From Flavobacteriales bacterium ALC-1 (GTDB taxonomy: Bacteria > Bacteroidota > Bacteroidia > Flavobacteriales > Flavobacteriaceae): DNA of 64,000 nucleotides. Under the pieces are notes generated by a model, which saw only the letters and a program-made list of their open reading frames with translations, did no database searches and was not told the DNA's origin. Shown in pieces: positions 1-64,000 of the stretch (position 1 is its first letter; each line of letters starts with the position of its first letter). Made by a program: the position numbers and the translations under genes. Where the stretch lies: contig ABHI01000003.1 in assembly GCA_000171875.1 (NCBI GenBank), positions 434,001 to 498,000 on the forward strand. The letters run 5' to 3'.

Positions 1-720
1 TAGTTCTAATATACCATCTTCTTTTGTTGGCATAAGCGCTACAGTACCAACAACATTTTCATCTTTCATTGCAAAAAAGATAAAACCGCCTTTATCAATA
101 ATGTATGTGTTTGGTTTGCTTAAAACCTCTTCATCAAATGGTTCTACATAAAAAAAAGTTTTTAACCATTCAATATTTAAATCGTAAAATGCCCTTTTGT
201 GTTTAGCTTTATAAGCTATTATAGTTACATTATTTTTCATACTTGGGTCTATGTTATTTATTATCATTTCACTAAAATCTACCTGCTTAAAAGTGTTCTC
301 TAAGTGATTTATATGATCTATTAATGACTCTGATTGATATTTTGTTGTTTGCTTTATGGTTAGGTCTATAGCTTGCCATAAAGGCTTTATTTTTATTAGT
401 AGACGTTCTCCTTTATCCGTTAAAATGATAATTTTCTTTCGCTTATCTATTTTATCATTAAGTTGCTTTACATACCCTTTTTTGTTCAATTTATTTACAA
501 ATTGAGTTATTGCAGGTTGCGTAAATTTTAGCTGCTCAACGAGTTCAGAATTAGTTATTCCATCATAATTACTAATAGTTTTAAATGCAGGAAATAGGTA
601 AGGATCAAAGTCTATATTGTAAGTGTTATACACAACTTGTGTTTCTCGCATCATATATTCACTAACTCTTTTTAACCTAGAACCAATACCTAAATTGCCA
701 TAACCTCTTAATGAATCCAT
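1..720 (-). CDS. MarR-type regulator fused to a GNAT acetyltransferase domain (3' end cut by window)
   Basis: Reading the minus strand from an ATG at 720 gives 240 codons with no stop before the window edge, so the gene is partial. Residues about 30-110 look like a MarR winged helix: the motif SELVEQLKFTQPAITQFVN is the helix-turn-helix, and KIDKRKKIIILTDKG is the wing with the basic DKR signature. From about residue 165 the protein turns into an acetyltransferase-like region (NIEWLKTFF, then the strand FFAMKDENVVGTVALMP), which matches the start of a GNAT fold. MarR-GNAT fusions are a known architecture; the acceptor substrate cannot be told. It lies upstream of the hutG-like gene on the same strand, with 64 bp between them. 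Confidence 0.85.
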   Translation of the reverse strand, partial: MDSLRGYGNLGIGSRLKRVSEYMMRETQVVYNTYNIDFDPYLFPAFKTISNYDGITNSELVEQLKFTQPAITQFVNKLNKKGYVKQLNDKIDKRKKIIILTDKGERLLIKIKPLWQAIDLTIKQTTKYQSESLIDHINHLENTFKQVDFSEMIINNIDPSMKNNVTIIAYKAKHKRAFYDLNIEWLKTFFYVEPFDEEVLSKPNTYIIDKGGFIFFAMKDENVVGTVALMPTKEDGILEL

Positions 721-784
721 TATTGATAAATATTTATATAAGTACTTATGCAAATATAATAAAATAATTTTGAGTAAAGGAGTA

Positions 785-1798
785 TTATTTAACTCTAGAT
801 CGTATAAAATCAGTGATTAGATAGGTAATAAGTTTTCCAACTCTAGTTGTCGTCTTTTTTGTTGGTGCTGCTTCGCAGATATGCAAATAACATGCATTAT
901 TATGCTTACCAAAAAAATGTAAAAACTGTCTGGCTTGTTTAGCACTAAATCCACTAGGTGTCATAGCGCTACTAGGTATATTTTCAATAGCATCACAATC
1001 TATTTCAATCCCGAAATCTTTACTAGATACATGCTTTAAAGCCGTTTCTAATTCAGAGTTAAACTCTAATTCATTTCGTACTTCAATAGCTTCGTAGGTG
1101 TTGTATTTAACTTCTTTTAGTCTATTAAGTGTTTTAAATAGGGTTTCTGATGTGTAATTTTCATGCAAACCAAAAATGAAATAGTTTTTTAAAAACCCCT
1201 CAGTAAAGGCATAACTAAACCCATTGCCACTATGTCTGCCTTCTTCAGCTCTAAAATCTGAATGCGCATCAAAATTGATAACGTTAAGTTTACTGTTTTT
1301 TGCTAAAGCAGCACCCTTAATATTTCCGTAGGCGTTATTATGACCTCCTCCAATAATTATAGGAATCTTACCTGCTTTAACTATAGAAGACACTATATGT
1401 GTAACATCTTCATCTATTGTCTTTACAAATGCTCTAGCCTTAGATATATTCTTCTTTGTTGGTTTTAAGTCAACAAGCTCTCTATCCTTAATATAGTCCA
1501 AATGACCTAATACTAAAACACGTTTGGCGGAATTAAAACTATTATTTTGAATATTTAACAAAACTTTTATGGTAGCATCCCAAGCCTTGTAAGCTCCTGT
1601 TTTTCCGAAGTTTGCATAAACTCCTATATCTTCTTTAATACCAAAAAGAACATAGTCAACGTCCAAATCAGAAATGTCATCGTATATGTTAGTGAGTTTA
1701 GGTATAAACTGAATATGTTCTCCAAATTTTGATTCTCCTTTTCGCGCTTTTAATAATGAATCGCGATTTTTAGAAGTGAATAAAATGAGATTTTGCAT
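785..1798 (-). CDS. hutG: Arginase-family hydrolase, probable formimidoylglutamase
   Basis: This 337-residue protein carries the complete ureohydrolase metal site: H153 in GGGHNN, D177, H179 and D181 in FDAHSDF, and D267 and D269 in EIDCDAI. These six residues bind the two Mn ions in arginases, agmatinases and formimidoylglutamases. The probable reaction is hydrolysis of N-formimidoyl-L-glutamate to glutamate and formamide, the last step of one histidine-degradation route. The substrate is inferred from the nearby hutI gene (3385-4620) and from the usual pairing in Flavobacteriia; the motifs alone would also fit an agmatinase or arginase. A plus-strand gene and a convergent gene lie between it and hutI, so the two are not in one operon here. 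hutH and hutU are not in the window. Confidence 0.8.
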   Translation of the reverse strand: MQNLILFTSKNRDSLLKARKGESKFGEHIQFIPKLTNIYDDISDLDVDYVLFGIKEDIGVYANFGKTGAYKAWDATIKVLLNIQNNSFNSAKRVLVLGHLDYIKDRELVDLKPTKKNISKARAFVKTIDEDVTHIVSSIVKAGKIPIIIGGGHNNAYGNIKGAALAKNSKLNVINFDAHSDFRAEEGRHSGNGFSYAFTEGFLKNYFIFGLHENYTSETLFKTLNRLKEVKYNTYEAIEVRNELEFNSELETALKHVSSKDFGIEIDCDAIENIPSSAMTPSGFSAKQARQFLHFFGKHNNACYLHICEAAPTKKTTTRVGKLITYLITDFIRSRVK

Positions 1799-1892
1799 TT
1801 GGAAATTTATTTAAAATAAATGTACAGCTTTTACGTTAAACTCAAAGTATAATTTGAAAACAAGAAATTAACAATAATTAAAAACACAATTT

Positions 1893-2780
1893 ATGGAAAG
1901 TTCACAAAAAACAAGTACAGGATTAAAAGTAGGTTTAGGGATCCTATTAGTTTTATTTTTAGGAACTGCTTTTTATGCTTCAAAACTTTACACTGAAAAG
2001 CAAGAAACAGAAAAAACATTAATTAGCGAGAAGCAACAGGTAATGAATGATCTTAGCAACATGGCTCAAGAATATGATGCAGCTATTGCAGAAAGCGATG
2101 TTAAGAGTCAAGATTTAATTGCAGCAAGAGATCGTATTCAAGGTTTAATGGATTCATTAAAAATATCTCAAAATAGTGTAAATAGCTTGTGGAGATACAA
2201 AAAGAAATTTTTAGCCTTACAAGAAGAAATGGACGTTTTATTAGTTGAAAATGACCGTTTAAAAGGTGAGAATGAGTATTTAGCATCTTCTTTAGATAGC
2301 ACGCAAGTGCAGTTAGCTGAGCGTACCATGTTTACAGATTCATTATTAGTACAAAATACTGAATTAGCAACTGTTGTTGAAGGTGCAGCAGAGTTACAAA
2401 CAGTTGGTTTAATTGGTATGGGTGTTCTTGAAAGAAGTAGTGGTAAGCAAGTGCCAATGGAAAGAGCAAGACGTAGTGATAAAATTAAAGTATGTTTTAC
2501 AGTAGCTAAAAACACATTGACTGAAGCTGGTGACAAAGAATTATATGTACAAGTAATTGATCCTAAGAATAATGTTTTAGGTGCCAATGATCAAGTACAG
2601 TTTGATGACCAAGTTTTAAACTATAGCTTAATCAGTCGTTTTAACTATGAGAATAGAAACTTAAATATTTGTGAATATGTTTCTCGACCAGAAGATTCTA
2701 AATTTGAAGCTGGACGTTATAAGATAAATGTATTTAACGCTAAAGAATTAATATCTTCTTCAGAATTCGTTCTGAAATAA
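1893..2780 (+). CDS. Membrane-anchored coiled-coil protein of unknown function
   Basis: I do not recognise a named family. The 295-residue protein has a short cytoplasmic N-terminus and one membrane segment (VGLGILLVLFLGTAFYA, about residues 13-29). A long heptad-rich helical region follows (about 30-150, rich in E, K, Q and L), then a C-terminal domain (about 165-295) with beta-strand character and two cysteines (KVCFTV and NICEYVS). The layout suggests an envelope protein anchored in the inner membrane with a periplasmic coiled coil. It stands alone, divergent from the hutG-like gene and convergent with the gene at 2835, and ends at a clear shared hairpin terminator. Confidence 0.85.
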   Translation: MESSQKTSTGLKVGLGILLVLFLGTAFYASKLYTEKQETEKTLISEKQQVMNDLSNMAQEYDAAIAESDVKSQDLIAARDRIQGLMDSLKISQNSVNSLWRYKKKFLALQEEMDVLLVENDRLKGENEYLASSLDSTQVQLAERTMFTDSLLVQNTELATVVEGAAELQTVGLIGMGVLERSSGKQVPMERARRSDKIKVCFTVAKNTLTEAGDKELYVQVIDPKNNVLGANDQVQFDDQVLNYSLISRFNYENRNLNICEYVSRPEDSKFEAGRYKINVFNAKELISSSEFVLK

Positions 2781-2803
2781 AATTAATTATTTGATTGATA
2801 GTT

Positions 2804-2836
2804 AAAAATCCGGAAGCTTGCTTTCGGATTTTTTTT
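2804..2836. terminator. Bidirectional intrinsic terminator
   Basis: AAATCCG pairs with CGGATTT around a GC-containing inner stem and is followed by a run of eight T on the plus strand and an A-rich flank for the minus strand. It sits between the convergent genes ending at 2780 and 2835. Confidence 0.8.
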
Positions 2837-3410
2837 ATTGGCTTAATGCTAGTATACAGTCTTCTCGAATCTTCCATAATTCTTCAAAAGAATGTGGTAT
2901 ATCATTTTCTTCTATCCAAGATTTTAAAAATTGTTGGTGAAGATTCACTTTGTAATCACCAACTTGTTCAGCTTCTATTTTTTCTTCATAGATAACTGAA
3001 GCATAAAAAGCATCTGAAGCATTAGTTGATGTGAAATCAAAAATAGCGTCTTTGTATTTTAAATAGGTGTGCGCTTCTGGTAGGTATGCCAGTTGGTATT
3101 TTTCTAATACAGAACCAACTCCAAAAGTATTGATTGCATTCATTTTATATATGCCGATACATAATGAAATTGCACCCAAATTGTTTTCTACAGCTAGTTG
3201 CTTTAAAAAAGCATGTTTAGAAGAACAAGTTCCTTTTTGTTCTTTAAGTACTAAGCTAAAATCAGTTCTATCAAAGTTTCTACCATATGGAAGTTTTTTT
3301 ACAAAATTGCAAGCATCTGCATAGCTTAAAATATGATGCTCTAAAGATTGCTTAGATAAAACACCTCTATCAGAAATTTTAAAATTAAAGTAACTGTCCA
3401 TTGATAACAA
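2835..3410 (-). CDS. Transglutaminase-like cysteine protein coupled to hutI
   Basis: The 191-residue protein has a possible transglutaminase-fold triad in the right order and spacing: C62 in KGTCSSKH, H114 in EAHTYLKY and D125 in AIFDFTS. The motif GTCSSKHAFLKQLA resembles the nucleophile helix of transglutaminase-like enzymes. There is no signal peptide, so it is probably cytoplasmic. Its start lies inside the 3' end of hutI (26-bp overlap, or 17 bp if the second ATG at 3401 is used), so the two are probably translated together. The family assignment is by eye only. A function linked to histidine breakdown is possible but rests only on the gene order. Confidence 0.75.
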   Translation of the reverse strand: MLSMDSYFNFKISDRGVLSKQSLEHHILSYADACNFVKKLPYGRNFDRTDFSLVLKEQKGTCSSKHAFLKQLAVENNLGAISLCIGIYKMNAINTFGVGSVLEKYQLAYLPEAHTYLKYKDAIFDFTSTNASDAFYASVIYEEKIEAEQVGDYKVNLHQQFLKSWIEENDIPHSFEELWKIREDCILALSQ

Positions 3411-4620
3411 CTTGTTCTACAGGGTTATGAGCAAATGCATAAGGTATTTCACTATAGTGGTTAAGAGGTTTTGTGATAATTAAATTTGCCTTTTTTCCTC
3501 TGGTAATGCTACCATACATATTACTAATTCCCATAGCATATGCACCATTGATAGTAGCAGCGTTAATAGCTTCTTCTGGAGTCATTTTCAACTTTACACA
3601 TGCTGCGCTTACAACAAAATTCATATTACCGCTTGGAGCTGAGCCAGGATTATAATCTGTCGCTATAGCTAATGGCAAACCTGCATCAATGATTTGTCTA
3701 GCTGGAGTATAAGGAATACTTAAAAAATAAGAACATCCAGGTAAGGCCACAGGAATAGTGTTACTACCTTTTAGAGCTTTAATATCTTCAGTATTTAGTT
3801 CTTCTAAATGATCTACAGATAAGGCATTGTGTTTTACACCTAGAGCAACGCCACCAAGAATATTAAACTGATTTACATGAATTTTTGGACGTAAATTATA
3901 GTTTAATCCAGCTTTTAAAATAACTTCAGTGTCTTCAATACTAAAGTAGCCCTCTTCACAAAATACATCTATATAATGCGCAATATTTAATTTGGCTGCT
4001 TTTGGTATTAGTTCTTCAGTAATGAGCTTAATATAGTCTTCCTTTTTAGGTCTATATACTTCAGGAATGGCATGAGCTGCCAATAACGTGGGAATAATTT
4101 TCGCTAAACTCTCTTGTTTAATTCGCTTTATTACACGAAGCATTTTTAATTCAGCTTCAACAGTTAAACCATAACCTGTTTTAATTTCTACAGCTCCAGT
4201 CCCCATTTTAATAAGCTCGTTTAAACGTTTTATGGATTGGTTATATAAATCGTCTTCAGATGTATTTTGAAGTACTTTCGCTGAGTTTAAAATACCTCCT
4301 CCTTTATTCGCAATTTCAGCATAACTCAAGCCATTAATCCGATCAACAAACTCTGAAGTTCTATCACCAGCGTATACTGTATGAGTATGAGAATCGCACC
4401 AAGAGGGCAACACAATTTTGCCAGTTGCATCTATAACTGTTTCTGCTTCTAGATATTTATAATCTTCCATTTTACCATATTCTATAATGGTGTCGTGTTC
4501 AATATATACATAAGCATTTTCAAGTACAGGAAGCATTTTCATATCATTGCCTTTTATCACGGTTACATTAGAATCGTGAACTTGAAGTAATTGCTTTATA
4601 TTGGTAATGAGTATAGACAT
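3385..4620 (-). CDS. hutI: Imidazolonepropionase
   Basis: HutI hydrolyses 4-imidazolone-5-propanoate to N-formimidoyl-L-glutamate, the third step of histidine degradation, and belongs to the amidohydrolase superfamily. The 411-residue length is normal for the family. The metal-binding HXH is H78 and H80 in CDSHTHTVYAGDR. Other family signatures are GAVEIKTGYGL, LLAAHAIP, IDVFCEEGYF, and ATDYNPGSAPSGNM with the catalytic Asp. A fumC terminator lies upstream, so hutI should have its own promoter, and the transglutaminase-like gene overlaps its end. Cytoplasmic. Confidence 0.97.
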   Translation of the reverse strand: MSILITNIKQLLQVHDSNVTVIKGNDMKMLPVLENAYVYIEHDTIIEYGKMEDYKYLEAETVIDATGKIVLPSWCDSHTHTVYAGDRTSEFVDRINGLSYAEIANKGGGILNSAKVLQNTSEDDLYNQSIKRLNELIKMGTGAVEIKTGYGLTVEAELKMLRVIKRIKQESLAKIIPTLLAAHAIPEVYRPKKEDYIKLITEELIPKAAKLNIAHYIDVFCEEGYFSIEDTEVILKAGLNYNLRPKIHVNQFNILGGVALGVKHNALSVDHLEELNTEDIKALKGSNTIPVALPGCSYFLSIPYTPARQIIDAGLPLAIATDYNPGSAPSGNMNFVVSAACVKLKMTPEEAINAATINGAYAMGISNMYGSITRGKKANLIITKPLNHYSEIPYAFAHNPVEQVVINGQLL

Positions 4621-4662
4621 GCTATTGGCTTTTTGTAAAGATTGTCATTTTTTTGAACAAAA

Positions 4663-4694
4663 AAAAACGCTAATTAAATTTAACTAGCGTTTTA
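4663..4694 (-). terminator. Intrinsic terminator of fumC
   Basis: Read on the minus strand, AAACGCTA pairs with TAGCGTTT around a 12-nt AT loop, and a long T run follows. It lies 20 bp past the fumC stop and separates fumC from hutI. Confidence 0.8.
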
Positions 4695-4714
4695 TATAAT
4701 ATATTACGATAGGT

Positions 4715-6112
4715 TTACTTTAAACTACCAACCATGTCTTCTGGTTTTACCCATTCGTCATAATCTTCAGCAGTAACATAGCCTAGGTTTATGGCTTCTT
4801 CTTTTAGAGTTGTACCATTTTTGTGAGCAGTATTTGCAATTTCCGCCGCTTTGTAATAACCAATTTTAGTATTTAAAGCAGTCACTAACATTAATGAGTT
4901 GTTTAGTAATTCTTTAATTACAGAAAGATTAGGTTCTATGCCTTTGGCACAATTTTCATCAAAACTCACACAAGCATCACCAATTAATTGAGCTGATTGT
5001 AAGATGTTAGCTGCCATCATTGGTTTAAAAACATTAAGTTCGTAATGTCCTTGAGTGCCTCCAACAGTTACAGCTACATCGTTACCCATAACTTGTGCAC
5101 AAACCATGGTTAATGCTTCACACTGAGTAGGATTCACTTTTCCTGGCATAATAGAACTTCCCGGTTCGTTTGCAGGAATGATGATTTCTCCGATACCAGA
5201 GCGCGGACCAGAAGCCATCATTCTAATATCATTGGCTATTTTATTTAAAGACACAGCTAATTGTTTTAGAGCTCCATGCGTTTCTACAATGGCATCGTGT
5301 GCGGCTAAGGCTTCAAACTTATTTTCGGCTGTTATAAATGGTAACCCAGTAAACTCTGCAATATATTTTGCAACTAAAACATCATAGCCTTCAGGTGTGT
5401 TTAATCCAGTACCTACGGCAGTTCCTCCTAAAGCTAATTGACTTAGGTGTGCTAAAGTATTTTCAAGTGCTTTTAAGCCATGATCTAATTGTGATACATA
5501 TCCAGAGAATTCCTGGCCTAGAGTTAGTGGTGTAGCGTCCATAAGGTGCGTACGACCAATTTTTACACAGTCTTTAAATTCTATAGATTTATTATGTAAT
5601 GTATTGCGTAATTGAATGACTCCAGGAATCGTAGTTTGTACAACTTTCTTATAGGCTGCAATATGCATACCAGTAGGGAAGGTGTCATTTGATGATTGAG
5701 ATTTATTAACATCATCATTAGGCTGAATCGTTTTTTCTCCTTCACCAATTACATTACCTGCAATTTGGTGCGCTCTGTTAGCAACTACTTCATTGACATT
5801 CATGTTACTCTGGGTACCAGAACCCGTTTGCCAAATCACTAATGGAAACTGATCATCATGCTTTCCTTCTAAAATTTCATCACAAACTTGTGCAATTAAA
5901 TCGCGCTTTTCTTTTGCTAAAACACCTAGTTCACAATTAGTATAAGCCGCAGCTTTTTTTAAGTAAGCAAAACCATAAACCACTTCTAATGGCATAGAAG
6001 CTGGTGCGCCAATTTTAAAGTTATTACGAGAGCGCTCAGTCTGTGCTCCCCAAAGTTTATCAGCTGGGACTTTTACCTCTCCCATGGTGTCTTTCTCTAT
6101 TCTGTAACTCAT
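4715..6112 (-). CDS. fumC: Class II fumarate hydratase
   Basis: FumC reversibly hydrates fumarate to L-malate in the TCA cycle and is a cytosolic, iron-independent homotetramer. The 465 residues carry the superfamily signature [11 protein letters not shown] (318-328, the flexible catalytic SS loop). They also carry [10 protein letters not shown] (96-105), SSNDTFPT (140-147) and [15 protein letters not shown] with H189. Length and motifs are typical. It is a single gene with its own terminator, and a TAATTTTG promoter box lies 26 bp upstream of the start. Confidence 0.98.
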
Positions 6113-6137
6113 TGTTTTGTTATTTTTATAAGCGCTA

Positions 6138-6145
6138 CAAAATTA
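6138..6145 (-). promoter_or_regulatory. Candidate -7 box for fumC (TAATTTTG)
   Basis: The minus strand reads TAATTTTG, an exact match to the Bacteroidota consensus TAnnTTTG, which would place the transcript start about 20 nt before the fumC ATG. I see no TTG at the usual -33 distance. Confidence 0.4.
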
Positions 6146-6241
6146 CTCATTTTGTAAGTCTTTAGGAATTGAAAAGGCGCTTTTGTTTGAAGATTTTTAA
6201 GGTCTAAACGTTGATAAGTTTTATTATCTATAACCTAAAAT

Positions 6242-6301
6242 TACGTAGTTCTACGTATTGATTCTCTATTTGTAAAAAACTAACTTCGTCTAACAACCGA
6301 T
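6242..6301 (+). repeat. 60-bp repeat copy 1, with palindrome TACGTAG-TT-CTACGTA
   Basis: The first 21 bp are identical to the copy at 23440-23499. AACTTCG and CCGAT are also shared at the same offsets without gaps. The 7-bp arms of the palindrome are perfect. It lies 30 bp before the accessory gene at 6331 and could be a regulator site in its promoter or the boundary of an inserted segment. Confidence 0.7.
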
Positions 6302-6330
6302 CCTATTGTTATAAGAAATTTTAGAAATCA

Positions 6331-7926
6331 ATGAAATTAGATCCAAAATTAGTCTGTAATATAGAGAATCAATCAAATTTTCAGTCATCTTATCACGGAA
6401 CAAAAGCAAGAGGTTCCTATAATACAATGCGATTTGTTATGAAGTTGCGAGATGATATTGTGCAAGCTATGAATTCAGAAGAGAATTCTTATGAAAAAAT
6501 ACAAGCATACTCAACTTATTTACATGAAAATATACATTGGTGGCAGCATGTGGGTTCAAATTTTGGTTTTATTTATAGTTTAAGTTACCCAGCAATTACT
6601 ATGACATCAATTGTTGACCTCAAAGAATTGTTAAAGAAAAAAATTACAGTTAAGCCATTAATTAAGTTTTATGATTCTAATAAAGAAGTTGTTAAAGAAT
6701 TAGTCATGTTAACATATAAATTTTATTGTATAAAACATGCTAAAAATTTTGCATTTGATAATAAGAATTTTAATGAAATTTTAAAAGATCGCAAAACATT
6801 TGTATCCTTAGGTTCATGTTACCATGTACTTTGGCAAATTTCAATATTGTCATTAACAACAGTAGATCCAAAGTATAAAATAATACCTAAAATTGAGAAA
6901 TGGGATGAAGAATTTCAGAGGTTGCTAGAAAATCAAGTAGAAGGTTTTGATATTATTAATAAAAAAATAAGAGTGTCTTCTATGGGGATTAGAGCTATAT
7001 ATGAAGGTCAAGCGATATTCAATCAATTACAATATTTAGCTTTTTCACTAGATGATGAATTGAGCTTTCAAGATTGCGAAAGAGCTGGAATGTTATATGG
7101 TGTTTATTATGAAGCATTCAATTTTTTTATTGAAACTACAACTTTTAAAAAACCCGATGGCTTTTTAAATTCTGTTGTTGGTTTATTTCTTTTGGTGTGT
7201 GATTTAGCTATAAATCCAACAAATGGCTTTCCGTTTGATATATACGATTACGAAAATTTCATAGTGAAGAATGACCCTGGAATGAGATTTACTAAAATGT
7301 GCTATTTCATAAATGAAAATAAGAGTGAATTCGAAAATGAAATTGATAAATACTCAAAGGATGAGTATAATAACATCTCAAAAAAATTAAGTGATTACTT
7401 GGGATGTATTTCGCCGAATGAGTGCGGTAAATTGATAAATAATTGGATTTCAGAACCCGAAATAAAGGATTTAATAAAAGACGAGGTCGACAGTAAATTA
7501 GTAAATAACCTTTTCCATATTAAATTATTCTTTTCAAAGTATTTGCAATTTCAAAATGATAAATACGAGCATCCTAATATTTTCTGTTGGATTGGATATC
7601 ATATGACACCTGCAAATAAAGATGTAGCTTATGCTGCTAAAATCTTTAATAAACATCGTGTGTTATTTCAAGTCGCTCCAGATGGAAATATAAAACCTTC
7701 CCTTTTTGAACATTTAGACGAGGCTAATACAGTAGAGGCATTTAATTTTTTCTATCGAAATAATATACTAGATGACTTAATTTTAAAATGGATCTGCGAG
7801 GAAGGAGAATTTCAATTTGACTATAATTGGCTTACACCATTTACTGATGACGAACAGATTAATCGTTTAAAAGAATATTTTGAGAGAATATTTGATTTTT
7901 CAATTGATAATATAAAGCCAATTTAA
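6331..7926 (+). CDS. Orphan protein with HEXXH motif, putative zinc metallopeptidase-like
   Basis: I do not recognise this 531-residue protein. It has no signal peptide or clear membrane segment and should be cytoplasmic. The sequence HENIH (65-69), followed by WWQH, matches the HEXXH zinc-binding helix, and E225 in AIYEGQAIF is a plausible third ligand of the gluzincin type. The rest is rich in aromatic residues, Lys and Asn, and is mainly helical. A second HE-free region (420-531) has GYHMTPANKDVAYAAKIFNKHRVLFQV. Its strong use of AAT, AAA and ATA codons and its isolation between fumC and a LolD gene suggest an acquired gene. Peptidase activity is an inference from two short motifs only. 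Confidence 0.7.
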   Translation: MKLDPKLVCNIENQSNFQSSYHGTKARGSYNTMRFVMKLRDDIVQAMNSEENSYEKIQAYSTYLHENIHWWQHVGSNFGFIYSLSYPAITMTSIVDLKELLKKKITVKPLIKFYDSNKEVVKELVMLTYKFYCIKHAKNFAFDNKNFNEILKDRKTFVSLGSCYHVLWQISILSLTTVDPKYKIIPKIEKWDEEFQRLLENQVEGFDIINKKIRVSSMGIRAIYEGQAIFNQLQYLAFSLDDELSFQDCERAGMLYGVYYEAFNFFIETTTFKKPDGFLNSVVGLFLLVCDLAINPTNGFPFDIYDYENFIVKNDPGMRFTKMCYFINENKSEFENEIDKYSKDEYNNISKKLSDYLGCISPNECGKLINNWISEPEIKDLIKDEVDSKLVNNLFHIKLFFSKYLQFQNDKYEHPNIFCWIGYHMTPANKDVAYAAKIFNKHRVLFQVAPDGNIKPSLFEHLDEANTVEAFNFFYRNNILDDLILKWICEEGEFQFDYNWLTPFTDDEQINRLKEYFERIFDFSIDNIKPI

Positions 7927-7932
7927 TTTTTC

Positions 7933-7959
7933 AAAGCAAAGTATATAATTATTTGCTTT
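7933..7959 (+). terminator. Weak hairpin after the HEXXH gene
   Basis: AAAGCAAA pairs with TTTGCTTT around an 11-nt loop just past the stop at 7926. The following T stretch is interrupted, so termination is likely but not certain. Confidence 0.4.
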
Positions 7960-8059
7960 AGTCTTTATTTATTTGAAAAATTCAGTAGGATTTTCTCTAA
8001 TTAATGTCTAATTTTTAAAGAGATCTTTGTTGATTATTTATATTCCAAAAAGGACATAG

Positions 8060-8722
8060 TTAACTTACAATTTTCCCATCTACCATAGTCAATTTTCGAT
8101 CTGCCATATCTGCTAAATCTTGATTATGAGTAACAATAACAAAGGTTTGTTTAAACTCATCTCTAAGCTTGAAGAATAACTTATGAAGTTGTTCTGCAGA
8201 TTCGCTATCTAAATTACCAGAAGGTTCGTCTGCAAAAATTATGTTAGGCTGGTTAATTAATGCTCTAGCTACAGCTACACGTTGCTGCTCACCACCAGAC
8301 ATACTATTTGGTTTATGGTCTATACGATCTTTTAAACCTAAATACGCTAATAACTCTTTAGCACGTTTCTCTGCTTCGTCTTTTGGTGTATTGTTTATAA
8401 ATGCAGGAATACAAACATTCTCTAAAGCTGTAAATTCTGGAAGTAGTTGGTGAAATTGAAAGATAAAACCAATGTTCTTATTTCTAAATTTTGCTAAAGC
8501 TTTATCATTTAACGACTTTATAGATTGTCCATTAATTGAAAGTTCTGTATCAGATGCATAGTCTGGCTTATCTAATGTACCTAAAATTTGAAGTAGTGTA
8601 GTTTTACCAGCACCTGAAGCACCAACAATAGAAATAATTTCACTTTCAGAAATAATTACATCTACACCTTTTAAAACCTTTAGGTCGTTATAGGACTTGT
8701 ATATATTTTTGGCTTTAATCAT
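8060..8722 (-). CDS. lolD: ABC transporter ATP-binding protein, LolD type
   Basis: The 220-residue ATPase has Walker [10 protein letters not shown] (34-42), a Q-loop in [18 protein letters not shown], the ABC signature [15 protein letters not shown], Walker [15 protein letters not shown] and the switch His in IVTHNQDLA. These features fit the LolD/MacB/FtsE group, whose members power lipoprotein release from the inner membrane or substrate export through a FtsX-type permease. The PSGNLD sequence favours LolD. No permease gene is adjacent, which is common for LolD in Bacteroidota. The exact substrate is not settled by sequence. Confidence 0.85.
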
Positions 8723-8766
8723 ATTAAAAACGAAAATACTATTTTAATATGAATTTGACCTTTTTT

Positions 8767-11304
8767 TTATGGCTGTGTGCTAAAATAACGTTGGTTTCTT
8801 TGACTTAATACATTAGCTTGTCCTTGTTGAGAAACGGATCTGTTCTTTTTATTTTTAAATAGACCTTTAATACTATTGTAGTCTATAAAATATTGCAATC
8901 GTAACGAAAAGATATGATTCATATCCTGATCAAATAAGTTCCCTAAACTTTCAAAGTAATCATCTCTTGAGTTATCTCCACTACTAAACAATTGGTTTCT
9001 GTATAAGGCTGTTAAGAAACTTCCTGGCCCAACTTGCCATGTATAGTTAAGATCGAGATTCCAGGTATTAAAGTTAACATTAGAATCTCCTAATCCCAAT
9101 TCTTCAAACGTTTCGGGTTGTTCTATTAAGCTTCCATCGTCTTGCAGAAAGAAAGGTCTGTCATCATAGGTTACTGTAGACCAAAAATTTCTAAAGGTTA
9201 AAGATATCGTATGAAACGGATTAAAGGTATAACTTCCCGAAAGGCTGTTTTCTACTGTTAAAATATCTCTTTCTCCAAATACAATTTCATCATCTAAATT
9301 GTTAGAATTGTTTGCAAATCCTCTACTACCTTTATTGTTTCTGTAAGACGTTCCAAGCCCTAATCTAAACTTATCGCTTAAACGCAATGAAGGATCAATG
9401 CCTATACCAAACCCAAAAAGGTCGCGCTCACCATCAAAAATCGCAAAGGTATTAGCGTCTACACTTACTGATAGTAATTTATTATTGTTAGTTTCAAATC
9501 CACCATTTATTGAACCAATGTTTTCAAACACAAAAAATCGTTTGTTGCCAAAATCTCTAGGTTCAAAATAATCGTATTGTTTACCAGGCTCAAAGTTTAT
9601 ATTGGCTCTAAACCACATTAACTTTTTAGTTTGTCCATTAACAAAAAGACCGAAGTTTGTACCTGTAAACGTACCAGGGTCAAATAGTCTTCTGTAGTTG
9701 ACATAAAAATTGGCAAAGAAATTATTTAGCTTTTCAGTAGGCTCAAAAATTCTATAATTAACATCAATCCCAAAGTCATTAAAGTTGTTTCTAAAGTTGA
9801 GCCCTAAGTCGTTGATGTCAAAATTTTCGTTAGAAAACCTATGATCAAAACTATACCTAAACTTTCCATGTGATTTGCCAATTCTAAAAAATGAGCTTAG
9901 ACCGGTTTCAATACCAGTGTCTAGGTTTCTGTTACTCATTTTTAAATCAGCTCTAATATTATAGGTGTTTCTTTTATTTGAGATGTTTCCTACCAAGGCT
10001 GTAACGTTGGCATCTCTAAAATGCCCTTCGCGCATCACGTTCGTATTGACCAAGCTCACAGAAGAGTTACCATTAAACTGTTGGTCGATAACAAAAATAT
10101 TATAGTTAGTAAAGGGCTCTAAAGTTTGGCGTCTGCTTTCTCCAGTCGTTGTATTTCTTACAGTGACATCTGTTTTTTCGGTAATCGCATTGAATATTCC
10201 AATACCCAAACCTTTTTTAGTACGACCAGATAATTTTATGGCATTTAAAACCTTGACTTCGCTAGGATATTCACCTACTAATTCTTCATCACTGGCAAGA
10301 CTAAGACTGCCAGAAGGTCCACCACCAACACGTCTAGAAAAGAACAAATTCCCTTTATTAAATAAATCGACACCTTCTTTAAAAAACTGACGTTGTTCAC
10401 CAAATGTTTGCTCAAATGGACCTAAGTTAAGTCGTACATTATCAAAAGCAGCTTGGCTAAAGTCTGGAATGAGTGTAGCATCTAAAGTAAAATTCTCTGT
10501 TACACCATATTTTACATCGAGACCAACCTTATATGTTGGACTATTAAAGTTATCTAATACAGTTGAAGCAAACGGATAAAAGATCAATCGTGTAGGAGGT
10601 TCAATATTTTCTATACCTTTTAATTCACCATGATACAAACCAATATTACCTTTTGTTCTGTCTAAAGGATTCCAAGTGTACTGTGTATTATCTACCTGAA
10701 AACGTCTATGAAACTGCATTCCCCACGTTTTAACATCCTTTGAAAAACGCAAAGCGCGATAAGGAATTTTCATTTCTACAATCCAGCCATCATCAACAAT
10801 TTTAACCGCACTATCCCAAACAGCACTCCACCCAAAATCCTCACCATTTCCTGGACTAGCAATAGCATCTGCTTGTGTACCAGAACTGAATACGAAAAAC
10901 TCTGTATCATTTTGAGCATCGTTGTTTGGATTAAGTACTAATATAAAGAAATCGGACTGCCCAAAATTATCACGACTCGTAAGCTGTCTTTGAATATCTT
11001 CTGGGTTATCATATAAATATGCTGATACATATATGGCATCATCATCATAAGCCATTTTAACAACCGTCTTTTGATGTGCTTTAGGTTTAATACCCATTTC
11101 TGGTCTAAACTGTGTGAAATCAGTAGCTATTTCTGCCGTTTCCCAAACCACGTCATCTAATACACCATCAATTTTTGGAGCCTTATCTGTACGTTTAATA
11201 TGTAATGATTTTTTGATTTCTGGATTAATATCAACATCATCTTGTGATAAGGCTATATTAAAAACACTAATAAAAACAAATAGTAGAATAGAACGATTGT
11301 TCAT
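8767..11304 (-). CDS. DUF5916 protein: CBM9-like domain plus outer-membrane beta-barrel
   Basis: The 845-residue protein has a signal peptide (about 1-20, ending FNIALSQ). It is followed by a carbohydrate-binding family 9-like domain (about 38-235: KIDGVLDDVVWETAE, then DDDAIYVSAYLYD). The long C-terminal part is rich in alternating aromatic and polar strands typical of an outer-membrane beta-barrel, and ends in the charged and Gln-rich tail RSVSQQGQANVLSQRNQRYF. The order fits DUF5916, a Bacteroidota family of unknown function. It probably sits in the outer membrane; whether it binds sugars is unknown. It is divergent from the gene at 11532 and has a TAGATTTG box upstream. Confidence 0.9.
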   Translation of the reverse strand: MNNRSILLFVFISVFNIALSQDDVDINPEIKKSLHIKRTDKAPKIDGVLDDVVWETAEIATDFTQFRPEMGIKPKAHQKTVVKMAYDDDAIYVSAYLYDNPEDIQRQLTSRDNFGQSDFFILVLNPNNDAQNDTEFFVFSSGTQADAIASPGNGEDFGWSAVWDSAVKIVDDGWIVEMKIPYRALRFSKDVKTWGMQFHRRFQVDNTQYTWNPLDRTKGNIGLYHGELKGIENIEPPTRLIFYPFASTVLDNFNSPTYKVGLDVKYGVTENFTLDATLIPDFSQAAFDNVRLNLGPFEQTFGEQRQFFKEGVDLFNKGNLFFSRRVGGGPSGSLSLASDEELVGEYPSEVKVLNAIKLSGRTKKGLGIGIFNAITEKTDVTVRNTTTGESRRQTLEPFTNYNIFVIDQQFNGNSSVSLVNTNVMREGHFRDANVTALVGNISNKRNTYNIRADLKMSNRNLDTGIETGLSSFFRIGKSHGKFRYSFDHRFSNENFDINDLGLNFRNNFNDFGIDVNYRIFEPTEKLNNFFANFYVNYRRLFDPGTFTGTNFGLFVNGQTKKLMWFRANINFEPGKQYDYFEPRDFGNKRFFVFENIGSINGGFETNNNKLLSVSVDANTFAIFDGERDLFGFGIGIDPSLRLSDKFRLGLGTSYRNNKGSRGFANNSNNLDDEIVFGERDILTVENSLSGSYTFNPFHTISLTFRNFWSTVTYDDRPFFLQDDGSLIEQPETFEELGLGDSNVNFNTWNLDLNYTWQVGPGSFLTALYRNQLFSSGDNSRDDYFESLGNLFDQDMNHIFSLRLQYFIDYNSIKGLFKNKKNRSVSQQGQANVLSQRNQRYFSTQP

Positions 11305-11383
11305 GCTTGCTTGATTGATTGATGATTAACTTAGTTATGTATTAAAGATGTAATTTTTATACAGTTGTTACACTTTAACCCCA

Positions 11384-11391
11384 CAAATCTA
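11384..11391 (-). promoter_or_regulatory. Candidate -7 box for the DUF5916 gene (TAGATTTG)
   Basis: The minus strand reads TAGATTTG, an exact TAnnTTTG match, about 80 bp before the start codon. A TTG lies 15 bp further upstream, slightly closer than the usual 17-23. Confidence 0.45.
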
Positions 11392-11531
11392 CATTCTCAT
11401 GCTATGCAACGCTCTTAATTAAACGTTAAAAAGAAAATAGAGATGTTAAGAAAGTGATTGCCTTACTGTCATTAAACTAAATTTTGGAATGCTTATTGTT
11501 CTTACTATTTTGTTAATACTTAAAATTATAA

Positions 11532-11798
11532 ATGAAAAAATACCAAATACTAATATTAAGCCTTCTGTTTGATGCTTTAGGCTATGTGTCTTTAATTTTT
11601 CCTCCATTCGATTTTTTATGGGCTCCATTATCTGCTTATTTAATGACTAAACTTTATAAAGGAAAAGAAGGAAAAATTGCAGCAGTAATATCTTTTATAG
11701 AAGAGGCAATGCCATTTTTAGATGTTGTACCAACATTCTCTTTAATGTGGCTATATACATATGTCTTTAAGAAAGAGAAAGAAATAATAGAAGCATAA
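11532..11798 (+). CDS. Small membrane protein of unknown function
   Basis: The 88-residue protein has an N-terminal hydrophobic stretch (ILILSLLFDALGYVSLIF, about 5-22), a second (FLWAPLSAYLMTKLY, about 28-42), the cytoplasmic-looking basic loop KGKEGK, and a third hydrophobic region (FLDVVPTFSLMWLYTYVF). The basic tail KKEKE follows. I recognise no named family, but it reads as a genuine small integral membrane protein with normal codon use and its own terminator. It is divergent from the DUF5916 gene. Confidence 0.8.
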   Translation: MKKYQILILSLLFDALGYVSLIFPPFDFLWAPLSAYLMTKLYKGKEGKIAAVISFIEEAMPFLDVVPTFSLMWLYTYVFKKEKEIIEA

Positions 11799-11800
11799 AA

Positions 11801-11826
11801 AAAAGCACTCATTGAGTGCTTTTTTA
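11801..11826. terminator. Bidirectional intrinsic terminator
   Basis: AAGCACTCA pairs perfectly with TGAGTGCTT, with A runs before it and T runs after. It lies between the convergent genes ending at 11798 and 11846. Confidence 0.85.
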
Positions 11827-11845
11827 TTTTTAATATGTGTTAACC

Positions 11846-12424
11846 TTAGTTGACATCAAAAGTAAATGTTGCTTCAATATCAGTTTCACCACCTGCATTA
11901 GCAACTGTACCATCATTTGGTTTTGTTGGCTCGTGCTTTAAAACTACTGTTATAGTGTTTCCTGTTGATGCAGTACCAGAATTTAAAGTAATGTCAACAC
12001 CGAGAGGGTTACCATCATCATCCATATCATTATATGTCTGCGTACTGCCAGAAGTACCAGTAAAGCTATAAAAAACTTGGTGCTCATCACCTTCTTCTAT
12101 AACTTCTAGAGTGATATTCTCAGCTGGGCTTTCGAGCTCATTTTCGAATTTAATAATTCCAGTATACTGGGTAGAAGCTGAAAGCGAAAAACCATCAGTT
12201 ATAGCAGGAGCATTTGGTCCATCACCATCAGCATCGCGAGAAACAAATACAATTGGTGTTCCACCACCTGCAGGTGTTAATGTAAGGGTCATTGTAGTAA
12301 TTACTTCCTCATCGTTTATTGGATCTGGGTTGTCATCATCACTTGAACATGATGTAATTAGACCCATAGTCATAAATAAGATTAGAAGTTTTTTTATTGA
12401 TAGAATTGTGTTTATTGATTTCAT
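11846..12424 (-). CDS. Small lipoprotein paired with a TonB receptor
   Basis: The 192-residue protein has a signal peptide ending in the lipobox LITSC (Cys26), followed directly by the acidic SSDDDNPDPINDEE that is typical of surface-exposed lipoproteins in Bacteroidota. The body is a beta-rich domain with FVSRDADGDGPNAP (a DxDGDG acidic loop that could bind calcium or another metal) and a C-terminal VANAGGETDIEATFTFDV. It follows the TonB receptor gene by 13 bp and is surely co-transcribed with it. From memory, similar lipoproteins often accompany such receptors in flavobacteria. A role as a surface substrate-capture partner is inferred from this context. Confidence 0.85.
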   Translation of the reverse strand: MKSINTILSIKKLLILFMTMGLITSCSSDDDNPDPINDEEVITTMTLTLTPAGGGTPIVFVSRDADGDGPNAPAITDGFSLSASTQYTGIIKFENELESPAENITLEVIEEGDEHQVFYSFTGTSGSTQTYNDMDDDGNPLGVDITLNSGTASTGNTITVVLKHEPTKPNDGTVANAGGETDIEATFTFDVN

Positions 12425-12437
12425 TTTTTTTATGTTT

Positions 12438-14837
12438 TTAATAATTAAATTGTAATTGTAACATTATATTTCTTCCTAAGTCATCAGCAAAATAACGTAG
12501 GCGATTTAGGTAAGCTCTGTAGTCAGTGTCTAATATGTTATTAACACTAAGCGCTATGTTTAAATTAGTTGTCTTTGAGGTTTCTAATGTTATTTCAGAA
12601 TACAAATGCAATAAATGATAAGCATTTGGTGGTGTACTAATATCTAACAATACATCCTGATTTCTACTAGGATCAAAGATTTCAAAGTTAAAATCTGGAA
12701 ATTCATTTTGTTCAAACGACCATTCAGATTCAAGACTAGCCTTAAATTTGTACCAATTAGTATTGGTATAGGTTATTTTGTTTGAAGTACTAAAAGGAGG
12801 CATGTCTATTAAAGGGATATCATCAGTTTTATCATACCCTTTTATAAACGATGTCTTATTATTTAAACTTAAACTATTTGAAAGCTGATAAGAAGCAGAA
12901 ATGTCAATACCAAAGATTTGAGCTCTAGCTTGAACAAACTCCCAAGCTACAAACTCACCTCTATTAGTAATTTCTGACTCTCCAGATGGTCTTAGATATA
13001 TAAAATTGTTTATAGAGTTAAAATATGCATCTACATAAATTCCAAAATTTGAATTATTGTAACTATATGTACTCGAAATACGATTAGATACTTCCTTGCT
13101 TATACGCAAATCACCAAATTCAAAACGAGCAGCCGCATGGTGTAAACCATCACTAAATAATTCTGATGGGTTAGGAGGTCGGCTAGACAAGCTATAATTT
13201 CCAAGTATGTAACTATTGTCATTAATAGCATACTTTAGTCCAGCAGATGCAGAAAAATTATGATAATCAAAAACAGGATTTGTTAATATTTGCGTACCAA
13301 AATCATCAATAACAATATCTGCAAAATCTTCATCATAACCACGCTCTTCCCAGCGTGTTGTTATGTAGAATTTTTTAGCATCGATGCTGTTAAAGTCATA
13401 ACGGAACCCAAAATCAGCAAGCCAATTGTCGTTTAAAACCCATTCTGATGTTGCATAAATACCAAAATCGTATTTATCATAATCAGGTATCAAACGTCTA
13501 ACTCCAGTATCTGGATTTGCAAAATTGTTCTGATATCTAGTCATAATTCCGACATTAATCTTACGATCTAGATTAGTGTCTAACTTCATGTCTGCAAGTA
13601 AAGTATGGGTTTGTAACTTTAAATCTACAGCTGCTATATTTCTACGTTCTCCTCTTCTTATATCAAATTCTAATCGACGATTATTTTGGTAATCGTACTG
13701 AATATCTACTTTACCAAAGTTTTTAAAACGCTTAAAATACTCTGCTTTAAAGAGATGATGTGTCACCTCTTGTCTAGGTGGATTAATATCATAAGTAAAG
13801 TCATTAATAATGAAGGGTTCTGGAGCATTAATAGCATTCGCTAAATCACCACCATTACCTGTATGAGCTGCTCTTAGAATACCTATTTTATTATTTATAT
13901 AGCTATAAAAAACTTCAAAGCCAGATTCAAAAATTTTCTTTCCGCCACGAAATGATATCGATTTAGAGCTTAAACCCGTATTTGATAATATATAGTCAGG
14001 AGATTCAAAATCACCATAGTGTTTTAAAGTTCCTTGTACATTAGCAAACCATCCGTTTTCAGTAAATTTATTTAAAGATGAGTTAACTGTAAACCCTCTT
14101 CCATTAGATTGCCCACTAAGCGTAGTCTTTCCGAATAAGGTGTCTTTTGTAAAGGTACGACCTGGCTTAATCACTATAACACCACCAATAGCATCACCTC
14201 CATAAGCAAGTGCGCCAGAACCCTTAATAACAGAAATTTGTGATGCGTTGTTTATATCAATATTAGGTGCATGTTCTATTCCCCATTCTTGGTCTTGAAG
14301 CCTTACATTATTGTTTAAAATAAGAAGTCTGCTACTGTGCATCCCATTAATTATAGGCTTAACTATTGAATTGCCCGTGTTAATAGAAGAGACTCCCGAA
14401 ACTTCTTTTAAGGCATCACCGAGATTTAAGGAGCTATACTTTTTAAGTGTATTAGACTTGAGAACAGTTTCTTGAGCCGTATTAGTTTCCTTTTTTTGTT
14501 TACCAGAAACCGAAACCTCATCGAGCTCTTCGACATGATGTTCAATCTGAATAGCTTTGTGCGTATCACCTTTAATTACATAACTTACTGTTTTCGTTTC
14601 ACAGCCTATATGTGATATCGTTAAAGTTAGCGTACCAGCGCATAGATTTTCAATTTTGAATTTACCGTTAAAATCAGATAAGATATATTTATCACGTTCT
14701 TTGATAAATATTGTAGCCGATTTTATTGGTGTACTATCATGAAAATCTGAAAGTTCTCCTAAAAACGTATAAGTACAATCTTGACTATAGCCTAAGCAAG
14801 AGATTGCTAATACTAAGCCAATTATAAGCTGTTTCAT
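12438..14837 (-). CDS. TonB-dependent outer-membrane receptor
   Basis: The 799-residue protein has a signal peptide ending near CLGYSQ (18-19). A carboxypeptidase-regulatory-like domain (about 20-105) contains the usual ATIFIKERDKYILSDFNGKFKIENL strand pattern. The plug follows (about 125-235: LGDALKEVSGVSSINTGNSIVKPIINGMHSSRLLILNNNVRLQDQEWG, then VIKGSGALAYGGDAIGGVIVI). A 22-strand barrel ends in MLQLQFNY with a C-terminal aromatic residue. The protein imports a ligand across the outer membrane using TonB energy. The small His-rich gene upstream and the acidic lipoprotein downstream point to a metal ligand such as Zn, Cu or Ni, which is inference only. Confidence 0.95.
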   Translation of the reverse strand: MKQLIIGLVLAISCLGYSQDCTYTFLGELSDFHDSTPIKSATIFIKERDKYILSDFNGKFKIENLCAGTLTLTISHIGCETKTVSYVIKGDTHKAIQIEHHVEELDEVSVSGKQKKETNTAQETVLKSNTLKKYSSLNLGDALKEVSGVSSINTGNSIVKPIINGMHSSRLLILNNNVRLQDQEWGIEHAPNIDINNASQISVIKGSGALAYGGDAIGGVIVIKPGRTFTKDTLFGKTTLSGQSNGRGFTVNSSLNKFTENGWFANVQGTLKHYGDFESPDYILSNTGLSSKSISFRGGKKIFESGFEVFYSYINNKIGILRAAHTGNGGDLANAINAPEPFIINDFTYDINPPRQEVTHHLFKAEYFKRFKNFGKVDIQYDYQNNRRLEFDIRRGERRNIAAVDLKLQTHTLLADMKLDTNLDRKINVGIMTRYQNNFANPDTGVRRLIPDYDKYDFGIYATSEWVLNDNWLADFGFRYDFNSIDAKKFYITTRWEERGYDEDFADIVIDDFGTQILTNPVFDYHNFSASAGLKYAINDNSYILGNYSLSSRPPNPSELFSDGLHHAAARFEFGDLRISKEVSNRISSTYSYNNSNFGIYVDAYFNSINNFIYLRPSGESEITNRGEFVAWEFVQARAQIFGIDISASYQLSNSLSLNNKTSFIKGYDKTDDIPLIDMPPFSTSNKITYTNTNWYKFKASLESEWSFEQNEFPDFNFEIFDPSRNQDVLLDISTPPNAYHLLHLYSEITLETSKTTNLNIALSVNNILDTDYRAYLNRLRYFADDLGRNIMLQLQFNY

Positions 14838-14873
14838 TAAATTTATTTGTTAATGTATATGTAATTTGAAATA

Positions 14874-15215
14874 CTACACTAACTGAGGGGGGCCTCTTAG
14901 AAACCTTGATAATTGCTGATAATTATTAAAAGAAATATAATAATCTATTATTTGCTTTACGTAAGGTGATTTTGTTTTTTGTTGAGACTTATTAATTACA
15001 AAAAACTGAGTTTTTGATAATTTAAATTTATAAAAATCACAGTCTAAATCTAATTCATGGAAGTGACTTGTTGAATCATTATCTGATTCACAAACTTCAT
15101 GTGTATGATGATTAAATGCATGGGTTAATTTTACAGCAGAAGGAAACAAGACAGCAAGCACAAGCACTAAGGCTAATGTCTTCACTATTGATGCTATTAC
15201 TGTTTTAAAATTCAA
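14874..15215 (-). CDS. Small exported His/Asp-rich protein upstream of the TonB receptor
   Basis: The 113-residue protein has a hydrophobic N-terminal segment (about 5-32, VKTLALVLVLAVLFPSAVKLTHA). A short metal-binding-like segment follows, AFNHHTHEVCESDNDSTSHFHELDLDCDF (about 33-61), with five His, two Cys and many acidic residues. The C-terminal half is ordinary and ends in LRGPPQLV. The start overlaps the end of the gene at 15212 by 4 bp, and the receptor gene follows after 36 bp, so the three form an operon. A periplasmic metal-buffer or sensor role is inferred from composition and position. No named family was recognised. Confidence 0.75.
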   Translation of the reverse strand: MNFKTVIASIVKTLALVLVLAVLFPSAVKLTHAFNHHTHEVCESDNDSTSHFHELDLDCDFYKFKLSKTQFFVINKSQQKTKSPYVKQIIDYYISFNNYQQLSRFLRGPPQLV

Positions 15216-15706
15216 TCTAAGAATCGTTTTAATCCAAATCGTTTCAACATTTTCTTTTCGAACTCCCAGAAAAATTTAAATTGACCAAAAAGCCATCCAA
15301 AAGTAACTAGTAGGATTTGATAGAAAATTAGCCCAATAATAATGAATAAAATCCAATAGAGAATAGGATTTAAGTTTTCTTTAGTGATTCCGAGTAGTTT
15401 TATTATTGGTCTTCCAATATAAAGCGATGAGGAACCCGTAACTGCAAATACCATAAATACACGAATCATTTCCCATTTATAATCTAGTATCCACTTTTTT
15501 TCAAGCTTTTTAAATATGAAGAGTGTGAATTTAAGTAATAAGAAAAAAATGACTATTGAAGTAATTACTACCATCGCTATTCCATAATCTTTCAATAGAG
15601 AATTTGCTATTTTAAATGCAGAATAGCCTAAAATTATAATACCAAAAAAGGGAAATAACAACTGCCAATTATGTTGTATTTCCCAATGTGTTTTAAATTT
15701 TCCCAT
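15212..15706 (-). CDS. Four-helix membrane protein of unknown function
   Basis: The 164-residue protein has four hydrophobic segments (about 14-34, 41-65, 85-108 and 118-142) and a basic C-terminal tail (KKMLKRFGLKRFLD). There is no signal peptide cleavage site and no motif I recognise. It is the first gene of a coupled set with the His-rich protein (ATGA overlap) and the TonB receptor, so it may be an inner-membrane partner in the same process; this is inference from context. Confidence 0.75.
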   Translation of the reverse strand: MGKFKTHWEIQHNWQLLFPFFGIIILGYSAFKIANSLLKDYGIAMVVITSIVIFFLLLKFTLFIFKKLEKKWILDYKWEMIRVFMVFAVTGSSSLYIGRPIIKLLGITKENLNPILYWILFIIIGLIFYQILLVTFGWLFGQFKFFWEFEKKMLKRFGLKRFLD

Positions 15707-15734
15707 AGCACTTTAAAAGTGCCACAAATTTACG

Positions 15735-16307
15735 CTAAATTCTAGGATAGAATGAACTTAATCGTTGTTTATATTTCAGCTGAAAATATAAAAAGTAGTT
15801 ATAAAGTTTATAATTGACTTCATAGCCATAATCCGTATGGGTATCATAATCTATACGTAGTTCATATAAATTGGGATCATATACCATAGGTTGCATAGCT
15901 CTTTGATTCCAAGCTTGTACTAATATTCTATTTCTCGACTCTAGCCATTGCTGAGAATGAAACCCTTGGGGGCGAGCTCTACCAATTAACCAGGCGTTAA
16001 AACCGGGTTCAATAATTATAATTTCATAATCAGTTTCGTCACTGCTTATAGAAACAGTATCACTTTTTACTAAGCCATTTTCATCGCCGTTATTAATAGT
16101 TTGGGGGTCATTGTAGGATTTACAACTCGCTATAAGTATAAGAATAATAACAAATGGAATACTCTTATTAATGTGCTTAAAATTGTTGCTTGTTAAGGGC
16201 ACATTGAACATCTTGATAGATTTATTTTTTAAAAAATTTAATAATGGATGTTTCATAACATTAAAGATATTAAAATTTTGTGAGTGTTTTAAGGTTTTTA
16301 CTTTCAT
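15735..16307 (-). CDS. DUF6146-like lipoprotein
   Basis: The C-terminal half (about 95-190, from DYEIIIIEPGFNAWLIGRARPQGF through SRNRILVQAWNQR to the end) resembles the DUF6146 family of Bacteroidota, whose role is unknown. The region FVIILILIASCKS contains a lipobox, so the mature protein is a lipoprotein starting at Cys62 in the longest reading. The start is uncertain: ATG codons at 16307, 16256 and 16210 all lead into the same signal sequence, and the last (MFNVPLTS) gives the most normal signal-peptide length. I kept the longest frame. It stands alone, between the operon start at 15706 and DUF937. Confidence 0.75.
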   Translation of the reverse strand: MKVKTLKHSQNFNIFNVMKHPLLNFLKNKSIKMFNVPLTSNNFKHINKSIPFVIILILIASCKSYNDPQTINNGDENGLVKSDTVSISSDETDYEIIIIEPGFNAWLIGRARPQGFHSQQWLESRNRILVQAWNQRAMQPMVYDPNLYELRIDYDTHTDYGYEVNYKLYNYFLYFQLKYKQRLSSFYPRI

Positions 16308-16429
16308 TTAACACTACAAATCAATACTTTATATAGCAAATTTCAAACCATAAATAGGTGAAGCACTGTTTTGGATGAGTAAACCCTATATTTTATAAAG
16401 TTTGTAAATTCGATACAAGCAGAAATAAA

Positions 16430-16459
16430 AAAGCAGCTCTAAATTTAGAACTGCTTTTA
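16430..16459 (-). terminator. Intrinsic terminator of the DUF937 gene
   Basis: On the minus strand AAAGCAG and CTGCTTT frame a TCTAAATTTAGA inner stem and are followed by six T. It lies 20 bp past the DUF937 stop codon. Confidence 0.8.
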
Positions 16460-16478
16460 TATAGTTTAAAAAGGAATT

Positions 16479-17126
16479 TTATTTTCCGAATAAGCCCCCT
16501 AAAAGACCACCTAGTCCGCCTTTTTTGCTTCCGCCACCTAGTACCATACCAGCAACATCATCGATAACGCTTCCGTCACCATCTGAGTCTAATACTTTTT
16601 CAAGGAAGGTTTGTTCTTTAGTTACTGGGCCAGAGTTACTAGCTCCCCCAAGTAAACCTCCTAAAAGACCACCTAAGTCACCTTGAGATTGAACATTGTT
16701 CTGCTTTGCTTTCTTACCTAAAACACCCATTAGTATTGGTGCAGCAACTTTTAATATGTTAGCAACAGAGCCAATATCTAAACCAGATTTTTCACCTATA
16801 ACTTTCTCTACACCTTGTTGTCTGTTACCTAAAACATGACCAAGAATTTTGGATCCATCTGTTTTTACATCTTCATCAACTCCACCTCCAAATAAACCAC
16901 TAAGGTTATCTAAGATGCTTCCATCATGCTTACCACTTAAAGCTCCCATTAAGCCTTGTGCTCCTTCTGGAGTAGAAGCATTACGCTCCATAGCTTTCAT
17001 AAGCACTGGTAATGCCATAGTTAATACACTGCTTGTTTTATTTTGATCTGTTCCTGTAGAACCAGAAACACCACTGATAATAGTTTTTCCTAAATCGCTG
17101 TTTAATAAGTCTAAAATTCCTGCCAT
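16479..17126 (-). CDS. DUF937 domain protein with EF-hand-like loop
   Basis: The 215-residue protein begins MAGILDLLNSDLGKTIISGVSG and continues with the DUF937/YidB-type pattern (TSSVLTMALPVLMKAMERNAS, GLMGALS, LLGHVLG, then VANILKVAAPILMGVLG). A DSDGDGSVIDD loop (about 179-189) has the acidic spacing of a dockerin or EF-hand calcium site. The tail is Gly-Leu rich (GGLGGLLGGLFGK). The role of the family is not established. It is monocistronic, with a terminator on each side, and no signal peptide is visible. Confidence 0.9.
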   Translation of the reverse strand: MAGILDLLNSDLGKTIISGVSGSTGTDQNKTSSVLTMALPVLMKAMERNASTPEGAQGLMGALSGKHDGSILDNLSGLFGGGVDEDVKTDGSKILGHVLGNRQQGVEKVIGEKSGLDIGSVANILKVAAPILMGVLGKKAKQNNVQSQGDLGGLLGGLLGGASNSGPVTKEQTFLEKVLDSDGDGSVIDDVAGMVLGGGSKKGGLGGLLGGLFGK

Positions 17127-17173
17127 TCTGTTTTATTGTAATTAAGATTAATAAATTAAGTTTTTCAAGGTAC

Positions 17174-17200
17174 AAAAAAAGTCCCAACAATGTTAGGACT
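17174..17200 (-). terminator. Intrinsic terminator of serA
   Basis: On the minus strand GTCCTAACA pairs with TGTTGGGAC (one mismatch) and is followed by seven T, 25 bp past the serA stop. Confidence 0.75.
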
Positions 17201-17224
17201 CATTTTATTTGCTTTGGTCACTTT

Positions 17225-18175
17225 TTAACCTAAAATATTTATAATCTGTTCTGCAAGTTCAGTACCAATTCTATCTTGTGCTTCATTAGTAGCTGCACCA
17301 GTGTGAGGTGTTAATGATAAAGCCGGATTCATTAATAACTGTACTTCTGGCTTAGGTTCTTTTTCATACACATCTAAAGCAGCTCTAGCAACCTTACCAC
17401 TTTCAATAGCCTTTACTAATGCTACTTCGTTAATAACTCCACCACGCGCAGCATTAGCTATAATAACACCATCTTTCATTTGGTTAAATTCCTTTTTGTC
17501 AATCACATACTCTTTTTGAGCAGGTACATGCAGCGTTAAGAAATCGGCTTGGTTTAATACCTCTTCTTTAGAAATGGTTTTTATTTCAAACGTTACCTTC
17601 TGTCCATCAAAGAAATCTAATTGCAAATCTGCTTTTTCCATAAATGGGTCAAAAGCAACTACTTTCATTCCTGCTCCTAAGCCTATTTTAGCTGTAGCTT
17701 GTCCAATACGTCCAAAACCTAATACACCAAGGGTTTTGCCTTTTAATTCTGTGCCTTTAGCATACGCTTTCTTTAATGCTTTAAACTTGGCATCTCCTTC
17801 TAAAGGCATGTCGCGATTAGAATTGTGTAAAAAACGTGCTAATCCGTAAAAATGGCCAAATACCAATTCGGCAACAGAATGTGAAGAAGCTGCAGGGGTA
17901 TTAATAACGCTTAAGCCTTTGCTACGTGCATAGTCCACATCGATATTATCCATACCAACACCACCACGACCTATAATTTTTAGGCTAGGGCAGTTGTCAA
18001 TTATATTTTTTCTTACTGTAGTCGCACTTCTTACTAATAACACCGTGATGTCGTTCTCGTTGATATAGTTTTCTAATTGTTCTTGTGCGACAGTAGTTGT
18101 AATTACTTCATGTCCAGCAGCTTCTAATGCGTTGATACCGCTCTGAGAAACTCCATCATTTGCTAATACTTTCAT
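17225..18175 (-). CDS. serA: D-3-phosphoglycerate dehydrogenase (2-hydroxyacid dehydrogenase family)
   Basis: SerA oxidises 3-phosphoglycerate to 3-phosphohydroxypyruvate with NAD, the first step of serine synthesis. The protein has the NAD-binding GFGRIG in LGVLGFGRIGQATAK, the catalytic Arg and Glu of the family (ANAARGGVINE, LDVYEKEP) and the His in LTPHTGAATNEAQ. At about 316 residues it is the short form without an ACT regulatory domain, so serine feedback by that route is not expected. I chose the ATG at 18175, which gives MKVLANDG. A longer frame from 18193 would begin inside an intergenic repeat. The gene follows serC. Confidence 0.93.
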   Translation of the reverse strand: MKVLANDGVSQSGINALEAAGHEVITTTVAQEQLENYINENDITVLLVRSATTVRKNIIDNCPSLKIIGRGGVGMDNIDVDYARSKGLSVINTPAASSHSVAELVFGHFYGLARFLHNSNRDMPLEGDAKFKALKKAYAKGTELKGKTLGVLGFGRIGQATAKIGLGAGMKVVAFDPFMEKADLQLDFFDGQKVTFEIKTISKEEVLNQADFLTLHVPAQKEYVIDKKEFNQMKDGVIIANAARGGVINEVALVKAIESGKVARAALDVYEKEPKPEVQLLMNPALSLTPHTGAATNEAQDRIGTELAEQIINILG

Positions 18176-18188
18176 TTTTATATTTTTT

Positions 18189-18280
18189 GTCATTGCGAGG
18201 AATGCAGTGACGTGGCAATCTTTTTAAATAGATTAACTACGTTGAACCTAAAGGTCTCCTTCACTTCGTTCGGAATGACG
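18189..18280. repeat. Intergenic repeat element between serC and serA
   Basis: The element runs from GTCATTGCGAGG to CGGAATGAC, so its ends are imperfect inverted repeats (GTCATTGCG against GTCATTCCG). Its first part (18189-18221) ends in TGGCAATCT. The same pattern TCATTGC...TGGCAATCT recurs inverted at 58602-58627. Short elements of this look are scattered in many Bacteroidota genomes; no coding potential is visible. Confidence 0.65.
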
Positions 18281-18288
18281 GTTCTATA

Positions 18289-19350
18289 CTATGCTTTACT
18301 TTCTAATTCGCTCATCACTTCAACAAGTGCTTTTACACTATCTAAAGTTAATGCGTTGTACATTGAGGCTCTGTAACCACCAACACTTCTATGACCATTT
18401 AAGCCATTAATACCAGCATCTTTTACCATGGCTTCAAACGTTTCCTTTAGGTTTTCGTTTTCTAAAGTAAAAGTGGCATTCATATAAGAACGGTCTTCTT
18501 TTACCGAATAGCCTTTAAATAATGGATTTAAATCAATTTCAGAATAGATTAAACGTGCCTTCTTTTCATTTTCTTCTTCAATAGCTTTAATACCACCTAA
18601 GTCTTTTAACCACTGTAAGGTTAACATACATACATATACAGGGAACACAGGAGGAGTATTAAACATACTACCTTTACTAATATGTATTTTATAATCCATC
18701 ATTGATGGAATTTTACGAGATACTTTACCAAGGATATCTTCCTTAATCACTACTAAAGTTGTACCGGCAGGACCCATATTTTTTTGAGCACCAGCATAGA
18801 TTAAATCAAACTGAGAGAAATCTAACTGGCGTGAGAAGATATCACTACTCATATCGCAAACCATAGGTATTGGCGACTTTGGGAAACTTTTCATCTGTGT
18901 TCCAAAAATGGTATTGTTAGACGTACAGTGAAAATAATCGTAATCTTCAGGAATATCGTAACCTTTTGGGATATAATTAAAGTTAGCAGTTTTAGAAGAG
19001 CCTACTTCGTAGATATCATCATATATTTTAGCTTCTTTTATAGCTTTATCAGACCAGGTTCCAGTATTTAAGTAACCTGCTCTTTTTTCTAAAAGATTTA
19101 AGGCTACCATTAAAAACTGAGAGCTAGCTCCACCTTGCAAAAACAAGGCTTTATAACCTTTACCTTCTAAACCTAATAATTCTAATACTAGAGATCTTGC
19201 ATTTTCCATCACATCTACAAAAGGTTTACTACGATGCGATATTTCTAGAAGTGATAAGCCTTCATCAAAATTTAAAACAGCTTCTGAGGCTTTTTGCATT
19301 ACAGATTTAGGTAATACACATGGACCTGCACTAAAATTATGTTTTTTCAT
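18289..19350 (-). CDS. serC: Phosphoserine aminotransferase
   Basis: SerC transfers an amino group from glutamate to 3-phosphohydroxypyruvate to give 3-phosphoserine, and also acts in pyridoxal phosphate synthesis in some bacteria. The 353 residues begin with the typical MKKHNFSAGPCVLP. They contain FLQGGASSQF (phosphate binding), CTSNNTIFGTQ, MVCDMSSDIFS and the PLP-binding lysine K190 in YAGAQKNMGPAG. The C-terminal HRSVGGYRASMYNAL is also typical. It lies between the acyl-CoA reductase gene (78 bp away) and serA (about 110 bp away, containing a repeat), all in one direction. Confidence 0.97.
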   Translation of the reverse strand: MKKHNFSAGPCVLPKSVMQKASEAVLNFDEGLSLLEISHRSKPFVDVMENARSLVLELLGLEGKGYKALFLQGGASSQFLMVALNLLEKRAGYLNTGTWSDKAIKEAKIYDDIYEVGSSKTANFNYIPKGYDIPEDYDYFHCTSNNTIFGTQMKSFPKSPIPMVCDMSSDIFSRQLDFSQFDLIYAGAQKNMGPAGTTLVVIKEDILGKVSRKIPSMMDYKIHISKGSMFNTPPVFPVYVCMLTLQWLKDLGGIKAIEEENEKKARLIYSEIDLNPLFKGYSVKEDRSYMNATFTLENENLKETFEAMVKDAGINGLNGHRSVGGYRASMYNALTLDSVKALVEVMSELESKA

Positions 19351-19428
19351 GATATTTATGTTTTTTAAACAGCTACAAAGGTGCTAATTTATTAGGTATT
19401 ATTTGTTACGAAAATGATAATTTTTAGG

Positions 19429-20487
19429 CTATGTTTTTAACAAAAAATCAACAGTATCTACATTATCTGCATAATCCCAAAGTTGAGGATTTTGCGTTTG
19501 TCCAAATTCTATTTCGTTATTGGCAAATCCTTTAGCTACAATGCATTGAATTTTATCTGCTTCAACCTGTAGTTTCTCTTGCAAATCTTCAGTGTTATTG
19601 TAATGCTCGTAAAAGAGTGTGGCAATAGGTGAGGCGTAGCTTTCGTCTTCTTTTATCATCATAAAACCATTCTCTAACATATCAAACTCACTCATTAAAT
19701 ACACAGCTTTATTGTAATCGTAGTTGTTGGCGTATTTAGCTTCATTAATAATAGGATGCCATTTATAGATGGCATTAAAGAATCCATCAAAATTATATCC
19801 GTTTGGCACAAAGAGTTTAGATACGTTTCTACAACCCAAACCATAGTACCTAAAAATATCATTAGATAAGGCATCTAATTCATCTAGAGTTTCATTACCC
19901 GTTAAAACGGCTACAGAGTTCCTATTCTTTCTTATTATAGATGGCTTATCTTTAAAATAATATTCAAAATAACGTGCTGTATTGTCACTACCTGTGGCAA
20001 TAACTTCATCAAAGTTCTCTAACTTTTCTTCTGTGAATTTAATTTTGCCTTTAAATTCTGGCTCTACAATTTCTAAATACTTGGCTAAAAAGGGCAGAAG
20101 GTGCTTATCGTTTGAAGATTGTTTTACCAAAACATTATGACCAGAAATTAATACCGATAAAAAATCATGAAAACCAACTAAAGGAATATTTCCTGCCATA
20201 ATAATGGCAATAGTTTTTGATTTTTTTATGTTAAAGTTATGCTTTTTAGTCCATTTATTAATGTTATTGTTAGTCAATGCATTAGACCAAGACTCAATGC
20301 TAAATAATATATTTTTTTGAGTAAACCAACCGTTGTATTCTTTAGCCAGTTTCATTTGATGTTTAAAGCCATCAAAAAACAAATCATTGGCTTCGATACT
20401 GTCATTTTTTACAATACCATCTTGCTTAAACTGACTTAAAAATTCACCTAATTTTACAAAAGCGTTAATTCTTTGCTGTAAATCCAT
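19429..20487 (-). CDS. Acyl-CoA reductase, LuxC-like
   Basis: The protein (about 352 residues from the chosen start) has the acyl-CoA reductase/LuxC pattern. AIIMAGNIPLVGFHDFLSVLISGHNVLVKQSS marks the cofactor region, IIRKNRNSVAVLTG follows it, and the catalytic-Cys region is FRYYGLGCRNVSKLFVP. LuxC-type enzymes reduce fatty acyl groups to aldehydes with NADPH; the true substrate in flavobacteria is not settled. The longer frame from 20544 is rejected because a TAATTTTG promoter box lies inside it, downstream of that ATG. The gene is divergent from the ferredoxin gene and heads the serC-serA run. Confidence 0.88.
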   Translation of the reverse strand: MDLQQRINAFVKLGEFLSQFKQDGIVKNDSIEANDLFFDGFKHQMKLAKEYNGWFTQKNILFSIESWSNALTNNNINKWTKKHNFNIKKSKTIAIIMAGNIPLVGFHDFLSVLISGHNVLVKQSSNDKHLLPFLAKYLEIVEPEFKGKIKFTEEKLENFDEVIATGSDNTARYFEYYFKDKPSIIRKNRNSVAVLTGNETLDELDALSNDIFRYYGLGCRNVSKLFVPNGYNFDGFFNAIYKWHPIINEAKYANNYDYNKAVYLMSEFDMLENGFMMIKEDESYASPIATLFYEHYNNTEDLQEKLQVEADKIQCIVAKGFANNEIEFGQTQNPQLWDYADNVDTVDFLLKT

Positions 20488-20494
20488 ATTGGGT

Positions 20495-20525
20495 TTGGTT
20501 ATACGATGTTTTGGCTCTATTTTTG
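20495..20525 (+). promoter_or_regulatory. Promoter TTG-N20-TATTTTTG for the ferredoxin gene
   Basis: TTG at 20495-20497 and TATTTTTG at 20518-20525 fit the Bacteroidota consensus TTG-N17-23-TAnnTTTG exactly. It would give a leader of about 115 nt before the ferredoxin ATG. Confidence 0.5.
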
Positions 20526-20531
20526 CAACTG

Positions 20532-20539
20532 CAAAATTA
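20532..20539 (-). promoter_or_regulatory. Candidate -7 box for the acyl-CoA reductase gene (TAATTTTG)
   Basis: An exact TAnnTTTG match on the minus strand places the transcript start near 20525-20520, upstream of the ATG at 20487 but downstream of the ATG at 20544, and so supports the shorter protein. Confidence 0.45.
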
Positions 20540-20643
20540 CGCAATAAAAAAGAGAAATGAGCTTGATAAAAGTTTTTGGATTGTTAATAGTATTTTTACG
20601 AATTCAATCTGACAATTTTAAATCAATTAACAAAACAGATTAA

Positions 20644-21003
<360 letters not shown>

Positions 21004-21034
21004 ACATTAACTTCATTATCATTATAATAATTAT

Positions 21035-21064
21035 AATCCTGAGTCATACAACTCAGGATTTTTT
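21035..21064 (+). terminator. Intrinsic terminator of the ferredoxin gene
   Basis: AATCCTGAGT pairs perfectly with ACTCAGGATT around a 6-nt loop and is followed by TTTT. Confidence 0.88.
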
Positions 21065-21165
21065 ATTCAAGATTATGAAGTTCTTAGTGTTAGTTTTTTA
21101 TTTAAGCTCATTATTCTCTGATGTAAATCAATAAAAGAAATTCATTTTATTGTGAGAAGCAAAAC

Positions 21166-22125
21166 CTAAAGTCGCTCAGCAGCTCTTTTCAAAATATCCT
21201 TAATATGTTGTTTTAAACTTTCGGGTTCTACAATCTCTGCGTAATCTGCAAACATAAGATACCATCTAGCAAAACCATCATTAACGTAGGTCGCCATAAA
21301 GGTCATTTCTACTTGGTTGTCTATGGTTTTTTCAGAGATAAATCCATGCTTTGCCTTTTGGTTGTTAATATATCTAGCAATTGATTTATCTACTAGAATT
21401 ACAACTTTAGTTTTTTGAATTGTGCTACTAGTTTTGTTTAAATGATCTTCTAAATTACCATGAGTTTTGGTAAAAGGAATTTCAGTTCTTTTAATGCCTA
21501 ACATTCTATCGGTTCTAAACTGTCTGTAATCATTTCGGTAATGACAATAACCCAAAAGGTACCAAAAATTGTTTTCGTGATATAAACCAACGGGTTCTAT
21601 GTGTCGCTCAGAAGGATGTTCGCTTTGTAACGAGTGGTATTTTAAGAAAAACTGTTTGCGTTCCGCAATGCTTTCAAATAGAATTTCTAGTGCATTTGGC
21701 AAGTCTTTATTAAATAGCTCTTGAGATGGATCTACTGTGATTTGAGTTTCTAGTGCAGAAATCCAATCTTTTTCGCGTCCTCTTAGTACAGATTTTATCT
21801 TCAGCATGGCAGATTCGTGATAACTACCAAGAGATTTATCTACATAGTTTTGCATTAGTTTTTCAGCAGCTACAAAGCTACCAGCTTCTTCGCGTGTAAA
21901 CATTACAGGAGGTAAGCGATAGCCTTCCATTATTGTGTAACCAACACCAGCTTCGCTAATAATAGGCACACCAGAGGCCTCAAGTGTTCTAACATCTCTA
22001 TATATGGTACGTAAACTAACGTTAAATCTATCTGCTAATTCTTGCGCTTTTACAATACGTTTAGATTGCAACTGTACTAAAATTGCAACAATACGATCAA
22101 ATCGTTTAATGGTGTCTGTACTCAT
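21166..22125 (-). CDS. YafY-family regulator (HTH-11 plus WYL domains)
   Basis: The protein of about 319 residues starts MSTDTIKRFDRIVAILVQLQSKRIVKAQELADRFNVSLRTIYRDVRTLEASGVPI, a DeoR-like HTH-11. A WYL domain follows in the middle (QFFLKYHSLQSEHPSERHIEPVGLYHENNFWYLLGYCHYRNDYRQFRTDRM) and a WCX-like C-terminus comes after it (NDGFARWYLMFADYAEIVEP). WYL regulators sense a ligand, often a nucleic acid or modified base, and act as repressors or activators. I set the start at 22125, because the frame from 22200 adds an unrelated 25-residue extension. The divergent DinB gene and two matching palindromes between the genes point to local regulation. Confidence 0.92.
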   Translation of the reverse strand: MSTDTIKRFDRIVAILVQLQSKRIVKAQELADRFNVSLRTIYRDVRTLEASGVPIISEAGVGYTIMEGYRLPPVMFTREEAGSFVAAEKLMQNYVDKSLGSYHESAMLKIKSVLRGREKDWISALETQITVDPSQELFNKDLPNALEILFESIAERKQFFLKYHSLQSEHPSERHIEPVGLYHENNFWYLLGYCHYRNDYRQFRTDRMLGIKRTEIPFTKTHGNLEDHLNKTSSTIQKTKVVILVDKSIARYINNQKAKHGFISEKTIDNQVEMTFMATYVNDGFARWYLMFADYAEIVEPESLKQHIKDILKRAAERL

Positions 22126-22276
22126 AATGGCATAATAGATCTCCCAAAGATAGGGCTTCAGATGAACCTTTAATCTCAAATTGGTTTTCAATTTTGTCAT
22201 AGCAATTCATCATTTTATAGAATTTTAATTCTCATAGGATGCTATAGCGTTATCAAACAAAGAAAGATAGGAGAGG

Positions 22277-22292
22277 TGACAACCCTGTGTCA
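22277..22292. promoter_or_regulatory. Operator O1: TGACA-N6-TGTCA
   Basis: A perfect 5-bp inverted repeat with a 6-bp spacer lies in the regulator-DinB intergenic region. An identical architecture recurs 67 bp away at 22344. Both are probable binding sites for the WYL regulator encoded next to them. Confidence 0.65.
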
Positions 22293-22343
22293 GTAGTATT
22301 TATGAGTTGTTTACAAATAATTTTTGAATTAAAATTTAACTGC

Positions 22344-22359
22344 TGACAAACCGCTGTCA
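22344..22359. promoter_or_regulatory. Operator O2: TGACA-N6-TGTCA at the DinB promoter
   Basis: It has the same arms and spacer length as O1. It lies 12 bp before the TAGATTTG box at 22371, so it covers the -33 region of the DinB promoter, where bound protein would affect polymerase access. Confidence 0.68.
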
Positions 22360-22370
22360 CTATCCACTTT

Positions 22371-22378
22371 TAGATTTG
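22371..22378 (+). promoter_or_regulatory. Candidate -7 box for the DinB gene (TAGATTTG)
   Basis: An exact TAnnTTTG match 34 bp before the ATG at 22412. No TTG at the normal -33 distance is seen; operator O2 occupies that place, as might be expected for an activator-dependent or tightly repressed promoter. Confidence 0.45.
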
Positions 22379-22411
22379 CTGTATAATTAAAAACCAAAAA
22401 CATTATTTATC

Positions 22412-22906
22412 ATGGAAAACACAGCAAGTATTACAACATCACAAGTTATTACACCAGCAGAACTACTAGAACATTGGCAAGGTCATAGACGTGTTACGCG
22501 TCGTGTTATAGAAGCTTTCCCAGAAGATGCTTTTTTTAATCATAGCATTGGTGGTATGCGAACCTTTTCTGTATTGGTTATGGAGCTTTTAGCTATAGGT
22601 GTGCCAGGACTTAGAGAAATTGTTGAAGGTAAGCGCGAAGTTTTTAACGAAAATTTAAAGCACGATAACAAAAAAGAAACCTTCTTAAAACTTTGGGATG
22701 AAACAACTGAAGGTATTAATACCTATTGGGCACAATTAAAGCCAGAACGTTTTCAGGAAAATGTAACCTTGTTTGGCGAGTACGAAGGTACTGTATGGTC
22801 TCAGATTTTCTATTTTATTGAAAACGAAATACATCATAGAGGACAAGGTTATGTGTATTTAAGGTCTTTAGGTATAGAGCCACCATTATTTTACGTACGC
22901 AACTAA
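22412..22906 (+). CDS. DinB-family protein
   Basis: The 164-residue protein is a DinB/YfiT-like four-helix bundle. Its putative metal ligands are H22 in LEHWQGHRR and the pair in NEIHHRGQGYVYLRSLG near the C-terminus, where the HHRGQ motif is the family hallmark. DinB members are metal-dependent transferases that often handle small thiols; the substrate here is not known. It lies divergent from a YafY regulator, a pairing seen in many bacteria, and is followed at once by a 72-residue gene. The controlling sites O1 and O2 are upstream. Confidence 0.92.
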   Translation: MENTASITTSQVITPAELLEHWQGHRRVTRRVIEAFPEDAFFNHSIGGMRTFSVLVMELLAIGVPGLREIVEGKREVFNENLKHDNKKETFLKLWDETTEGINTYWAQLKPERFQENVTLFGEYEGTVWSQIFYFIENEIHHRGQGYVYLRSLGIEPPLFYVRN

Positions 22907-22932
22907 TATGAATACAAATGAAGCATTACATA

Positions 22933-23151
22933 ATGAAAACAGTTTTGGTATTTAAAACCTCTATTTCTAATAATGAAGAGGTTAAAAAACTAAATCCACT
23001 TTTAAATAAACTAATGAAGAAAAACGATTTATGGAATTTCGATTTAGAAGATTGCGATAATATTCTTAGAGTAGAGACCAATCACTTACAGCCAGAATCG
23101 GTTTTAGGTTTGTTGGGTATGCATGGTTTTTATTGTGAAGAGCTTCATTAA
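22933..23151 (+). CDS. Small ferredoxin-fold-like protein
   Basis: The protein (72 residues from the ATG at 22933; a 77-residue frame starts at 22918) reads MKTVLVFKTSISNNEEVKKL, then a helix and LEDCDNILRVET, ending in a helix and FYCEELH. The beta-alpha-beta pattern resembles a heavy-metal-associated or ferredoxin-like fold, but without the usual CXXC. It lies 26 bp after DinB in the same operon and ends before a terminator. The function is unknown. Confidence 0.75.
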   Translation: MKTVLVFKTSISNNEEVKKLNPLLNKLMKKNDLWNFDLEDCDNILRVETNHLQPESVLGLLGMHGFYCEELH

Positions 23152-23172
23152 TTTTAGTAGTTATAAATATAG

Positions 23173-23201
23173 AATCCTGAGCCTTTAGCTTGGGATTTTT
23201 T
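23173..23201 (+). terminator. Intrinsic terminator of the DinB operon
   Basis: AATCCTGAGC pairs with GCTTGGGATT around a CTTTA loop, followed by five T. Confidence 0.75.
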
Positions 23202-23260
23202 ATGTGTAACTTATTGGCATAAACTACAACTAATAAGTATTCACTTTAATTTTTATAGAT

Positions 23261-23437
23261 ATGAAAAAAGGAAATAAAATGGCAATGGGTATAGCAATGG
23301 GAGTTGCTTTTGGTACAGCGATCGGAGTTGCTACAGATAATCTTGGCTTATGGATAGGTGTTGGTATTGCTATTGGTGCAGGAGTTGGCAATGCTATGCA
23401 GAAAAAGGCAAATGGTGATACCGATGATAAATCTTAA
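23261..23437 (+). CDS. 58-residue Gly/Ala-rich membrane peptide
   Basis: This short frame translates as MKKGNKMAMGIAMGVAFGTAIG..., a hydrophobic Gly/Ala zipper (residues about 8-44, with WIGVGIAIGAGVGNAM). It ends in the charged tail QKKANGDTDDKS. Gly-zipper peptides of this kind are common in flavobacteria and are probably small membrane proteins, but no function is known. The codons are well formed, and GATATG provides a start with an A-rich upstream region. The repeat at 23440 begins 2 bp after the stop. Confidence 0.75.
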   Translation: MKKGNKMAMGIAMGVAFGTAIGVATDNLGLWIGVGIAIGAGVGNAMQKKANGDTDDKS

Positions 23438-23439
23438 AA

Positions 23440-23499
23440 TACGTAGTTCTACGTATTGATATCTGAGTTTTTAAAAGCTAACTTCGCTTATCGACCGAT
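23440..23499 (+). repeat. 60-bp repeat copy 2, with palindrome TACGTAG-TT-CTACGTA
   Basis: It matches the copy at 6242-6301 without gaps: the first 21 bp and the downstream AACTTCG and CCGAT blocks are identical. Here it lies at the border between the core gene block and the accessory block that runs to about 26.2 kb. Confidence 0.7.
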
Positions 23500-23535
23500 A
23501 AAGTCAATTACAAACGGACCTTATCTAAATGTTGT

Positions 23536-23686
23536 ACAACACCATGTATAATTAATGGCTAGTTCAAAGCCTACTTACGAAAATCCTCTCGGATTTTCTA
23601 TTCGATTTGTATTTGCTAATTTAGTTGTTGAAACACACAACGAAATCATATGCAAGATCGTTGTATACATTTAGAAAAAATAATAT
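23536..23686 (+). repeat. Cassette-like spacer A (no gene)
   Basis: This non-coding spacer holds GTTGTACAACACC, TGTATAATTAATGGCT, a hairpin-like AAAATCCTCTCGGATTTTC (AAAATCC / GGATTTT), and GTTGTTGAAACACACAAC near its right end. The TGT-TAATTAAT-GCT stretch recurs after the gene at 24618 (25353 onward). It looks like a repeated inter-gene element and not like a degraded gene. Confidence 0.5.
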
Positions 23687-24541
23687 ATGCCTAACGGAGG
23701 ATCAGATTGTTGTGGTACTTGTTGGTTTAATTCCAAGAATGACGGAGAACCAGGATACCACGGATCAAATAGAGAAGGAGTTGTAACTTGCCAAATAAGA
23801 GATCTTGAAATTGAAGATCCGTTCTATACATATTGTATCAATCACCCACATCATAATCCTAATAGGTTAGAGACTCCTTTAGGTCCAGTATACTCTGGAG
23901 AAAATCGGAAAATCCTAGTTGAATCTCCGGATACTGAGGAGACTAGAGATTCTCTTCTAGCGCTTTTACTTGAGATAGAAGAGATTCCTAAGGATGAATA
24001 TCCTGCAGGTAGAGCATTAGATGAAGAGGTAATAACTCAAGTTGGGAAATTGGAAGAAAAGAGAGCTATCCCATCTCTCAAAAGAATTGTCAACTTTGAT
24101 CCATTATCTCAACCCAAAGGAAAGAATCCTTTTAACAGGAATAGAATTATCACCGTTGGTATTGCGATTGAAACCTTAGCAAAATTGAGTAAGAATGAAG
24201 CAATGTCAGAGATAGAGCAATTGATTAAATTAGGGATTCAAACTTTAGATTTTAAAAATTATGATCCAAAAGAAGACAAGTTAGCTCCAATTAGATATCA
24301 CGCTGCAAGAGGACTAAAGTATTGTTCGGATGATAAATCAATTGATCTTTTAAAATTAGGAATGCGTGACCCTCATCAAGAGATAAAGGCATTTTCAAAG
24401 GATATTTTGGAGAAAAAGATTGGTTCAATAGAGGTAAGTAAAATTGAACAAGAAATAGAACTCGAGCAAGTAAGTAATAATTCAAACAATGGAGCCGAGA
24501 GCAATAACAAATGGTGGGAGTTTTGGAAAAAAAACAATTAA
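23687..24541 (+). CDS. Cys/His-rich N-terminus plus HEAT-like repeats, unknown function
   Basis: I recognise no named family. The 284-residue protein begins with a probable zinc-binding region (residues 8-60: CCGTCWFN, then VVTCQIRD, then FYTYCINHPHHNP), which has five Cys and three His. From about 80 it becomes helical. Two or three HEAT-like repeats are recognisable (EVITQVGKLEEKRAIPSLKRIVNFDP, ITVGIAIETLAKL, RYHAARGLKYCSDDKSIDLLKLG). The tail is Asn-rich and ends NKWWEFWKKNN. It lacks a signal peptide. It probably serves as a protein- or nucleic-acid-binding adaptor, but nothing around it fixes a role. It lies in the accessory block. Confidence 0.75.
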   Translation: MPNGGSDCCGTCWFNSKNDGEPGYHGSNREGVVTCQIRDLEIEDPFYTYCINHPHHNPNRLETPLGPVYSGENRKILVESPDTEETRDSLLALLLEIEEIPKDEYPAGRALDEEVITQVGKLEEKRAIPSLKRIVNFDPLSQPKGKNPFNRNRIITVGIAIETLAKLSKNEAMSEIEQLIKLGIQTLDFKNYDPKEDKLAPIRYHAARGLKYCSDDKSIDLLKLGMRDPHQEIKAFSKDILEKKIGSIEVSKIEQEIELEQVSNNSNNGAESNNKWWEFWKKNN

Positions 24542-24617
24542 AATTGTATAGAACAACATGTAAAAATGCATTTTACATTAAACGTTATGTGCAAGCTGAA
24601 GAAACATAGTGCTAAAA
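24542..24617 (+). repeat. Cassette-like spacer B (no gene)
   Basis: It contains the inverted repeat ATGTAAAA / TTTTACAT (24558-24578) followed by AAACGTTATGTGCAAGC. The latter resembles the right-hand ends of mobile cassette spacers, and the spacer separates two unrelated accessory genes. Confidence 0.45.
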
Positions 24618-25352
24618 ATGAAATACAGTAAAGAAGATGTATTACAGATGTTGATTTCTCAATATCATTTCCAAACCGAATTTGACCCAGCTGTTGTAAA
24701 AGGAATGGAGTTAAATTATGAATCTTCAATTTCCGAATGGATAGATGCTTGTGATTTGATAAACCCAAAAGAATTAGCAAAATATTACTACTCTACCTTT
24801 GAAATAAAACAACCAATTTCTGAATTAGAAAACATATTACTAAACGAAGACAAAAACACTTTATCTGTCTTTTGTGAATATATTTCGCAGTATGCTGAAA
24901 GACAAAATATTGAGTCGATTAAACTTTTAGGACAAAACTGTCAAACGGCATCAATATTTAAAACACTAAAACAAAATTTAACTGAAAGTGGAGCTGATAC
25001 AACTGATTTAAAACCAAGCACTAAAATCAATGAATTTTTTCTTAAATCAAATGGGCTTTTATTCCACGAAGTCAACAGGATTGCTCCCGGAACAATGTCT
25101 GAATTTGAATATAAAGCTAATAAGATACAAAGGATAGGGAGCACGATCGGTTTTTTTGCTGTGGTTTTTGCAATCGGATTTTGGAGTATTTGGTTTTTTC
25201 ATTGGCTTTTACTTTTACCAATAGTAATCGGAATTGTAATATATCAAATTGGAGTAAAAAAAGAACCTGAGAAAATGAATATTGGTGGATTTGACAACTT
25301 CCGAGAACTGATTTATGAGATGGAAAAGCAAATGAAAAAAGCCAGTACATAA
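24618..25352 (+). CDS. C-terminal membrane-anchored protein of unknown function
   Basis: The protein (244 residues from the ATG at 24618; a GTG start at 24609 adds three residues) has a soluble helical region (1-165, MKYSKEDVLQMLISQYHFQTEFDP...). Two adjacent hydrophobic segments follow (about 175-215, STIGFFAVVFAIGFWSIWFF and HWLLLLPIVIGIVIYQIG), then a basic tail. This suggests a cytoplasmic domain held by a helical hairpin in the inner membrane. I recognise no family. The gene stands between cassette-like spacers, and its neighbours look unrelated. Confidence 0.72.
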   Translation: MKYSKEDVLQMLISQYHFQTEFDPAVVKGMELNYESSISEWIDACDLINPKELAKYYYSTFEIKQPISELENILLNEDKNTLSVFCEYISQYAERQNIESIKLLGQNCQTASIFKTLKQNLTESGADTTDLKPSTKINEFFLKSNGLLFHEVNRIAPGTMSEFEYKANKIQRIGSTIGFFAVVFAIGFWSIWFFHWLLLLPIVIGIVIYQIGVKKEPEKMNIGGFDNFRELIYEMEKQMKKAST

Positions 25353-25514
25353 CATCGTGTGTAATTAATTGCTTGGTCACTATATACTCAAAAACCCTTA
25401 GGATTCATAATCACGAAGTTAACATCAATGTTAGTAAGCATTTAATAAAACCTCGTTTACTAATCAAAAACCACCTTTCACTCATTTAGAGTTTTAGTTA
25501 AATAAAACAAATAA
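25353..25514 (+). repeat. Cassette-like spacer C (no gene)
   Basis: Its left end (AACATCGTGTGTAATTAATTGCTTGG) matches spacer A at most positions. Later it contains a hairpin-like CCCTTAGGATT stretch and AAC-ATCAATGTTAG. There is no open frame of note before the next gene. Confidence 0.45.
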
Positions 25515-25522
25515 TAGATTTG
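25515..25522 (+). promoter_or_regulatory. Candidate -7 box (TAGATTTG) for the gene at 25560
   Basis: Exact TAnnTTTG match, 38 bp before the start codon. The 13-bp tandem repeats then occupy the leader. Confidence 0.4.
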
Positions 25523-25525
25523 ACT

Positions 25526-25562
25526 AAAGCAAAATAAGAAAGCAAAATAAGAAAGCAAAATG
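25526..25562 (+). repeat. Tandem repeat of 13 bp (AAAGCAAAATAAG), 2.8 copies, reaching the start codon
   Basis: Two perfect units at 25526-25538 and 25539-25551 are followed by a partial third unit that runs into the ATG at 25560. It lies in the leader and ribosome-binding region of the downstream gene, so a change in unit number would alter leader length and the sequence before the start. Confidence 0.85.
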
Positions 25563-26081
25563 AAGAAAAGTATTGGTCTATTAGTCGTTTTATTCCTTGC
25601 ACTTGGTAGTGTTGCGAATAGTCAAGTAATAGGAATAGTATTAATGGATAGTCTATCGTTGCCTGGTGCTGTATTAGAACTTAAACGAAGCAAATCTATT
25701 GTTACGGCAAATTTTGATGGTGAATTTACTTTGCCTATTAAATCTGAAATTAAAAAAGATGATTTATTTATAACTTATGCTGAGTTAACAATCCAAATTA
25801 AAAATGTGGATTTAGATACCGCTGAATTAAATATTGGGGAAATTGAAATACCATATTTTAAAAGTATAGAAATAGAAGAGTACGAGCAGCTTTCGGAATT
25901 AGAGAAAGAAAATTGTATCGCAATAAATCACTGGGCTCAATTACTTGGCTATTTGGATTTAAGTCGTTTAGAAAATGACTATATAATATTAAATTGCTCT
26001 CAAGAAATTATAGATTATACTTATGATTTAAAAGCTAAAACTATTACAGTAGATTGGAGCGTAATTAAAAACTGTATCTAA
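25560..26081 (+). CDS. Exported protein with carboxypeptidase-regulatory-like domain
   Basis: The 173-residue protein has a signal peptide (about 1-21, LLVVLFLALGSVANSQ). A beta-sandwich of the carboxypeptidase-regulatory-like type follows (22-75: VIGIVLMDSLSLPGAVLELKR, then TANFDGEFTLPI). In that fold a pair of beta-hairpins with a DGEF loop is characteristic. The C-terminal half is ordinary and ends TITVDWSVIKNC. In flavobacteria such small domain-only proteins are exported and of unknown role. It lies in the accessory block under a tandem-repeat leader and is followed by a strong hairpin. Confidence 0.8.
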   Translation: MKKSIGLLVVLFLALGSVANSQVIGIVLMDSLSLPGAVLELKRSKSIVTANFDGEFTLPIKSEIKKDDLFITYAELTIQIKNVDLDTAELNIGEIEIPYFKSIEIEEYEQLSELEKENCIAINHWAQLLGYLDLSRLENDYIILNCSQEIIDYTYDLKAKTITVDWSVIKNCI

Positions 26082-26160
26082 AATATAATACGCATATCTA
26101 AAATATTCAAATATTAATTCTTCCAAAAAAATTATCAAAAAATTATAAAATTTACAATAC

Positions 26161-26191
26161 AAAAAACCTAAGTCTTTGACTTAGTTTTTTT
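26161..26191 (+). terminator. Intrinsic terminator of the gene at 25560
   Basis: CTAAGTC pairs with GACTTAG around TTT, framed by AAAAAC and TTTTTTT. Confidence 0.8.
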
Positions 26192-26307
26192 GTATTAGGG
26201 TCCCTTAACTAATTAAAGGGTATATTTTACTCAATGAAGAATAGTAATGACTAATTGTTATTAGTTTTTTTGTGCTTGTGAATATAGATTTGCTTAAACT
26301 CTATTTT

Positions 26308-27222
26308 ATGAAAACTATACTTTTACTTTTATTTATATTAATTACATCTTTAATAAGTGCTCAAAAAATTACAGATAAAGTCGGCCAAATAGAAATTAAA
26401 AGAGTTTCACATTCTTTTTTAAGAAATGATGATTATGAGTTAACCAAAAAAATAACGAACAAGAGAAATAGGCCATATAATAAAATGTACCTAGATAGTA
26501 ATGGACTTTTATTAAAGTCTGTGAATTTTGGTAAGCATCATGATAATAGGTTAAAAATATTAGATGATATTAGAGTTTATAAATACAAGGATACACTTCT
26601 TGAAGAAGTAATAATATACGATTCGGGCTACGATAAAAAAATAAGAAAGGAAAGAGAGAGAAAATACTATTATAATAGTGAAATGATGATGATTAAAACG
26701 TCTTATAAATTTGTTTTATATAATGAAGATGAAGAGCTTGATTGGGCAAGTTACGAATATGACAAAAATTTTAATAAAACTAAGTACATTAAATCAGCTA
26801 GCACTTACTATAACTACGAGTATGATTCAATAAATAGAATTGTTTCGTACAAGCAGTTTTATAATGATACATTACGATGGAGATACAACTATAGCTATCT
26901 AGAAAATCAAAGAATCGGTAATTTTCAAACTTTTTATAAAGATGGAAAAAACAATAAAAAGAGAGAAATATTAACATTTGATCACGGAAATTTAATTCAG
27001 GTAGAGGAGATAGGGCTTGAGGAAGGTGATATGGCAGAAAAAATAAAAATTTACTATAATTCTAATAATATTATAAGTAAGGTGGAATATTTAGAATCTT
27101 TTGATTTGAAAGATGGTTATTCGCTTTACGGCTATACTGATTTTAAAGTTAAGGCAAAACAAAAACTAAATAAAAAAGTAGTATCAAAAATCAATAAAAG
27201 GATTTTTAATAGATCTCATTAG
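26308..27222 (+). CDS. Exported protein with YD-repeat-like strands, unknown function
   Basis: The protein (304 residues from the ATG at 26308) starts MKTILLLLFILITSLISAQK, a signal peptide. The body is Lys/Asn/Tyr-rich and contains several short repeats of the type YEYDSINRIVSYKQFYN and KIYYNSNNIISKVEYL. These resemble the YD repeats of RHS-like and toxin-shell proteins, in which tyrosine and aspartate alternate in beta-hairpins. There is no toxin domain and the protein is too short for an RHS shell, so a surface or periplasmic protein of unknown role is the best reading. The GTG start at 26272 in a longer frame is not used. Confidence 0.72.
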   Translation: MKTILLLLFILITSLISAQKITDKVGQIEIKRVSHSFLRNDDYELTKKITNKRNRPYNKMYLDSNGLLLKSVNFGKHHDNRLKILDDIRVYKYKDTLLEEVIIYDSGYDKKIRKERERKYYYNSEMMMIKTSYKFVLYNEDEELDWASYEYDKNFNKTKYIKSASTYYNYEYDSINRIVSYKQFYNDTLRWRYNYSYLENQRIGNFQTFYKDGKNNKKREILTFDHGNLIQVEEIGLEEGDMAEKIKIYYNSNNIISKVEYLESFDLKDGYSLYGYTDFKVKAKQKLNKKVVSKINKRIFNRSH

Positions 27223-27255
27223 CAATTCAATTAGGTTTCTAAGCTTCAATTTAAC

Positions 27256-27263
27256 TACATTTG
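27256..27263 (+). promoter_or_regulatory. Candidate -7 box for ychF (TACATTTG)
   Basis: Exact TAnnTTTG match, 22 bp before the ychF ATG. Confidence 0.5.
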
Positions 27264-27284
27264 CACTCGCAAAAATAATAGTAT

Positions 27285-28379
27285 ATGAAAGCCGGAATTG
27301 TAGGATTACCAAACGTAGGAAAGTCAACTTTATTTAACTGTTTATCTAATGCCAAAGCGCAGAGTGCTAACTTTCCGTTTTGTACTATAGAACCTAATAT
27401 TGGTGTGGTTAACGTGCCAGATCCAAGATTGGCCAAACTAGAAGAATTGGTGAATCCAGAAAAGGTATTACCAGCAACGGTTGAAATCGTTGATATAGCA
27501 GGTTTAGTAAAAGGAGCGTCTAAAGGTGAAGGTTTAGGAAATCAGTTCTTAGCTAACATTAGAGAAACTGATGCCATCTTACACGTATTGCGTTGTTTTG
27601 ATAATGATAATATTGTCCATGTAGATGGTTCTGTAGATCCCATAAGAGATAAGGAAACCATTGACATGGAATTACAGCTTAAAGACTTAGAAACGGCTGA
27701 GAAGAAGTTAGACAAAGTAAAGCGTGCGGCTAAGACAGGTAATAAAGAAGCACAGAAAGAAGAAGCAGTGCTACTAAAAATAAAAGAAGGTTTAGAAGCT
27801 GGTATTTCAGTAAGAGCTTTAGAATTTTCGGATGAGGATTATGCAGACTACGTAAAGCCATCACAATTTATTACAGACAAACCTGTAATGTATGTGTGTA
27901 ACGTTGATGAAGGTGCGGCAACAACTGGTAATGCCTATGTAGAACAAGTGCGTGACGCTGTTAAAGATGAAAACGCAGAAGTTTTAGTGTTGGCAGTCGG
28001 TACAGAAGCAGATATTAATGAGTTAGATGACTACGAGGAACGCCAAATGTTTCTACAAGATATTGGTTTAGAAGAACCAGGTTCGGCGAAGTTAATTCGT
28101 TCGGCATACAAACTATTAAATCAGCAAACCTACTTTACAGCTGGTGTAAAAGAAGTAAGAGCATGGACGGTTGCTATTGGTGCTACTGGACCTCAAGCGG
28201 CTGGAGTGATTCATACCGATTTTGAAAAAGGCTTTATTAGAGCTGAGGTTATTGCTTACAACGACTACGTACAATACGGAAGTGAAGCGAAGGTGAAAGA
28301 AGCTGGTAAGATGCGTGTAGAAGGGAAGAATTATGTGGTTAAGGATGGTGATGTGATGCACTTTTTGTTTAATGTGTAA
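27285..28379 (+). CDS. ychF: Redox-regulated ATPase YchF (Obg family)
   Basis: YchF is an Obg-class NTPase that binds the ribosome and prefers ATP. The 364 residues have Walker [12 protein letters not shown] (6-16), the G2 region [10 protein letters not shown]3 in [15 protein letters not shown], a coiled-coil linker with heavy E and K, and the C-terminal TGS domain (about 280-364, with the typical [19 protein letters not shown] start). The protein begins [15 protein letters not shown] as in relatives, so the start is certain. Confidence 0.97.
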
Positions 28380-28433
28380 GTCTTAATTTTTGCCTTTGCC
28401 AAGCATTAACTATCAATTAGGAATTAGGATAGA

Positions 28434-29192
28434 ATGAAAAAAGCGCTAGTTTACTTTTTAATTTTTCCAATTTTTCTTTCAGCCCAAATTAATGAAAGTG
28501 ATTCACTTAAAGTTAAGGTTAGTCTTTCTTTAACAGGGTTTTGGCAAGATGGTAATGTCGAAACTCTAATCCTTAGAGGACGTACCGATTTTAGTTTTAA
28601 GCCTTGGAAAAAATGGGTGTATAAAAACACAAATTCTTATGTCTATCAAGAGTTTGGAAAAGAAAAAGCAGATGCAGATTTTTTGAGTCTTAATTTTCTG
28701 TATTTCAATACTGAAAAGCGATTTTATCCTCAATTATTAGGGTTTGTAAGTACTAATTTCCGAAGAGAAATAGAGTTGAGGTATTTGCTTGGTGCCGGAG
28801 CAACCTATAAAATTATAGAACAAAAAGGGCATTGGCTCAAAGCTTCGCTAACCTTTGAATACGAGGAGACCGATTTTAAAAGTAGCACATTTAATATATC
28901 GGAATTTAACGGACAAGGTTCTATAAATACATTTCGAAGTACGTTCTGGATTAACGGTAAATACGAATTGTTTAAGAAAAAAGTAATTTTAAAGCATGAG
29001 AGTTATTACCAACCTTCTCTTGAACAAAGCGATAATTATCGTTGGCAAGCAGAACTAACTGCTGAATTTCCGCTTTGGAAATTTTTAAGCTTTAATATTA
29101 ATTACCGCCACACATTTGAAAGCGTCGTTATAATGAATCAAGAAGAAGAAGATAAATTTCTAACGTTTGGTTTTACGCTTAAAAGTTTTTGA
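28434..29192 (+). CDS. DUF481 outer-membrane protein
   Basis: The 252-residue protein has a signal peptide (1-17, FLIFPIFLSAQ). It is followed by alternating strands with repeated aromatic belts (VSLSLTGFWQDGNVETLILRGRTDFSFKPWKKW, then FVSTNFRREIELRYLLGAGATYKII) and ends in FGFTLKSF. The pattern GFWQDGNVETL and R..LGAGATYKII matches DUF481, a small outer-membrane beta-barrel family of unknown function. It lies 54 bp after ychF, possibly transcribed with it. Confidence 0.85.
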   Translation: MKKALVYFLIFPIFLSAQINESDSLKVKVSLSLTGFWQDGNVETLILRGRTDFSFKPWKKWVYKNTNSYVYQEFGKEKADADFLSLNFLYFNTEKRFYPQLLGFVSTNFRREIELRYLLGAGATYKIIEQKGHWLKASLTFEYEETDFKSSTFNISEFNGQGSINTFRSTFWINGKYELFKKKVILKHESYYQPSLEQSDNYRWQAELTAEFPLWKFLSFNINYRHTFESVVIMNQEEEDKFLTFGFTLKSF

Positions 29193-29264
29193 GTTAAAAT
29201 ATTCGCATTTTTAATGACTCGATTCGTATATAAAAAGAGTCCCGCTTCCGTGGGAATTATAACG

Positions 29265-29310
29265 AGAAATTCCGCAAGGTGCTCTGAGGCATACATCATG
29301 CGGAATTTCT
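29265..29310. repeat. 12-bp perfect inverted repeat with 22-nt loop
   Basis: AGAAATTCCGCA at 29265-29276 pairs with TGCGGAATTTCT at 29299-29310. A shorter hairpin TCCC-N8-GGGA lies just before at about 29240-29255. It lies between the convergent genes ending at 29192 and 29335. It could act as a two-way terminator, but has no T run. Confidence 0.6.
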
Positions 29311-29334
29311 ACTAACCAACCAAAAAAATCGTTT

Positions 29335-30603
29335 TTATCCTCTTGATCGTCTTGAACCAGATCTTGTAGATTTTTTGTTGCTTTTTCTACTTGTATTAGA
29401 TCTTGTCTTTACAGACGATGATTTTCTTTTATTTTGAACTGTACTTCGTTGTCTCTGACTTTGCGATCTCGATTTATTATATGTACGAGATGGAGTCGAC
29501 TTTGGTTTTCTTACAGAAGTACTTTTTCTCTTCTCTACTTTATTAGACACAGAAGAACGTGTTCTGGTCACATCTCTACGAGTATTTCTATTCGGTGTTA
29601 CTCTACTTGAACGTTCTGATCTACTTGGAGTTGACACTCTTTTGTTAGTTCTCGATGTAGCTCTTGTGCTTCTAGTTGTTCTAGTAGGTGTAGCTTCCCT
29701 TTTATTAGAACGTGTTGTTCTTATAGCTTTATCAGAACCACGTCTTGTATTAGTTCTCGTTGTAGCATTATCACTACGTCTTGTTCTTGTAGAAGCAGTT
29801 CTACTTTCTTTTAGACGTGTTGCTCTTGTAGTTGCTCTGCTTACATTGTTACGTTGCATACGCGTTCTAATACTACGTTCTCTTTTATTTCTAGGTTTTT
29901 GTGCATATCTATTACTAATTCTAGTTGAAGCATTACGTCTAGCGACACTGCGGTTTCCACGTCTTCCATTTACATTGTAATATCTTACATTATTTGTATA
30001 TGGTCTGTAGTATATATGTCTAACAGGTGCGTAAAATTGTCTATAAGGATTCACATTTACAATACATAAGTTAACTGTCGGTATTGCATAAAATCGGTGC
30101 CATGGTCTGTAAACATAAGCTCTGTTGTAGATATTAATAAATCCATCGTATCTCCAAAATGCATTATTTCTATAATATACATTTAGTCCACCCAATCTCG
30201 TTATTCTTCCACGTCTATTGTAGTTAATGAAGATATCTCCAATTTGGTTAACACGCCCATAATGATCATAGTAAATTGGTGTGTTTTCAATTTGAATAAT
30301 AGCTCCAAAGCTATCATATTGTACGTATGGGTTATAATCGTAACCAGAGTTAAAACTCAAAGAAAATCCAGGGCTATCAAACCCTATACTTACATCTGGT
30401 CCATAGTTTGGCATATAAAAATCAAATTGACCGTCTCTATAAACTGAAAATTCAATGCCTCCTTCTGTAAATATGAAAGAATTACCGTAACCTCTCACGT
30501 AGTTATTAATTGAAGCTTCAGCTTCTGATGTTGTTGTGGTGGTTGCAAATGCAGTAGAGCTTAAAGCGACTAAACCTGCAAATAAAAATAGAATCCGTTT
30601 CAT
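29335..30603 (-). CDS. Exported protein with very basic Arg/Ser/Thr tail
   Basis: The 422-residue protein has a signal peptide (1-20, ending SSTAFA). The N-terminal domain (about 40-200) has repeated GRVNQIGDIFINYNRRGRITRLGGLNVYY-like strands. The tail from about 211 is almost all Arg, Ser, Thr, Lys and Asn, with few hydrophobic residues, and is strongly positive. The N-terminal domain is related to that of the protein at 32648, with FTEGGIEFSVYRDGQFDFY matching FIERGVEFLIFPDGSFDFN. The tail suggests binding to a polyanion such as DNA, LPS or polysaccharide outside the cell. No named family was recognised. Confidence 0.8.
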   Translation of the reverse strand: MKRILFLFAGLVALSSTAFATTTTTSEAEASINNYVRGYGNSFIFTEGGIEFSVYRDGQFDFYMPNYGPDVSIGFDSPGFSLSFNSGYDYNPYVQYDSFGAIIQIENTPIYYDHYGRVNQIGDIFINYNRRGRITRLGGLNVYYRNNAFWRYDGFINIYNRAYVYRPWHRFYAIPTVNLCIVNVNPYRQFYAPVRHIYYRPYTNNVRYYNVNGRRGNRSVARRNASTRISNRYAQKPRNKRERSIRTRMQRNNVSRATTRATRLKESRTASTRTRRSDNATTRTNTRRGSDKAIRTTRSNKREATPTRTTRSTRATSRTNKRVSTPSRSERSSRVTPNRNTRRDVTRTRSSVSNKVEKRKSTSVRKPKSTPSRTYNKSRSQSQRQRSTVQNKRKSSSVKTRSNTSRKSNKKSTRSGSRRSRG

Positions 30604-30844
30604 AGTTAAAGAGTTTTAAATATTAATTATTTACTATAAAACAAACAGCGTGCCAAAAAAGCCTAAATAACGTTAAGTGGTTGCAAATCAGTTGTATAAA
30701 TATTGTTTTTTCGTTTTGCACTTAATCTTAATGAACCCTGCCTACTTAAATTTTTTCCCTTAATACATTAACCCATATGGATAATTTAATTGTTGTAACT
30801 TTAAATAATCTAATTGTCATATAGTCAACAACTCAATTTTAATT

Positions 30845-32557
30845 ATGAAATCTTTATTTACAGCTTTATTGATGGTGTTATTCATTGTACCATCTATCCA
30901 CTCTCAATCTAATTCAGAAACAGATATCCACACACATATCGACAAGCTCATGCAGCATTGCTACGATTACCAAATGTTTAACGGCACTATTTTGGTTACA
31001 CAAGACGGTAAGGAGATCTATTCAAATGCCTTAGGATATGCAGATAAACATAACAATCGAAAATTAAATAAAACCACCTCAGTTTATTTAGCTTCAGTAT
31101 CTAAGCAGTTTACAACAATGGCTGTAATGCTACTAAAAGATAAAGGAAGACTATCTTATAGTGATAAGCTATCTAAATACTATCCTGAATTTCCAGAATA
31201 TGCAAATACAGTGACTATAAGGCATTTAATGAATCATACATCTGGTATTCCAGATCATTACAGATTAGGTATTTATAAACCTGGGTTAAGTAATAAAGAT
31301 GTATTTGAAACATTATTAAAGCAAGAACTAGACTTTAAACCAGGAGAACGTTTTAGTTATAGTAATGGTGGTTATGTTTTATTGGCTATGATTGTAGCTA
31401 AAGTAGCTGAACAACCGTTTCATGAATTTATGAAGGCTAATATTTTTGAGCCTTTAGGAATGAAAAACACATTGGTTTATGACGAGTCTAAACCAGAAAT
31501 TAAGGATAGAGCTGTTGGATATGATGCTAATGGCAATTTAGATGACTATAATATTTTTACAACAGGAGCAGGTGGTATGTTTTCTACAATACATGATTTA
31601 CATCTTTGGGATCAAGCATTATATAGTGATAAGTTAGTGTCAAAAGCGACATTAGATGAAGCATTTACACCGGCAAAATTAAATAATGGAGATTATACCC
31701 AATATGGTTTTGGTTGGGGGGTTTCTGAAAACGATGGTAAGAAAACTGTTCAGCACTCTGGTGGCTTGGCTGGTTATCGCACATTTTTAAGACGCAATTT
31801 ATATGATAATAGCGGTTATATTATTCTCACTAATCATGGTAATCTAACCAATTTGCGTCCAATTTTAGGAGCGTTGGATGCCATTTTAGAAGGTGAAGCG
31901 TATGAGATGCCAAAAGTACCAATATCTGCTAAACTAGCTAAATTATTAAGCCATGATGATGCAATTTCTGCAATTGAAAAAGTTAATGAGCTCATAAAAA
32001 CTAATCCTAGCAATTATGAAATAGATGAAAACGGTGTTAATGCATTAGGTTATGAGTACATGGGAAAAGAAGATTTAAAAACTGCATTAGCAATTTTTAA
32101 ATTCAATGTGGAAAATAACCCTTCGTCAAGTAATCCTTATGATAGTTTAGGGGAAGCTCTTTTGGCAAGTGGTGATACGATTCAAGCAGTGAAGAATTAT
32201 AAGAAATCGTATGAACTCGATAAAAGTAATACTAATGCTATAGATGTGCTTAAACGTGTTGGTATTGATACGAGTGCTATGACTAAAACTATAGCGGTAC
32301 CAACTAAAGTGTTAGATAGTTATGTAGGTAACTATGAGTTACAACCTAATTTTATCTTAACCGTTACTAGAGAAGATGACCGTCTATTTATTCAAGCTAC
32401 AGGACAAGGTAAGATAGAGGCATTTCCAATTACTGAAAGCAAATTTTATAGCAAGGTTGTAGATGCACAGATTACATTTCATAAGGCTGATAGTGGTGAA
32501 GTGAATAGTTTGACCTTACATCAAAATGGGGATCATAAAGCTCCTAAAATTGATTAG
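30845..32557 (+). CDS. Serine hydrolase (beta-lactamase/penicillin-binding fold) with TPR tail
   Basis: The 570-residue protein has a signal peptide (1-20, ending IHSQ). The serine-hydrolase domain follows (about 40-350): S84-x-x-K87 in ASVSKQF, the Y172-S-N motif, and HSGG in VQHSGGLAGYRT (class-C beta-lactamase/AmpH type). A TPR-like section (about 380-460, with LDKSNTNAIDVLKRVGID) and a C-terminal beta domain (about 475-570) follow. It probably works in the periplasm or outside the cell on a peptide or ester; the substrate is unknown. A terminator follows it, so it is not cotranscribed with the minus-strand neighbours. Confidence 0.92.
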   Translation: MKSLFTALLMVLFIVPSIHSQSNSETDIHTHIDKLMQHCYDYQMFNGTILVTQDGKEIYSNALGYADKHNNRKLNKTTSVYLASVSKQFTTMAVMLLKDKGRLSYSDKLSKYYPEFPEYANTVTIRHLMNHTSGIPDHYRLGIYKPGLSNKDVFETLLKQELDFKPGERFSYSNGGYVLLAMIVAKVAEQPFHEFMKANIFEPLGMKNTLVYDESKPEIKDRAVGYDANGNLDDYNIFTTGAGGMFSTIHDLHLWDQALYSDKLVSKATLDEAFTPAKLNNGDYTQYGFGWGVSENDGKKTVQHSGGLAGYRTFLRRNLYDNSGYIILTNHGNLTNLRPILGALDAILEGEAYEMPKVPISAKLAKLLSHDDAISAIEKVNELIKTNPSNYEIDENGVNALGYEYMGKEDLKTALAIFKFNVENNPSSSNPYDSLGEALLASGDTIQAVKNYKKSYELDKSNTNAIDVLKRVGIDTSAMTKTIAVPTKVLDSYVGNYELQPNFILTVTREDDRLFIQATGQGKIEAFPITESKFYSKVVDAQITFHKADSGEVNSLTLHQNGDHKAPKID

Positions 32558-32574
32558 TAGAAACTCATAACAAT

Positions 32575-32614
32575 AAAAACCCCGAAGCTTTGGGGAAAGC
32601 ATTCGGGATTTTAG
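32575..32614 (+). terminator. Intrinsic terminator of the serine hydrolase gene
   Basis: CCCGAA pairs with TTCGGG around an inner GCTTT / AAAGC stem, followed by ATTTTAG. Confidence 0.75.
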
Positions 32615-32647
32615 GATCTCAATATTTAGTTAGGCTAAACCGAGATA

Positions 32648-33337
32648 TTAGTATTTGTGTTTTTTTCTTTTTTTAAGCTTTTGTACTTTGCCTTTCTTTT
32701 TATAGTAGTAGTGATCATCATCTCCGTTCCAATCATCATTCCAATCGTTATGATGAGTATCACTAAAGTGATCCACTTCACAACCAGTTACGCCACAAAA
32801 ACCACAACCTTGATTGCTAAAGTTTACATGACCTCTTATGCCAATAACATCACCATGTCTATTGTAAAGAATATGCAAGCCACCAACTTGTTTAAGCTGA
32901 CCTCTTCTATAACTCATATATACAGAGCCAGCACGTTTAATTCTTCCTTGTCTGTCATAGTTAATAAACACATTTCCGATACGTCTTACGCGACCTAATC
33001 TATCGTGCCTTACCAAAACACCTCTATCTCTATTGTGATAAACTGTGCCTGGTGCACCATAAGTTCGGTTTGTGCTTCGTCTTACTCTTTTATTAGAGCG
33101 TCTGTAATAATAATTGCCATTATCTGGTACTGTAGAAAGCACTTCGGTATTAAAATCGAAGCTTCCATCTGGAAAAATTAAAAATTCTACACCACGTTCA
33201 ATGAACACTATTGGTTCTACAAAACGATAGCGTGCATTATTAAAATCTTCCCCATTTAAAACAGCATGTCCTGCTGTTGTCGCTGTGGCTGATGTTAATC
33301 CTAACACCATCGCCAAAAAAAGTACTTGCTTTTTCAT
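32648..33337 (-). CDS. Exported repeat protein, paralogue of the one at 29335
   Basis: The 229-residue protein has a signal peptide (1-20). Short repeats follow, with GRVRRIGNVFINYDRQGRIKRAGSVYMSY and RRGQLKQVGGLHILYNRHG (about 115-162). A Cys cluster, CGFCGVTGC, lies at 188-196, then an acidic His/Asp segment (HHNDWNDDWNGDDDH), and a Lys-rich tail. The repeat block matches the N-terminal domain of the protein at 29335. The Cys and His/Asp region may bind a metal. No named family was recognised. It lies upstream of, and divergent from, the DUF3667 gene. Confidence 0.8.
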   Translation of the reverse strand: MKKQVLFLAMVLGLTSATATTAGHAVLNGEDFNNARYRFVEPIVFIERGVEFLIFPDGSFDFNTEVLSTVPDNGNYYYRRSNKRVRRSTNRTYGAPGTVYHNRDRGVLVRHDRLGRVRRIGNVFINYDRQGRIKRAGSVYMSYRRGQLKQVGGLHILYNRHGDVIGIRGHVNFSNQGCGFCGVTGCEVDHFSDTHHNDWNDDWNGDDDHYYYKKKGKVQKLKKRKKHKY

Positions 33338-33440
33338 AATTTATAGGTTTTTAGATTTGCCAAGTCACTAACTCATTTAGGACTTCTTGGCTTACGCTAT
33401 TTGTTTTTAGAAAAACCAATTAGTGTGCCAAGATTTTAAA

Positions 33441-33457
33441 CACCTGAAAAACAGGTG
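33441..33457. repeat. Small inverted repeat CACCTG-AAAAA-CAGGTG in a divergent promoter region
   Basis: A perfect 6-bp inverted repeat with a 5-nt spacer lies in the 232-bp gap between divergent genes starting at 33337 and 33570. It may be an operator or a transcript hairpin. Confidence 0.5.
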
Positions 33458-33569
33458 ATTGAGTGAGTTTTAAAATTGGTGTTTGTAACAATTGTGTTGT
33501 TAGATCTTCTAATTAGTAACCATTGGTATTATAAATTTCATTATTTTTAAACCAGACTAACCATCAATT

Positions 33570-34682
33570 ATGAGTACTAACCAAGTTAACTGCCAAAATT
33601 GTGAGAAACCTTATGAAGAAGGGTTTCAGTTTTGTCCTCATTGTGGGCAGAAAACTAATGATGAACTCACCATTGGAGTACTTTTCTATAATACGATTAG
33701 CAATTACTTTTCTTTTGATGCGCGGTTTCTAAAAAGTTTTATTCCCTTAATGTTTAAACCAGGTTATTTGGCTAAAGAGTTTATTAAAGGGAAGCGTTTA
33801 TTGTTTTTACATCCAGCACAGATGTACTTATTTGTTTCTGTAGTGTTCTTTTTCTTGTTTTCCTTTAATGCTAGACAGCAAGTGCAAAGTTTAGATGAAA
33901 ATTTGGCTAAAACGTTAATAAAGGCAAGTGATACAATTACAGACCAGCATGTACTAGACTCCTTGAAATTTGCTAAAGTGAAAAGAAGAAAAGCTGAAGA
34001 CTCCATCGGAAGGGCAATTGCAAAAAAAACCATGATGGAAACTAGTAAATTTACTGGGATGACCGAAACTCAAATAGATTCTATAATCAATAGTGATAAA
34101 TTTAAAGCCAGTTCTAATAATGGAGGTTTTAATTTTAATTTTGATGATTTTGGTGAAGAAGTTGATTCTCTTATTGCTATAAACGCTCCTGATAAAGAGA
34201 TCTATAAAAAAATGGGAATGAATGATGATGCGGGGTATTTTAAGAGAAAAATTTATGCTCAAGCACTAAAATTTTATAAATCTAGAAAGGGAGGGAGTAT
34301 TTTACAGGCATTTTATGATACCATACCAATAGCCATGTTTTTCCTGTTACCTTTTTTTGCGCTTATACTTAAAATTTTATACTACAAACGAGGAAGATAT
34401 TCACATCACTTAGTATTTAGCTTTTACTACTTCTCCTTCTTATTTACCGTGTTTAGTATTTTGGTAGGTATCGATTTAATATGGCCTGAATTTCCTGGGT
34501 GGATTATAGCGCTCATAACGCTTTCTACCATTTTTTATCTGTTTATTGCCTTGCAAAAATTTTATAGACAAGGTTGGATATGGAGTTTTTTTAAGACTGG
34601 ATTCGTAGCCTTTATGTTTTTGCTGTTTGTTATCCCATTGACCATAGTAATACTAGGAATCTTTGCTTTTATGTTTTATTGA
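33570..34682 (+). CDS. DUF3667 membrane protein with zinc ribbon
   Basis: The 370-residue protein starts with a zinc-ribbon pattern (CQNCEKPYEEGFQFCPHCGQK, C8, C11, C22, C25). The typical DUF3667 region follows (FFYNTISNYFSFDARFLKSFIPLMFKPG, then FIKGKRLLFLHPAQMYLFVSVVFFFLFSF). The charged middle part contains KRRKAEDSIGRAI. At least four C-terminal hydrophobic segments are present (about 247-267, 280-305, 310-330 and 343-368). The family is of unknown role. The protein is in the inner membrane, with the ribbon probably cytoplasmic. Confidence 0.88.
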   Translation: MSTNQVNCQNCEKPYEEGFQFCPHCGQKTNDELTIGVLFYNTISNYFSFDARFLKSFIPLMFKPGYLAKEFIKGKRLLFLHPAQMYLFVSVVFFFLFSFNARQQVQSLDENLAKTLIKASDTITDQHVLDSLKFAKVKRRKAEDSIGRAIAKKTMMETSKFTGMTETQIDSIINSDKFKASSNNGGFNFNFDDFGEEVDSLIAINAPDKEIYKKMGMNDDAGYFKRKIYAQALKFYKSRKGGSILQAFYDTIPIAMFFLLPFFALILKILYYKRGRYSHHLVFSFYYFSFLFTVFSILVGIDLIWPEFPGWIIALITLSTIFYLFIALQKFYRQGWIWSFFKTGFVAFMFLLFVIPLTIVILGIFAFMFY

Positions 34683-34853
34683 TATTTTGACAAGTCTTTT
34701 TTATAACTATCATTAGTATTTACTACTTCATAAAGTTACTTGTAAATTTAACTTAGGCACACCTTTTTTGTAGCATGTCCATAGTTTGTCCATGCCTAAA
34801 ACTAGGTTTTGAACATGGGTTGCTATAACCTTGTTATTACAAAATAGTATACC

Positions 34854-36515
34854 ATGAAAAAATTTCACATTTTTATTTTAAGCGCAATCAGTTTAACGGT
34901 TTTTAGTCAAGATTTAGCAATTACAGGAGTAATAGATGGACCATCATCAGGTGGTGGTATACCTAAAGCAATTGAACTTCATGTTATTAATAACATTCCA
35001 GATTTAAGTATTTATGGGGTAGGATCCGCCAATAATGGCGGCGGTACAGATGGTGAGGAATTTACATTTCCAGCAGTTTCCGCTTCTTCTGGCGATTACA
35101 TCTATATTGCATTTGAAACTACAAGCTTTACAGATTATTTAGGCTTTTTACCAGATTACAGCAGTCAAGTTGCAGGTATAAATGGAGATGATGCTATTGA
35201 GTTATTTAAAGAAGGTAATGTTGTAGATGTTTTTGGTGATATAAACACAGATGGTTCAGGTGAGCCTTGGGAATATAGAGATGGTTGGGCAATTAGATTA
35301 GATGGTTTTGGACCAAACACCACATTCACACTATCCGAATGGCAGTTTAGTGGCGTTGATGCCACCGATGGTTGCACTAATAACGCAACGTGTTCTTCAG
35401 TTTTTCCAATTAATCCTAACCCTAGAATTAGTCTTATAGAATCTATAAATTCGTTAAACTATGAGTTGGATAATGGTCCTTCTTTTGAAAAAAATATTGA
35501 TGTCGTTGGAACAGGACTCACTAATGATATAATAGTAACAATGCCAATAAATTTTGAAGTTTCATCAACTTCTGGTAGTGCTTTTAGTAATTCTGTTACA
35601 TTACCACCAAGTGGATCTGAAATTTTCGTAAGATTAGCTTCAGGGTTAACGCAAGGTACTTACTCTGGAGATATGACCGCAACATCTGTAGGAGTCTCAG
35701 ATGAAATACTAACATTACCTGGTGATGTTATATCTTCAGACTTTACCGGATTAATAATTACAGCCGTTTTTGATGGTCCATTGTCAGGTCCAGCAGGAAT
35801 AGAACTGTTTGCAAGGCAAAATATTCCTGATTTAAGTGTTTATGGATTAAGAGCACAACGTAATGGTGGACTAAACACTACTGAGCTTTTTACCTTCCCG
35901 TCAGTTTCTATTTCAGCCGGAGAATACCTCTATGTTGCATCTGAAGCTTCAGATTTTAACTCGTTTTTTGGATTTGAACCAGATTATACAACTACAGTTG
36001 TACTCATAAATGGTGATGATCTTATGCAATTATCTGGAAATGGTCAAACTATTGACGTTTATGGTGAGTTTAATCAAGATGGTTCAGGTGAGCCCTGGGA
36101 ATACAGTGATGGTTGGGCATATAGGATGAACAATACTGGGCCTAACTTTGCAAATTTCAACACCTCAAATTGGAGTTTTAGTGGCGTAAATGCCCTAGAT
36201 GGTGAAACCACAAATGCAACTGCAGTAACGCCTGTACCAATCGGGACTTTTGTGACAACATTGTCTACTAATAGTAGCTTATACATTTCTAATTACGGTG
36301 TATATCCTAATCCAACTTCATTAGGGTTTGTTAATATAACGTCAGTAGATTATAATGATATTAAAGTCGCAGTTTATGATATTTTAGGTAAACTAATAAA
36401 AAGCGATGTTTTAATTAATAACAGGTTTAATGTTTCAGATTTAAATACTGGTGTTTACATTCTCAAGATTAGTCAAAATAATACTATAGTAACCAAGAAA
36501 CTTGTAATAAAGTAA
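34854..36515 (+). CDS. T9SS-secreted protein with two lamin-tail-like domains
   Basis: The 553-residue protein has a signal peptide (1-18, ending TVFSQ). Two repeated domains (about 20-170 and 297-445) share the pattern LAITGVIDGP...AIELHVINNIPDLSIYGV...GDDAIELF...DGSGEPWEYRDGWA, which looks like a lamin-tail domain. An Ig-like middle section lies between them. The C-terminal 80 residues (VYPNPTSLGFVNIT, then KVAVYDILGKLIK and VSDLNTGVYILKI...TKKLVIK) are a type-A T9SS sorting domain. The protein is exported by the type IX system and probably surface-bound or released. The cargo function is unknown. Confidence 0.93.
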   Translation: MKKFHIFILSAISLTVFSQDLAITGVIDGPSSGGGIPKAIELHVINNIPDLSIYGVGSANNGGGTDGEEFTFPAVSASSGDYIYIAFETTSFTDYLGFLPDYSSQVAGINGDDAIELFKEGNVVDVFGDINTDGSGEPWEYRDGWAIRLDGFGPNTTFTLSEWQFSGVDATDGCTNNATCSSVFPINPNPRISLIESINSLNYELDNGPSFEKNIDVVGTGLTNDIIVTMPINFEVSSTSGSAFSNSVTLPPSGSEIFVRLASGLTQGTYSGDMTATSVGVSDEILTLPGDVISSDFTGLIITAVFDGPLSGPAGIELFARQNIPDLSVYGLRAQRNGGLNTTELFTFPSVSISAGEYLYVASEASDFNSFFGFEPDYTTTVVLINGDDLMQLSGNGQTIDVYGEFNQDGSGEPWEYSDGWAYRMNNTGPNFANFNTSNWSFSGVNALDGETTNATAVTPVPIGTFVTTLSTNSSLYISNYGVYPNPTSLGFVNITSVDYNDIKVAVYDILGKLIKSDVLINNRFNVSDLNTGVYILKISQNNTIVTKKLVIK

Positions 36516-36615
36516 TATCAAGTTACCATTTTTAGAAATATAAAATGCATAACAAAAAACTAATCTAACAGTTTAATACAGAAATATCCTATAACAAAAT
36601 ATAAACTACTTTTAT

Positions 36616-36861
36616 TTAGTGAAAATTTAAAAGAGCTTGTTGTATTAAACTTATAAAAGCCAATGCTATTCCAAACAAAATTATTGTTTCAAAATCAAGT
36701 CGTGGGCTTAATTTAAAACGTAAAATGTTATTTCTAGACTTGTGAAGTATATGTGTTTCAAAACTTGGGCTACCTCAATTTAACATATATGTAGAAACTT
36801 TTTCCCTAGAGTTTTCTCTAGCTTCAACAACTTCTCTATGATACCCTTTTGGAAGCTCCAT
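36616..36861 (-). pseudogene. Interrupted small membrane-protein gene directly after uvrA
   Basis: An ATG at 36861 lies 1 bp after the uvrA stop codon. The frame reads MELPKGYHREVVEARENSREKVSTYMLN, then a TGA at codon 29, and then continues in the same frame, without another stop, for 52 codons (GSPSFETHILHK..., PRLDFETIILFGIALAFISLIQQ...) to a TAA at 36616. The late part includes a good membrane helix. One base change (CGA to TGA) would explain the stop. It is a probable recent nonsense mutation or sequence error in a small uvrA-linked gene; as it stands it makes a 28-residue peptide. No family was recognised. Confidence 0.7.
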
Positions 36862-36862
36862 A

Positions 36863-39652
36863 TTATAGTTTTTCTATAAGATATTTACCTGTAACAGAGT
36901 TTTTGTTTTTTGCAATCTCTTCTGGAGTTCCAACAGCTACGAGTTGTCCGCCATGTCTTCCACCTTCAGGGCCTAAATCAATAATATAATCTGCACATTT
37001 AATTAAATCTATATTATGTTCAATGACAATTATAGAATGCCCTTTTGATATTAAGGCTTGAAATGACTTTAGTAACTTCTTTATATCATGAAAATGTAAC
37101 CCTGTGGTCGGTTCATCAAAAATGAAAAGTGAATTGTTGCTTTTAGATCCTTTCCCTAAAAAGGTTGCTAGTTTTATACGCTGTGCTTCACCACCAGAAA
37201 GGGTAGAAGAGGACTGTCCTAAAGTAACATAACCTAGACCAACATCTTGAAGTGGTTGTAATTTGTTCTGAATTTTAGTTTGGTTATAAGTTTTAAAGAA
37301 ATCAATAGCATCATCAATGGTCATATCTAAAATATCGTGAATTGACTTGCCTTCAAAATGTACTTCTAAGACTTCTTTCTTAAAGCGTTTACCATTACAC
37401 GTATCGCAGACTAAATGTACATCTGCCATAAATTGCATTTCAATAGTGACTTCACCTTCACCTTTACAGGTTTCGCAACGTCCACCATCCACATTAAAAC
37501 TAAAGTGTTTGGCAGCATAATTTCGAATTTTACTCAGTTTCTGGCCTGCAAATAAAGCTCTGATATCGTCATAAGCCTTAATGTAAGTTACAGGATTAGA
37601 ACGTGATGAGCGACCAATAGGATTCTGATCCACAAATTCTACATGCTGCACAATACTGTGATTGCCCTGCATTTCAGTAAACTGACCAGCTTTATCACTA
37701 AATCCGGTTAATTTCTTTTGTATCGTAGGAAAGAGGATTTTTTTTACCAAGGTACTCTTACCACTTCCAGAAACTCCAGTAATAACTGTAAGCATTTCTA
37801 GAGGAAACGTAACATCTATATTTTTTAAATTATTCTCGCGAGTACCAATAATATCAATGTGATATTTTGACGTTCTTCGTTTTTTTGGAACTTCAATTTC
37901 TAATTGTCCATTAAGATATTTAGCAGTTAAGGTATCTGAAACTAAGATGTCTTTAAAGTCACCAACAGCAACCACTTCACCACCAAAAGTTCCTGCTTCT
38001 GGTCCGATGTCTATAATGGCATCTGCAGCTTTCATAATGTCTTCATCATGTTCAACAACAATGACTGTGTTGCCTAAATCTCGTAAGGATTTTAAAACAT
38101 CTATTAAACGCTCTGTATCTTTTGGATGCAAGCCAATACTCGGTTCATCCAAGATGTACATTGAGCCAACTAAACTACTTCCTAACGAAGTTGCTAGATT
38201 GATACGCTGACTTTCACCACCAGAAAGTGTATTCGACTTTCTATTAAGTGTTAAATAGTTTAAACCTACATTAGATAGAAATTTTAACCTTGTATTAATC
38301 TCGGTTAAGAGTCGCTTAGCTATTTTAGCATCGTACTCATTTAGTTTTAAGTCTTTGAAGAAATTAGCTAATTCATCTAAAGGTAAATCTACAAGATCAG
38401 TTATGGTTGCATCATTAATTTTCACATAATTAGCTTCATCGCGTAAGCGTTTCCCTTTACAAATATTACACTTAGTTTTGCCACGATAACGTGATAGCAT
38501 TACACGATTCTGAATTTTATAGGCCTTAGATTCAAGCTCAGCAAAGAAACTATCTAAGCCTTCAAAGTGTTCATTTCCTGACCAAATTAAAGCTTTATGT
38601 TTTTCACTAAGTTCAAAATAGGGTTTGTGTATTGGGAAATCAAACTTATGCGAATTGTTTACTAATTGATCTCTATACGAGCTCATACTTTCACCTCTCC
38701 AAGGAAAAATAGCGTTTTCAAACACAGATAAAGCGGTGTTCGGCACAACTAAATCATTATCGATACCAATAACATCTCCATAGCCTTCGCATTTAGGGCA
38801 AGCACCATAAGGATTATTAAAACTAAAGAGATGAGCATTAGGTTCTAAGAACGACATGCCATCGAGTTCAAACTTATTATTAAATATTTTTTGCTTTTTG
38901 TCTGAAAGTGATTCGATAATACAAGAACCAACACCTTCAAAGAAAGAAGTTTCAATGGCATCAGCTAGTCTATTTATAAAATCTTCATCTTGTTTGTATA
39001 CAATCCTATCAACAACTAAAAATAGGCGTTTATCTGATTTAATATTTTGCTTTAGAGCATCGTCAATTCTTAAAACGTCGTTTTTAACTTTAACACGTGC
39101 ATAACCTTGTTGTTGAAGTGTTTGTAGTTTGTTTTCAACTGTTCTGCCTTCTTCTAGAATGATTGGAGATAAAAGAAGTAGTTTAGTACCTTCTTCAAAT
39201 TTTGAAATGTATTCAATAACGTCTTTAGTTCGATGCTTTTTTACTAAATCACCAGAAATAGGAGAATAAGTCTTTCCAATTCTTGCGAATAATAATTTTA
39301 GGTAATCATAAATTTCTGTAGTTGTACCAACAGTTGAACGTGGATTGGTAGAATTAACTTTTTGTTCAATAGCTATGGCTGGGGCAATACCTTTAATATA
39401 ATCTACTTTAGGTTTGTTGAGTCGACCTAAAAACTGTCGAGCATAACTAGAAAGGCTCTCTACATAACGCCTTTGGCCTTCTGCATATAAGGTGTCGAAA
39501 GCCAAACTAGACTTTCCAGAACCCGATAAACCTGTAATAACTACTAATTTGTTTCTTGGGATAACAACATCAATATTTTTTAAATTATGCAGTTTAGCGC
39601 CTTTTATAATGATGTTTTCCTTTGGATTAACGTCTAAAAAAGTAGTATTCAT
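36863..39652 (-). CDS. uvrA: Excinuclease ABC subunit A
   Basis: UvrA finds DNA damage in nucleotide excision repair and loads UvrB. The 929 residues have two ABC ATPase halves. The first is Walker A GLSGSGKSSLAFDTL with signature LSGGESQRINLATSLG; the second is GVSGSGKSTLVKK with LSGGEAQRIKLATFLG. Zinc-finger Cys pairs lie between them (CPKCEGYGD, CNICKGKRL, CETCKGEGEV, CDTCNGKRF). Length and layout are normal. A TATCTTTG box lies just upstream. The damaged small gene follows after 1 bp and appears to be in the same transcript. Confidence 0.98.
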   Translation of the reverse strand: MNTTFLDVNPKENIIIKGAKLHNLKNIDVVIPRNKLVVITGLSGSGKSSLAFDTLYAEGQRRYVESLSSYARQFLGRLNKPKVDYIKGIAPAIAIEQKVNSTNPRSTVGTTTEIYDYLKLLFARIGKTYSPISGDLVKKHRTKDVIEYISKFEEGTKLLLLSPIILEEGRTVENKLQTLQQQGYARVKVKNDVLRIDDALKQNIKSDKRLFLVVDRIVYKQDEDFINRLADAIETSFFEGVGSCIIESLSDKKQKIFNNKFELDGMSFLEPNAHLFSFNNPYGACPKCEGYGDVIGIDNDLVVPNTALSVFENAIFPWRGESMSSYRDQLVNNSHKFDFPIHKPYFELSEKHKALIWSGNEHFEGLDSFFAELESKAYKIQNRVMLSRYRGKTKCNICKGKRLRDEANYVKINDATITDLVDLPLDELANFFKDLKLNEYDAKIAKRLLTEINTRLKFLSNVGLNYLTLNRKSNTLSGGESQRINLATSLGSSLVGSMYILDEPSIGLHPKDTERLIDVLKSLRDLGNTVIVVEHDEDIMKAADAIIDIGPEAGTFGGEVVAVGDFKDILVSDTLTAKYLNGQLEIEVPKKRRTSKYHIDIIGTRENNLKNIDVTFPLEMLTVITGVSGSGKSTLVKKILFPTIQKKLTGFSDKAGQFTEMQGNHSIVQHVEFVDQNPIGRSSRSNPVTYIKAYDDIRALFAGQKLSKIRNYAAKHFSFNVDGGRCETCKGEGEVTIEMQFMADVHLVCDTCNGKRFKKEVLEVHFEGKSIHDILDMTIDDAIDFFKTYNQTKIQNKLQPLQDVGLGYVTLGQSSSTLSGGEAQRIKLATFLGKGSKSNNSLFIFDEPTTGLHFHDIKKLLKSFQALISKGHSIIVIEHNIDLIKCADYIIDLGPEGGRHGGQLVAVGTPEEIAKNKNSVTGKYLIEKL

Positions 39653-39677
39653 AAGCTATTTTCGGTATCTAAGCTTG

Positions 39678-39685
39678 CAAAGATA
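39678..39685 (-). promoter_or_regulatory. Candidate -7 box for uvrA (TATCTTTG)
   Basis: Exact TAnnTTTG match on the minus strand, 25 bp before the uvrA ATG. I see no TTG at the usual -33 distance. Confidence 0.45.
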
Positions 39686-39850
39686 GTATATCTATTTTAT
39701 CTATAAAAGGAACACTTTATCCGATAAAATGTTAAATTTTCCTATTTTTTTTTGTTTTTTCGGAATGATTGTTGTTATATTTACCACATAATCATTTAAA
39801 ACACATCTGCGTATAGCATAATATTACTATAGAAAACTTTAACCCCTTGT

Positions 39851-39870
39851 TAAGAAGCATGTGCTTCTTA
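39851..39870. promoter_or_regulatory. Hairpin TAAGAAGCA-TG-TGCTTCTTA in the leader of the ECF sigma gene
   Basis: A perfect 9-bp inverted repeat with a 2-nt centre lies 17 bp before the sigma factor ATG. A 10-codon mini-frame (ATG at 39859, TGA overlapping the sigma ATG) begins inside it. It may be an operator or a translation-control hairpin. Confidence 0.6.
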
Positions 39871-39887
39871 GTACTAATAGTAATATT

Positions 39888-40472
39888 ATGAAAAAAGAAC
39901 TTATCCAAGACGCAGAGTTGGTTAGCAACTACATTAAAGGAGACGAAAACTCTCTCTCTATTTTAATTCAAAGACATAAGCAAAAAATCTATAGCTTTAT
40001 TTATTCTAAAGTTTATGATAGAGATATAACTGAAGATGTATTTCAGGATACCTTTATAAAGGTGATTAGAACTCTAAAACGTGGAAAATATAACGAAGAA
40101 GGTAAATTTTTACCTTGGGTAATGCGTATTGCACACAACCTTGTTATTGACCATTTTAGAAAAAACAGTCGTATGCCTAAGTTTGATAATGCAGGTGAAT
40201 TCAGTATTTTTTCTGTGCTTAGTGATTCTAGCTTAAATGCAGAAAAGAGCATGATAAAAAATCAGGTTGAGTCTGATGTGAGACGTGTTATTGAGGAACT
40301 ACCTGAAGATCAAAAACAAGTATTAGTTATGCGCATGTACCAAGATATGAGTTTCAAGGAAATCTCAGAGCGCACAGGTGTTAGTATCAATACTGCATTA
40401 GGAAGAATGCGTTATGCGCTTATTAATATGCGAAAGGTTATAGAGCAAAATAATATCGTTTTAACCAATTGA
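39888..40472 (+). CDS. ECF-type RNA polymerase sigma factor
   Basis: The protein (194 residues from the ATG at 39888) has sigma region 2 (ILIQRHKQKIYSFIYSKVYDRDITEDVFQDTFIKVIRTL with VMRIAHNLVIDHFRK) and region 4 (IEELPEDQKQVLVMRMYQDMSFKEISERTGVSINTALGRMRYALINMRKV). The region-2 DVFQDTF pattern is typical of ECF factors. It directs the polymerase to a set of promoters in response to an unseen signal. No anti-sigma factor gene is adjacent, but a 47-residue gene follows. The GTG start at 39861 is disfavoured because it lies inside the hairpin. Confidence 0.93.
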   Translation: MKKELIQDAELVSNYIKGDENSLSILIQRHKQKIYSFIYSKVYDRDITEDVFQDTFIKVIRTLKRGKYNEEGKFLPWVMRIAHNLVIDHFRKNSRMPKFDNAGEFSIFSVLSDSSLNAEKSMIKNQVESDVRRVIEELPEDQKQVLVMRMYQDMSFKEISERTGVSINTALGRMRYALINMRKVIEQNNIVLTN

Positions 40473-40529
40473 TACAATAAAGTGTTTTGAGTTGCGTTTT
40501 AGTCATATAATAAATCATAAATTAGTAAT

Positions 40530-40673
40530 ATGGCAAAAATTTACTCTAATGCTTCCCCAAAAAATGATAACCTAAAACCAAAAGATGAAACGATAAGTTT
40601 CCTTTTGAATTATTCAAAGGCTTTAAGTGTTATAAATTATAATAAAATGAAGTTTGAAGCACTTCTAAATTAA
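40530..40673 (+). CDS. Conserved 47-residue protein downstream of the sigma factor
   Basis: The frame reads MAKIYSNASPKNDNLKPKDE then TISFLLNYSKALSVINYNKMKFEALLN. Peptides with this layout (basic/Pro start, then SFLLNYSKAL and a KFEALLN-like end) occur next to ECF sigma genes in many flavobacteria, as I recall it, although I cannot search. The codon use is normal, and a hairpin terminator follows 7 bp after the stop. It has no signal peptide. A regulatory partner of the sigma factor is a guess from position. Confidence 0.72.
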   Translation: MAKIYSNASPKNDNLKPKDETISFLLNYSKALSVINYNKMKFEALLN

Positions 40674-40680
40674 GTAGGAA

Positions 40681-40714
40681 AAAAAATCCTGATGTTTAGC
40701 ATCAGGATTTTTTT
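40681..40714. terminator. Bidirectional intrinsic terminator
   Basis: AATCCTGATG pairs with CATCAGGATT around TTTAG, with A and T runs at both sides. The stop codon of the minus-strand gene at 40702 lies in the right arm. Confidence 0.8.
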
Positions 40715-41250
40715 GTCAATAGGAGTTCCTCATAATTTTTAGTGGTGAGGTATTCTTGTTTTAAGCCTTTTAAGTATTGAAGTATTTTCAATTTCATTGG
40801 ATGTTTATCTATTAGGCAATTCTTGATATTTTCATCATAAACAGTAAGAATAAGGTACCAATGTCCTTTACGAGTGGTATAATTATTAAAAACAGTTGGT
40901 AGGTTTTCATCATCCAATTTGGCATCTATAAACAGTCCAATTAAATTAAAGTTTTTATCTTCTTTATCAATTTCCTTATAGCTAAGAAAATAGGTTTTTC
41001 CATCAATTTGAAAAGGTGTATTCAAACCAACATTTTTATGATTTAATTTAAATTTTTTGTTGATATAATGGTAGAATTCATCAGCATTCTTAGGGTCTTT
41101 AAAGATAAAAGCAGTTTCTCTTGGCATTTTGCGCTGAAACTTTTTTGCTTGCATTATCTTATAATCCTCGTTTTTAAACTTTGGAGCAATCTTAACAGGA
41201 ATGCATGATGTAAATGCTAATAAAAGAAGAATTATTAAGGAGTTTTTCAT
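40702..41250 (-). CDS. Lipoprotein of unknown function
   Basis: The 182-residue protein has a signal peptide with the lipobox LAFTSC (Cys16). The mature part (IPVKIAPKFKNEDYKIMQAKKFQRK...) has beta strands such as TPFQIDGKTYFLSYKEID and KGHWYLILTVYDE and a Lys-rich end. I recognise no family. It probably resides in the inner leaflet of the outer membrane or in the periplasm. It lies between the sigma factor terminator and nth. Confidence 0.8.
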   Translation of the reverse strand: MKNSLIILLLLAFTSCIPVKIAPKFKNEDYKIMQAKKFQRKMPRETAFIFKDPKNADEFYHYINKKFKLNHKNVGLNTPFQIDGKTYFLSYKEIDKEDKNFNLIGLFIDAKLDDENLPTVFNNYTTRKGHWYLILTVYDENIKNCLIDKHPMKLKILQYLKGLKQEYLTTKNYEELLLTKKS

Positions 41251-41297
41251 GGTTTGATTGTTTCTCGAATATGTATCAAGAATTGTACCAATGCCAG

Positions 41298-41954
41298 TTA
41301 TTTCTTCTTTTTATAATAATCATCTAGTACGGACTTTCTACCTATGGTTTTAGTTATAACATCCTTATCTAAATCCCAACCACGAGCAGGTGAATATTCT
41401 CTGCCATACCAAATAATCTGAAGATGAAGATCATTCCATAATTCTTTTGGGAATAAGCGTTTAGCATCTTTTTCAGTTTGCACCACATTTTTACCGTTAG
41501 TTAAATTCCAACGATACATTAAGCGATGAATGTGAGTATCTACTGGGAATGCAGGAATCCCAAACGCTTGAGATAAAACAACAGCTGCTGTTTTATGACC
41601 TACAGCTGGTAATTCTTCAAGTTCGTCATAAGTCTGTGGTACTTTACCATTATGTTTATCTATTAAAATATGAGACAAACCATAAATACCTTTGCTCTTC
41701 ATGGGAGATAAACCAACTGGCTTTATAATTTCTCTAATCTCTTCAACACTCAATTTAATCATGTCGTAAGGGTTATCGGCACGTTCAAACAATAGTGGTG
41801 TAATTTGGTTAACGCGAACATCTGTGCTTTGCGCAGACATAAGAACAGCAATCAATAAAGTATATGGATCTTTATGATCTAGAGGAATAGGAATTTCTGG
41901 ATAGAGTTTGTCTAGCGTATTTATAACAAAATCTACCTTTTCTTTTTTAGTCAT
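41298..41954 (-). CDS. nth: Endonuclease III, cluster-less form
   Basis: Nth removes oxidised pyrimidines and cuts the abasic site (base excision repair). The 218 residues have the helix-hairpin-helix LPAVGHKTAAVVL with catalytic K121 and the catalytic Asp D139 in FPVDTHIHRL, matching Lys120 and Asp138 of the E. coli enzyme. The C-terminal end (WYGREYSPARGWDLDKDVITKTIGRKS) takes the place of the four-Cys iron-sulfur loop and contains no cysteine; the whole protein has none. Cluster-less members of the family are known. It is divergent from bcp by 32 bp. Confidence 0.93.
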   Translation of the reverse strand: MTKKEKVDFVINTLDKLYPEIPIPLDHKDPYTLLIAVLMSAQSTDVRVNQITPLLFERADNPYDMIKLSVEEIREIIKPVGLSPMKSKGIYGLSHILIDKHNGKVPQTYDELEELPAVGHKTAAVVLSQAFGIPAFPVDTHIHRLMYRWNLTNGKNVVQTEKDAKRLFPKELWNDLHLQIIWYGREYSPARGWDLDKDVITKTIGRKSVLDDYYKKKK

Positions 41955-41972
41955 GTTGTATTTTTACAAAAA

Positions 41973-41980
41973 CAAATTTA
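41973..41980 (-). promoter_or_regulatory. Candidate -7 box for nth (TAAATTTG)
   Basis: Exact TAnnTTTG match on the minus strand, 19 bp before the nth ATG, inside the short divergent gap with bcp. Confidence 0.45.
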
Positions 41981-41986
41981 AGGAAT

Positions 41987-42442
41987 ATGAAAACATTAAA
42001 AGCAGGAGATAAGGTCCCAAATTTTTCAGTGAATGACCAAGATGGAAATCTAATCTCATTAGCAGACTATAAAGGGAAAAAATTAGTTGTTTTTTTCTAT
42101 CCAAAAGCAAGTACACCAACTTGTACTGTTGAAGCTTGTAACTTAGGTGAAAACTACAAAGCCTTACAAGGTGTTGGTTACGAAATTTTAGGAGTTAGTG
42201 CAGATTCTGAAAAACGCCAATCTAACTTTAAGAACAAGTTTAATTTCCCTTATCCTTTGTTAGCTGATACAGAAAAAGAGGTTATCAATGCTTTTGGTGT
42301 TTGGGGGCCAAAGAAGTTTATGGGACGTGAGTTTGATGGTATTCATCGAAAAACATTTATTATTAATGAAGAAGGTGTTGTAGAACGTGTTATAGATAAA
42401 GTGAAAGCTAAAATTCACTCTGACCAGATATTGGAAGCTTAA
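41987..42442 (+). CDS. bcp: Peroxiredoxin (Bcp/PrxQ type)
   Basis: The 151-residue thiol peroxidase reduces organic hydroperoxides and H2O2. The peroxidatic Cys46 and resolving Cys51 lie in ASTPTCTVEACNL, the spacing of the PrxQ/Bcp group with a one-helix disulfide. The fold is standard thioredoxin-like, and the upstream segment KLVVFFYPK is typical. Cytoplasmic. It is divergent from nth and convergent, with a 4-bp gap, to the gene at 42447. Confidence 0.95.
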   Translation: MKTLKAGDKVPNFSVNDQDGNLISLADYKGKKLVVFFYPKASTPTCTVEACNLGENYKALQGVGYEILGVSADSEKRQSNFKNKFNFPYPLLADTEKEVINAFGVWGPKKFMGREFDGIHRKTFIINEEGVVERVIDKVKAKIHSDQILEA

Positions 42443-42446
42443 TCGA

Positions 42447-42950
42447 TTAATTTTTTTCTCTGTTTAAAGATAAATTAACGGTTAAATTAATAAGCCCTTT
42501 ATTAACTGGCTGAAATTTTTTGTTGGTCAAAATTACTTGAGGGCTTATAGTTAATTTGAATTTTTCTCCACCAATTCCAATAAAAGGAGCAAGCCTTAGA
42601 GTAAAATTATTAAAATCCGTATATGTTATTAATTCAGTTCCTAGAGCAATAAATTGATAATAAAATGTACCACTTATTTTTGGTCCAATAGTAAGTTTCT
42701 CTGTGTTAAGTCCTATTTCAGTTCCAATTCCATATTGATATCCACCTCCATGTCTTCCTCCATATTTAGTTTTATTAACTCCTAAATCAAGAAGATGAAA
42801 ATCCTTGTCATCGGAATCATTAAAACTATAAATATAACCAATACCTATATTTAGTGAATTATAATAACTGTAATCTCTTTTGTTTTGATTTTGCCCAAAG
42901 CCAAGAGTGATAGAACCAGTTAAAAGTAAAAATGTAATAGTGTATTTCAA
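42447..42950 (-). CDS. Small exported beta-barrel-like protein
   Basis: The 167-residue protein has a signal peptide (1-19, ending GFGQ). The strand-rich body has alternating aromatic and polar residues (YYNSLNIGIGYIYSF, GGGYQYGIGTEIGLNT, KISGTFYYQFIALGTELITYTD, FTLRLAPFIGIGGEKFKLTISPQVILT) and ends KGLINLTVNLSLNREKN. This suggests a small outer-membrane barrel. No family was recognised. There is no terminator between it and bcp, so the two may run into each other. Confidence 0.72.
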   Translation of the reverse strand: MKYTITFLLLTGSITLGFGQNQNKRDYSYYNSLNIGIGYIYSFNDSDDKDFHLLDLGVNKTKYGGRHGGGYQYGIGTEIGLNTEKLTIGPKISGTFYYQFIALGTELITYTDFNNFTLRLAPFIGIGGEKFKLTISPQVILTNKKFQPVNKGLINLTVNLSLNREKN

Positions 42951-42981
42951 ATTGTACAGAACTATTGCATCTTAATAAAAT

Positions 42982-44433
42982 CTACTTATGCATAACTTCC
43001 TCAGATTCGCATCCAAATAGACTTTTCTCTTTAATTAGTTTTGCTACACCTTCAGGCAGCATTTCTTCCCAACCATTTTTACCTTCAGCAATCATTTTAA
43101 GAACAGTTCTTGAGAATACAGATAGGTTAGAAGTATCAAACTCAGTTATATCTACAACTTTTCCATTGTACTTAAAGAACTTGTATAGCTCTTTCATACG
43201 TGGATGTACTTTTAGGTTTTCGCTATTTGTTAGACTACCATCTTCATTTTGCATAGGATATAAATAGACTCTTAAATCTTTGTAGAATAATTTTCCAAAG
43301 GCCTCAAGAATACCACCACTTAAATGTCGGTAATACTTTTCGTCAAAAATATCTACAAGGTTGTTTACACCCATTGCTAAGCCCATTCTGGCTTTTGAAT
43401 ATTGGGAGAAATACTCTACTAATTTATAATACTCTTGGAAATTGGAAATTAAAACGGTTTGACCTAAAGAACATAATAATTTTGCGCGATCCATAAAATC
43501 TTGCTCATCAATTTTACCTTCAGCTCTTAAGTTAGATAAAGTGATTTCAAAAATCACCTGAGTTTTATCTATGTCAACTTTATTCTCCTTAATGAACATG
43601 TCATAAGATTTCTGAAACATATCCATATTTACCTTAGTAACAGGTCTAAAACTACCTCTAAGTGTTAAAATATTTCGTTTATAAAGTACGCGTGCTGGTA
43701 AAACATTATTACCATCTGGCGCAAACATTACGGCATCTGTCATTCCATTTTTAACGAGCTGTAAACTCATTAAACGATTGTCAACATCTTTAAAAACTGG
43801 TCCAGAAAAGTTAATAGTGTCTATTTCTAATTGGTCTTGATCTAAGTGATCATATAAGTAGCGTAAAAGTTTACGAGGTTGATTATACTTGTAAAATGCA
43901 CCATAGACTAAATTGGTGCCTAATTTACCAAGTGTTTCTTGTTGTAAACGCGCATCAGTTTCTTTAAAACGAATATGAAGCACAATATCATTATAGTCTT
44001 GATCTGGCGCTACCTGGAACTTAATGCCAACCCAACCATGACCTTTGTATTTTTTTGCAAAATCTATAGTGGCAACTGTATTTGCAAAAGAGAAAAATAA
44101 TTTATTAGGATGTTTATCTCTAGTAATACGCTCTTCTATTAAAGTGACTTCGTGATTCAGCATTTTTCGAAGTCTAGCTTCAGTCACATAACGTTTATCG
44201 TCTTCTATGCCATAGATGGCATCACTAAAGTCCTTGTCGTAAGCAGACATAGCTTTGGCTATAGTTCCAGAACCACCACCAGCTCTAAAGAATTGACGTA
44301 CTGTTTCTTGTCCTGCTCCAATTTCGGCAAACGTGCCGTAAATATCAGCATTAAGATTAATACGTAAAGCTTTATCTTTTAGTGACGGAATATTTTCAAT
44401 TTCTGCGTCACCTTTATACGTTATGTCCTTCAT
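42982..44433 (-). CDS. Conserved cytoplasmic protein of unknown function
   Basis: The 483-residue protein has no signal peptide or membrane segment and good amphipathic helices and strands throughout. Sequence blocks include NLNADIYGTFAEIGAGQETVRQFFRAGG near the start, GWVGIKFQVAPDQDYNDIVLHIRFKETDA, LRGSFRPVTKVNMDMFQ, and VFEITLSNLRAEGKIDEQDFMDRAKLLCSLGQTVLISNF. I do not recognise a named family, and no cofactor motif is plain to me. The gene is alone on its strand, with a divergent MBL hydrolase upstream and the barrel gene downstream. Confidence 0.8.
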   Translation of the reverse strand: MKDITYKGDAEIENIPSLKDKALRINLNADIYGTFAEIGAGQETVRQFFRAGGGSGTIAKAMSAYDKDFSDAIYGIEDDKRYVTEARLRKMLNHEVTLIEERITRDKHPNKLFFSFANTVATIDFAKKYKGHGWVGIKFQVAPDQDYNDIVLHIRFKETDARLQQETLGKLGTNLVYGAFYKYNQPRKLLRYLYDHLDQDQLEIDTINFSGPVFKDVDNRLMSLQLVKNGMTDAVMFAPDGNNVLPARVLYKRNILTLRGSFRPVTKVNMDMFQKSYDMFIKENKVDIDKTQVIFEITLSNLRAEGKIDEQDFMDRAKLLCSLGQTVLISNFQEYYKLVEYFSQYSKARMGLAMGVNNLVDIFDEKYYRHLSGGILEAFGKLFYKDLRVYLYPMQNEDGSLTNSENLKVHPRMKELYKFFKYNGKVVDITEFDTSNLSVFSRTVLKMIAEGKNGWEEMLPEGVAKLIKEKSLFGCESEEVMHK

Positions 44434-44539
44434 GGAGTCTGGGTTTACATCGTTTAAGCAAAGGTACTATTTTAGTATTGCAAACAAAAAAATAAGCTTA
44501 TTTTTGTTTACCTAAATAATAGGTAAAAACTAAGTAGTA

Positions 44540-45301
44540 TTGAAAATTACGTTTTTAGGAACAGGTACCTCTCAAGGAATTCCGATAATAGGAAGTGATC
44601 ATCCTGTATGTTTAAGCGATAATCCAAAGGATAAGCGTTTACGAGTTTCTATTTTGGTAGAATGGGATAACTTCACTTATGTTGTAGATTGTGGTCCAGA
44701 TTTTAGGCAGCAAATGTTAAGGGCAAATGTTTTGAAAATTGATGGTATTATTTTTACTCATGAGCATGCTGATCATACGATGGGTTTAGATGATATAAGA
44801 CCATTTTTCTTTAGACAAGGGGATATTTCATTATATGCGCATAAGCGTGTCTTTAAAGCCTTAGAATCACGTTTTGATTACATATTTACTTCAGAAAAAA
44901 AATACCCTGGTGTACCAAGTGTTATTAAGCATGAAATTAAAAATGAAGTATTTAAAGTTGGAAATATCGAAGTAATTCCAGTTGATGGTTTGCATCATAA
45001 ATTGCAAGTCTTTGGGTTTCGTTTTAAAGATTTTGCATATTTAACAGATATGAAGACTGTTAAGGGGGAAGAAGTTGAAAAGCTTAAAAATCTTGATGTT
45101 TTAGTGGTTAATGCACTCCGTGAAAAGCCACATATATCTCACTTTAATCTTGAAGAAGCTTTAGAATTTATACACCTTGTAAATCCTAAAAGAGCTTATT
45201 TAACTCATGTTAGTCATTTATTAGGCTTTCATGATGATGTACAACAAAAATTACCAGACAACGTTTTTTTAGCATACGATAACTTACAAATTACTATATA
45301 G
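44540..45301 (+). CDS. MBL-fold metallo-hydrolase (PhnP-like)
   Basis: The 253-residue protein starts at a TTG codon (44540) and reads MKITFLGTGTSQGIPIIGSD; no ATG is available before the conserved start. The metal motif is H74-E-H76-A-D78-H79 in FTHEHADHTMGLDD, and further ligands lie in VDCGPDF and YLTHVSH. The pattern fits the PhnP/RNase-Z-like group of phosphodiesterases. The substrate is unknown. It is followed by a gene 5 bp downstream. Confidence 0.93.
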   Translation: MKITFLGTGTSQGIPIIGSDHPVCLSDNPKDKRLRVSILVEWDNFTYVVDCGPDFRQQMLRANVLKIDGIIFTHEHADHTMGLDDIRPFFFRQGDISLYAHKRVFKALESRFDYIFTSEKKYPGVPSVIKHEIKNEVFKVGNIEVIPVDGLHHKLQVFGFRFKDFAYLTDMKTVKGEEVEKLKNLDVLVVNALREKPHISHFNLEEALEFIHLVNPKRAYLTHVSHLLGFHDDVQQKLPDNVFLAYDNLQITI

Positions 45302-45306
45302 ATATT

Positions 45307-45813
45307 ATGAAGAGCAGAATTTTTATGTACTTATTTATTTTTTCAGTGTTGTTAATTATTTTTCAATACGTGAATTCTAAAAGTATTATTGATAAGTATG
45401 AAGAGGATATTAAAACATTTAAATCTAAAATTGCTGAAAATGAAAACGTAGTTACAGCTTTAGAAGATCAGAATTTTGAACTCAACTACTTTAATATCGA
45501 TAGAAATGAGGATGCTTTATCTTATTTTGAAGCACAAGGTTACAACACAGATCAGTTAGTGCCAGCTATCATTGATGGTTTGTATAAGATGAACGATTAT
45601 ACAGGTGAAGATCATCCCATTGTGCCTTATGTATCTATGACAGGTACTAAGCTATTGATTAACAAAATCAGGGTTTTAAATCACAGATGGATAGTCGCTA
45701 ATTTTACAGACGGTGAATTTTGGGGTGAAATATTTGTCACCTATTCTATTGATGAAGAGAACAATTTAAAATACAAGCTTGTTGAGTATTTTATGTATCC
45801 AAAAATTGGTTAA
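45307..45813 (+). CDS. Single-pass membrane protein with coiled coil
   Basis: The 168-residue protein has a membrane segment (about 4-23, FMYLFIFSVLLIIFQYVNS). A short coiled coil follows (about 28-55, EEDIKTFKSKIAENENVVTALEDQ), then a globular domain (about 60-168) with GLYKMNDYTGEDHPIVPYV and NFTDGEFWGEIFVTYSIDE. From memory such a protein follows this MBL gene in related genomes. The function is unknown. It lies 5 bp after the MBL stop and ends 4 bp into the end of the esterase gene on the other strand. Confidence 0.82.
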   Translation: MKSRIFMYLFIFSVLLIIFQYVNSKSIIDKYEEDIKTFKSKIAENENVVTALEDQNFELNYFNIDRNEDALSYFEAQGYNTDQLVPAIIDGLYKMNDYTGEDHPIVPYVSMTGTKLLINKIRVLNHRWIVANFTDGEFWGEIFVTYSIDEENNLKYKLVEYFMYPKIG

Positions 45814-46454
45814 ATATACTTAAGCAACCAATTCTTAAAATCATAAAAGTTTTGCGGCGCAACTCCATGTCCAACAGGATATTCACTATAAACATGATTT
45901 ATATTGAGTGTTTTTAAAAATCCTGGTGCTTTTCTTGCCCAATCTATAGGTATAACTTGATCTACAGAACCATGAGAACAAAAGAAATTAAGATGAGATA
46001 CATCATTATCATCTATTGTATCTGGTAAAATATCTTCATTTATATAGCCACTTAAAGCTACAATATTTTTTACTTTTTTGGGATAGGTGAGTGCTACAGC
46101 GTAACTCAAAATAGTACCTTGGCTAAATCCTAAAAGTGTAACCGTATTAGAATCTACAGAATAAGTGTTACATGCATAGTCAATAAACTCAGCAATTAAA
46201 TCAACAGACTGTTTTGCCTGGTCATTATCATTCCATCTTCCTTTTTCAGCATCAAAATTAATCGCATACCAAGCATTACCATAGGGCTGCATAGTATATG
46301 GAGCTCTTAATGAGATAATCATCAATTCCTTTGGCAATTCTGAAGCAAAAGAAAATAAATCATTCTCATCACTTCCATAACCATGACACATAATTAATAA
46401 TGGAGCATTTTCTTTTAAAGAAGAAGGCCTTGTAATATAGTGAAGGTTCGACAT
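45810..46454 (-). CDS. Alpha/beta-hydrolase serine esterase
   Basis: The 214-residue protein belongs to the phospholipase/carboxylesterase group. The nucleophile is S111 in GFSQG, the acid residue is D165 in HGSVDQVIP and the His is H196 in PVGHGV. The oxyanion region has IMCHGYGSDENDL. Cytoplasmic, acting on short esters or thioesters; the natural substrate is unknown. The 3' end overlaps the convergent gene by 4 bp. Upstream it is in line with DUF4870 (1-bp gap), the dihydroorotase-like gene and BatA. Confidence 0.92.
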   Translation of the reverse strand: MSNLHYITRPSSLKENAPLLIMCHGYGSDENDLFSFASELPKELMIISLRAPYTMQPYGNAWYAINFDAEKGRWNDNDQAKQSVDLIAEFIDYACNTYSVDSNTVTLLGFSQGTILSYAVALTYPKKVKNIVALSGYINEDILPDTIDDNDVSHLNFFCSHGSVDQVIPIDWARKAPGFLKTLNINHVYSEYPVGHGVAPQNFYDFKNWLLKYI

Positions 46455-46455
46455 G

Positions 46456-46788
46456 TTATTGCCCTATAGTTTTAAATACATTTTGGAATACCTCTCCTAA
46501 AATCGGAATCTTATTTTCTTTACCAGTAATGGCTCCAAAAATGGCATATAGAAATAACACAGAAAAGAATATCCAAAACGATATGCTAATCATCATACTG
46601 TCTAAACTGCTTACTATGGTCGCTATACCTATGTAAAGTAATCCTAAACCTAGAGCTTGTCTTACATGAAACGACGTAAATTTATTACGCTTATCTTGAT
46701 TCATAAAAAAGGCAATCAATGTGCCAATCAATGTAAGATAAGCAACTAATGCTAATGTTTTACCTTCTTCAACTGTATTCTGATCCAT
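46456..46788 (-). CDS. DUF4870-like small membrane protein
   Basis: The 110-residue protein has three hydrophobic segments (about 11-28, 46-66 and 69-88) with the conserved FTSFHVRQALGLGLLYI helix typical of DUF4870. The C-terminal segment KIPILGEVFQNVFKTIGQ is amphipathic. The role is unknown. It shares its start with the dihydroorotase-like gene end (1-bp overlap) and is followed by the esterase with a 1-bp gap, so the set is co-translated. Confidence 0.85.
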   Translation of the reverse strand: MDQNTVEEGKTLALVAYLTLIGTLIAFFMNQDKRNKFTSFHVRQALGLGLLYIGIATIVSSLDSMMISISFWIFFSVLFLYAIFGAITGKENKIPILGEVFQNVFKTIGQ

Positions 46789-48041
46789 TATTTTAAAACA
46801 ATTTTGTTGTTAGCGACAATACCGTAAGTTTCCCCTTTTAGAGTTTGCCCTAAAAAAGCACTATTTTTAGATTTTGAAGTGATGTGAGTCTTATTAAATT
46901 CGTAATTGGCATCTGGGTTAAACAAGCTTAAATTAGCTTCTTCCCCTTCGTTTATAGGGGGGGCAGAAATACCAAATCTTGATTTACCTTGCGTTAATAA
47001 GGCAATCGACTTTTTAGTTGTAAAAAGTGTCTTTAATGCTCCAAAAGCAGATTCTAAACCAATAGTTCCGTATTTAGCATAATCAAACTCTATCTTTTTG
47101 TCCTCAATATCTATAGGGTTATGGTCAGAGGTTACCATATCAATAGTTCCATCTTTTAAGCCTTCGATTAAAGCATCGCAATCGTTTTGGGTTCGTAAAG
47201 GTGGTAATACTTTATATCGCGTATCAAAACCTTCAAGAGCATCATCTGTCAATATCAAATTATGTAGAGCAACACTACAGGTAACATTCAGTTTTTTAGA
47301 TTTTGCAACTCTAATCAATTCAACAGATTTAGTTGTAGAAATTGTTGGGATATGTAATTTACCCTCTGTGTATTCTAATAAAAATAGGTCGCGTGCTACT
47401 TGCAATTCTTCAGCTAAAGCTGGATTTCCTTTTAATCCGAGTTTGGTACTATTAATATGTTCGTTAGCTACACCATGTCCAGAAATTTTTGACTCTTGAG
47501 GAAAGGAACATACCAAACCATCAAAATTGCTAGCATATTGCAATGCAATTTTCATAAGGTTAGGATTAGAAATTGGCTGTTGATAATCGTAAAACGCAAC
47601 AGCTCCTGCATTGGTCATATCGAACAATTCTGCTAAATCCACTCCTTTACTACCTTGTGTTAATGCACCAATAGGGTAGAGGCTTACTGCATTATTATTA
47701 GCTTTAGATTTTACAAACGTTATATCTGCATAACTATCAATAACCGGATTAGAATTTGCATTTAGCACTACAGATGTAAATCCAGATTGTGCTGCAGTTT
47801 TTAATCCATTACTAATTGTTTCGCGTTCCTCATAACCAGGTTCACCAAATGACACACTACTATCAAACCAACCTTGTGAAACATGTAAGTTGTCAAGTTT
47901 TATTTCTCTGTAATTTTTGGAATTGGATATACGTTTAGAAATCTTAGTAATGCGGCCTTTTTCAATTAAAATATCAACCGTTTCATTGTGAAAATCACTT
48001 TTAGAATCAACTATTGTTGCAGATTTTATGAGTGCGTTCAT
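46788..48041 (-). CDS. Dihydroorotase-like protein lacking the metal site
   Basis: The 417-residue protein has the overall layout of class I dihydroorotase (pyrimidine synthesis), but the residues needed for catalysis are missing. The DxHxHxR motif is replaced by D60-S-S62-V-S64-F-G66. The HVST-type His is replaced by Thr in LHIPTIST, and only the Asp of SDHNP remains. It is probably a non-catalytic paralogue, like the PyrC-like partners known in some bacteria. It may associate with another pyrimidine enzyme, which is an inference. It overlaps BatA by 4 bp. Confidence 0.85.
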   Translation of the reverse strand: MNALIKSATIVDSKSDFHNETVDILIEKGRITKISKRISNSKNYREIKLDNLHVSQGWFDSSVSFGEPGYEERETISNGLKTAAQSGFTSVVLNANSNPVIDSYADITFVKSKANNNAVSLYPIGALTQGSKGVDLAELFDMTNAGAVAFYDYQQPISNPNLMKIALQYASNFDGLVCSFPQESKISGHGVANEHINSTKLGLKGNPALAEELQVARDLFLLEYTEGKLHIPTISTTKSVELIRVAKSKKLNVTCSVALHNLILTDDALEGFDTRYKVLPPLRTQNDCDALIEGLKDGTIDMVTSDHNPIDIEDKKIEFDYAKYGTIGLESAFGALKTLFTTKKSIALLTQGKSRFGISAPPINEGEEANLSLFNPDANYEFNKTHITSKSKNSAFLGQTLKGETYGIVANNKIVLK

Positions 48042-49963
48042 TTAAGATATTTTAGTAGTAGCATTTCAATAATTAAAAATACTAGTGCAAAAATAACAAA
48101 CCATTTCCATAACGCATTAATAGTTGTGTTACTTTTTATAGTATTAATAGTTGATGCTAAACTAGAGTCTACGACAGTATTTTCTAATTGGTCTAAATCG
48201 TAATAATTGAGATTGCTTTCGTCTCTTTTATAGTTAAAGCTTATGTTTTGAAGCGAAACATCTTTATTTTTTACATTAAAAATACCAGCTTTGTTAGGAA
48301 AATCGTTAGTTTCTATGACTACAGATTTACTATAAGTTTTTTGTAAAGGAATAATTGAAGCTTCATTTGAAGCTAAAGTTAAAATATCATCTTGACCAAT
48401 AGCCGTATTAATTGCGATAGAATTTGGCTGACTAATTGTGTAGTACAATTTAGAAAGCTTCAAGCTTTGTAATCCCATATTATATAACACAGGAATTATA
48501 AGTTGAGAATTTTTAAAATTCGAATTATCTGAGTTTAAAGCAGAAGAAAAGGCATAAGAATTAGTATTTCCGACTAAGAAAGGTGAGCCGTCATCATAAG
48601 ACAAAACGTTATTAGCGTTTGAAGAAAAACGATAAGACATATCAACTTTTGGGTATTGAAAATTTGTTACCTTAGAGTAAAATGCATTCGTTAAAAGTGG
48701 GTGATTATAGTTAATGCTTATAATGCGTTTTTTATTTGTATTTACAGCGTTATAATTTGAAATATTTAAAGAATTAAATAATTGATTATAAGAGTTTAAG
48801 TCTATTTTTTTTGAAGGAATTATTAAAGTACTCCCTCCGTCTTTTATAAATGCATTAATCGCAGTTTTTAGTGCATCAGAAATGGCGTTAATTTCATTTA
48901 GAATAATTAAATTCTGATCAGGTATTAAATTAAAATTTAAAGCACTTAATTTGAAGCTTTTAAAGTCAAATTCATCGTCTGTATAGATGCGTTTTAAAAA
49001 TGAGTTGTCTGCATTGTCGTTGATAGCTAAGACCTTAATCTTTGGTTTCGAATTAATATTAAAATAAAAGGTGTTATCGTATTGCAAATTTGCATCATCT
49101 ATGACGAGCTTACCATTTATGGCTGTGTTATTAGGAACTGTAAACGTAGTTTCTTCTTTATCGTTAATGTTAATCGCACTTTTTGCTAATAAAACGTCGT
49201 CATTAAAGAGAGATACAGAAACATTATTTATAGGTTGTGACTGATTGGAAAGTAAAACATTAATATCAATTGTTTCGGCAGTTGTATTAGAAATATATAG
49301 GCTGTCAATACTAATATTAGAAACCAAATTTGATTTTGGTTGCACTAGTTTTAACTGAAAAGCACTATCAATTTCAAAATTTAATGGATTTCCATTTTGT
49401 TGAAAATCAGAAACCAAAATCAAATTTTTTGTAGCAGCCTTATCTTTCGAAAATAACTGTTTTCCTTTTAAAAAAGCTGCATCATAATTGAGCTGAGAAG
49501 GAGAATGCGTTAATTGAATCAAATCATTTTTTAAAGCCTTTACAGTAGTGTTTTTATAAGTATTATCGTTGGTAAATAGACTGATAACTTCATCGTCTGG
49601 TAATGTGTTTATAATATCTTGTATAGCTTCGTTTAATAATGTGCCATTACTGCCTTTAGCTTGCATGCTAAACGAATTATCTATATAGATGACTGTTTCT
49701 TGAGTGTCGTTAAAATCTTCTGTATTTGGAATAAATGGTTGCGCAAAAGCTATTATTGTACAAGCTAAAAGTAATAGTCGAGAGAGTAATGTTAACCACT
49801 TTTTTAGCTGTGAGCTTTTCCGAGTTTGAAGCTTTACGGACTTTAAAAATTTTACATTGGTAAATTCAACTTTCTGAAAACGTCGCAGTTGAAATAAGTG
49901 AATAAGAATAGGAATGACCAGTAAAAATAGTGCGTAAAGTAACTCTGGATGTTTAAACTGCAT
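48038..49963 (-). CDS. BatA and VWA-like domain membrane protein
   Basis: The 641-residue protein starts with the BatA N-terminus (MQFKHPELLYALFLLVIPILIHLFQLRRF..., with a membrane segment at about 8-24 and a second at 58-77). It continues with a VWA-like domain (MIDAS-like DNSFS in YIDNSFSM). A long beta-rich region follows, and the protein ends in a C-terminal membrane helix (ALWKWFVIFALVFLIIEMLLLKYLK). BatA-type proteins are linked to stress tolerance and to gliding in the phylum; the precise role is unknown. It overlaps the dihydroorotase-like gene by 4 bp. Confidence 0.93.
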   Translation of the reverse strand: MQFKHPELLYALFLLVIPILIHLFQLRRFQKVEFTNVKFLKSVKLQTRKSSQLKKWLTLLSRLLLLACTIIAFAQPFIPNTEDFNDTQETVIYIDNSFSMQAKGSNGTLLNEAIQDIINTLPDDEVISLFTNDNTYKNTTVKALKNDLIQLTHSPSQLNYDAAFLKGKQLFSKDKAATKNLILVSDFQQNGNPLNFEIDSAFQLKLVQPKSNLVSNISIDSLYISNTTAETIDINVLLSNQSQPINNVSVSLFNDDVLLAKSAININDKEETTFTVPNNTAINGKLVIDDANLQYDNTFYFNINSKPKIKVLAINDNADNSFLKRIYTDDEFDFKSFKLSALNFNLIPDQNLIILNEINAISDALKTAINAFIKDGGSTLIIPSKKIDLNSYNQLFNSLNISNYNAVNTNKKRIISINYNHPLLTNAFYSKVTNFQYPKVDMSYRFSSNANNVLSYDDGSPFLVGNTNSYAFSSALNSDNSNFKNSQLIIPVLYNMGLQSLKLSKLYYTISQPNSIAINTAIGQDDILTLASNEASIIPLQKTYSKSVVIETNDFPNKAGIFNVKNKDVSLQNISFNYKRDESNLNYYDLDQLENTVVDSSLASTINTIKSNTTINALWKWFVIFALVFLIIEMLLLKYLK

Positions 49964-50039
49964 TCCTTTTTATGTAGGATTATTATTCAGTCAAATATAG
50001 AAAATGCAAAGCGATAACTGTATTTAGCTTTTGAGAATT

Positions 50040-51047
50040 TTAACAGAAAAAGAAATAATCAATCATAGATTGCATATTTTGCGTTTCAAAATAGACTTTA
50101 ATTTCTGTTTGCGCATCTATATTTGCAACAGTGACAATACTTTGAGGTTTATAGAGCTGTGATAAGTAATCAAAATTAAAAAGTTTTTGACCGTATATAT
50201 GCTTACCAATTTTTTTTGGGTTGTCACAAATCCAATAAAATGGAATTTGTTCTTTTATAAGTAGTTTGGCTAATGTTTTTCCTTTCGCTCCAGCTCCCCA
50301 AATTGCTAGAGGACGAGACGAATCGTAATTCAAATCTAAAAAGTAATGCACTTTAAGGTCTAGGAATGAGTTTTCTGCATAATGTTGATGGGTTCTCGAT
50401 GTACGCGTACTATAATCTCTCCAGTGGAGTAGGACTTTATCACATGGAATACAAGTATAACCTGCTTCATAAAACCGGAATGCCAAATCGTAATCTTCAG
50501 GATAACGATTGGGATTAAAACCATCACACGCTTCAAAATCTTTACGATGGAGCATCCAACATGGAGAAGGTATAACACATTCTTTATAGATTTCAGAATA
50601 ATTGCTTCCGGTTTTGGTAAGTCGATTTAACCATTGTTCATAACGTGTAAAACCATCACTAAGGCCATCAGCCCTAAAGTATTTTACTTGCCCAACAGCC
50701 AAATGGTTTTTACCATTTTTTTCAAGATTATTAACCATAGTTTCAACACGAATAGGCGTCATAATATCATCACTATCCATTCGAGAAATATAATGGCCTT
50801 TACAATGCTTATAAGCTGTTTGTAGAGCATTTATAATTCCTGCCCCATTATTTTTAATAGCTTTAATACGCTTGTCTTTTATAGAAAAACGTTCTACAAT
50901 TGCAAATGAAGAATCATCAGAATCATCATCAACAAAAATAGCTTCCCAGTTACTGTATGTCTGCTTCAAAATAGAATCCAGACATTCTGAAATAAACAAT
51001 TCAGTGTTCTTAAAAGGGACTAATATGCTAACTAGAGGTTGCGACAT
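50040..51047 (-). CDS. Family-2 glycosyltransferase with extra C-terminal domain
   Basis: The 335-residue protein has a GT-A fold: VSILVPFKNTELFISECLDSIL, then FVDDDSDDSSF and the DxD region SRMDSDDIMTP, which binds the nucleotide-sugar metal. A second part (from about 248, RPLAIWGAGAKGKTLAKLLIKEQIPFYWICDNP) looks like a Rossmann-type nucleotide-binding segment with GxGxxG. The donor and acceptor are not known. It is monocistronic and cytoplasmic. A distant candidate role is surface polysaccharide synthesis. Confidence 0.92.
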   Translation of the reverse strand: MSQPLVSILVPFKNTELFISECLDSILKQTYSNWEAIFVDDDSDDSSFAIVERFSIKDKRIKAIKNNGAGIINALQTAYKHCKGHYISRMDSDDIMTPIRVETMVNNLEKNGKNHLAVGQVKYFRADGLSDGFTRYEQWLNRLTKTGSNYSEIYKECVIPSPCWMLHRKDFEACDGFNPNRYPEDYDLAFRFYEAGYTCIPCDKVLLHWRDYSTRTSRTHQHYAENSFLDLKVHYFLDLNYDSSRPLAIWGAGAKGKTLAKLLIKEQIPFYWICDNPKKIGKHIYGQKLFNFDYLSQLYKPQSIVTVANIDAQTEIKVYFETQNMQSMIDYFFFC

Positions 51048-51220
51048 GCTGCGAATTTAACAAAACCTTTAGATTTTAAGTGGTAACAGATTGTAGATTT
51101 GCAAGACTAGTAAATTACCTTGGGTAATAACTAGAGGCAATTTAGAAAAATAACATAATAATTTCGAAGTAAAATTCGACTTTTAAATCTCGATTAACGA
51201 GAAAAATTAAAAATTTTAAC

Positions 51221-53113
51221 ATGAAGAATTTTGTAGCCATACTTGGCTTAAGTGTAATTTTAGTAGGTTGTGGATCTGCTAAACCAAAAGTAGATGATTT
51301 AGCGGTAAGCAATCCTATTGAAACCGCTTTAGATTTAACAGCTGTTGTTGATGATAAAGTACCTGTGACTATTAACCCAGGACGCTTCACTACTGAATCA
51401 GTGACTTATAGAATGCCAAGAATTGTTCAAGGTACTTATTCTGTAAGCGATTTTGGAAAGTATTTAGATGATTTTAAAGCATTAGATTATGATGGGAATG
51501 AGTTAACCGTTTCTAAAGTTGATACTAATACATGGACTATTACTGATGCTACGAAATTAGATAAGATTCAATACTATGTCAATGATACCTTTGATATTGA
51601 ATCTTCTGGAGGTATTGGAGGGGAAAATCCTTTTTCTCCTGCTGGAACAAATATTGAAGAAGATAACTACGTTTTAAATCTTCATGGCTTTATTGGGTAT
51701 TTCGATTCTTTAAAAAATAATCAATATGCTTTAGATGTTACTGCACCAGCTGCATTTGTAAGAACATCTGCTTTAGAAGATAAAGGTATAAAGTCTAGTT
51801 CTGATGGAACAGCAATAACAAGTAGTTATTTTGCACAGCGTTATTTTGATATTACTGATAACCCAATGATGTATGGGAAATTAGATGTTGAAGAGTTTAT
51901 GGTAGGAGACATTAAAATTGTTTTAAGTGTATTCTCACCAAATAAAGTGCATACAGCTGCAAGTCAAAAAGAGACTGTATATAAAATGATGCAAGCTCAA
52001 AAAGAGTATTTAGGTGATGTAAACAGTACTCCTCGTTATGATATCTACTTGTATTTATCTGATGGTTCTGATACAGCACCAAAGGGTATGGGGGCTTTAG
52101 AGCACCATACGTCTACAGTTGTGGTTTTACCAGAATCTTCTAGTAAAGAAGGTTTAGCTTCATCTATAGTAGATGTTGTAGCTCACGAGTTTTTTCATAT
52201 TGTAACTCCGTTATCGGTGCATTCTGAAGATGTGCATTATTTTGATTATAACAAGCCAACATTCTCTAAACACTTATGGATGTATGAAGGTGTGACAGAA
52301 TATTTTGCTCAACACTTCCAAGTTTACGAAGGCTTAGTTGAAAACGATGCTTTCTATAATACTATAATGTCAAAAATTGCAACATCTAAAAATTTAGACG
52401 ATGCAATGAGTTTTACTATAATGAGTGAAAATGTTCTAGAAGAGGCATATGCACCTCAGTATTATAATGTTTATATGAAAGGTGCTTTAATTGGGATGTG
52501 TATTGATATCTTAATGCGCAAAGAAAGTAATGGTAATAGAAGTATGTTATCTCTTATGAAAGAACTATCTGCTAAGTATGGTAAAGAGAAGCCATTCGTA
52601 GATGATAATCTTATCACTGAAATAACTGCAATGACCTATCCTAGTGTAGGAGAGTTTTTAAAGACGCATGTTGAAGGTGATGTGCCAATCAATTACAATG
52701 ATTTCTTTGCTATGGCTGGTTTAACTTTAGGTGAAGCGGAAGTTGATACCAACTATATTTTTGCTGGTGGACAAAATATTATTTTTGATGCCGATCAAGA
52801 GAAGGGGCAAATTTTCTTCTCACCTATGGCTTTAAAGAATTCATTTTGGAAATCTCAAGGTGTACAAGCGGGTGATGTAATTAAGAAAGTAAATGGGGCC
52901 GATTTAACTATGGCTAATGCGCAACAAGTTGTTGGAGGTATGCTTGGATGGCAAGAAGGCCAAGAAATTACTATGGACATAGAGCGTAATGGCGAGCCTA
53001 TATTAATTAAAACAGTTTTAACTAAAGCAACAGCAAAAAGCGAATCTTTAGTTGAAGATGAAAATGCTACTGATGCTCAAAAAGCATTGAGAACAGCTTG
53101 GTTAAAAGGATAA
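51221..53113 (+). CDS. M61-family peptidase lipoprotein with PDZ domain
   Basis: The 630-residue protein has a signal peptide with the lipobox VGC (Cys17, ILVGCGSA). The M61 (glycyl aminopeptidase) N-terminal domain follows. The catalytic domain has H322-E323-F-F-H326 in VAHEFFHIVTP and the third zinc ligand E356 in MYEGVTEYF. A PDZ-like segment lies near the C-terminus (SQGVQAGDVIKKVNGADLT). It cleaves N-terminal residues from peptides, probably in the periplasm or at the surface. It is monocistronic and followed by a strong terminator. Confidence 0.95.
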   Translation: MKNFVAILGLSVILVGCGSAKPKVDDLAVSNPIETALDLTAVVDDKVPVTINPGRFTTESVTYRMPRIVQGTYSVSDFGKYLDDFKALDYDGNELTVSKVDTNTWTITDATKLDKIQYYVNDTFDIESSGGIGGENPFSPAGTNIEEDNYVLNLHGFIGYFDSLKNNQYALDVTAPAAFVRTSALEDKGIKSSSDGTAITSSYFAQRYFDITDNPMMYGKLDVEEFMVGDIKIVLSVFSPNKVHTAASQKETVYKMMQAQKEYLGDVNSTPRYDIYLYLSDGSDTAPKGMGALEHHTSTVVVLPESSSKEGLASSIVDVVAHEFFHIVTPLSVHSEDVHYFDYNKPTFSKHLWMYEGVTEYFAQHFQVYEGLVENDAFYNTIMSKIATSKNLDDAMSFTIMSENVLEEAYAPQYYNVYMKGALIGMCIDILMRKESNGNRSMLSLMKELSAKYGKEKPFVDDNLITEITAMTYPSVGEFLKTHVEGDVPINYNDFFAMAGLTLGEAEVDTNYIFAGGQNIIFDADQEKGQIFFSPMALKNSFWKSQGVQAGDVIKKVNGADLTMANAQQVVGGMLGWQEGQEITMDIERNGEPILIKTVLTKATAKSESLVEDENATDAQKALRTAWLKG

Positions 53114-53150
53114 TGTATGTTATTCTGAGTATTAGCGATAAATCTCATGT

Positions 53151-53183
53151 AAAAAAAGACTTCCATTTTGGAAGTCTTTTTTT
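53151..53183. terminator. Intrinsic terminator, bidirectional
   Basis: AAAGACTTCC pairs with GGAAGTCTTT around ATTTT, with A and T runs of seven at each side. It lies between the convergent genes ending at 53113 and 53209. Confidence 0.85.
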
Positions 53184-53208
53184 GTTTACCTCTTATCAGA
53201 ATTCTATA

Positions 53209-54696
53209 TTAATACTTAGCTGATTTCCCTTTAGGTAATGAGTATTCAATAAACTCTCGCAAATCGTCATTTGCTTTTATAAGATCTTCGTTTCGTAAGT
53301 ACATCATATGACCACTTCTGTAGCCTTTAAAAGAGAATCTATCTTTCATTTTTCCGCTAGGATCAATTTGCCATTGTGAATATTTAGCAGAAAAATAAGT
53401 CGTAGCGCCATCGTAATACCCAGATTGGGTCATTACTTTTAAATATGGGTTTTGTGCCATAGCTTGTCTCAAATTTTCTCTAGTATTATCATTAGTTCTA
53501 TCCCAATTACCAACATTACCAAATACATTGTATTTTACATCAGTTTTAAAGCCTAATTCATTTGTAATATAATAATTGATTGCTGGTGTAAATGAATGCA
53601 GCCAAGACGTTAGTTCAGCACTATAATCTGGACTAGTGCCAGTTTCAACTTTGTCTATGCCAATATACCTCGAATCTAAACGACCAATAGTCTCGCCAGT
53701 TTTATCCCTCAATAATTCTTTCCAGAAAAAACGATTGGGTACATCTAAGTTTTGTTGTAAAATCACTTTCTCAGATAGACCAGAATAATAACTCATCTGT
53801 TTAGCTATAGCATTCTTTTTTGCATCGGTAATAAAACCGCCTTTAGCAATTGCAGGCATTAGGTCATTTATTGCAAAATGCTCAGCTTCTGGAAGAATAT
53901 CTAAAAGATCTTTATTTTGAAGTGCAGGTGGTAACATCTTATGATACCATGCAGCTGCAGTATAGTAAGGCAAATTTAAGCTCGATGATAATGGGTCACC
54001 AACACGAAGCACTTTATAATCTGCAGGAGACACCATAATTACACCATTAAGATACATCCATTGCCTGTTCTGAAGTTCTAAGGATAAACCCATAACACGC
54101 GTACCACCATAACTTTCTCCAATAATATACTTTGGGGATTCCCAACGGTTGTGACGCGTAGTAAAAGTATTCATCCAACTTGCTAAATATTTTATATCTG
54201 CATTGACCCCAAAGAAGAATTTATCGTCTGGCAATTTACCATCTTTATCAGCTACTTTTCTAGAATAGCCAGTATTCACAGGGTTTATAAATACAATATC
54301 AGCAACATCTAAAATAGAATTTGGGTTGTCTTTTACACCGTAAGGTTGTAAAGGATAACCTTCATTATCAATTTTTAAAATCTTAGGTCCGGTATAAGCA
54401 ATATGCATCCATACTGAAGCAGAACCAGGACCACCATTAAAAGAATAAATGATAGGTCTATTATTACCTTTGCTATCATTAGTGCGCTTGTAATAGGTAT
54501 AATACAATGATGCTATCATTTTACCTTCTGTGTCCCAAACCGGTTGAAACCCAGTTTCAGCTCTATAATTGATTTGTTTCCCTTTTATAGTTACTGAGTT
54601 AGTTGTAATATAAGCTGTATCCACAGGGATTTTTAAATTTTGAGAAAAACTGAAGGTGAAGCAAAATGCAAGAAGTAATGTAAAACGGAATTTCAT
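53209..54696 (-). CDS. S10-family serine carboxypeptidase
   Basis: The 495-residue protein has a signal peptide (1-18, ending FSFSQ). The alpha/beta-hydrolase fold contains S195 in GESYGG, the typical SFNGGPGSAS oxyanion stretch and NPVNTGYSR. The acid is the Asp in GYYDGATTYF, and the His is in GHMMYLR near the C-terminus. S10 peptidases remove C-terminal residues, and this one probably acts in the periplasm. It is monocistronic. Confidence 0.95.
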   Translation of the reverse strand: MKFRFTLLLAFCFTFSFSQNLKIPVDTAYITTNSVTIKGKQINYRAETGFQPVWDTEGKMIASLYYTYYKRTNDSKGNNRPIIYSFNGGPGSASVWMHIAYTGPKILKIDNEGYPLQPYGVKDNPNSILDVADIVFINPVNTGYSRKVADKDGKLPDDKFFFGVNADIKYLASWMNTFTTRHNRWESPKYIIGESYGGTRVMGLSLELQNRQWMYLNGVIMVSPADYKVLRVGDPLSSSLNLPYYTAAAWYHKMLPPALQNKDLLDILPEAEHFAINDLMPAIAKGGFITDAKKNAIAKQMSYYSGLSEKVILQQNLDVPNRFFWKELLRDKTGETIGRLDSRYIGIDKVETGTSPDYSAELTSWLHSFTPAINYYITNELGFKTDVKYNVFGNVGNWDRTNDNTRENLRQAMAQNPYLKVMTQSGYYDGATTYFSAKYSQWQIDPSGKMKDRFSFKGYRSGHMMYLRNEDLIKANDDLREFIEYSLPKGKSAKY

Positions 54697-54746
54697 TTTT
54701 TTAAAGTGTTAGTTAAAGCTTTAAAGGTAATAAATGCAAGCTTAAT

Positions 54747-55511
54747 TTAGAAGTCTTCAAAGACTCCCAAACCAAATAAGGCAAAATCATATTTAACAGG
54801 ATCGTTTGGGTCTAGCTTTCTAAGGTTTGCATCTAATTCAGCTAAAGCTTTTCCATCGTTTTGTTTGCGTTTTAATAACCCAAGTTTACGAGCAACATTA
54901 CCAGAGTGTACATCTAGTGGACAACTTAACTGACTAGGTGATAGGCTTTCCCAAATCCCAAAATCAACTCCGTTATTATCGTTACGTACCATCCAACGTA
55001 AAAACATGTTAATGCGTTTGGCTGCGGAATTTTTTAGTGGATCGCTTACATGCTTTTTTGTGCGTTCTAAATGCGGTACTTCAAAAAATGCCTTTTTAAA
55101 TTGATGAATGCTATTTTGAAGTGAATCTGTTTCTGCATGTTTTGCAAACAAAGCTTCTAAACCATTATGCTTATGGTAAATATGTTGCAGGCTTTTAATA
55201 AACTGTATAAAATCATTGCCATTATATGTGCGGTGTACAAAAGGAATTAACTTTTCTAAATTTGAATCTTGATGTTGCATTACAAACTCAAAAGGGGAGT
55301 GGTCTAAGAGTTCTGACATACGCTTAGCATTTTTAATAATGCTTTTACGATTTCCCCAAGCAATAGTTGCGGTTAAAAAACCAGTGATTTCAATATCCTC
55401 TTTTTTAGAAAACTGATGTGGTACTTGTATAGGATCACTCTCAATAAACTTTGGGTTATTGTAGAGAATGACTTTTTCGTCTAAGAAGTCCTTGAGTTCT
55501 GCTTTTTTCAG
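54747..55511 (-). CDS. TIGR02757-family protein starting at a CTG codon
   Basis: The usual frame would begin at an internal ATG (55319, 190 residues). The open frame runs 64 codons further up to 55511, directly after an in-frame TAA. It starts CTG AAA AAA GCA GAA CTC and reads (L/M)KKAELKDFLDEKVILYNN then PKFIESDPIQVPHQFSKKED and ITGFLTATIAWGNRKSIIKN. This is the typical N-terminus of the family, and the 254-residue length is normal. No ATG, GTG or TTG occurs in these 64 codons. The family has no settled function. Either CTG is the true start, or an ATG was mutated to CTG. Confidence 0.82.
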   Translation of the reverse strand: MKKAELKDFLDEKVILYNNPKFIESDPIQVPHQFSKKEDIEITGFLTATIAWGNRKSIIKNAKRMSELLDHSPFEFVMQHQDSNLEKLIPFVHRTYNGNDFIQFIKSLQHIYHKHNGLEALFAKHAETDSLQNSIHQFKKAFFEVPHLERTKKHVSDPLKNSAAKRINMFLRWMVRNDNNGVDFGIWESLSPSQLSCPLDVHSGNVARKLGLLKRKQNDGKALAELDANLRKLDPNDPVKYDFALFGLGVFEDF

Positions 55512-55583
55512 TTAATATTAAAATAATATGTTATAAAATATAAATTTATGCTAAATACTAGATATCCGTAATAATTCTAAGTT

Positions 55584-56636
55584 TTAATTTGCAGAAATCT
55601 TGATTGGAGTACGATATGCAGGGAAAAAACCAGAATACAAATCGTTATCTTCAAGTTGTTTTTCTTGATTATTTTCGGCTAACATTTTATACGTATTTTG
55701 GTCAACGATGTACTTCCACACTTTAAATTTTTTAAAGTTCTTAGAAAAACCACTTTTAAACCTAAAAAGTGAATCTTCACTACTTCCTCTTCCTCCACCA
55801 AGATTAAAGTGTTTATAACCTTCGTGAGTAGCTCTGATACGTACTTCATCAATAATTAGTTTAATTGGGTTTAAATCAAAATACGCTTCGCTTAATCCAG
55901 ATAGATGATACTGTACTAGATCTCCTTTTTTTATAAAAATGGCACCACCAATAATGGTTTGGGTTTCATTATGTACACAAAGCATCAATTCAGATTTAAA
56001 GTCGCTACTGGTCATAATTTCACGATAATATTTATCAGTAAAAAAATAACTATCATCAGCATCAACACGTCTCATGTTTTCATGATACAATTCAACAAAA
56101 GTCTCAAGATGCTCATCAACATTACCTTCAATAACTGTACAGGCCTTACGAGATTTATTTAAATAGGTTTTTAATCGTCTATTAAACTTAGCTCTTTGAT
56201 TTTCTATGGTATCAGTTAAATCAATGCATACAACATCACTCATGGTTTTAACCTCACCTATGCCTGTAAGTAATGTTTCTTGATTTTCTATATAAGGATG
56301 TAGTCTTGAGAAAACAGAAACGATCTTATTTTCATTAAAAAAAGCATTAAGCTCATTGTGAAATTTTTTTTGATCGAACTGATCATCTATATTTAGTACC
56401 AAGACACCTGCATAACCATATACAGACGTCGCATCTTTGTAGTCAGAATTTTCTATTTCTCGAAGCAGTAAAGGTAAAACTAAAGTCGTTAGACCATCAG
56501 TGTATTTTACTAGAATAGGAGACTCATCTTCCGATTTAGAAAGATGGTGATAATCATAGGTATAATAAAAGTCTGAATCTTTAGCCAATGCCAAATTTTC
56601 ATTCCACGTTATCTTATCTTTTATAATGTCAATCAT
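55584..56636 (-). CDS. FemAB/GNAT-like acyltransferase
   Basis: The 350-residue protein has the two-GNAT layout of the FemAB/BioF2-like group. The first half has SPILVKYTDGLTTLVLPLLLRE and YGYAGVLVL. The second has FNRRLKTYLNKSRKACTVIEG, LYHENMRRVDADDSYFFTDKYY, MLCVHNETQTIIGGAIFIKKGD, and the final HFNLGGGRGSSEDSLFRFKSGFS motif. The fold handles aminoacyl or acyl transfer to sugars or peptides; the substrate is unknown. It is monocistronic, upstream of the TIGR02757 gene. Confidence 0.85.
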   Translation of the reverse strand: MIDIIKDKITWNENLALAKDSDFYYTYDYHHLSKSEDESPILVKYTDGLTTLVLPLLLREIENSDYKDATSVYGYAGVLVLNIDDQFDQKKFHNELNAFFNENKIVSVFSRLHPYIENQETLLTGIGEVKTMSDVVCIDLTDTIENQRAKFNRRLKTYLNKSRKACTVIEGNVDEHLETFVELYHENMRRVDADDSYFFTDKYYREIMTSSDFKSELMLCVHNETQTIIGGAIFIKKGDLVQYHLSGLSEAYFDLNPIKLIIDEVRIRATHEGYKHFNLGGGRGSSEDSLFRFKSGFSKNFKKFKVWKYIVDQNTYKMLAENNQEKQLEDNDLYSGFFPAYRTPIKISAN

Positions 56637-56795
56637 TTAGATAAATATTTTATTAGCTAATAATTTCATAAAAAAGAAACAGTTTCTTTTTTTATTTGAA
56701 ATATTTAAAAAAAGCTATTGTTAGTTTGTGATTTGTTGAATTTTGTATCTCAAATTATAAAGTAAGCATTACTTTAATAAGTATTTACACGGTAA

Positions 56796-57977
56796 TTATA
56801 TTCTAAACATTGCACCAGTTGGTTTGAGACCAACATAAGCCATTCCTGCTTGATTCATCCAATGTGGCTGAATAATACCATGTTGCAGAACGGCATGAAT
56901 ATCTCTATGTACCCTTTCAATTCTATATTTAGTATATAAAGAAGCGGTACCAGCAACAGCAAAAATTTCAGTTACCATAGATCTGGCAGCTGATGCAGCT
57001 TCTACCGATGCAGCCCAAACATCTGCTAATTGCTCATCAGTATAAGTATTACTTTTTTGTGCTTCTTCCCATATGGTTGAAACAGCATTGTGTAATTGTG
57101 TTCGCTTAGCTTCTAATGTTGTTTTACTTTTGGCAATTGTGGTTTGAATGGTCAGTCTATCACGTAAATCTGGATTTTTTCCAGGTGTGACTCTATCAAG
57201 GCACATTTTAATTAATTCGTCCATTGCAGCTTTTAGTAACCCTAATGCAATCGCAGCATTACCAGCTGAATTTAAGCAACCTATTGGCAAGCGACTATAA
57301 GCGTTGTCAATACTTACTGGGCTATTAAAATCAATAGCGTAATTTTCTGGTACAAATACGTCTTTTATTTCTATATCATGACTTCCAGAACCTCTAAGCC
57401 CTCCTACATACCAGGTGTCTATTACTTTAATGTCTTCTTTTTTTATAAAAAACAACTTTAATAAAGCTCCAGGGCCTAGTGTTTTAGGTAAATCATCTGA
57501 GGTTACAAGACAGCGCATTGCAAACCAATCTGATATTTCACAGCCTGAGACTAAACTCCAACGACCAGAAACTTTATATCCACCAGGTACAATTTCAGCA
57601 ATCCCTTCTGGACGTGCTGAGTTGGCATATACATGTGATGAATCCTTATAAATCTCTTTCATGCTATCGTCGTCTAAAAAGCGACCAAAAGTACATGCTA
57701 AGTGATTGTTCCATACACTCCAAGCGACGGAAGCTTCTGCACTGCTTAATAATTCATAAGCTTTAAGTACTTCTACAGGGTTATCTTCCCATCCTCCCAG
57801 AAATTTTGGCAATCCCATTCTAAAGAGTTGGGAGTCTTTTAGTTTCTCTAAAACTGCAGGAGCAATTCTGCGCAAGCTTTCTGTTTCCTCTCTGTGAGCT
57901 ATGGCTAAATCGTATATCTCTTTAGCAGAATCAACAGGTGATAATGTTGTAGATTTAATTGAAGGTGAGCTTTTCAT
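56796..57977 (-). CDS. Acyl-CoA-dehydrogenase-fold flavoenzyme
   Basis: The 393-residue protein has the acyl-CoA dehydrogenase N-terminal helical domain, the beta middle domain (GGYKVSGRWSLVSGCEISDWFAMRCLV, a FAD-binding signature) and the C-terminal helical domain (LPIGCLNSAGNAAIALGLLKAAMDELI). There is no obvious catalytic Glu position or acyl-CoA specificity that I can be sure of. The HpaB/DszC-like type (flavin-dependent monooxygenase group, such as indole-acetate or sulfur-compound oxygenases) is the closest match by layout. Cytoplasmic; the substrate is unknown. It is monocistronic. Confidence 0.82.
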   Translation of the reverse strand: MKSSPSIKSTTLSPVDSAKEIYDLAIAHREETESLRRIAPAVLEKLKDSQLFRMGLPKFLGGWEDNPVEVLKAYELLSSAEASVAWSVWNNHLACTFGRFLDDDSMKEIYKDSSHVYANSARPEGIAEIVPGGYKVSGRWSLVSGCEISDWFAMRCLVTSDDLPKTLGPGALLKLFFIKKEDIKVIDTWYVGGLRGSGSHDIEIKDVFVPENYAIDFNSPVSIDNAYSRLPIGCLNSAGNAAIALGLLKAAMDELIKMCLDRVTPGKNPDLRDRLTIQTTIAKSKTTLEAKRTQLHNAVSTIWEEAQKSNTYTDEQLADVWAASVEAASAARSMVTEIFAVAGTASLYTKYRIERVHRDIHAVLQHGIIQPHWMNQAGMAYVGLKPTGAMFRI

Positions 57978-58145
57978 AGGTTAAATTTGATTTGGTTTAG
58001 AATATAGCTTTTAACTTTAATAAAAATAATTCTGGTTAAAAGTACTATTATTCAGAGACCGCTTGATAATTAATAGATTAAGTGCAGAAATAATTGATAA
58101 GGTGAGTTAGTTATTTCTCACTAATAATCATAATAAATTGTAGTA

Positions 58146-58526
58146 TTAACCCACAGCAATCATACTAATCTCAACATTTACAAATTTAGGCAAATTTGCG
58201 ACTTCAACCGTTTCTCTTGCTGGTGCAGTGGCTTCATCAAAATATTGTCCATAAACCTCATTGATTTGTGAGAAGTTATGCATATCGCTAATGAAAATAG
58301 AAGTTTTAATAACATTTTCAAATGTCATGCCTGCAGCTGCTAAAACAGCTTTCATATTTTCCATTACCTGTTTGGTTTCGGTTTTAATATCATCTAAAGC
58401 CAATTCCATAGTATCAGGATGTAAGGCAATTTGGCCGGAAGTATAAAGTGTATCGCCTACTAAAACAGCTTGGTTGTATGGGCCAATTGGGGCAGGAGCT
58501 TTTGTGGTGTTTATTATTCTTTTCAT
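58146..58526 (-). CDS. ridA: RidA-family enamine/imine deaminase
   Basis: The 126-residue protein belongs to the YjgF/YER057c/UK114 (RidA) family, which hydrolyses 2-aminoacrylate and similar reactive enamines formed by PLP enzymes. The catalytic Arg is R104 in APARETVEVANLP. Other signatures are GPYNQAV (15-21) and the LYTSGQIALHP strand. It is a small trimeric cytosolic enzyme. It stands alone between the flavoenzyme and LptD. Confidence 0.95.
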   Translation of the reverse strand: MKRIINTTKAPAPIGPYNQAVLVGDTLYTSGQIALHPDTMELALDDIKTETKQVMENMKAVLAAAGMTFENVIKTSIFISDMHNFSQINEVYGQYFDEATAPARETVEVANLPKFVNVEISMIAVG

Positions 58527-58601
58527 AATATTTCTCGTGAAAACGGTTATTTTATTACGGGTTAGTAAGATTCAAAGTTACTCTAAATTTTAAAAATTAA
58601 G

Positions 58602-58627
58602 AGATTGCCATGCTTTGCTTGCAATGA
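58602..58627. repeat. Inverted copy of the 18189 repeat core
   Basis: The minus strand reads TCATTGCAAGCAAAGCATGGCAATCT, matching the TCATTGC...TGGCAATCT layout of 18189-18221 with a shorter middle. It lies 3 bp past the lptD stop codon and is probably a fragment of the same interspersed element. Confidence 0.55.
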
Positions 58628-58629
58628 TA

Positions 58630-61401
58630 TTAATTTCCAACACGTTGATCTGGCTGACGACGTTGATCGTATTTTAAATCTTTAAGTAAGTTAGATTTAA
58701 TACCAATAAAGAAATTCCATGATGAGCGATCACTAAATGGGATCCAAGAAAAATTCATTCTCCAACTCAATAAATCGCGTTCAAAACGTAACTGTGTATA
58801 TGTAAATCCTTGATTTAAGAAGTCATAACCAGAAGACGCTCCAACACTCCAACGAGGTGAGAGTTCTACATCTCCAGAAAACATTAAAGAGTGTGAGGTT
58901 ATTTGGTCTTGTCGTCTTGTATTGGTATAATTAGCGGCATAGGCTAACCTTAAAGACCAAGGCATTTTGTAATTATAAAATTCGTTATTCTCTTCTTTGT
59001 CTTTATTGCCCTTACTTTTATCAGAAAGTCTTTGGTCAGCAAAGTCTTGTGTTTTACCAAAAAGACCATCGGTTCGTCCACCAGAACGTGCAGATTCTTG
59101 AGAAGATGCTTTATCTTCATCAGATTCTTCACCAGAAAACGTATCATTAGATAATGTATAGCCTATGTTGATATTTGCAGAAGTTAATCTAAATAAGCTT
59201 CCACCATTATCAATATTAAATGTATTGATAACATTATTGTTACTATCGAGCGCATAAGGATTTAACGTCATCCCAAAATTAATACTCATCTTTTTATTTA
59301 AAATTTGTGTACCACCAGAAACACGTACAGGACTCCAATTAAGTGAATCAGCCGCTAAATTGTATGATGTAGAGAAATTTAAATTATTAAGTAAAAATAT
59401 CTTTTCAGGTTCTGTTTTAGTAGAATCTTTAGAACGTACTTTAGCTTCTATATTGTTATTGAGCGTAATCCCTAAACTACTAGAATAGCGATTGCCTGGT
59501 CTTGCGAATAACGAATTTTCAAAACGTGTGTATTCTACTTGATCTGTTGTTGTACCATCTGCATCAATAACATCATAAGTTTCATAATATTGATCAAAAG
59601 CAGGATTAACCGAGTAGCTTATAGAAGGTCGCATAACATGACGTATGGCTTGTATTTTCGGGTCTTTTCCTTCTCTTTGAAAGTCGTACATGCCATATAC
59701 CGTTGTTCCGATGCTAGCTCCAAAATTATAAGTTAAATAGCGGTCAAATCCATTCTGATCTATAGTAACAACTTCTTGAGTTGCTTGGTTAAATGAGCGA
59801 TTAATAGTTTTTAGCGTCCAAGTTTCTTCAAAATTTGCATTGGTACTTACACTAAAATAATCGAATATTTTAAAGTTTGTGGTTACAGGAATACTGTGTC
59901 GCATGCCAGCTAAGGCATCATCAAACATTTCACTTTTTCCGAATAGAGAATCTGTAGTGTTAATGCGGTATTCACCTCTAGTATTGACTTGAAAATTGAT
60001 ATTATGAATAGCACCTTTCTTTGTTCCAGTTTTTGGAGCAAAGGGATAAACTCTACTCATAGAGGCTTGCATAGTCGGCAAGGTTATATTCACAGATTCT
60101 GTATTGGTGTTTTGTGAGTGCGTTGCAGATAAACTTAAATTAACCTGTGGTTCCCCCTGAAATGATTTTGAATAAGATACTGAAGACGCCAAGGTATTGT
60201 TTAAAAAATTTGCCTGATTTAATTGGTTAACTGATTGTTGGTAATATTGACTACTACCTAAGTTTACCGAAGCCGAAAAACGAGAACTTGGATTAGCTTT
60301 TCCGTCTTGACTATGCGACCATCTAATATTATAAATACTTCGTTTAGCAAAGTCAGGAAAACCACGTTCACTAGTAAGCAAATTTTCATATCTAAAACTT
60401 ACATTGCCTCTAAATTTGTAACGTTTTGCGTAATTATTTTCAATCCGCAAACCATAACTACCATTGGTATAGTAATCACCCAAAATGGCTAAATCTAAAT
60501 AATCATTTATCGCGAAATAATAACCACCATTCTGTAAAAAATAACCTCGATCATTACCTGTGTCCTCTCCAAAAGAAGGAAATATAATTCCGGAAGTTTG
60601 CTTTTTAGACATAGGAAAAAAAGCAAAAGGCATTATCAATGGAGTAGGTACATCATAAATATACATTTGACTTGCACCTGTAACCACTTTTTTATTGGGT
60701 ACAATCTTGGCTCTGTTCATTAAAATGTAATATTCTGGATCATCTAAGTTTTCAGAGGTGGTAAACTTTGCGTTTTGTAAAAAATAGACAGAGTCGTTCT
60801 CTTTTTTTGTTTTTTGAGCTATGATAGTTCCACCGCTTTGCTCAGTTACAGAATTGTATATCAGTGCTTTTTTAGAATCTGTATTAAATATTATAGAATC
60901 TGGCTCAATAACATTTGCTCCTTGTGTAAAAACGGGTTTTTGAGAGTAGCCTGTAGAATCTTTTATGCGACCTGCATATACTAAGCTTTTTCCATAGTCA
61001 ATGACAATAATACCAGCTTTAATGTTCATGTCTTGGTATAAGACTTCAGCTTCGTTATAAAGATATATTTTTTGTTTTGTAAGACTTGTAATAACTGTAT
61101 CTGTAGCTTTATATGTAACAATCCCTTTTAAGAATTCATTTTTTTTAACAGAATCTTGTTTGGTAGAGTCTATTTGTTTTGTGTTTAAGGGTTTGTTTAA
61201 AAGCGAATCTATAGCAACTCTTGAAGAATCTTTAGTTTGAGTTGGTGGTATAACTTTGTTCTTTTTTGGTAATTCTTGTGCGAAGCTAAAAGTGTTGATA
61301 AACACTGTAAAACTCAAAGCAAAAAGTATGTAGAGACTATTTGTACGCAATCCTTTTAAATGTATTTTTGTAAAAGTATGGCTCGGTTTTTGAAACGCCA
61401 A
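58630..61401 (-). CDS. lptD: LptD-like LPS assembly protein
   Basis: LptD inserts LPS into the outer leaflet. The 923-residue frame begins with a signal-like region (SLYILFALSFTVFINTFSFAQ). An OstA-type beta-jellyroll follows (about 90-260: KQKIYLYNEAEVLYQDMNIKAGIIVIDYGKSLVYAGRIKD and similar strands), then a large beta-barrel (about 300-920) with typical aromatic strand patterns. Conserved Cys pairs of the proteobacterial form are not evident. The start is uncertain: the ATG at 61401 overlaps a TACTTTTG promoter box, and a TTG at 61350 after AAAAGGA gives MRTNSLYILFALSF, a better signal peptide. I kept the longest frame. Confidence 0.85.
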   Translation of the reverse strand: MAFQKPSHTFTKIHLKGLRTNSLYILFALSFTVFINTFSFAQELPKKNKVIPPTQTKDSSRVAIDSLLNKPLNTKQIDSTKQDSVKKNEFLKGIVTYKATDTVITSLTKQKIYLYNEAEVLYQDMNIKAGIIVIDYGKSLVYAGRIKDSTGYSQKPVFTQGANVIEPDSIIFNTDSKKALIYNSVTEQSGGTIIAQKTKKENDSVYFLQNAKFTTSENLDDPEYYILMNRAKIVPNKKVVTGASQMYIYDVPTPLIMPFAFFPMSKKQTSGIIFPSFGEDTGNDRGYFLQNGGYYFAINDYLDLAILGDYYTNGSYGLRIENNYAKRYKFRGNVSFRYENLLTSERGFPDFAKRSIYNIRWSHSQDGKANPSSRFSASVNLGSSQYYQQSVNQLNQANFLNNTLASSVSYSKSFQGEPQVNLSLSATHSQNTNTESVNITLPTMQASMSRVYPFAPKTGTKKGAIHNINFQVNTRGEYRINTTDSLFGKSEMFDDALAGMRHSIPVTTNFKIFDYFSVSTNANFEETWTLKTINRSFNQATQEVVTIDQNGFDRYLTYNFGASIGTTVYGMYDFQREGKDPKIQAIRHVMRPSISYSVNPAFDQYYETYDVIDADGTTTDQVEYTRFENSLFARPGNRYSSSLGITLNNNIEAKVRSKDSTKTEPEKIFLLNNLNFSTSYNLAADSLNWSPVRVSGGTQILNKKMSINFGMTLNPYALDSNNNVINTFNIDNGGSLFRLTSANINIGYTLSNDTFSGEESDEDKASSQESARSGGRTDGLFGKTQDFADQRLSDKSKGNKDKEENNEFYNYKMPWSLRLAYAANYTNTRRQDQITSHSLMFSGDVELSPRWSVGASSGYDFLNQGFTYTQLRFERDLLSWRMNFSWIPFSDRSSWNFFIGIKSNLLKDLKYDQRRQPDQRVGN

Positions 61402-61406
61402 AAGTA
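61399..61406 (-). promoter_or_regulatory. Candidate -7 box overlapping the annotated lptD start (TACTTTTG)
   Basis: Exact TAnnTTTG match on the minus strand. If functional, the transcript would start after the ATG at 61401 and the TTG at 61350 would be the real start codon. Confidence 0.4.
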
Positions 61407-61510
61407 CAGATATTTTTTATGATTAATTTATTAAAAAAATAAAGTTTAAAAAATACTGTTTCACTTATAGGACGTGAAATAATCCAAGCTTATAAACCGT
61501 TAGATTAAAT

Positions 61511-62626
61511 ATGCAAACGAAGCCAAAATATATAATAGTATTTGTAGTTCTTACATTTATCACTTCTTTAACATCTGGTACATCTCTGCATGCGCAAGAT
61601 GATAAGTTTGTTGTGGTTTTAGATGCTGGTCATGGAGGAAAAGATCCTGGAAGACCTACTAAAAATGGCTATAAAGAAAAGAATATAGCACTTAAAGTTG
61701 TTTTAGAATTAGGAAAACAACTAGAAAAGAACCCTGAATTTAAAGTAATATACACACGAAAAACAGATGTGTTTTTAGAATTGTATGAGCGTTCTGCTAT
61801 TGCTAATAAAGCTGATGCTGATTTATTTATTTCTGTGCATTGCAATGCACATCATACACAAGCACATGGGACGGAAACCTACGTTTTAGGTGCAAAAAAT
61901 TCAGAGCGAAATATGGCAGTTGCCAAAGCGGAAAATGAAGTTATTTTCTTAGAGGATAATTACAAAGAGAATTATGAAGGATTTGACCCAAGCTCACCAG
62001 AATCTAGTATAGCTATTGGTATTGAGCAAGAAGTATATGTTGAGCAAAGTATTATTTTGGCACGTAAAGTTGAAGATAATTTTAAAGGAAAGTTAAAACG
62101 CCGAAGTAGAGGAATTAAGCAATTAAGTTTATGGGTATTGCATAATACATACATGCCAAGTGTGTTGATTGAAACAGGATTTATAACCAACAAAAAAGAA
62201 GGAGCTTATCTTAATTCGAAAAATGGACAAACAAAAATAGCTACTGCAATCAAAGACGCTGTTGTTAACTATAAAAAAGAATTAGACCAAAACGTAGGGA
62301 CACATATTATGGGCTTGGATACTGAAAATGTACCAATGGAAGAGGTAGAGCCTAGAATCTATAAAGATGTGACGTTTAAAGTACAGATAGCTGTAAGTTC
62401 TAGGGAATTAGAAGCTAAATCGTATAATTTTAAAGGGCTTGCAGATATAACTAGAGAACAATCTGGAGAAAAATTCAAATACTACAGCGGAAATACTTCA
62501 GATTATAATAAGATTATGCAAATTCATGACGATGCCAAAGAAGCGTATTCAGGTGCATTTATTGTTGCATTCAAAGGAAGTAAAAGAATTAGTATGTCTG
62601 AAGCCTTAAAATCTACTGAAGATTAG
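61511..62626 (+). CDS. N-acetylmuramoyl-L-alanine amidase (AmiC type)
   Basis: The 371-residue protein has a signal peptide (1-29, ending SLHAQ). The Amidase-3 domain begins at VVVLDAGHGGKDPG with the zinc His at position 41, followed by KEKNIALKVVLELG, SVHCNAHHTQAHGTETYVLG and VLIETGFITNKKEGAYLNS (catalytic Glu). The C-terminal region (about 290-371) is a short SPOR-like segment. It cuts the amide bond between MurNAc and the stem peptide. It is divergent from lptD and is followed by the MCE gene after 54 bp. Confidence 0.93.
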   Translation: MQTKPKYIIVFVVLTFITSLTSGTSLHAQDDKFVVVLDAGHGGKDPGRPTKNGYKEKNIALKVVLELGKQLEKNPEFKVIYTRKTDVFLELYERSAIANKADADLFISVHCNAHHTQAHGTETYVLGAKNSERNMAVAKAENEVIFLEDNYKENYEGFDPSSPESSIAIGIEQEVYVEQSIILARKVEDNFKGKLKRRSRGIKQLSLWVLHNTYMPSVLIETGFITNKKEGAYLNSKNGQTKIATAIKDAVVNYKKELDQNVGTHIMGLDTENVPMEEVEPRIYKDVTFKVQIAVSSRELEAKSYNFKGLADITREQSGEKFKYYSGNTSDYNKIMQIHDDAKEAYSGAFIVAFKGSKRISMSEALKSTED

Positions 62627-62680
62627 GATTGTTATTCTTATATTTATTCCTAATTTTGTTTATAACCAAAGTAGAGCCCA

Positions 62681-63622
62681 TTGAAAATTTCAAGAGAAGT
62701 TAAAACAGCAATATTAGTCTTATCTGGTATAGCACTCTTTATATATCTTTTTTCTTATTTAAAAGGTGACAACATATTTTCTAATACAGAAACGTATTAT
62801 ACAGAATTCGAATACAATGCTTTAAGTCCGTCGTCTGCAATTACTGTAAAAGGTAATAGAATTGGCAAAATTGAAGACATTAAATATGATTTTGAAACAG
62901 GTAAAACTAAAGTTTCGTTTTCTGTAAATCCAAAACTAAAATTTTCTAAAAACAGTATAATTAGATTATACGAAACAGGTATTATGGGAGGTAATGCTTT
63001 GGCTATTGTGGATGCAAATGATGGTGAACTAGCTAACCCAGGAGATTTTATTGCTTCAGAAGTTAAACCAGGAATAGTGAATGCATTAGAAAGTGATTTT
63101 TCTAAAGTAAGTACAAATTTAGATGTCACTATTCGTTCAGCAGATACACTTGTTAATAGTCTTAATGCTTTAGTTGTTGATGACTCTGATACAGGTTTAA
63201 AAAGCACAATTGCAGAATTAAACGCTACATTAAAGTCTTTTAAAAATTTGTCATTTTCTATACAAGGTGTTATTAAAGAAAATGATGAGAAAATAGCATC
63301 TGTTCTAGACAATTTTGATAAAACAAGTAAAGATTTAAGTGAACTTACCACAGAATTAAAAGGTGCAGGACTATCTAAAACTGTTGAAGGCCTAAACAAA
63401 ACTTTAGTTAATATGCAAAGCATATTAGCTAGTATAGATAATGGTGAAGGTACTATTGGAAAGCTTTTAAAAGATGATGCTTTATACAAAAATCTAGAAA
63501 AGGCATCTAAAGAAATGGAATTATTGCTATTAGATATTAAGCTTCATCCTGCACGATACAGGCGTATATTGTCTAAAAAAGAAATTCCTTATACACCACC
63601 AACAGAAGACCAAAAGAACTAG
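62681..63622 (+). CDS. MlaD-family (MCE) lipid-transport protein
   Basis: The 313-residue protein starts at TTG (62681) with MKISREVKTAILVLSGIALFIYLF, a membrane segment of the signal-anchor type. The MCE domain (about 30-110) has the motif TEFEYNALSPSSAITVKGNRIGKIEDIKYD and GGNALAIVD. A long helical C-terminal part (about 125-290) has ESDFSKVSTNLDVTIRSADTLVN and TSKDLSELTTELKGAG. MlaD proteins form rings that move phospholipids between the membranes. No MlaE or MlaF gene is visible in this part. Confidence 0.9.
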   Translation: MKISREVKTAILVLSGIALFIYLFSYLKGDNIFSNTETYYTEFEYNALSPSSAITVKGNRIGKIEDIKYDFETGKTKVSFSVNPKLKFSKNSIIRLYETGIMGGNALAIVDANDGELANPGDFIASEVKPGIVNALESDFSKVSTNLDVTIRSADTLVNSLNALVVDDSDTGLKSTIAELNATLKSFKNLSFSIQGVIKENDEKIASVLDNFDKTSKDLSELTTELKGAGLSKTVEGLNKTLVNMQSILASIDNGEGTIGKLLKDDALYKNLEKASKEMELLLLDIKLHPARYRRILSKKEIPYTPPTEDQKN

Positions 63623-63634
63623 ATTATTTCAACT

Positions 63635-64000
63635 ATGGAATATTTACCAAATATACTTTTTGCCATTATTCTTGTATTAGGCATTGGCTATTTTGCCAGA
63701 AATATTAAAAAACTAATCCGAAACATAAAACTAGGTCAAGAAGTTGATGCTAGCGATAACAAATCATTGCGCTGGAAAAATGTGATAAACATTGCATTAG
63801 GTCAAAGTAAAATGGTAAAACGCCCAGTTTCTGGTTTTTTGCACGTTATTGTTTATGTTGGATTTATCATCATTAATATTGAAGTTTTAGAAATCATTAT
63901 AGATGGTCTTTTTGGAACACACAGAATAGGTCTAAAATTATTACCAGAGTCAGTTTATGGTTTTTTAATTGGAGCATTCGAAATTCTTGCGGTATTAGTT
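63635..64000 (+). CDS. Membrane-bound Fe-S protein, 5' part (3' end cut by window)
   Basis: The open frame from ATG 63635 runs to the window end (122 codons, no stop). The visible part has three or four membrane segments: NILFAIILVLGIGYF, GFLHVIVYVGFIIINIEVLEIIIDG, and VYGFLIGAFEILAVLV. It resembles the N-terminal membrane part (nitrate-reductase-gamma-like) of the large (Fe-S)-binding reductases that follow the amidase and MCE genes in flavobacteria. The Fe-S domain would lie beyond the window, so the family call rests on context and the membrane layout. Confidence 0.7.
   Translation, partial: MEYLPNILFAIILVLGIGYFARNIKKLIRNIKLGQEVDASDNKSLRWKNVINIALGQSKMVKRPVSGFLHVIVYVGFIIINIEVLEIIIDGLFGTHRIGLKLLPESVYGFLIGAFEILAVLV

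Follow-up and report, generated by a model that had tools for sequence, protein, structure and literature searches.

The broken reading frame behind uvrA in Flavobacteriales bacterium ALC-1 is, with a probability of about 95%, a decaying pseudogene of a membrane protein of approximately 215 residues that follows uvrA in Winogradskyella, the genus to which this bacterium is assigned. This copy is dead through several lesions, and an in-frame TGA codon is only one of them. It lies in a window of 64,000 nucleotides, which is the whole stretch of DNA analysed (positions 434001-498000 of contig C6 of genome G000) and belongs to a genome of 3.83 Mb in 8 contigs that is 99.57% complete. The features concerned are the following, in window coordinates:

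36863..39652, minus strand: uvrA, 929 aa, intact; the 5' neighbour of the family gene in all 40 carrier genomes of the genus.
36616..36861, minus strand: 5' remnant of the family gene, with the original frame kept to residue ~73; residues 1-71 or 1-73 match those of L003-L006.
36777-36775, minus strand: in-frame TGA at codon 29, where the aligned intact homologues have no stop.
36643..36664, minus strand: frameshift zone, in which the homology moves into another minus-strand frame, as located by tblastn with the L004 and L005 proteins.
36479..36664, minus strand: shifted-frame continuation of the remnant, corresponding to homologue residues ~70-124 (up to 134 with one query), with further stops.
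34854..36515, plus strand: gene encoding a secreted protein that carries a sorting tail for type IX secretion (PF18962, E 1.3e-13), situated where one would expect the lost 3' third and the usual junction with the neighbour.
33570..34682, plus strand: gene for a DUF3667 protein (PF12412, E 2.9e-15).

The ATG of the remnant frame is at 36861, and a single base (36862) separates it from the uvrA stop. Behind the TGA, the frame is open through codons 30-81 and closes with a TAA at 36618-36616. A sequence-only reading of this DNA had described a frame starting 1 base past the uvrA stop, with a TGA at codon 29 and 52 further open codons, and its coordinates are correct. In a search of the 68 Winogradskyella genomes with the remnant frame, in which X replaced the TGA, the copy of genome G031 was matched with E 3.4e-29 and 67% identity over residues 1-73; altogether, 49 genomes gave some match at E <= 10, many of them by chance. 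A chance ORF was considered as the origin of the remnant frame and is ruled out by this identity over 73 residues and its E value. Between the remnant and G031, codon positions 1, 2 and 3 differ at 17, 10 and 33 sites, respectively, over 73 codons (simple differences, counted without a model), which implies that the remnant was under protein-level constraint until rather recently. This retained codon-position bias, together with the 52 codons still open past the TGA, indicates that the decay is not very old. The "good membrane helix" noted from the letters matches the first of two membrane helices predicted for the parent protein.

Beyond the TGA, the gene has lost its frame and its end. When intact relatives are used as tblastn queries, a first piece of homology covers 36861-36643; with L004 and L005, a second piece appears in the other frame, from 36664 to 36512 or 36479, with internal stops. 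The far end of this second piece, which overlaps with the last part of the convergent gene at 34854..36515, is uncertain. Its local alignment score of 79 lies above all 1000 dinucleotide shuffles (maximum 66) and all 991 other pieces of the window (maximum 56), so the shifted-frame piece is not a product of chance. For homologue residues past ~124-134, a profile search against the own genome (E <= 1) finds no counterpart in the window. The single family match that this search returned spans profile positions 1-116, and no second copy of the family was found at the same threshold in this 99.57% complete genome. Some other tblastn scraps occur in the window (E 0.002 with the L006 query at 63027-62812, or 0.013 with the composition correction off); they are taken as chance because the own-genome profile search gave none of them at E <= 1.

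The TGA, the frameshift, the further stops and the missing C-terminal third together define a multi-lesion pseudogene. Translation today from the original start would yield a peptide of 28 residues. The interpretation of the frame as a uvrA-linked membrane-protein pseudogene was right in kind, but the view that it is very recent and that reverting one CGA to TGA change would restore it does not hold, given the frameshift, the additional stops and the lost 3' third.

The surroundings of the remnant have changed as well. In seven relatives compared for their 3' neighbourhood (G031, G042, G063, G047, G008, G056 and G055), the DUF3667 gene is the convergent neighbour of the family gene, at a gap of ~110 bases or less. 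In the window, ~1.8 kb with the type IX cargo gene separate the remnant from the DUF3667 gene. At E <= 1e-5, the loci of these seven relatives contain no match to the cargo protein. Matches at E <= 1e-30, mostly partial, are present in 18 of the 68 genomes of the genus, the own genome included; in those 14 of the others whose uvrA of this type could be placed, the matches are on a different contig or more than 1 Mb from it. By eye, the cargo protein (34854-36515) consists of two similar halves. The convergent secreted-protein gene now fills the place of the lost 3' third, and its arrival may either have cut the family gene or have come after the decay.

A residual role of the shortened gene, as a re-purposed stretch of 28 or 52 codons or as an antisense or terminator element for the convergent gene, appears very unlikely. 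The first 73 residues are well kept and the convergent gene does end within the remnant region, but the interval 36400-36900 showed no terminator-like site, its promoter-like sites are at chance level (4 versus a shuffle mean of 3.3), and the same short form is found in none of the 67 other genomes of the genus. Slightly less credible still is an intact gene in which a sequencing or assembly error created the TGA, a possibility that had been raised from the letters. The sequence rests on one assembly, and the frame is open for 52 codons past the stop; a single base-call fault, however, cannot produce the whole set of lesions, which includes the frameshift, the extra stops and the lost C-terminal third, nor a 3' neighbourhood unlike that of the seven relatives. 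Recoding of the TGA, by selenocysteine or programmed readthrough into a protein of ~80 residues, had also been considered and has the open frame behind it in its favour, but can be practically dismissed: the genome has no SelA match (E <= 1e-5), all seven matches to SelB models fall below the cut-off (best 183.1 versus 242.25 bits), the aligned intact relatives have no stop at the site of codon 29, and the product would contain neither the second membrane helix nor the greater part of the PH-like (pleckstrin-homology-like) fold of the parent protein.

The identity of the decaying pseudogene follows from its relatives. A profile of 17 relatives detects the family in 40 of the 68 Winogradskyella genomes at E <= 1e-15; at E <= 1, the same profile reports 47 genomes, and the 7 beyond the 40 are weak and taken as chance. 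The comparison with uvrA-downstream genes of relatives, which the sequence-only reading had proposed as a check, finds homologues directly 3' of uvrA, on the same contig and strand, for all 40 family matches. These matches start no more than 78 bases from the end of the UvrA match, with the exception of G055, whose best piece starts at profile position 65 and lies 158 bases on. The gap between uvrA and the family gene in the genus is mostly one or a few bases. A second UvrA paralogue of ~54% identity exists in 65 of the 68 genomes (own copy at G000:C5:349893-351167); in the genus, the family gene adjoins only uvrA of the first type and never this paralogue.

Among the 40 genus copies, 36 look intact. 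This number includes G011, which was counted by its complete ORF of 202 aa, though the profile listing showed 2 TAA. The proteins of the relatives mostly have 189-236 aa. From 26 relatives, frames were extracted, 23 of which have 211-222 aa; the others are G031 (186 aa, stopped early), L023 (92 aa, interrupted) and L030 (194 aa). Complete frames at the named loci have 191-236 aa, and L175 has 189 aa. The named-locus frames were sought from ATG only, and L068, L076 and L079 therefore appear short; counted from near the end of uvrA, the frames of L068 and L076 run open for 203 and 199 codons, respectively.

The family is missing from the 28 remaining genomes of the genus, 23 of which possess this uvrA; in the other 5, no uvrA of the first type is listed. 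Behind uvrA, 2 of the 23 genomes end at a contig end and 21 are readable. In 13 of the latter, a DUF3667 gene lies directly behind uvrA (3 to 123 bases), in 6 another convergent gene is present, and 2 show other arrangements. The search for remains of the family gene by tblastn gave scraps with E 0.010-0.050 in 7 of the 21 readable genomes, which are taken as chance because they are far away, on the other strand or short. No publication on uvrA in Winogradskyella was found in a literature search.

Four of the 40 genus copies are broken, namely those of the window, G031, G055 and G062, and each of them carries a different lesion. The G031 gene has one TAA at codon 187, beyond which the conserved C-terminus is still encoded in frame. 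The G055 gene has suffered frameshifts and an internal deletion. In G062 (L023:1780-2234 and L102:1-62, the latter from W. undariae CCUG 63832), an insertion-sequence-like element interrupts the gene behind residue 92; the two parts of the gene are on different contigs, both of which end there. The 5' part continues into an ORF whose start resembles an IS3 transposase (NF033516, E 1e-7, under the cut-off; PF05225, E 2.4e-7). The family gene is dispensable: the genus shows four breakages, each by a different event, and other species lack the gene with no clear trace left. Outside the genus, the Lacinutrix locus L079 has an early in-frame TAA just behind uvrA, where its near relative L076 is open; a further independent loss of the gene is possible there.

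The family also shows a division into two deeply different types, A and B, which was noted at L061, L065-L067 and the window (36616-36861). Type B comprises the window copy, G031, L065, L066 and L067, and it forms a clade with support 100/100 in a gene tree of 39 rows, in which the window row fills 32% of the columns and from which named frames of <= 185 aa, including L106, were left out. On a UvrA tree of 41 rows, made from the C-terminal part of UvrA without L092, L102 and L162, the five type B genomes are scattered: their distribution takes 5 changes, at least 4 of which are forced by well-supported branches. The window UvrA is the sister of the W. echinorum UvrA (99/96), and W. echinorum carries type A. 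This scatter could stem from exchange at the locus or from two ancient tandem copies of which one was lost, and UvrA itself may recombine. In the type B genome G047, a C-terminal scrap of a second copy lies behind the intact gene (L064:6552-6620; profile positions 194-216, E 0.0044).

Outside Winogradskyella, the family was detected in at least 16 of 397 genomes drawn from the taxonomic family (E <= 1e-5) and in at least 15 of 395 genomes drawn from the phylum (E <= 1e-4), the latter with members in other taxonomic families and neighbouring pairs included. Both counts are lower bounds, as 7 candidates per genome were scored. At four of five loci read (L177, L179, L180 and L052), all with distant or unlinked members of the family, the genes next to the member have no relation to uvrA; from their ORF translations, we take them to be guaA-like (L179), cation-efflux-like (L177), AHSA1-like (L180) and argininosuccinate-lyase-like (L052). 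The members at L177 form a neighbouring pair, and the one at L052 is extended at its N-terminus and reaches 328 aa. In a different genus of the same taxonomic family, L175 keeps both uvrA and a DUF3667-like neighbour.

The gene had been suggested to encode a membrane partner of DNA repair. This proposal has adjacency as its only basis: 28 of the 68 genomes of the genus are without the gene, though 23 of them have uvrA, and four members stand beside other genes. As a candidate function, a DNA-repair partner of UvrA is not supported, with the linkage across lineages failing at L177, L179, L180 and L052.

Structure prediction gives another indication of what the parent protein may have been. AlphaFold2 models of a type B protein (L065, pLDDT 86.7) and a type A protein (L073, pLDDT 82.5) both begin with two strands and two long helices, continue with six strands and a helix, and close with a short strand. 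This arrangement corresponds to a predicted PH-like fold in which a pair of helices separates strands 2 and 3. A second-look structural comparison, which covered PDB chains pre-ranked by Foldseek, placed EROS (8kei_D) first for both models, with Z 9.5 over 149 residues at an rmsd of 4.8 and Z 10.3 over 148 residues at an rmsd of 4.3. The next rows had Z 8.4 (helix pair only) and 7.6 (FACT PH-type domain). The rmsd to EROS is high (4.3-4.8), and the likeness comes from the second-look aligner. Foldseek itself gave no match at E <= 0.001 against the PDB for the first model; its top matches were FACT PH-type domains with E 0.05 and above, and EROS was absent among the best 50 matches listed. When PDB sequences were searched with a profile (E <= 1), only 4rng_A was found and not EROS; a distant homology may nevertheless exist.

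EROS, also known as CYBC1, is the chaperone of human NADPH oxidase 2 (8kei chain D) and has the same split-PH topology as the predicted bacterial protein. According to the available text of one report, the PH domain of EROS is split between strands 2 and 3 by an insertion of two integral membrane helices, and the same topology is predicted there for PIGH (PMC9767466). A chaperone action of EROS is stated in the accessible part of another (PMC13296129). Unlike EROS, the bacterial protein has an extra N-terminal segment and no known client protein. The likeness, as far as the models show it, is one of architecture and not of family membership, because the sequence search did not link the families. 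The parent protein would be anchored by two membrane helices within a cytoplasmic PH-like domain and, judging from the fold alone, would work like EROS by binding and stabilising one membrane protein or a membrane lipid. As a best guess, we propose a membrane-anchored PH-like protein that stabilises a single membrane partner.

Profile libraries do not name the family. No Pfam or NCBIfam model names any member convincingly; among 32 members, Pfam matches at E <= 0.1 are weak and scattered over 24 families, mostly of membrane proteins, none of which is a PH family. The STM3941 family (NF041635) matches 7 of the 32 members weakly at E <= 0.1 (best E 1.2e-4), but one member scored 14.4 bits against a cut-off of 40, and L065 and the distant members tested had no match to this model. 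A PH-like fold is shared by the predicted parent protein and the bacterial PH-like domains of PF08000, which form oligomeric rings according to the text available for them (PMC2817789). Among the matches listed in the literature search, no bacterial relative of the EROS/PIGH type of PH architecture was present.

A wider interpretation would combine these observations. The gene behind uvrA would be a bacterial counterpart of EROS, a client-specific stabiliser whose types A and B swap at the locus and which is repeatedly destroyed there, under shifting and possibly conflict-driven selection. We consider this interpretation speculative and rather improbable as a whole.

The locus shows repeated, independent gene death, and probably replacement as well, at one fixed chromosomal site. 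The dead gene of the window is itself ordinary, but it points to a family without a convincing Pfam or NCBIfam name that occurs in several lineages of the phylum. A split PH domain with a membrane hairpin is an architecture known from EROS and predicted for PIGH, and a simple bacterial model of it may exist in this family.
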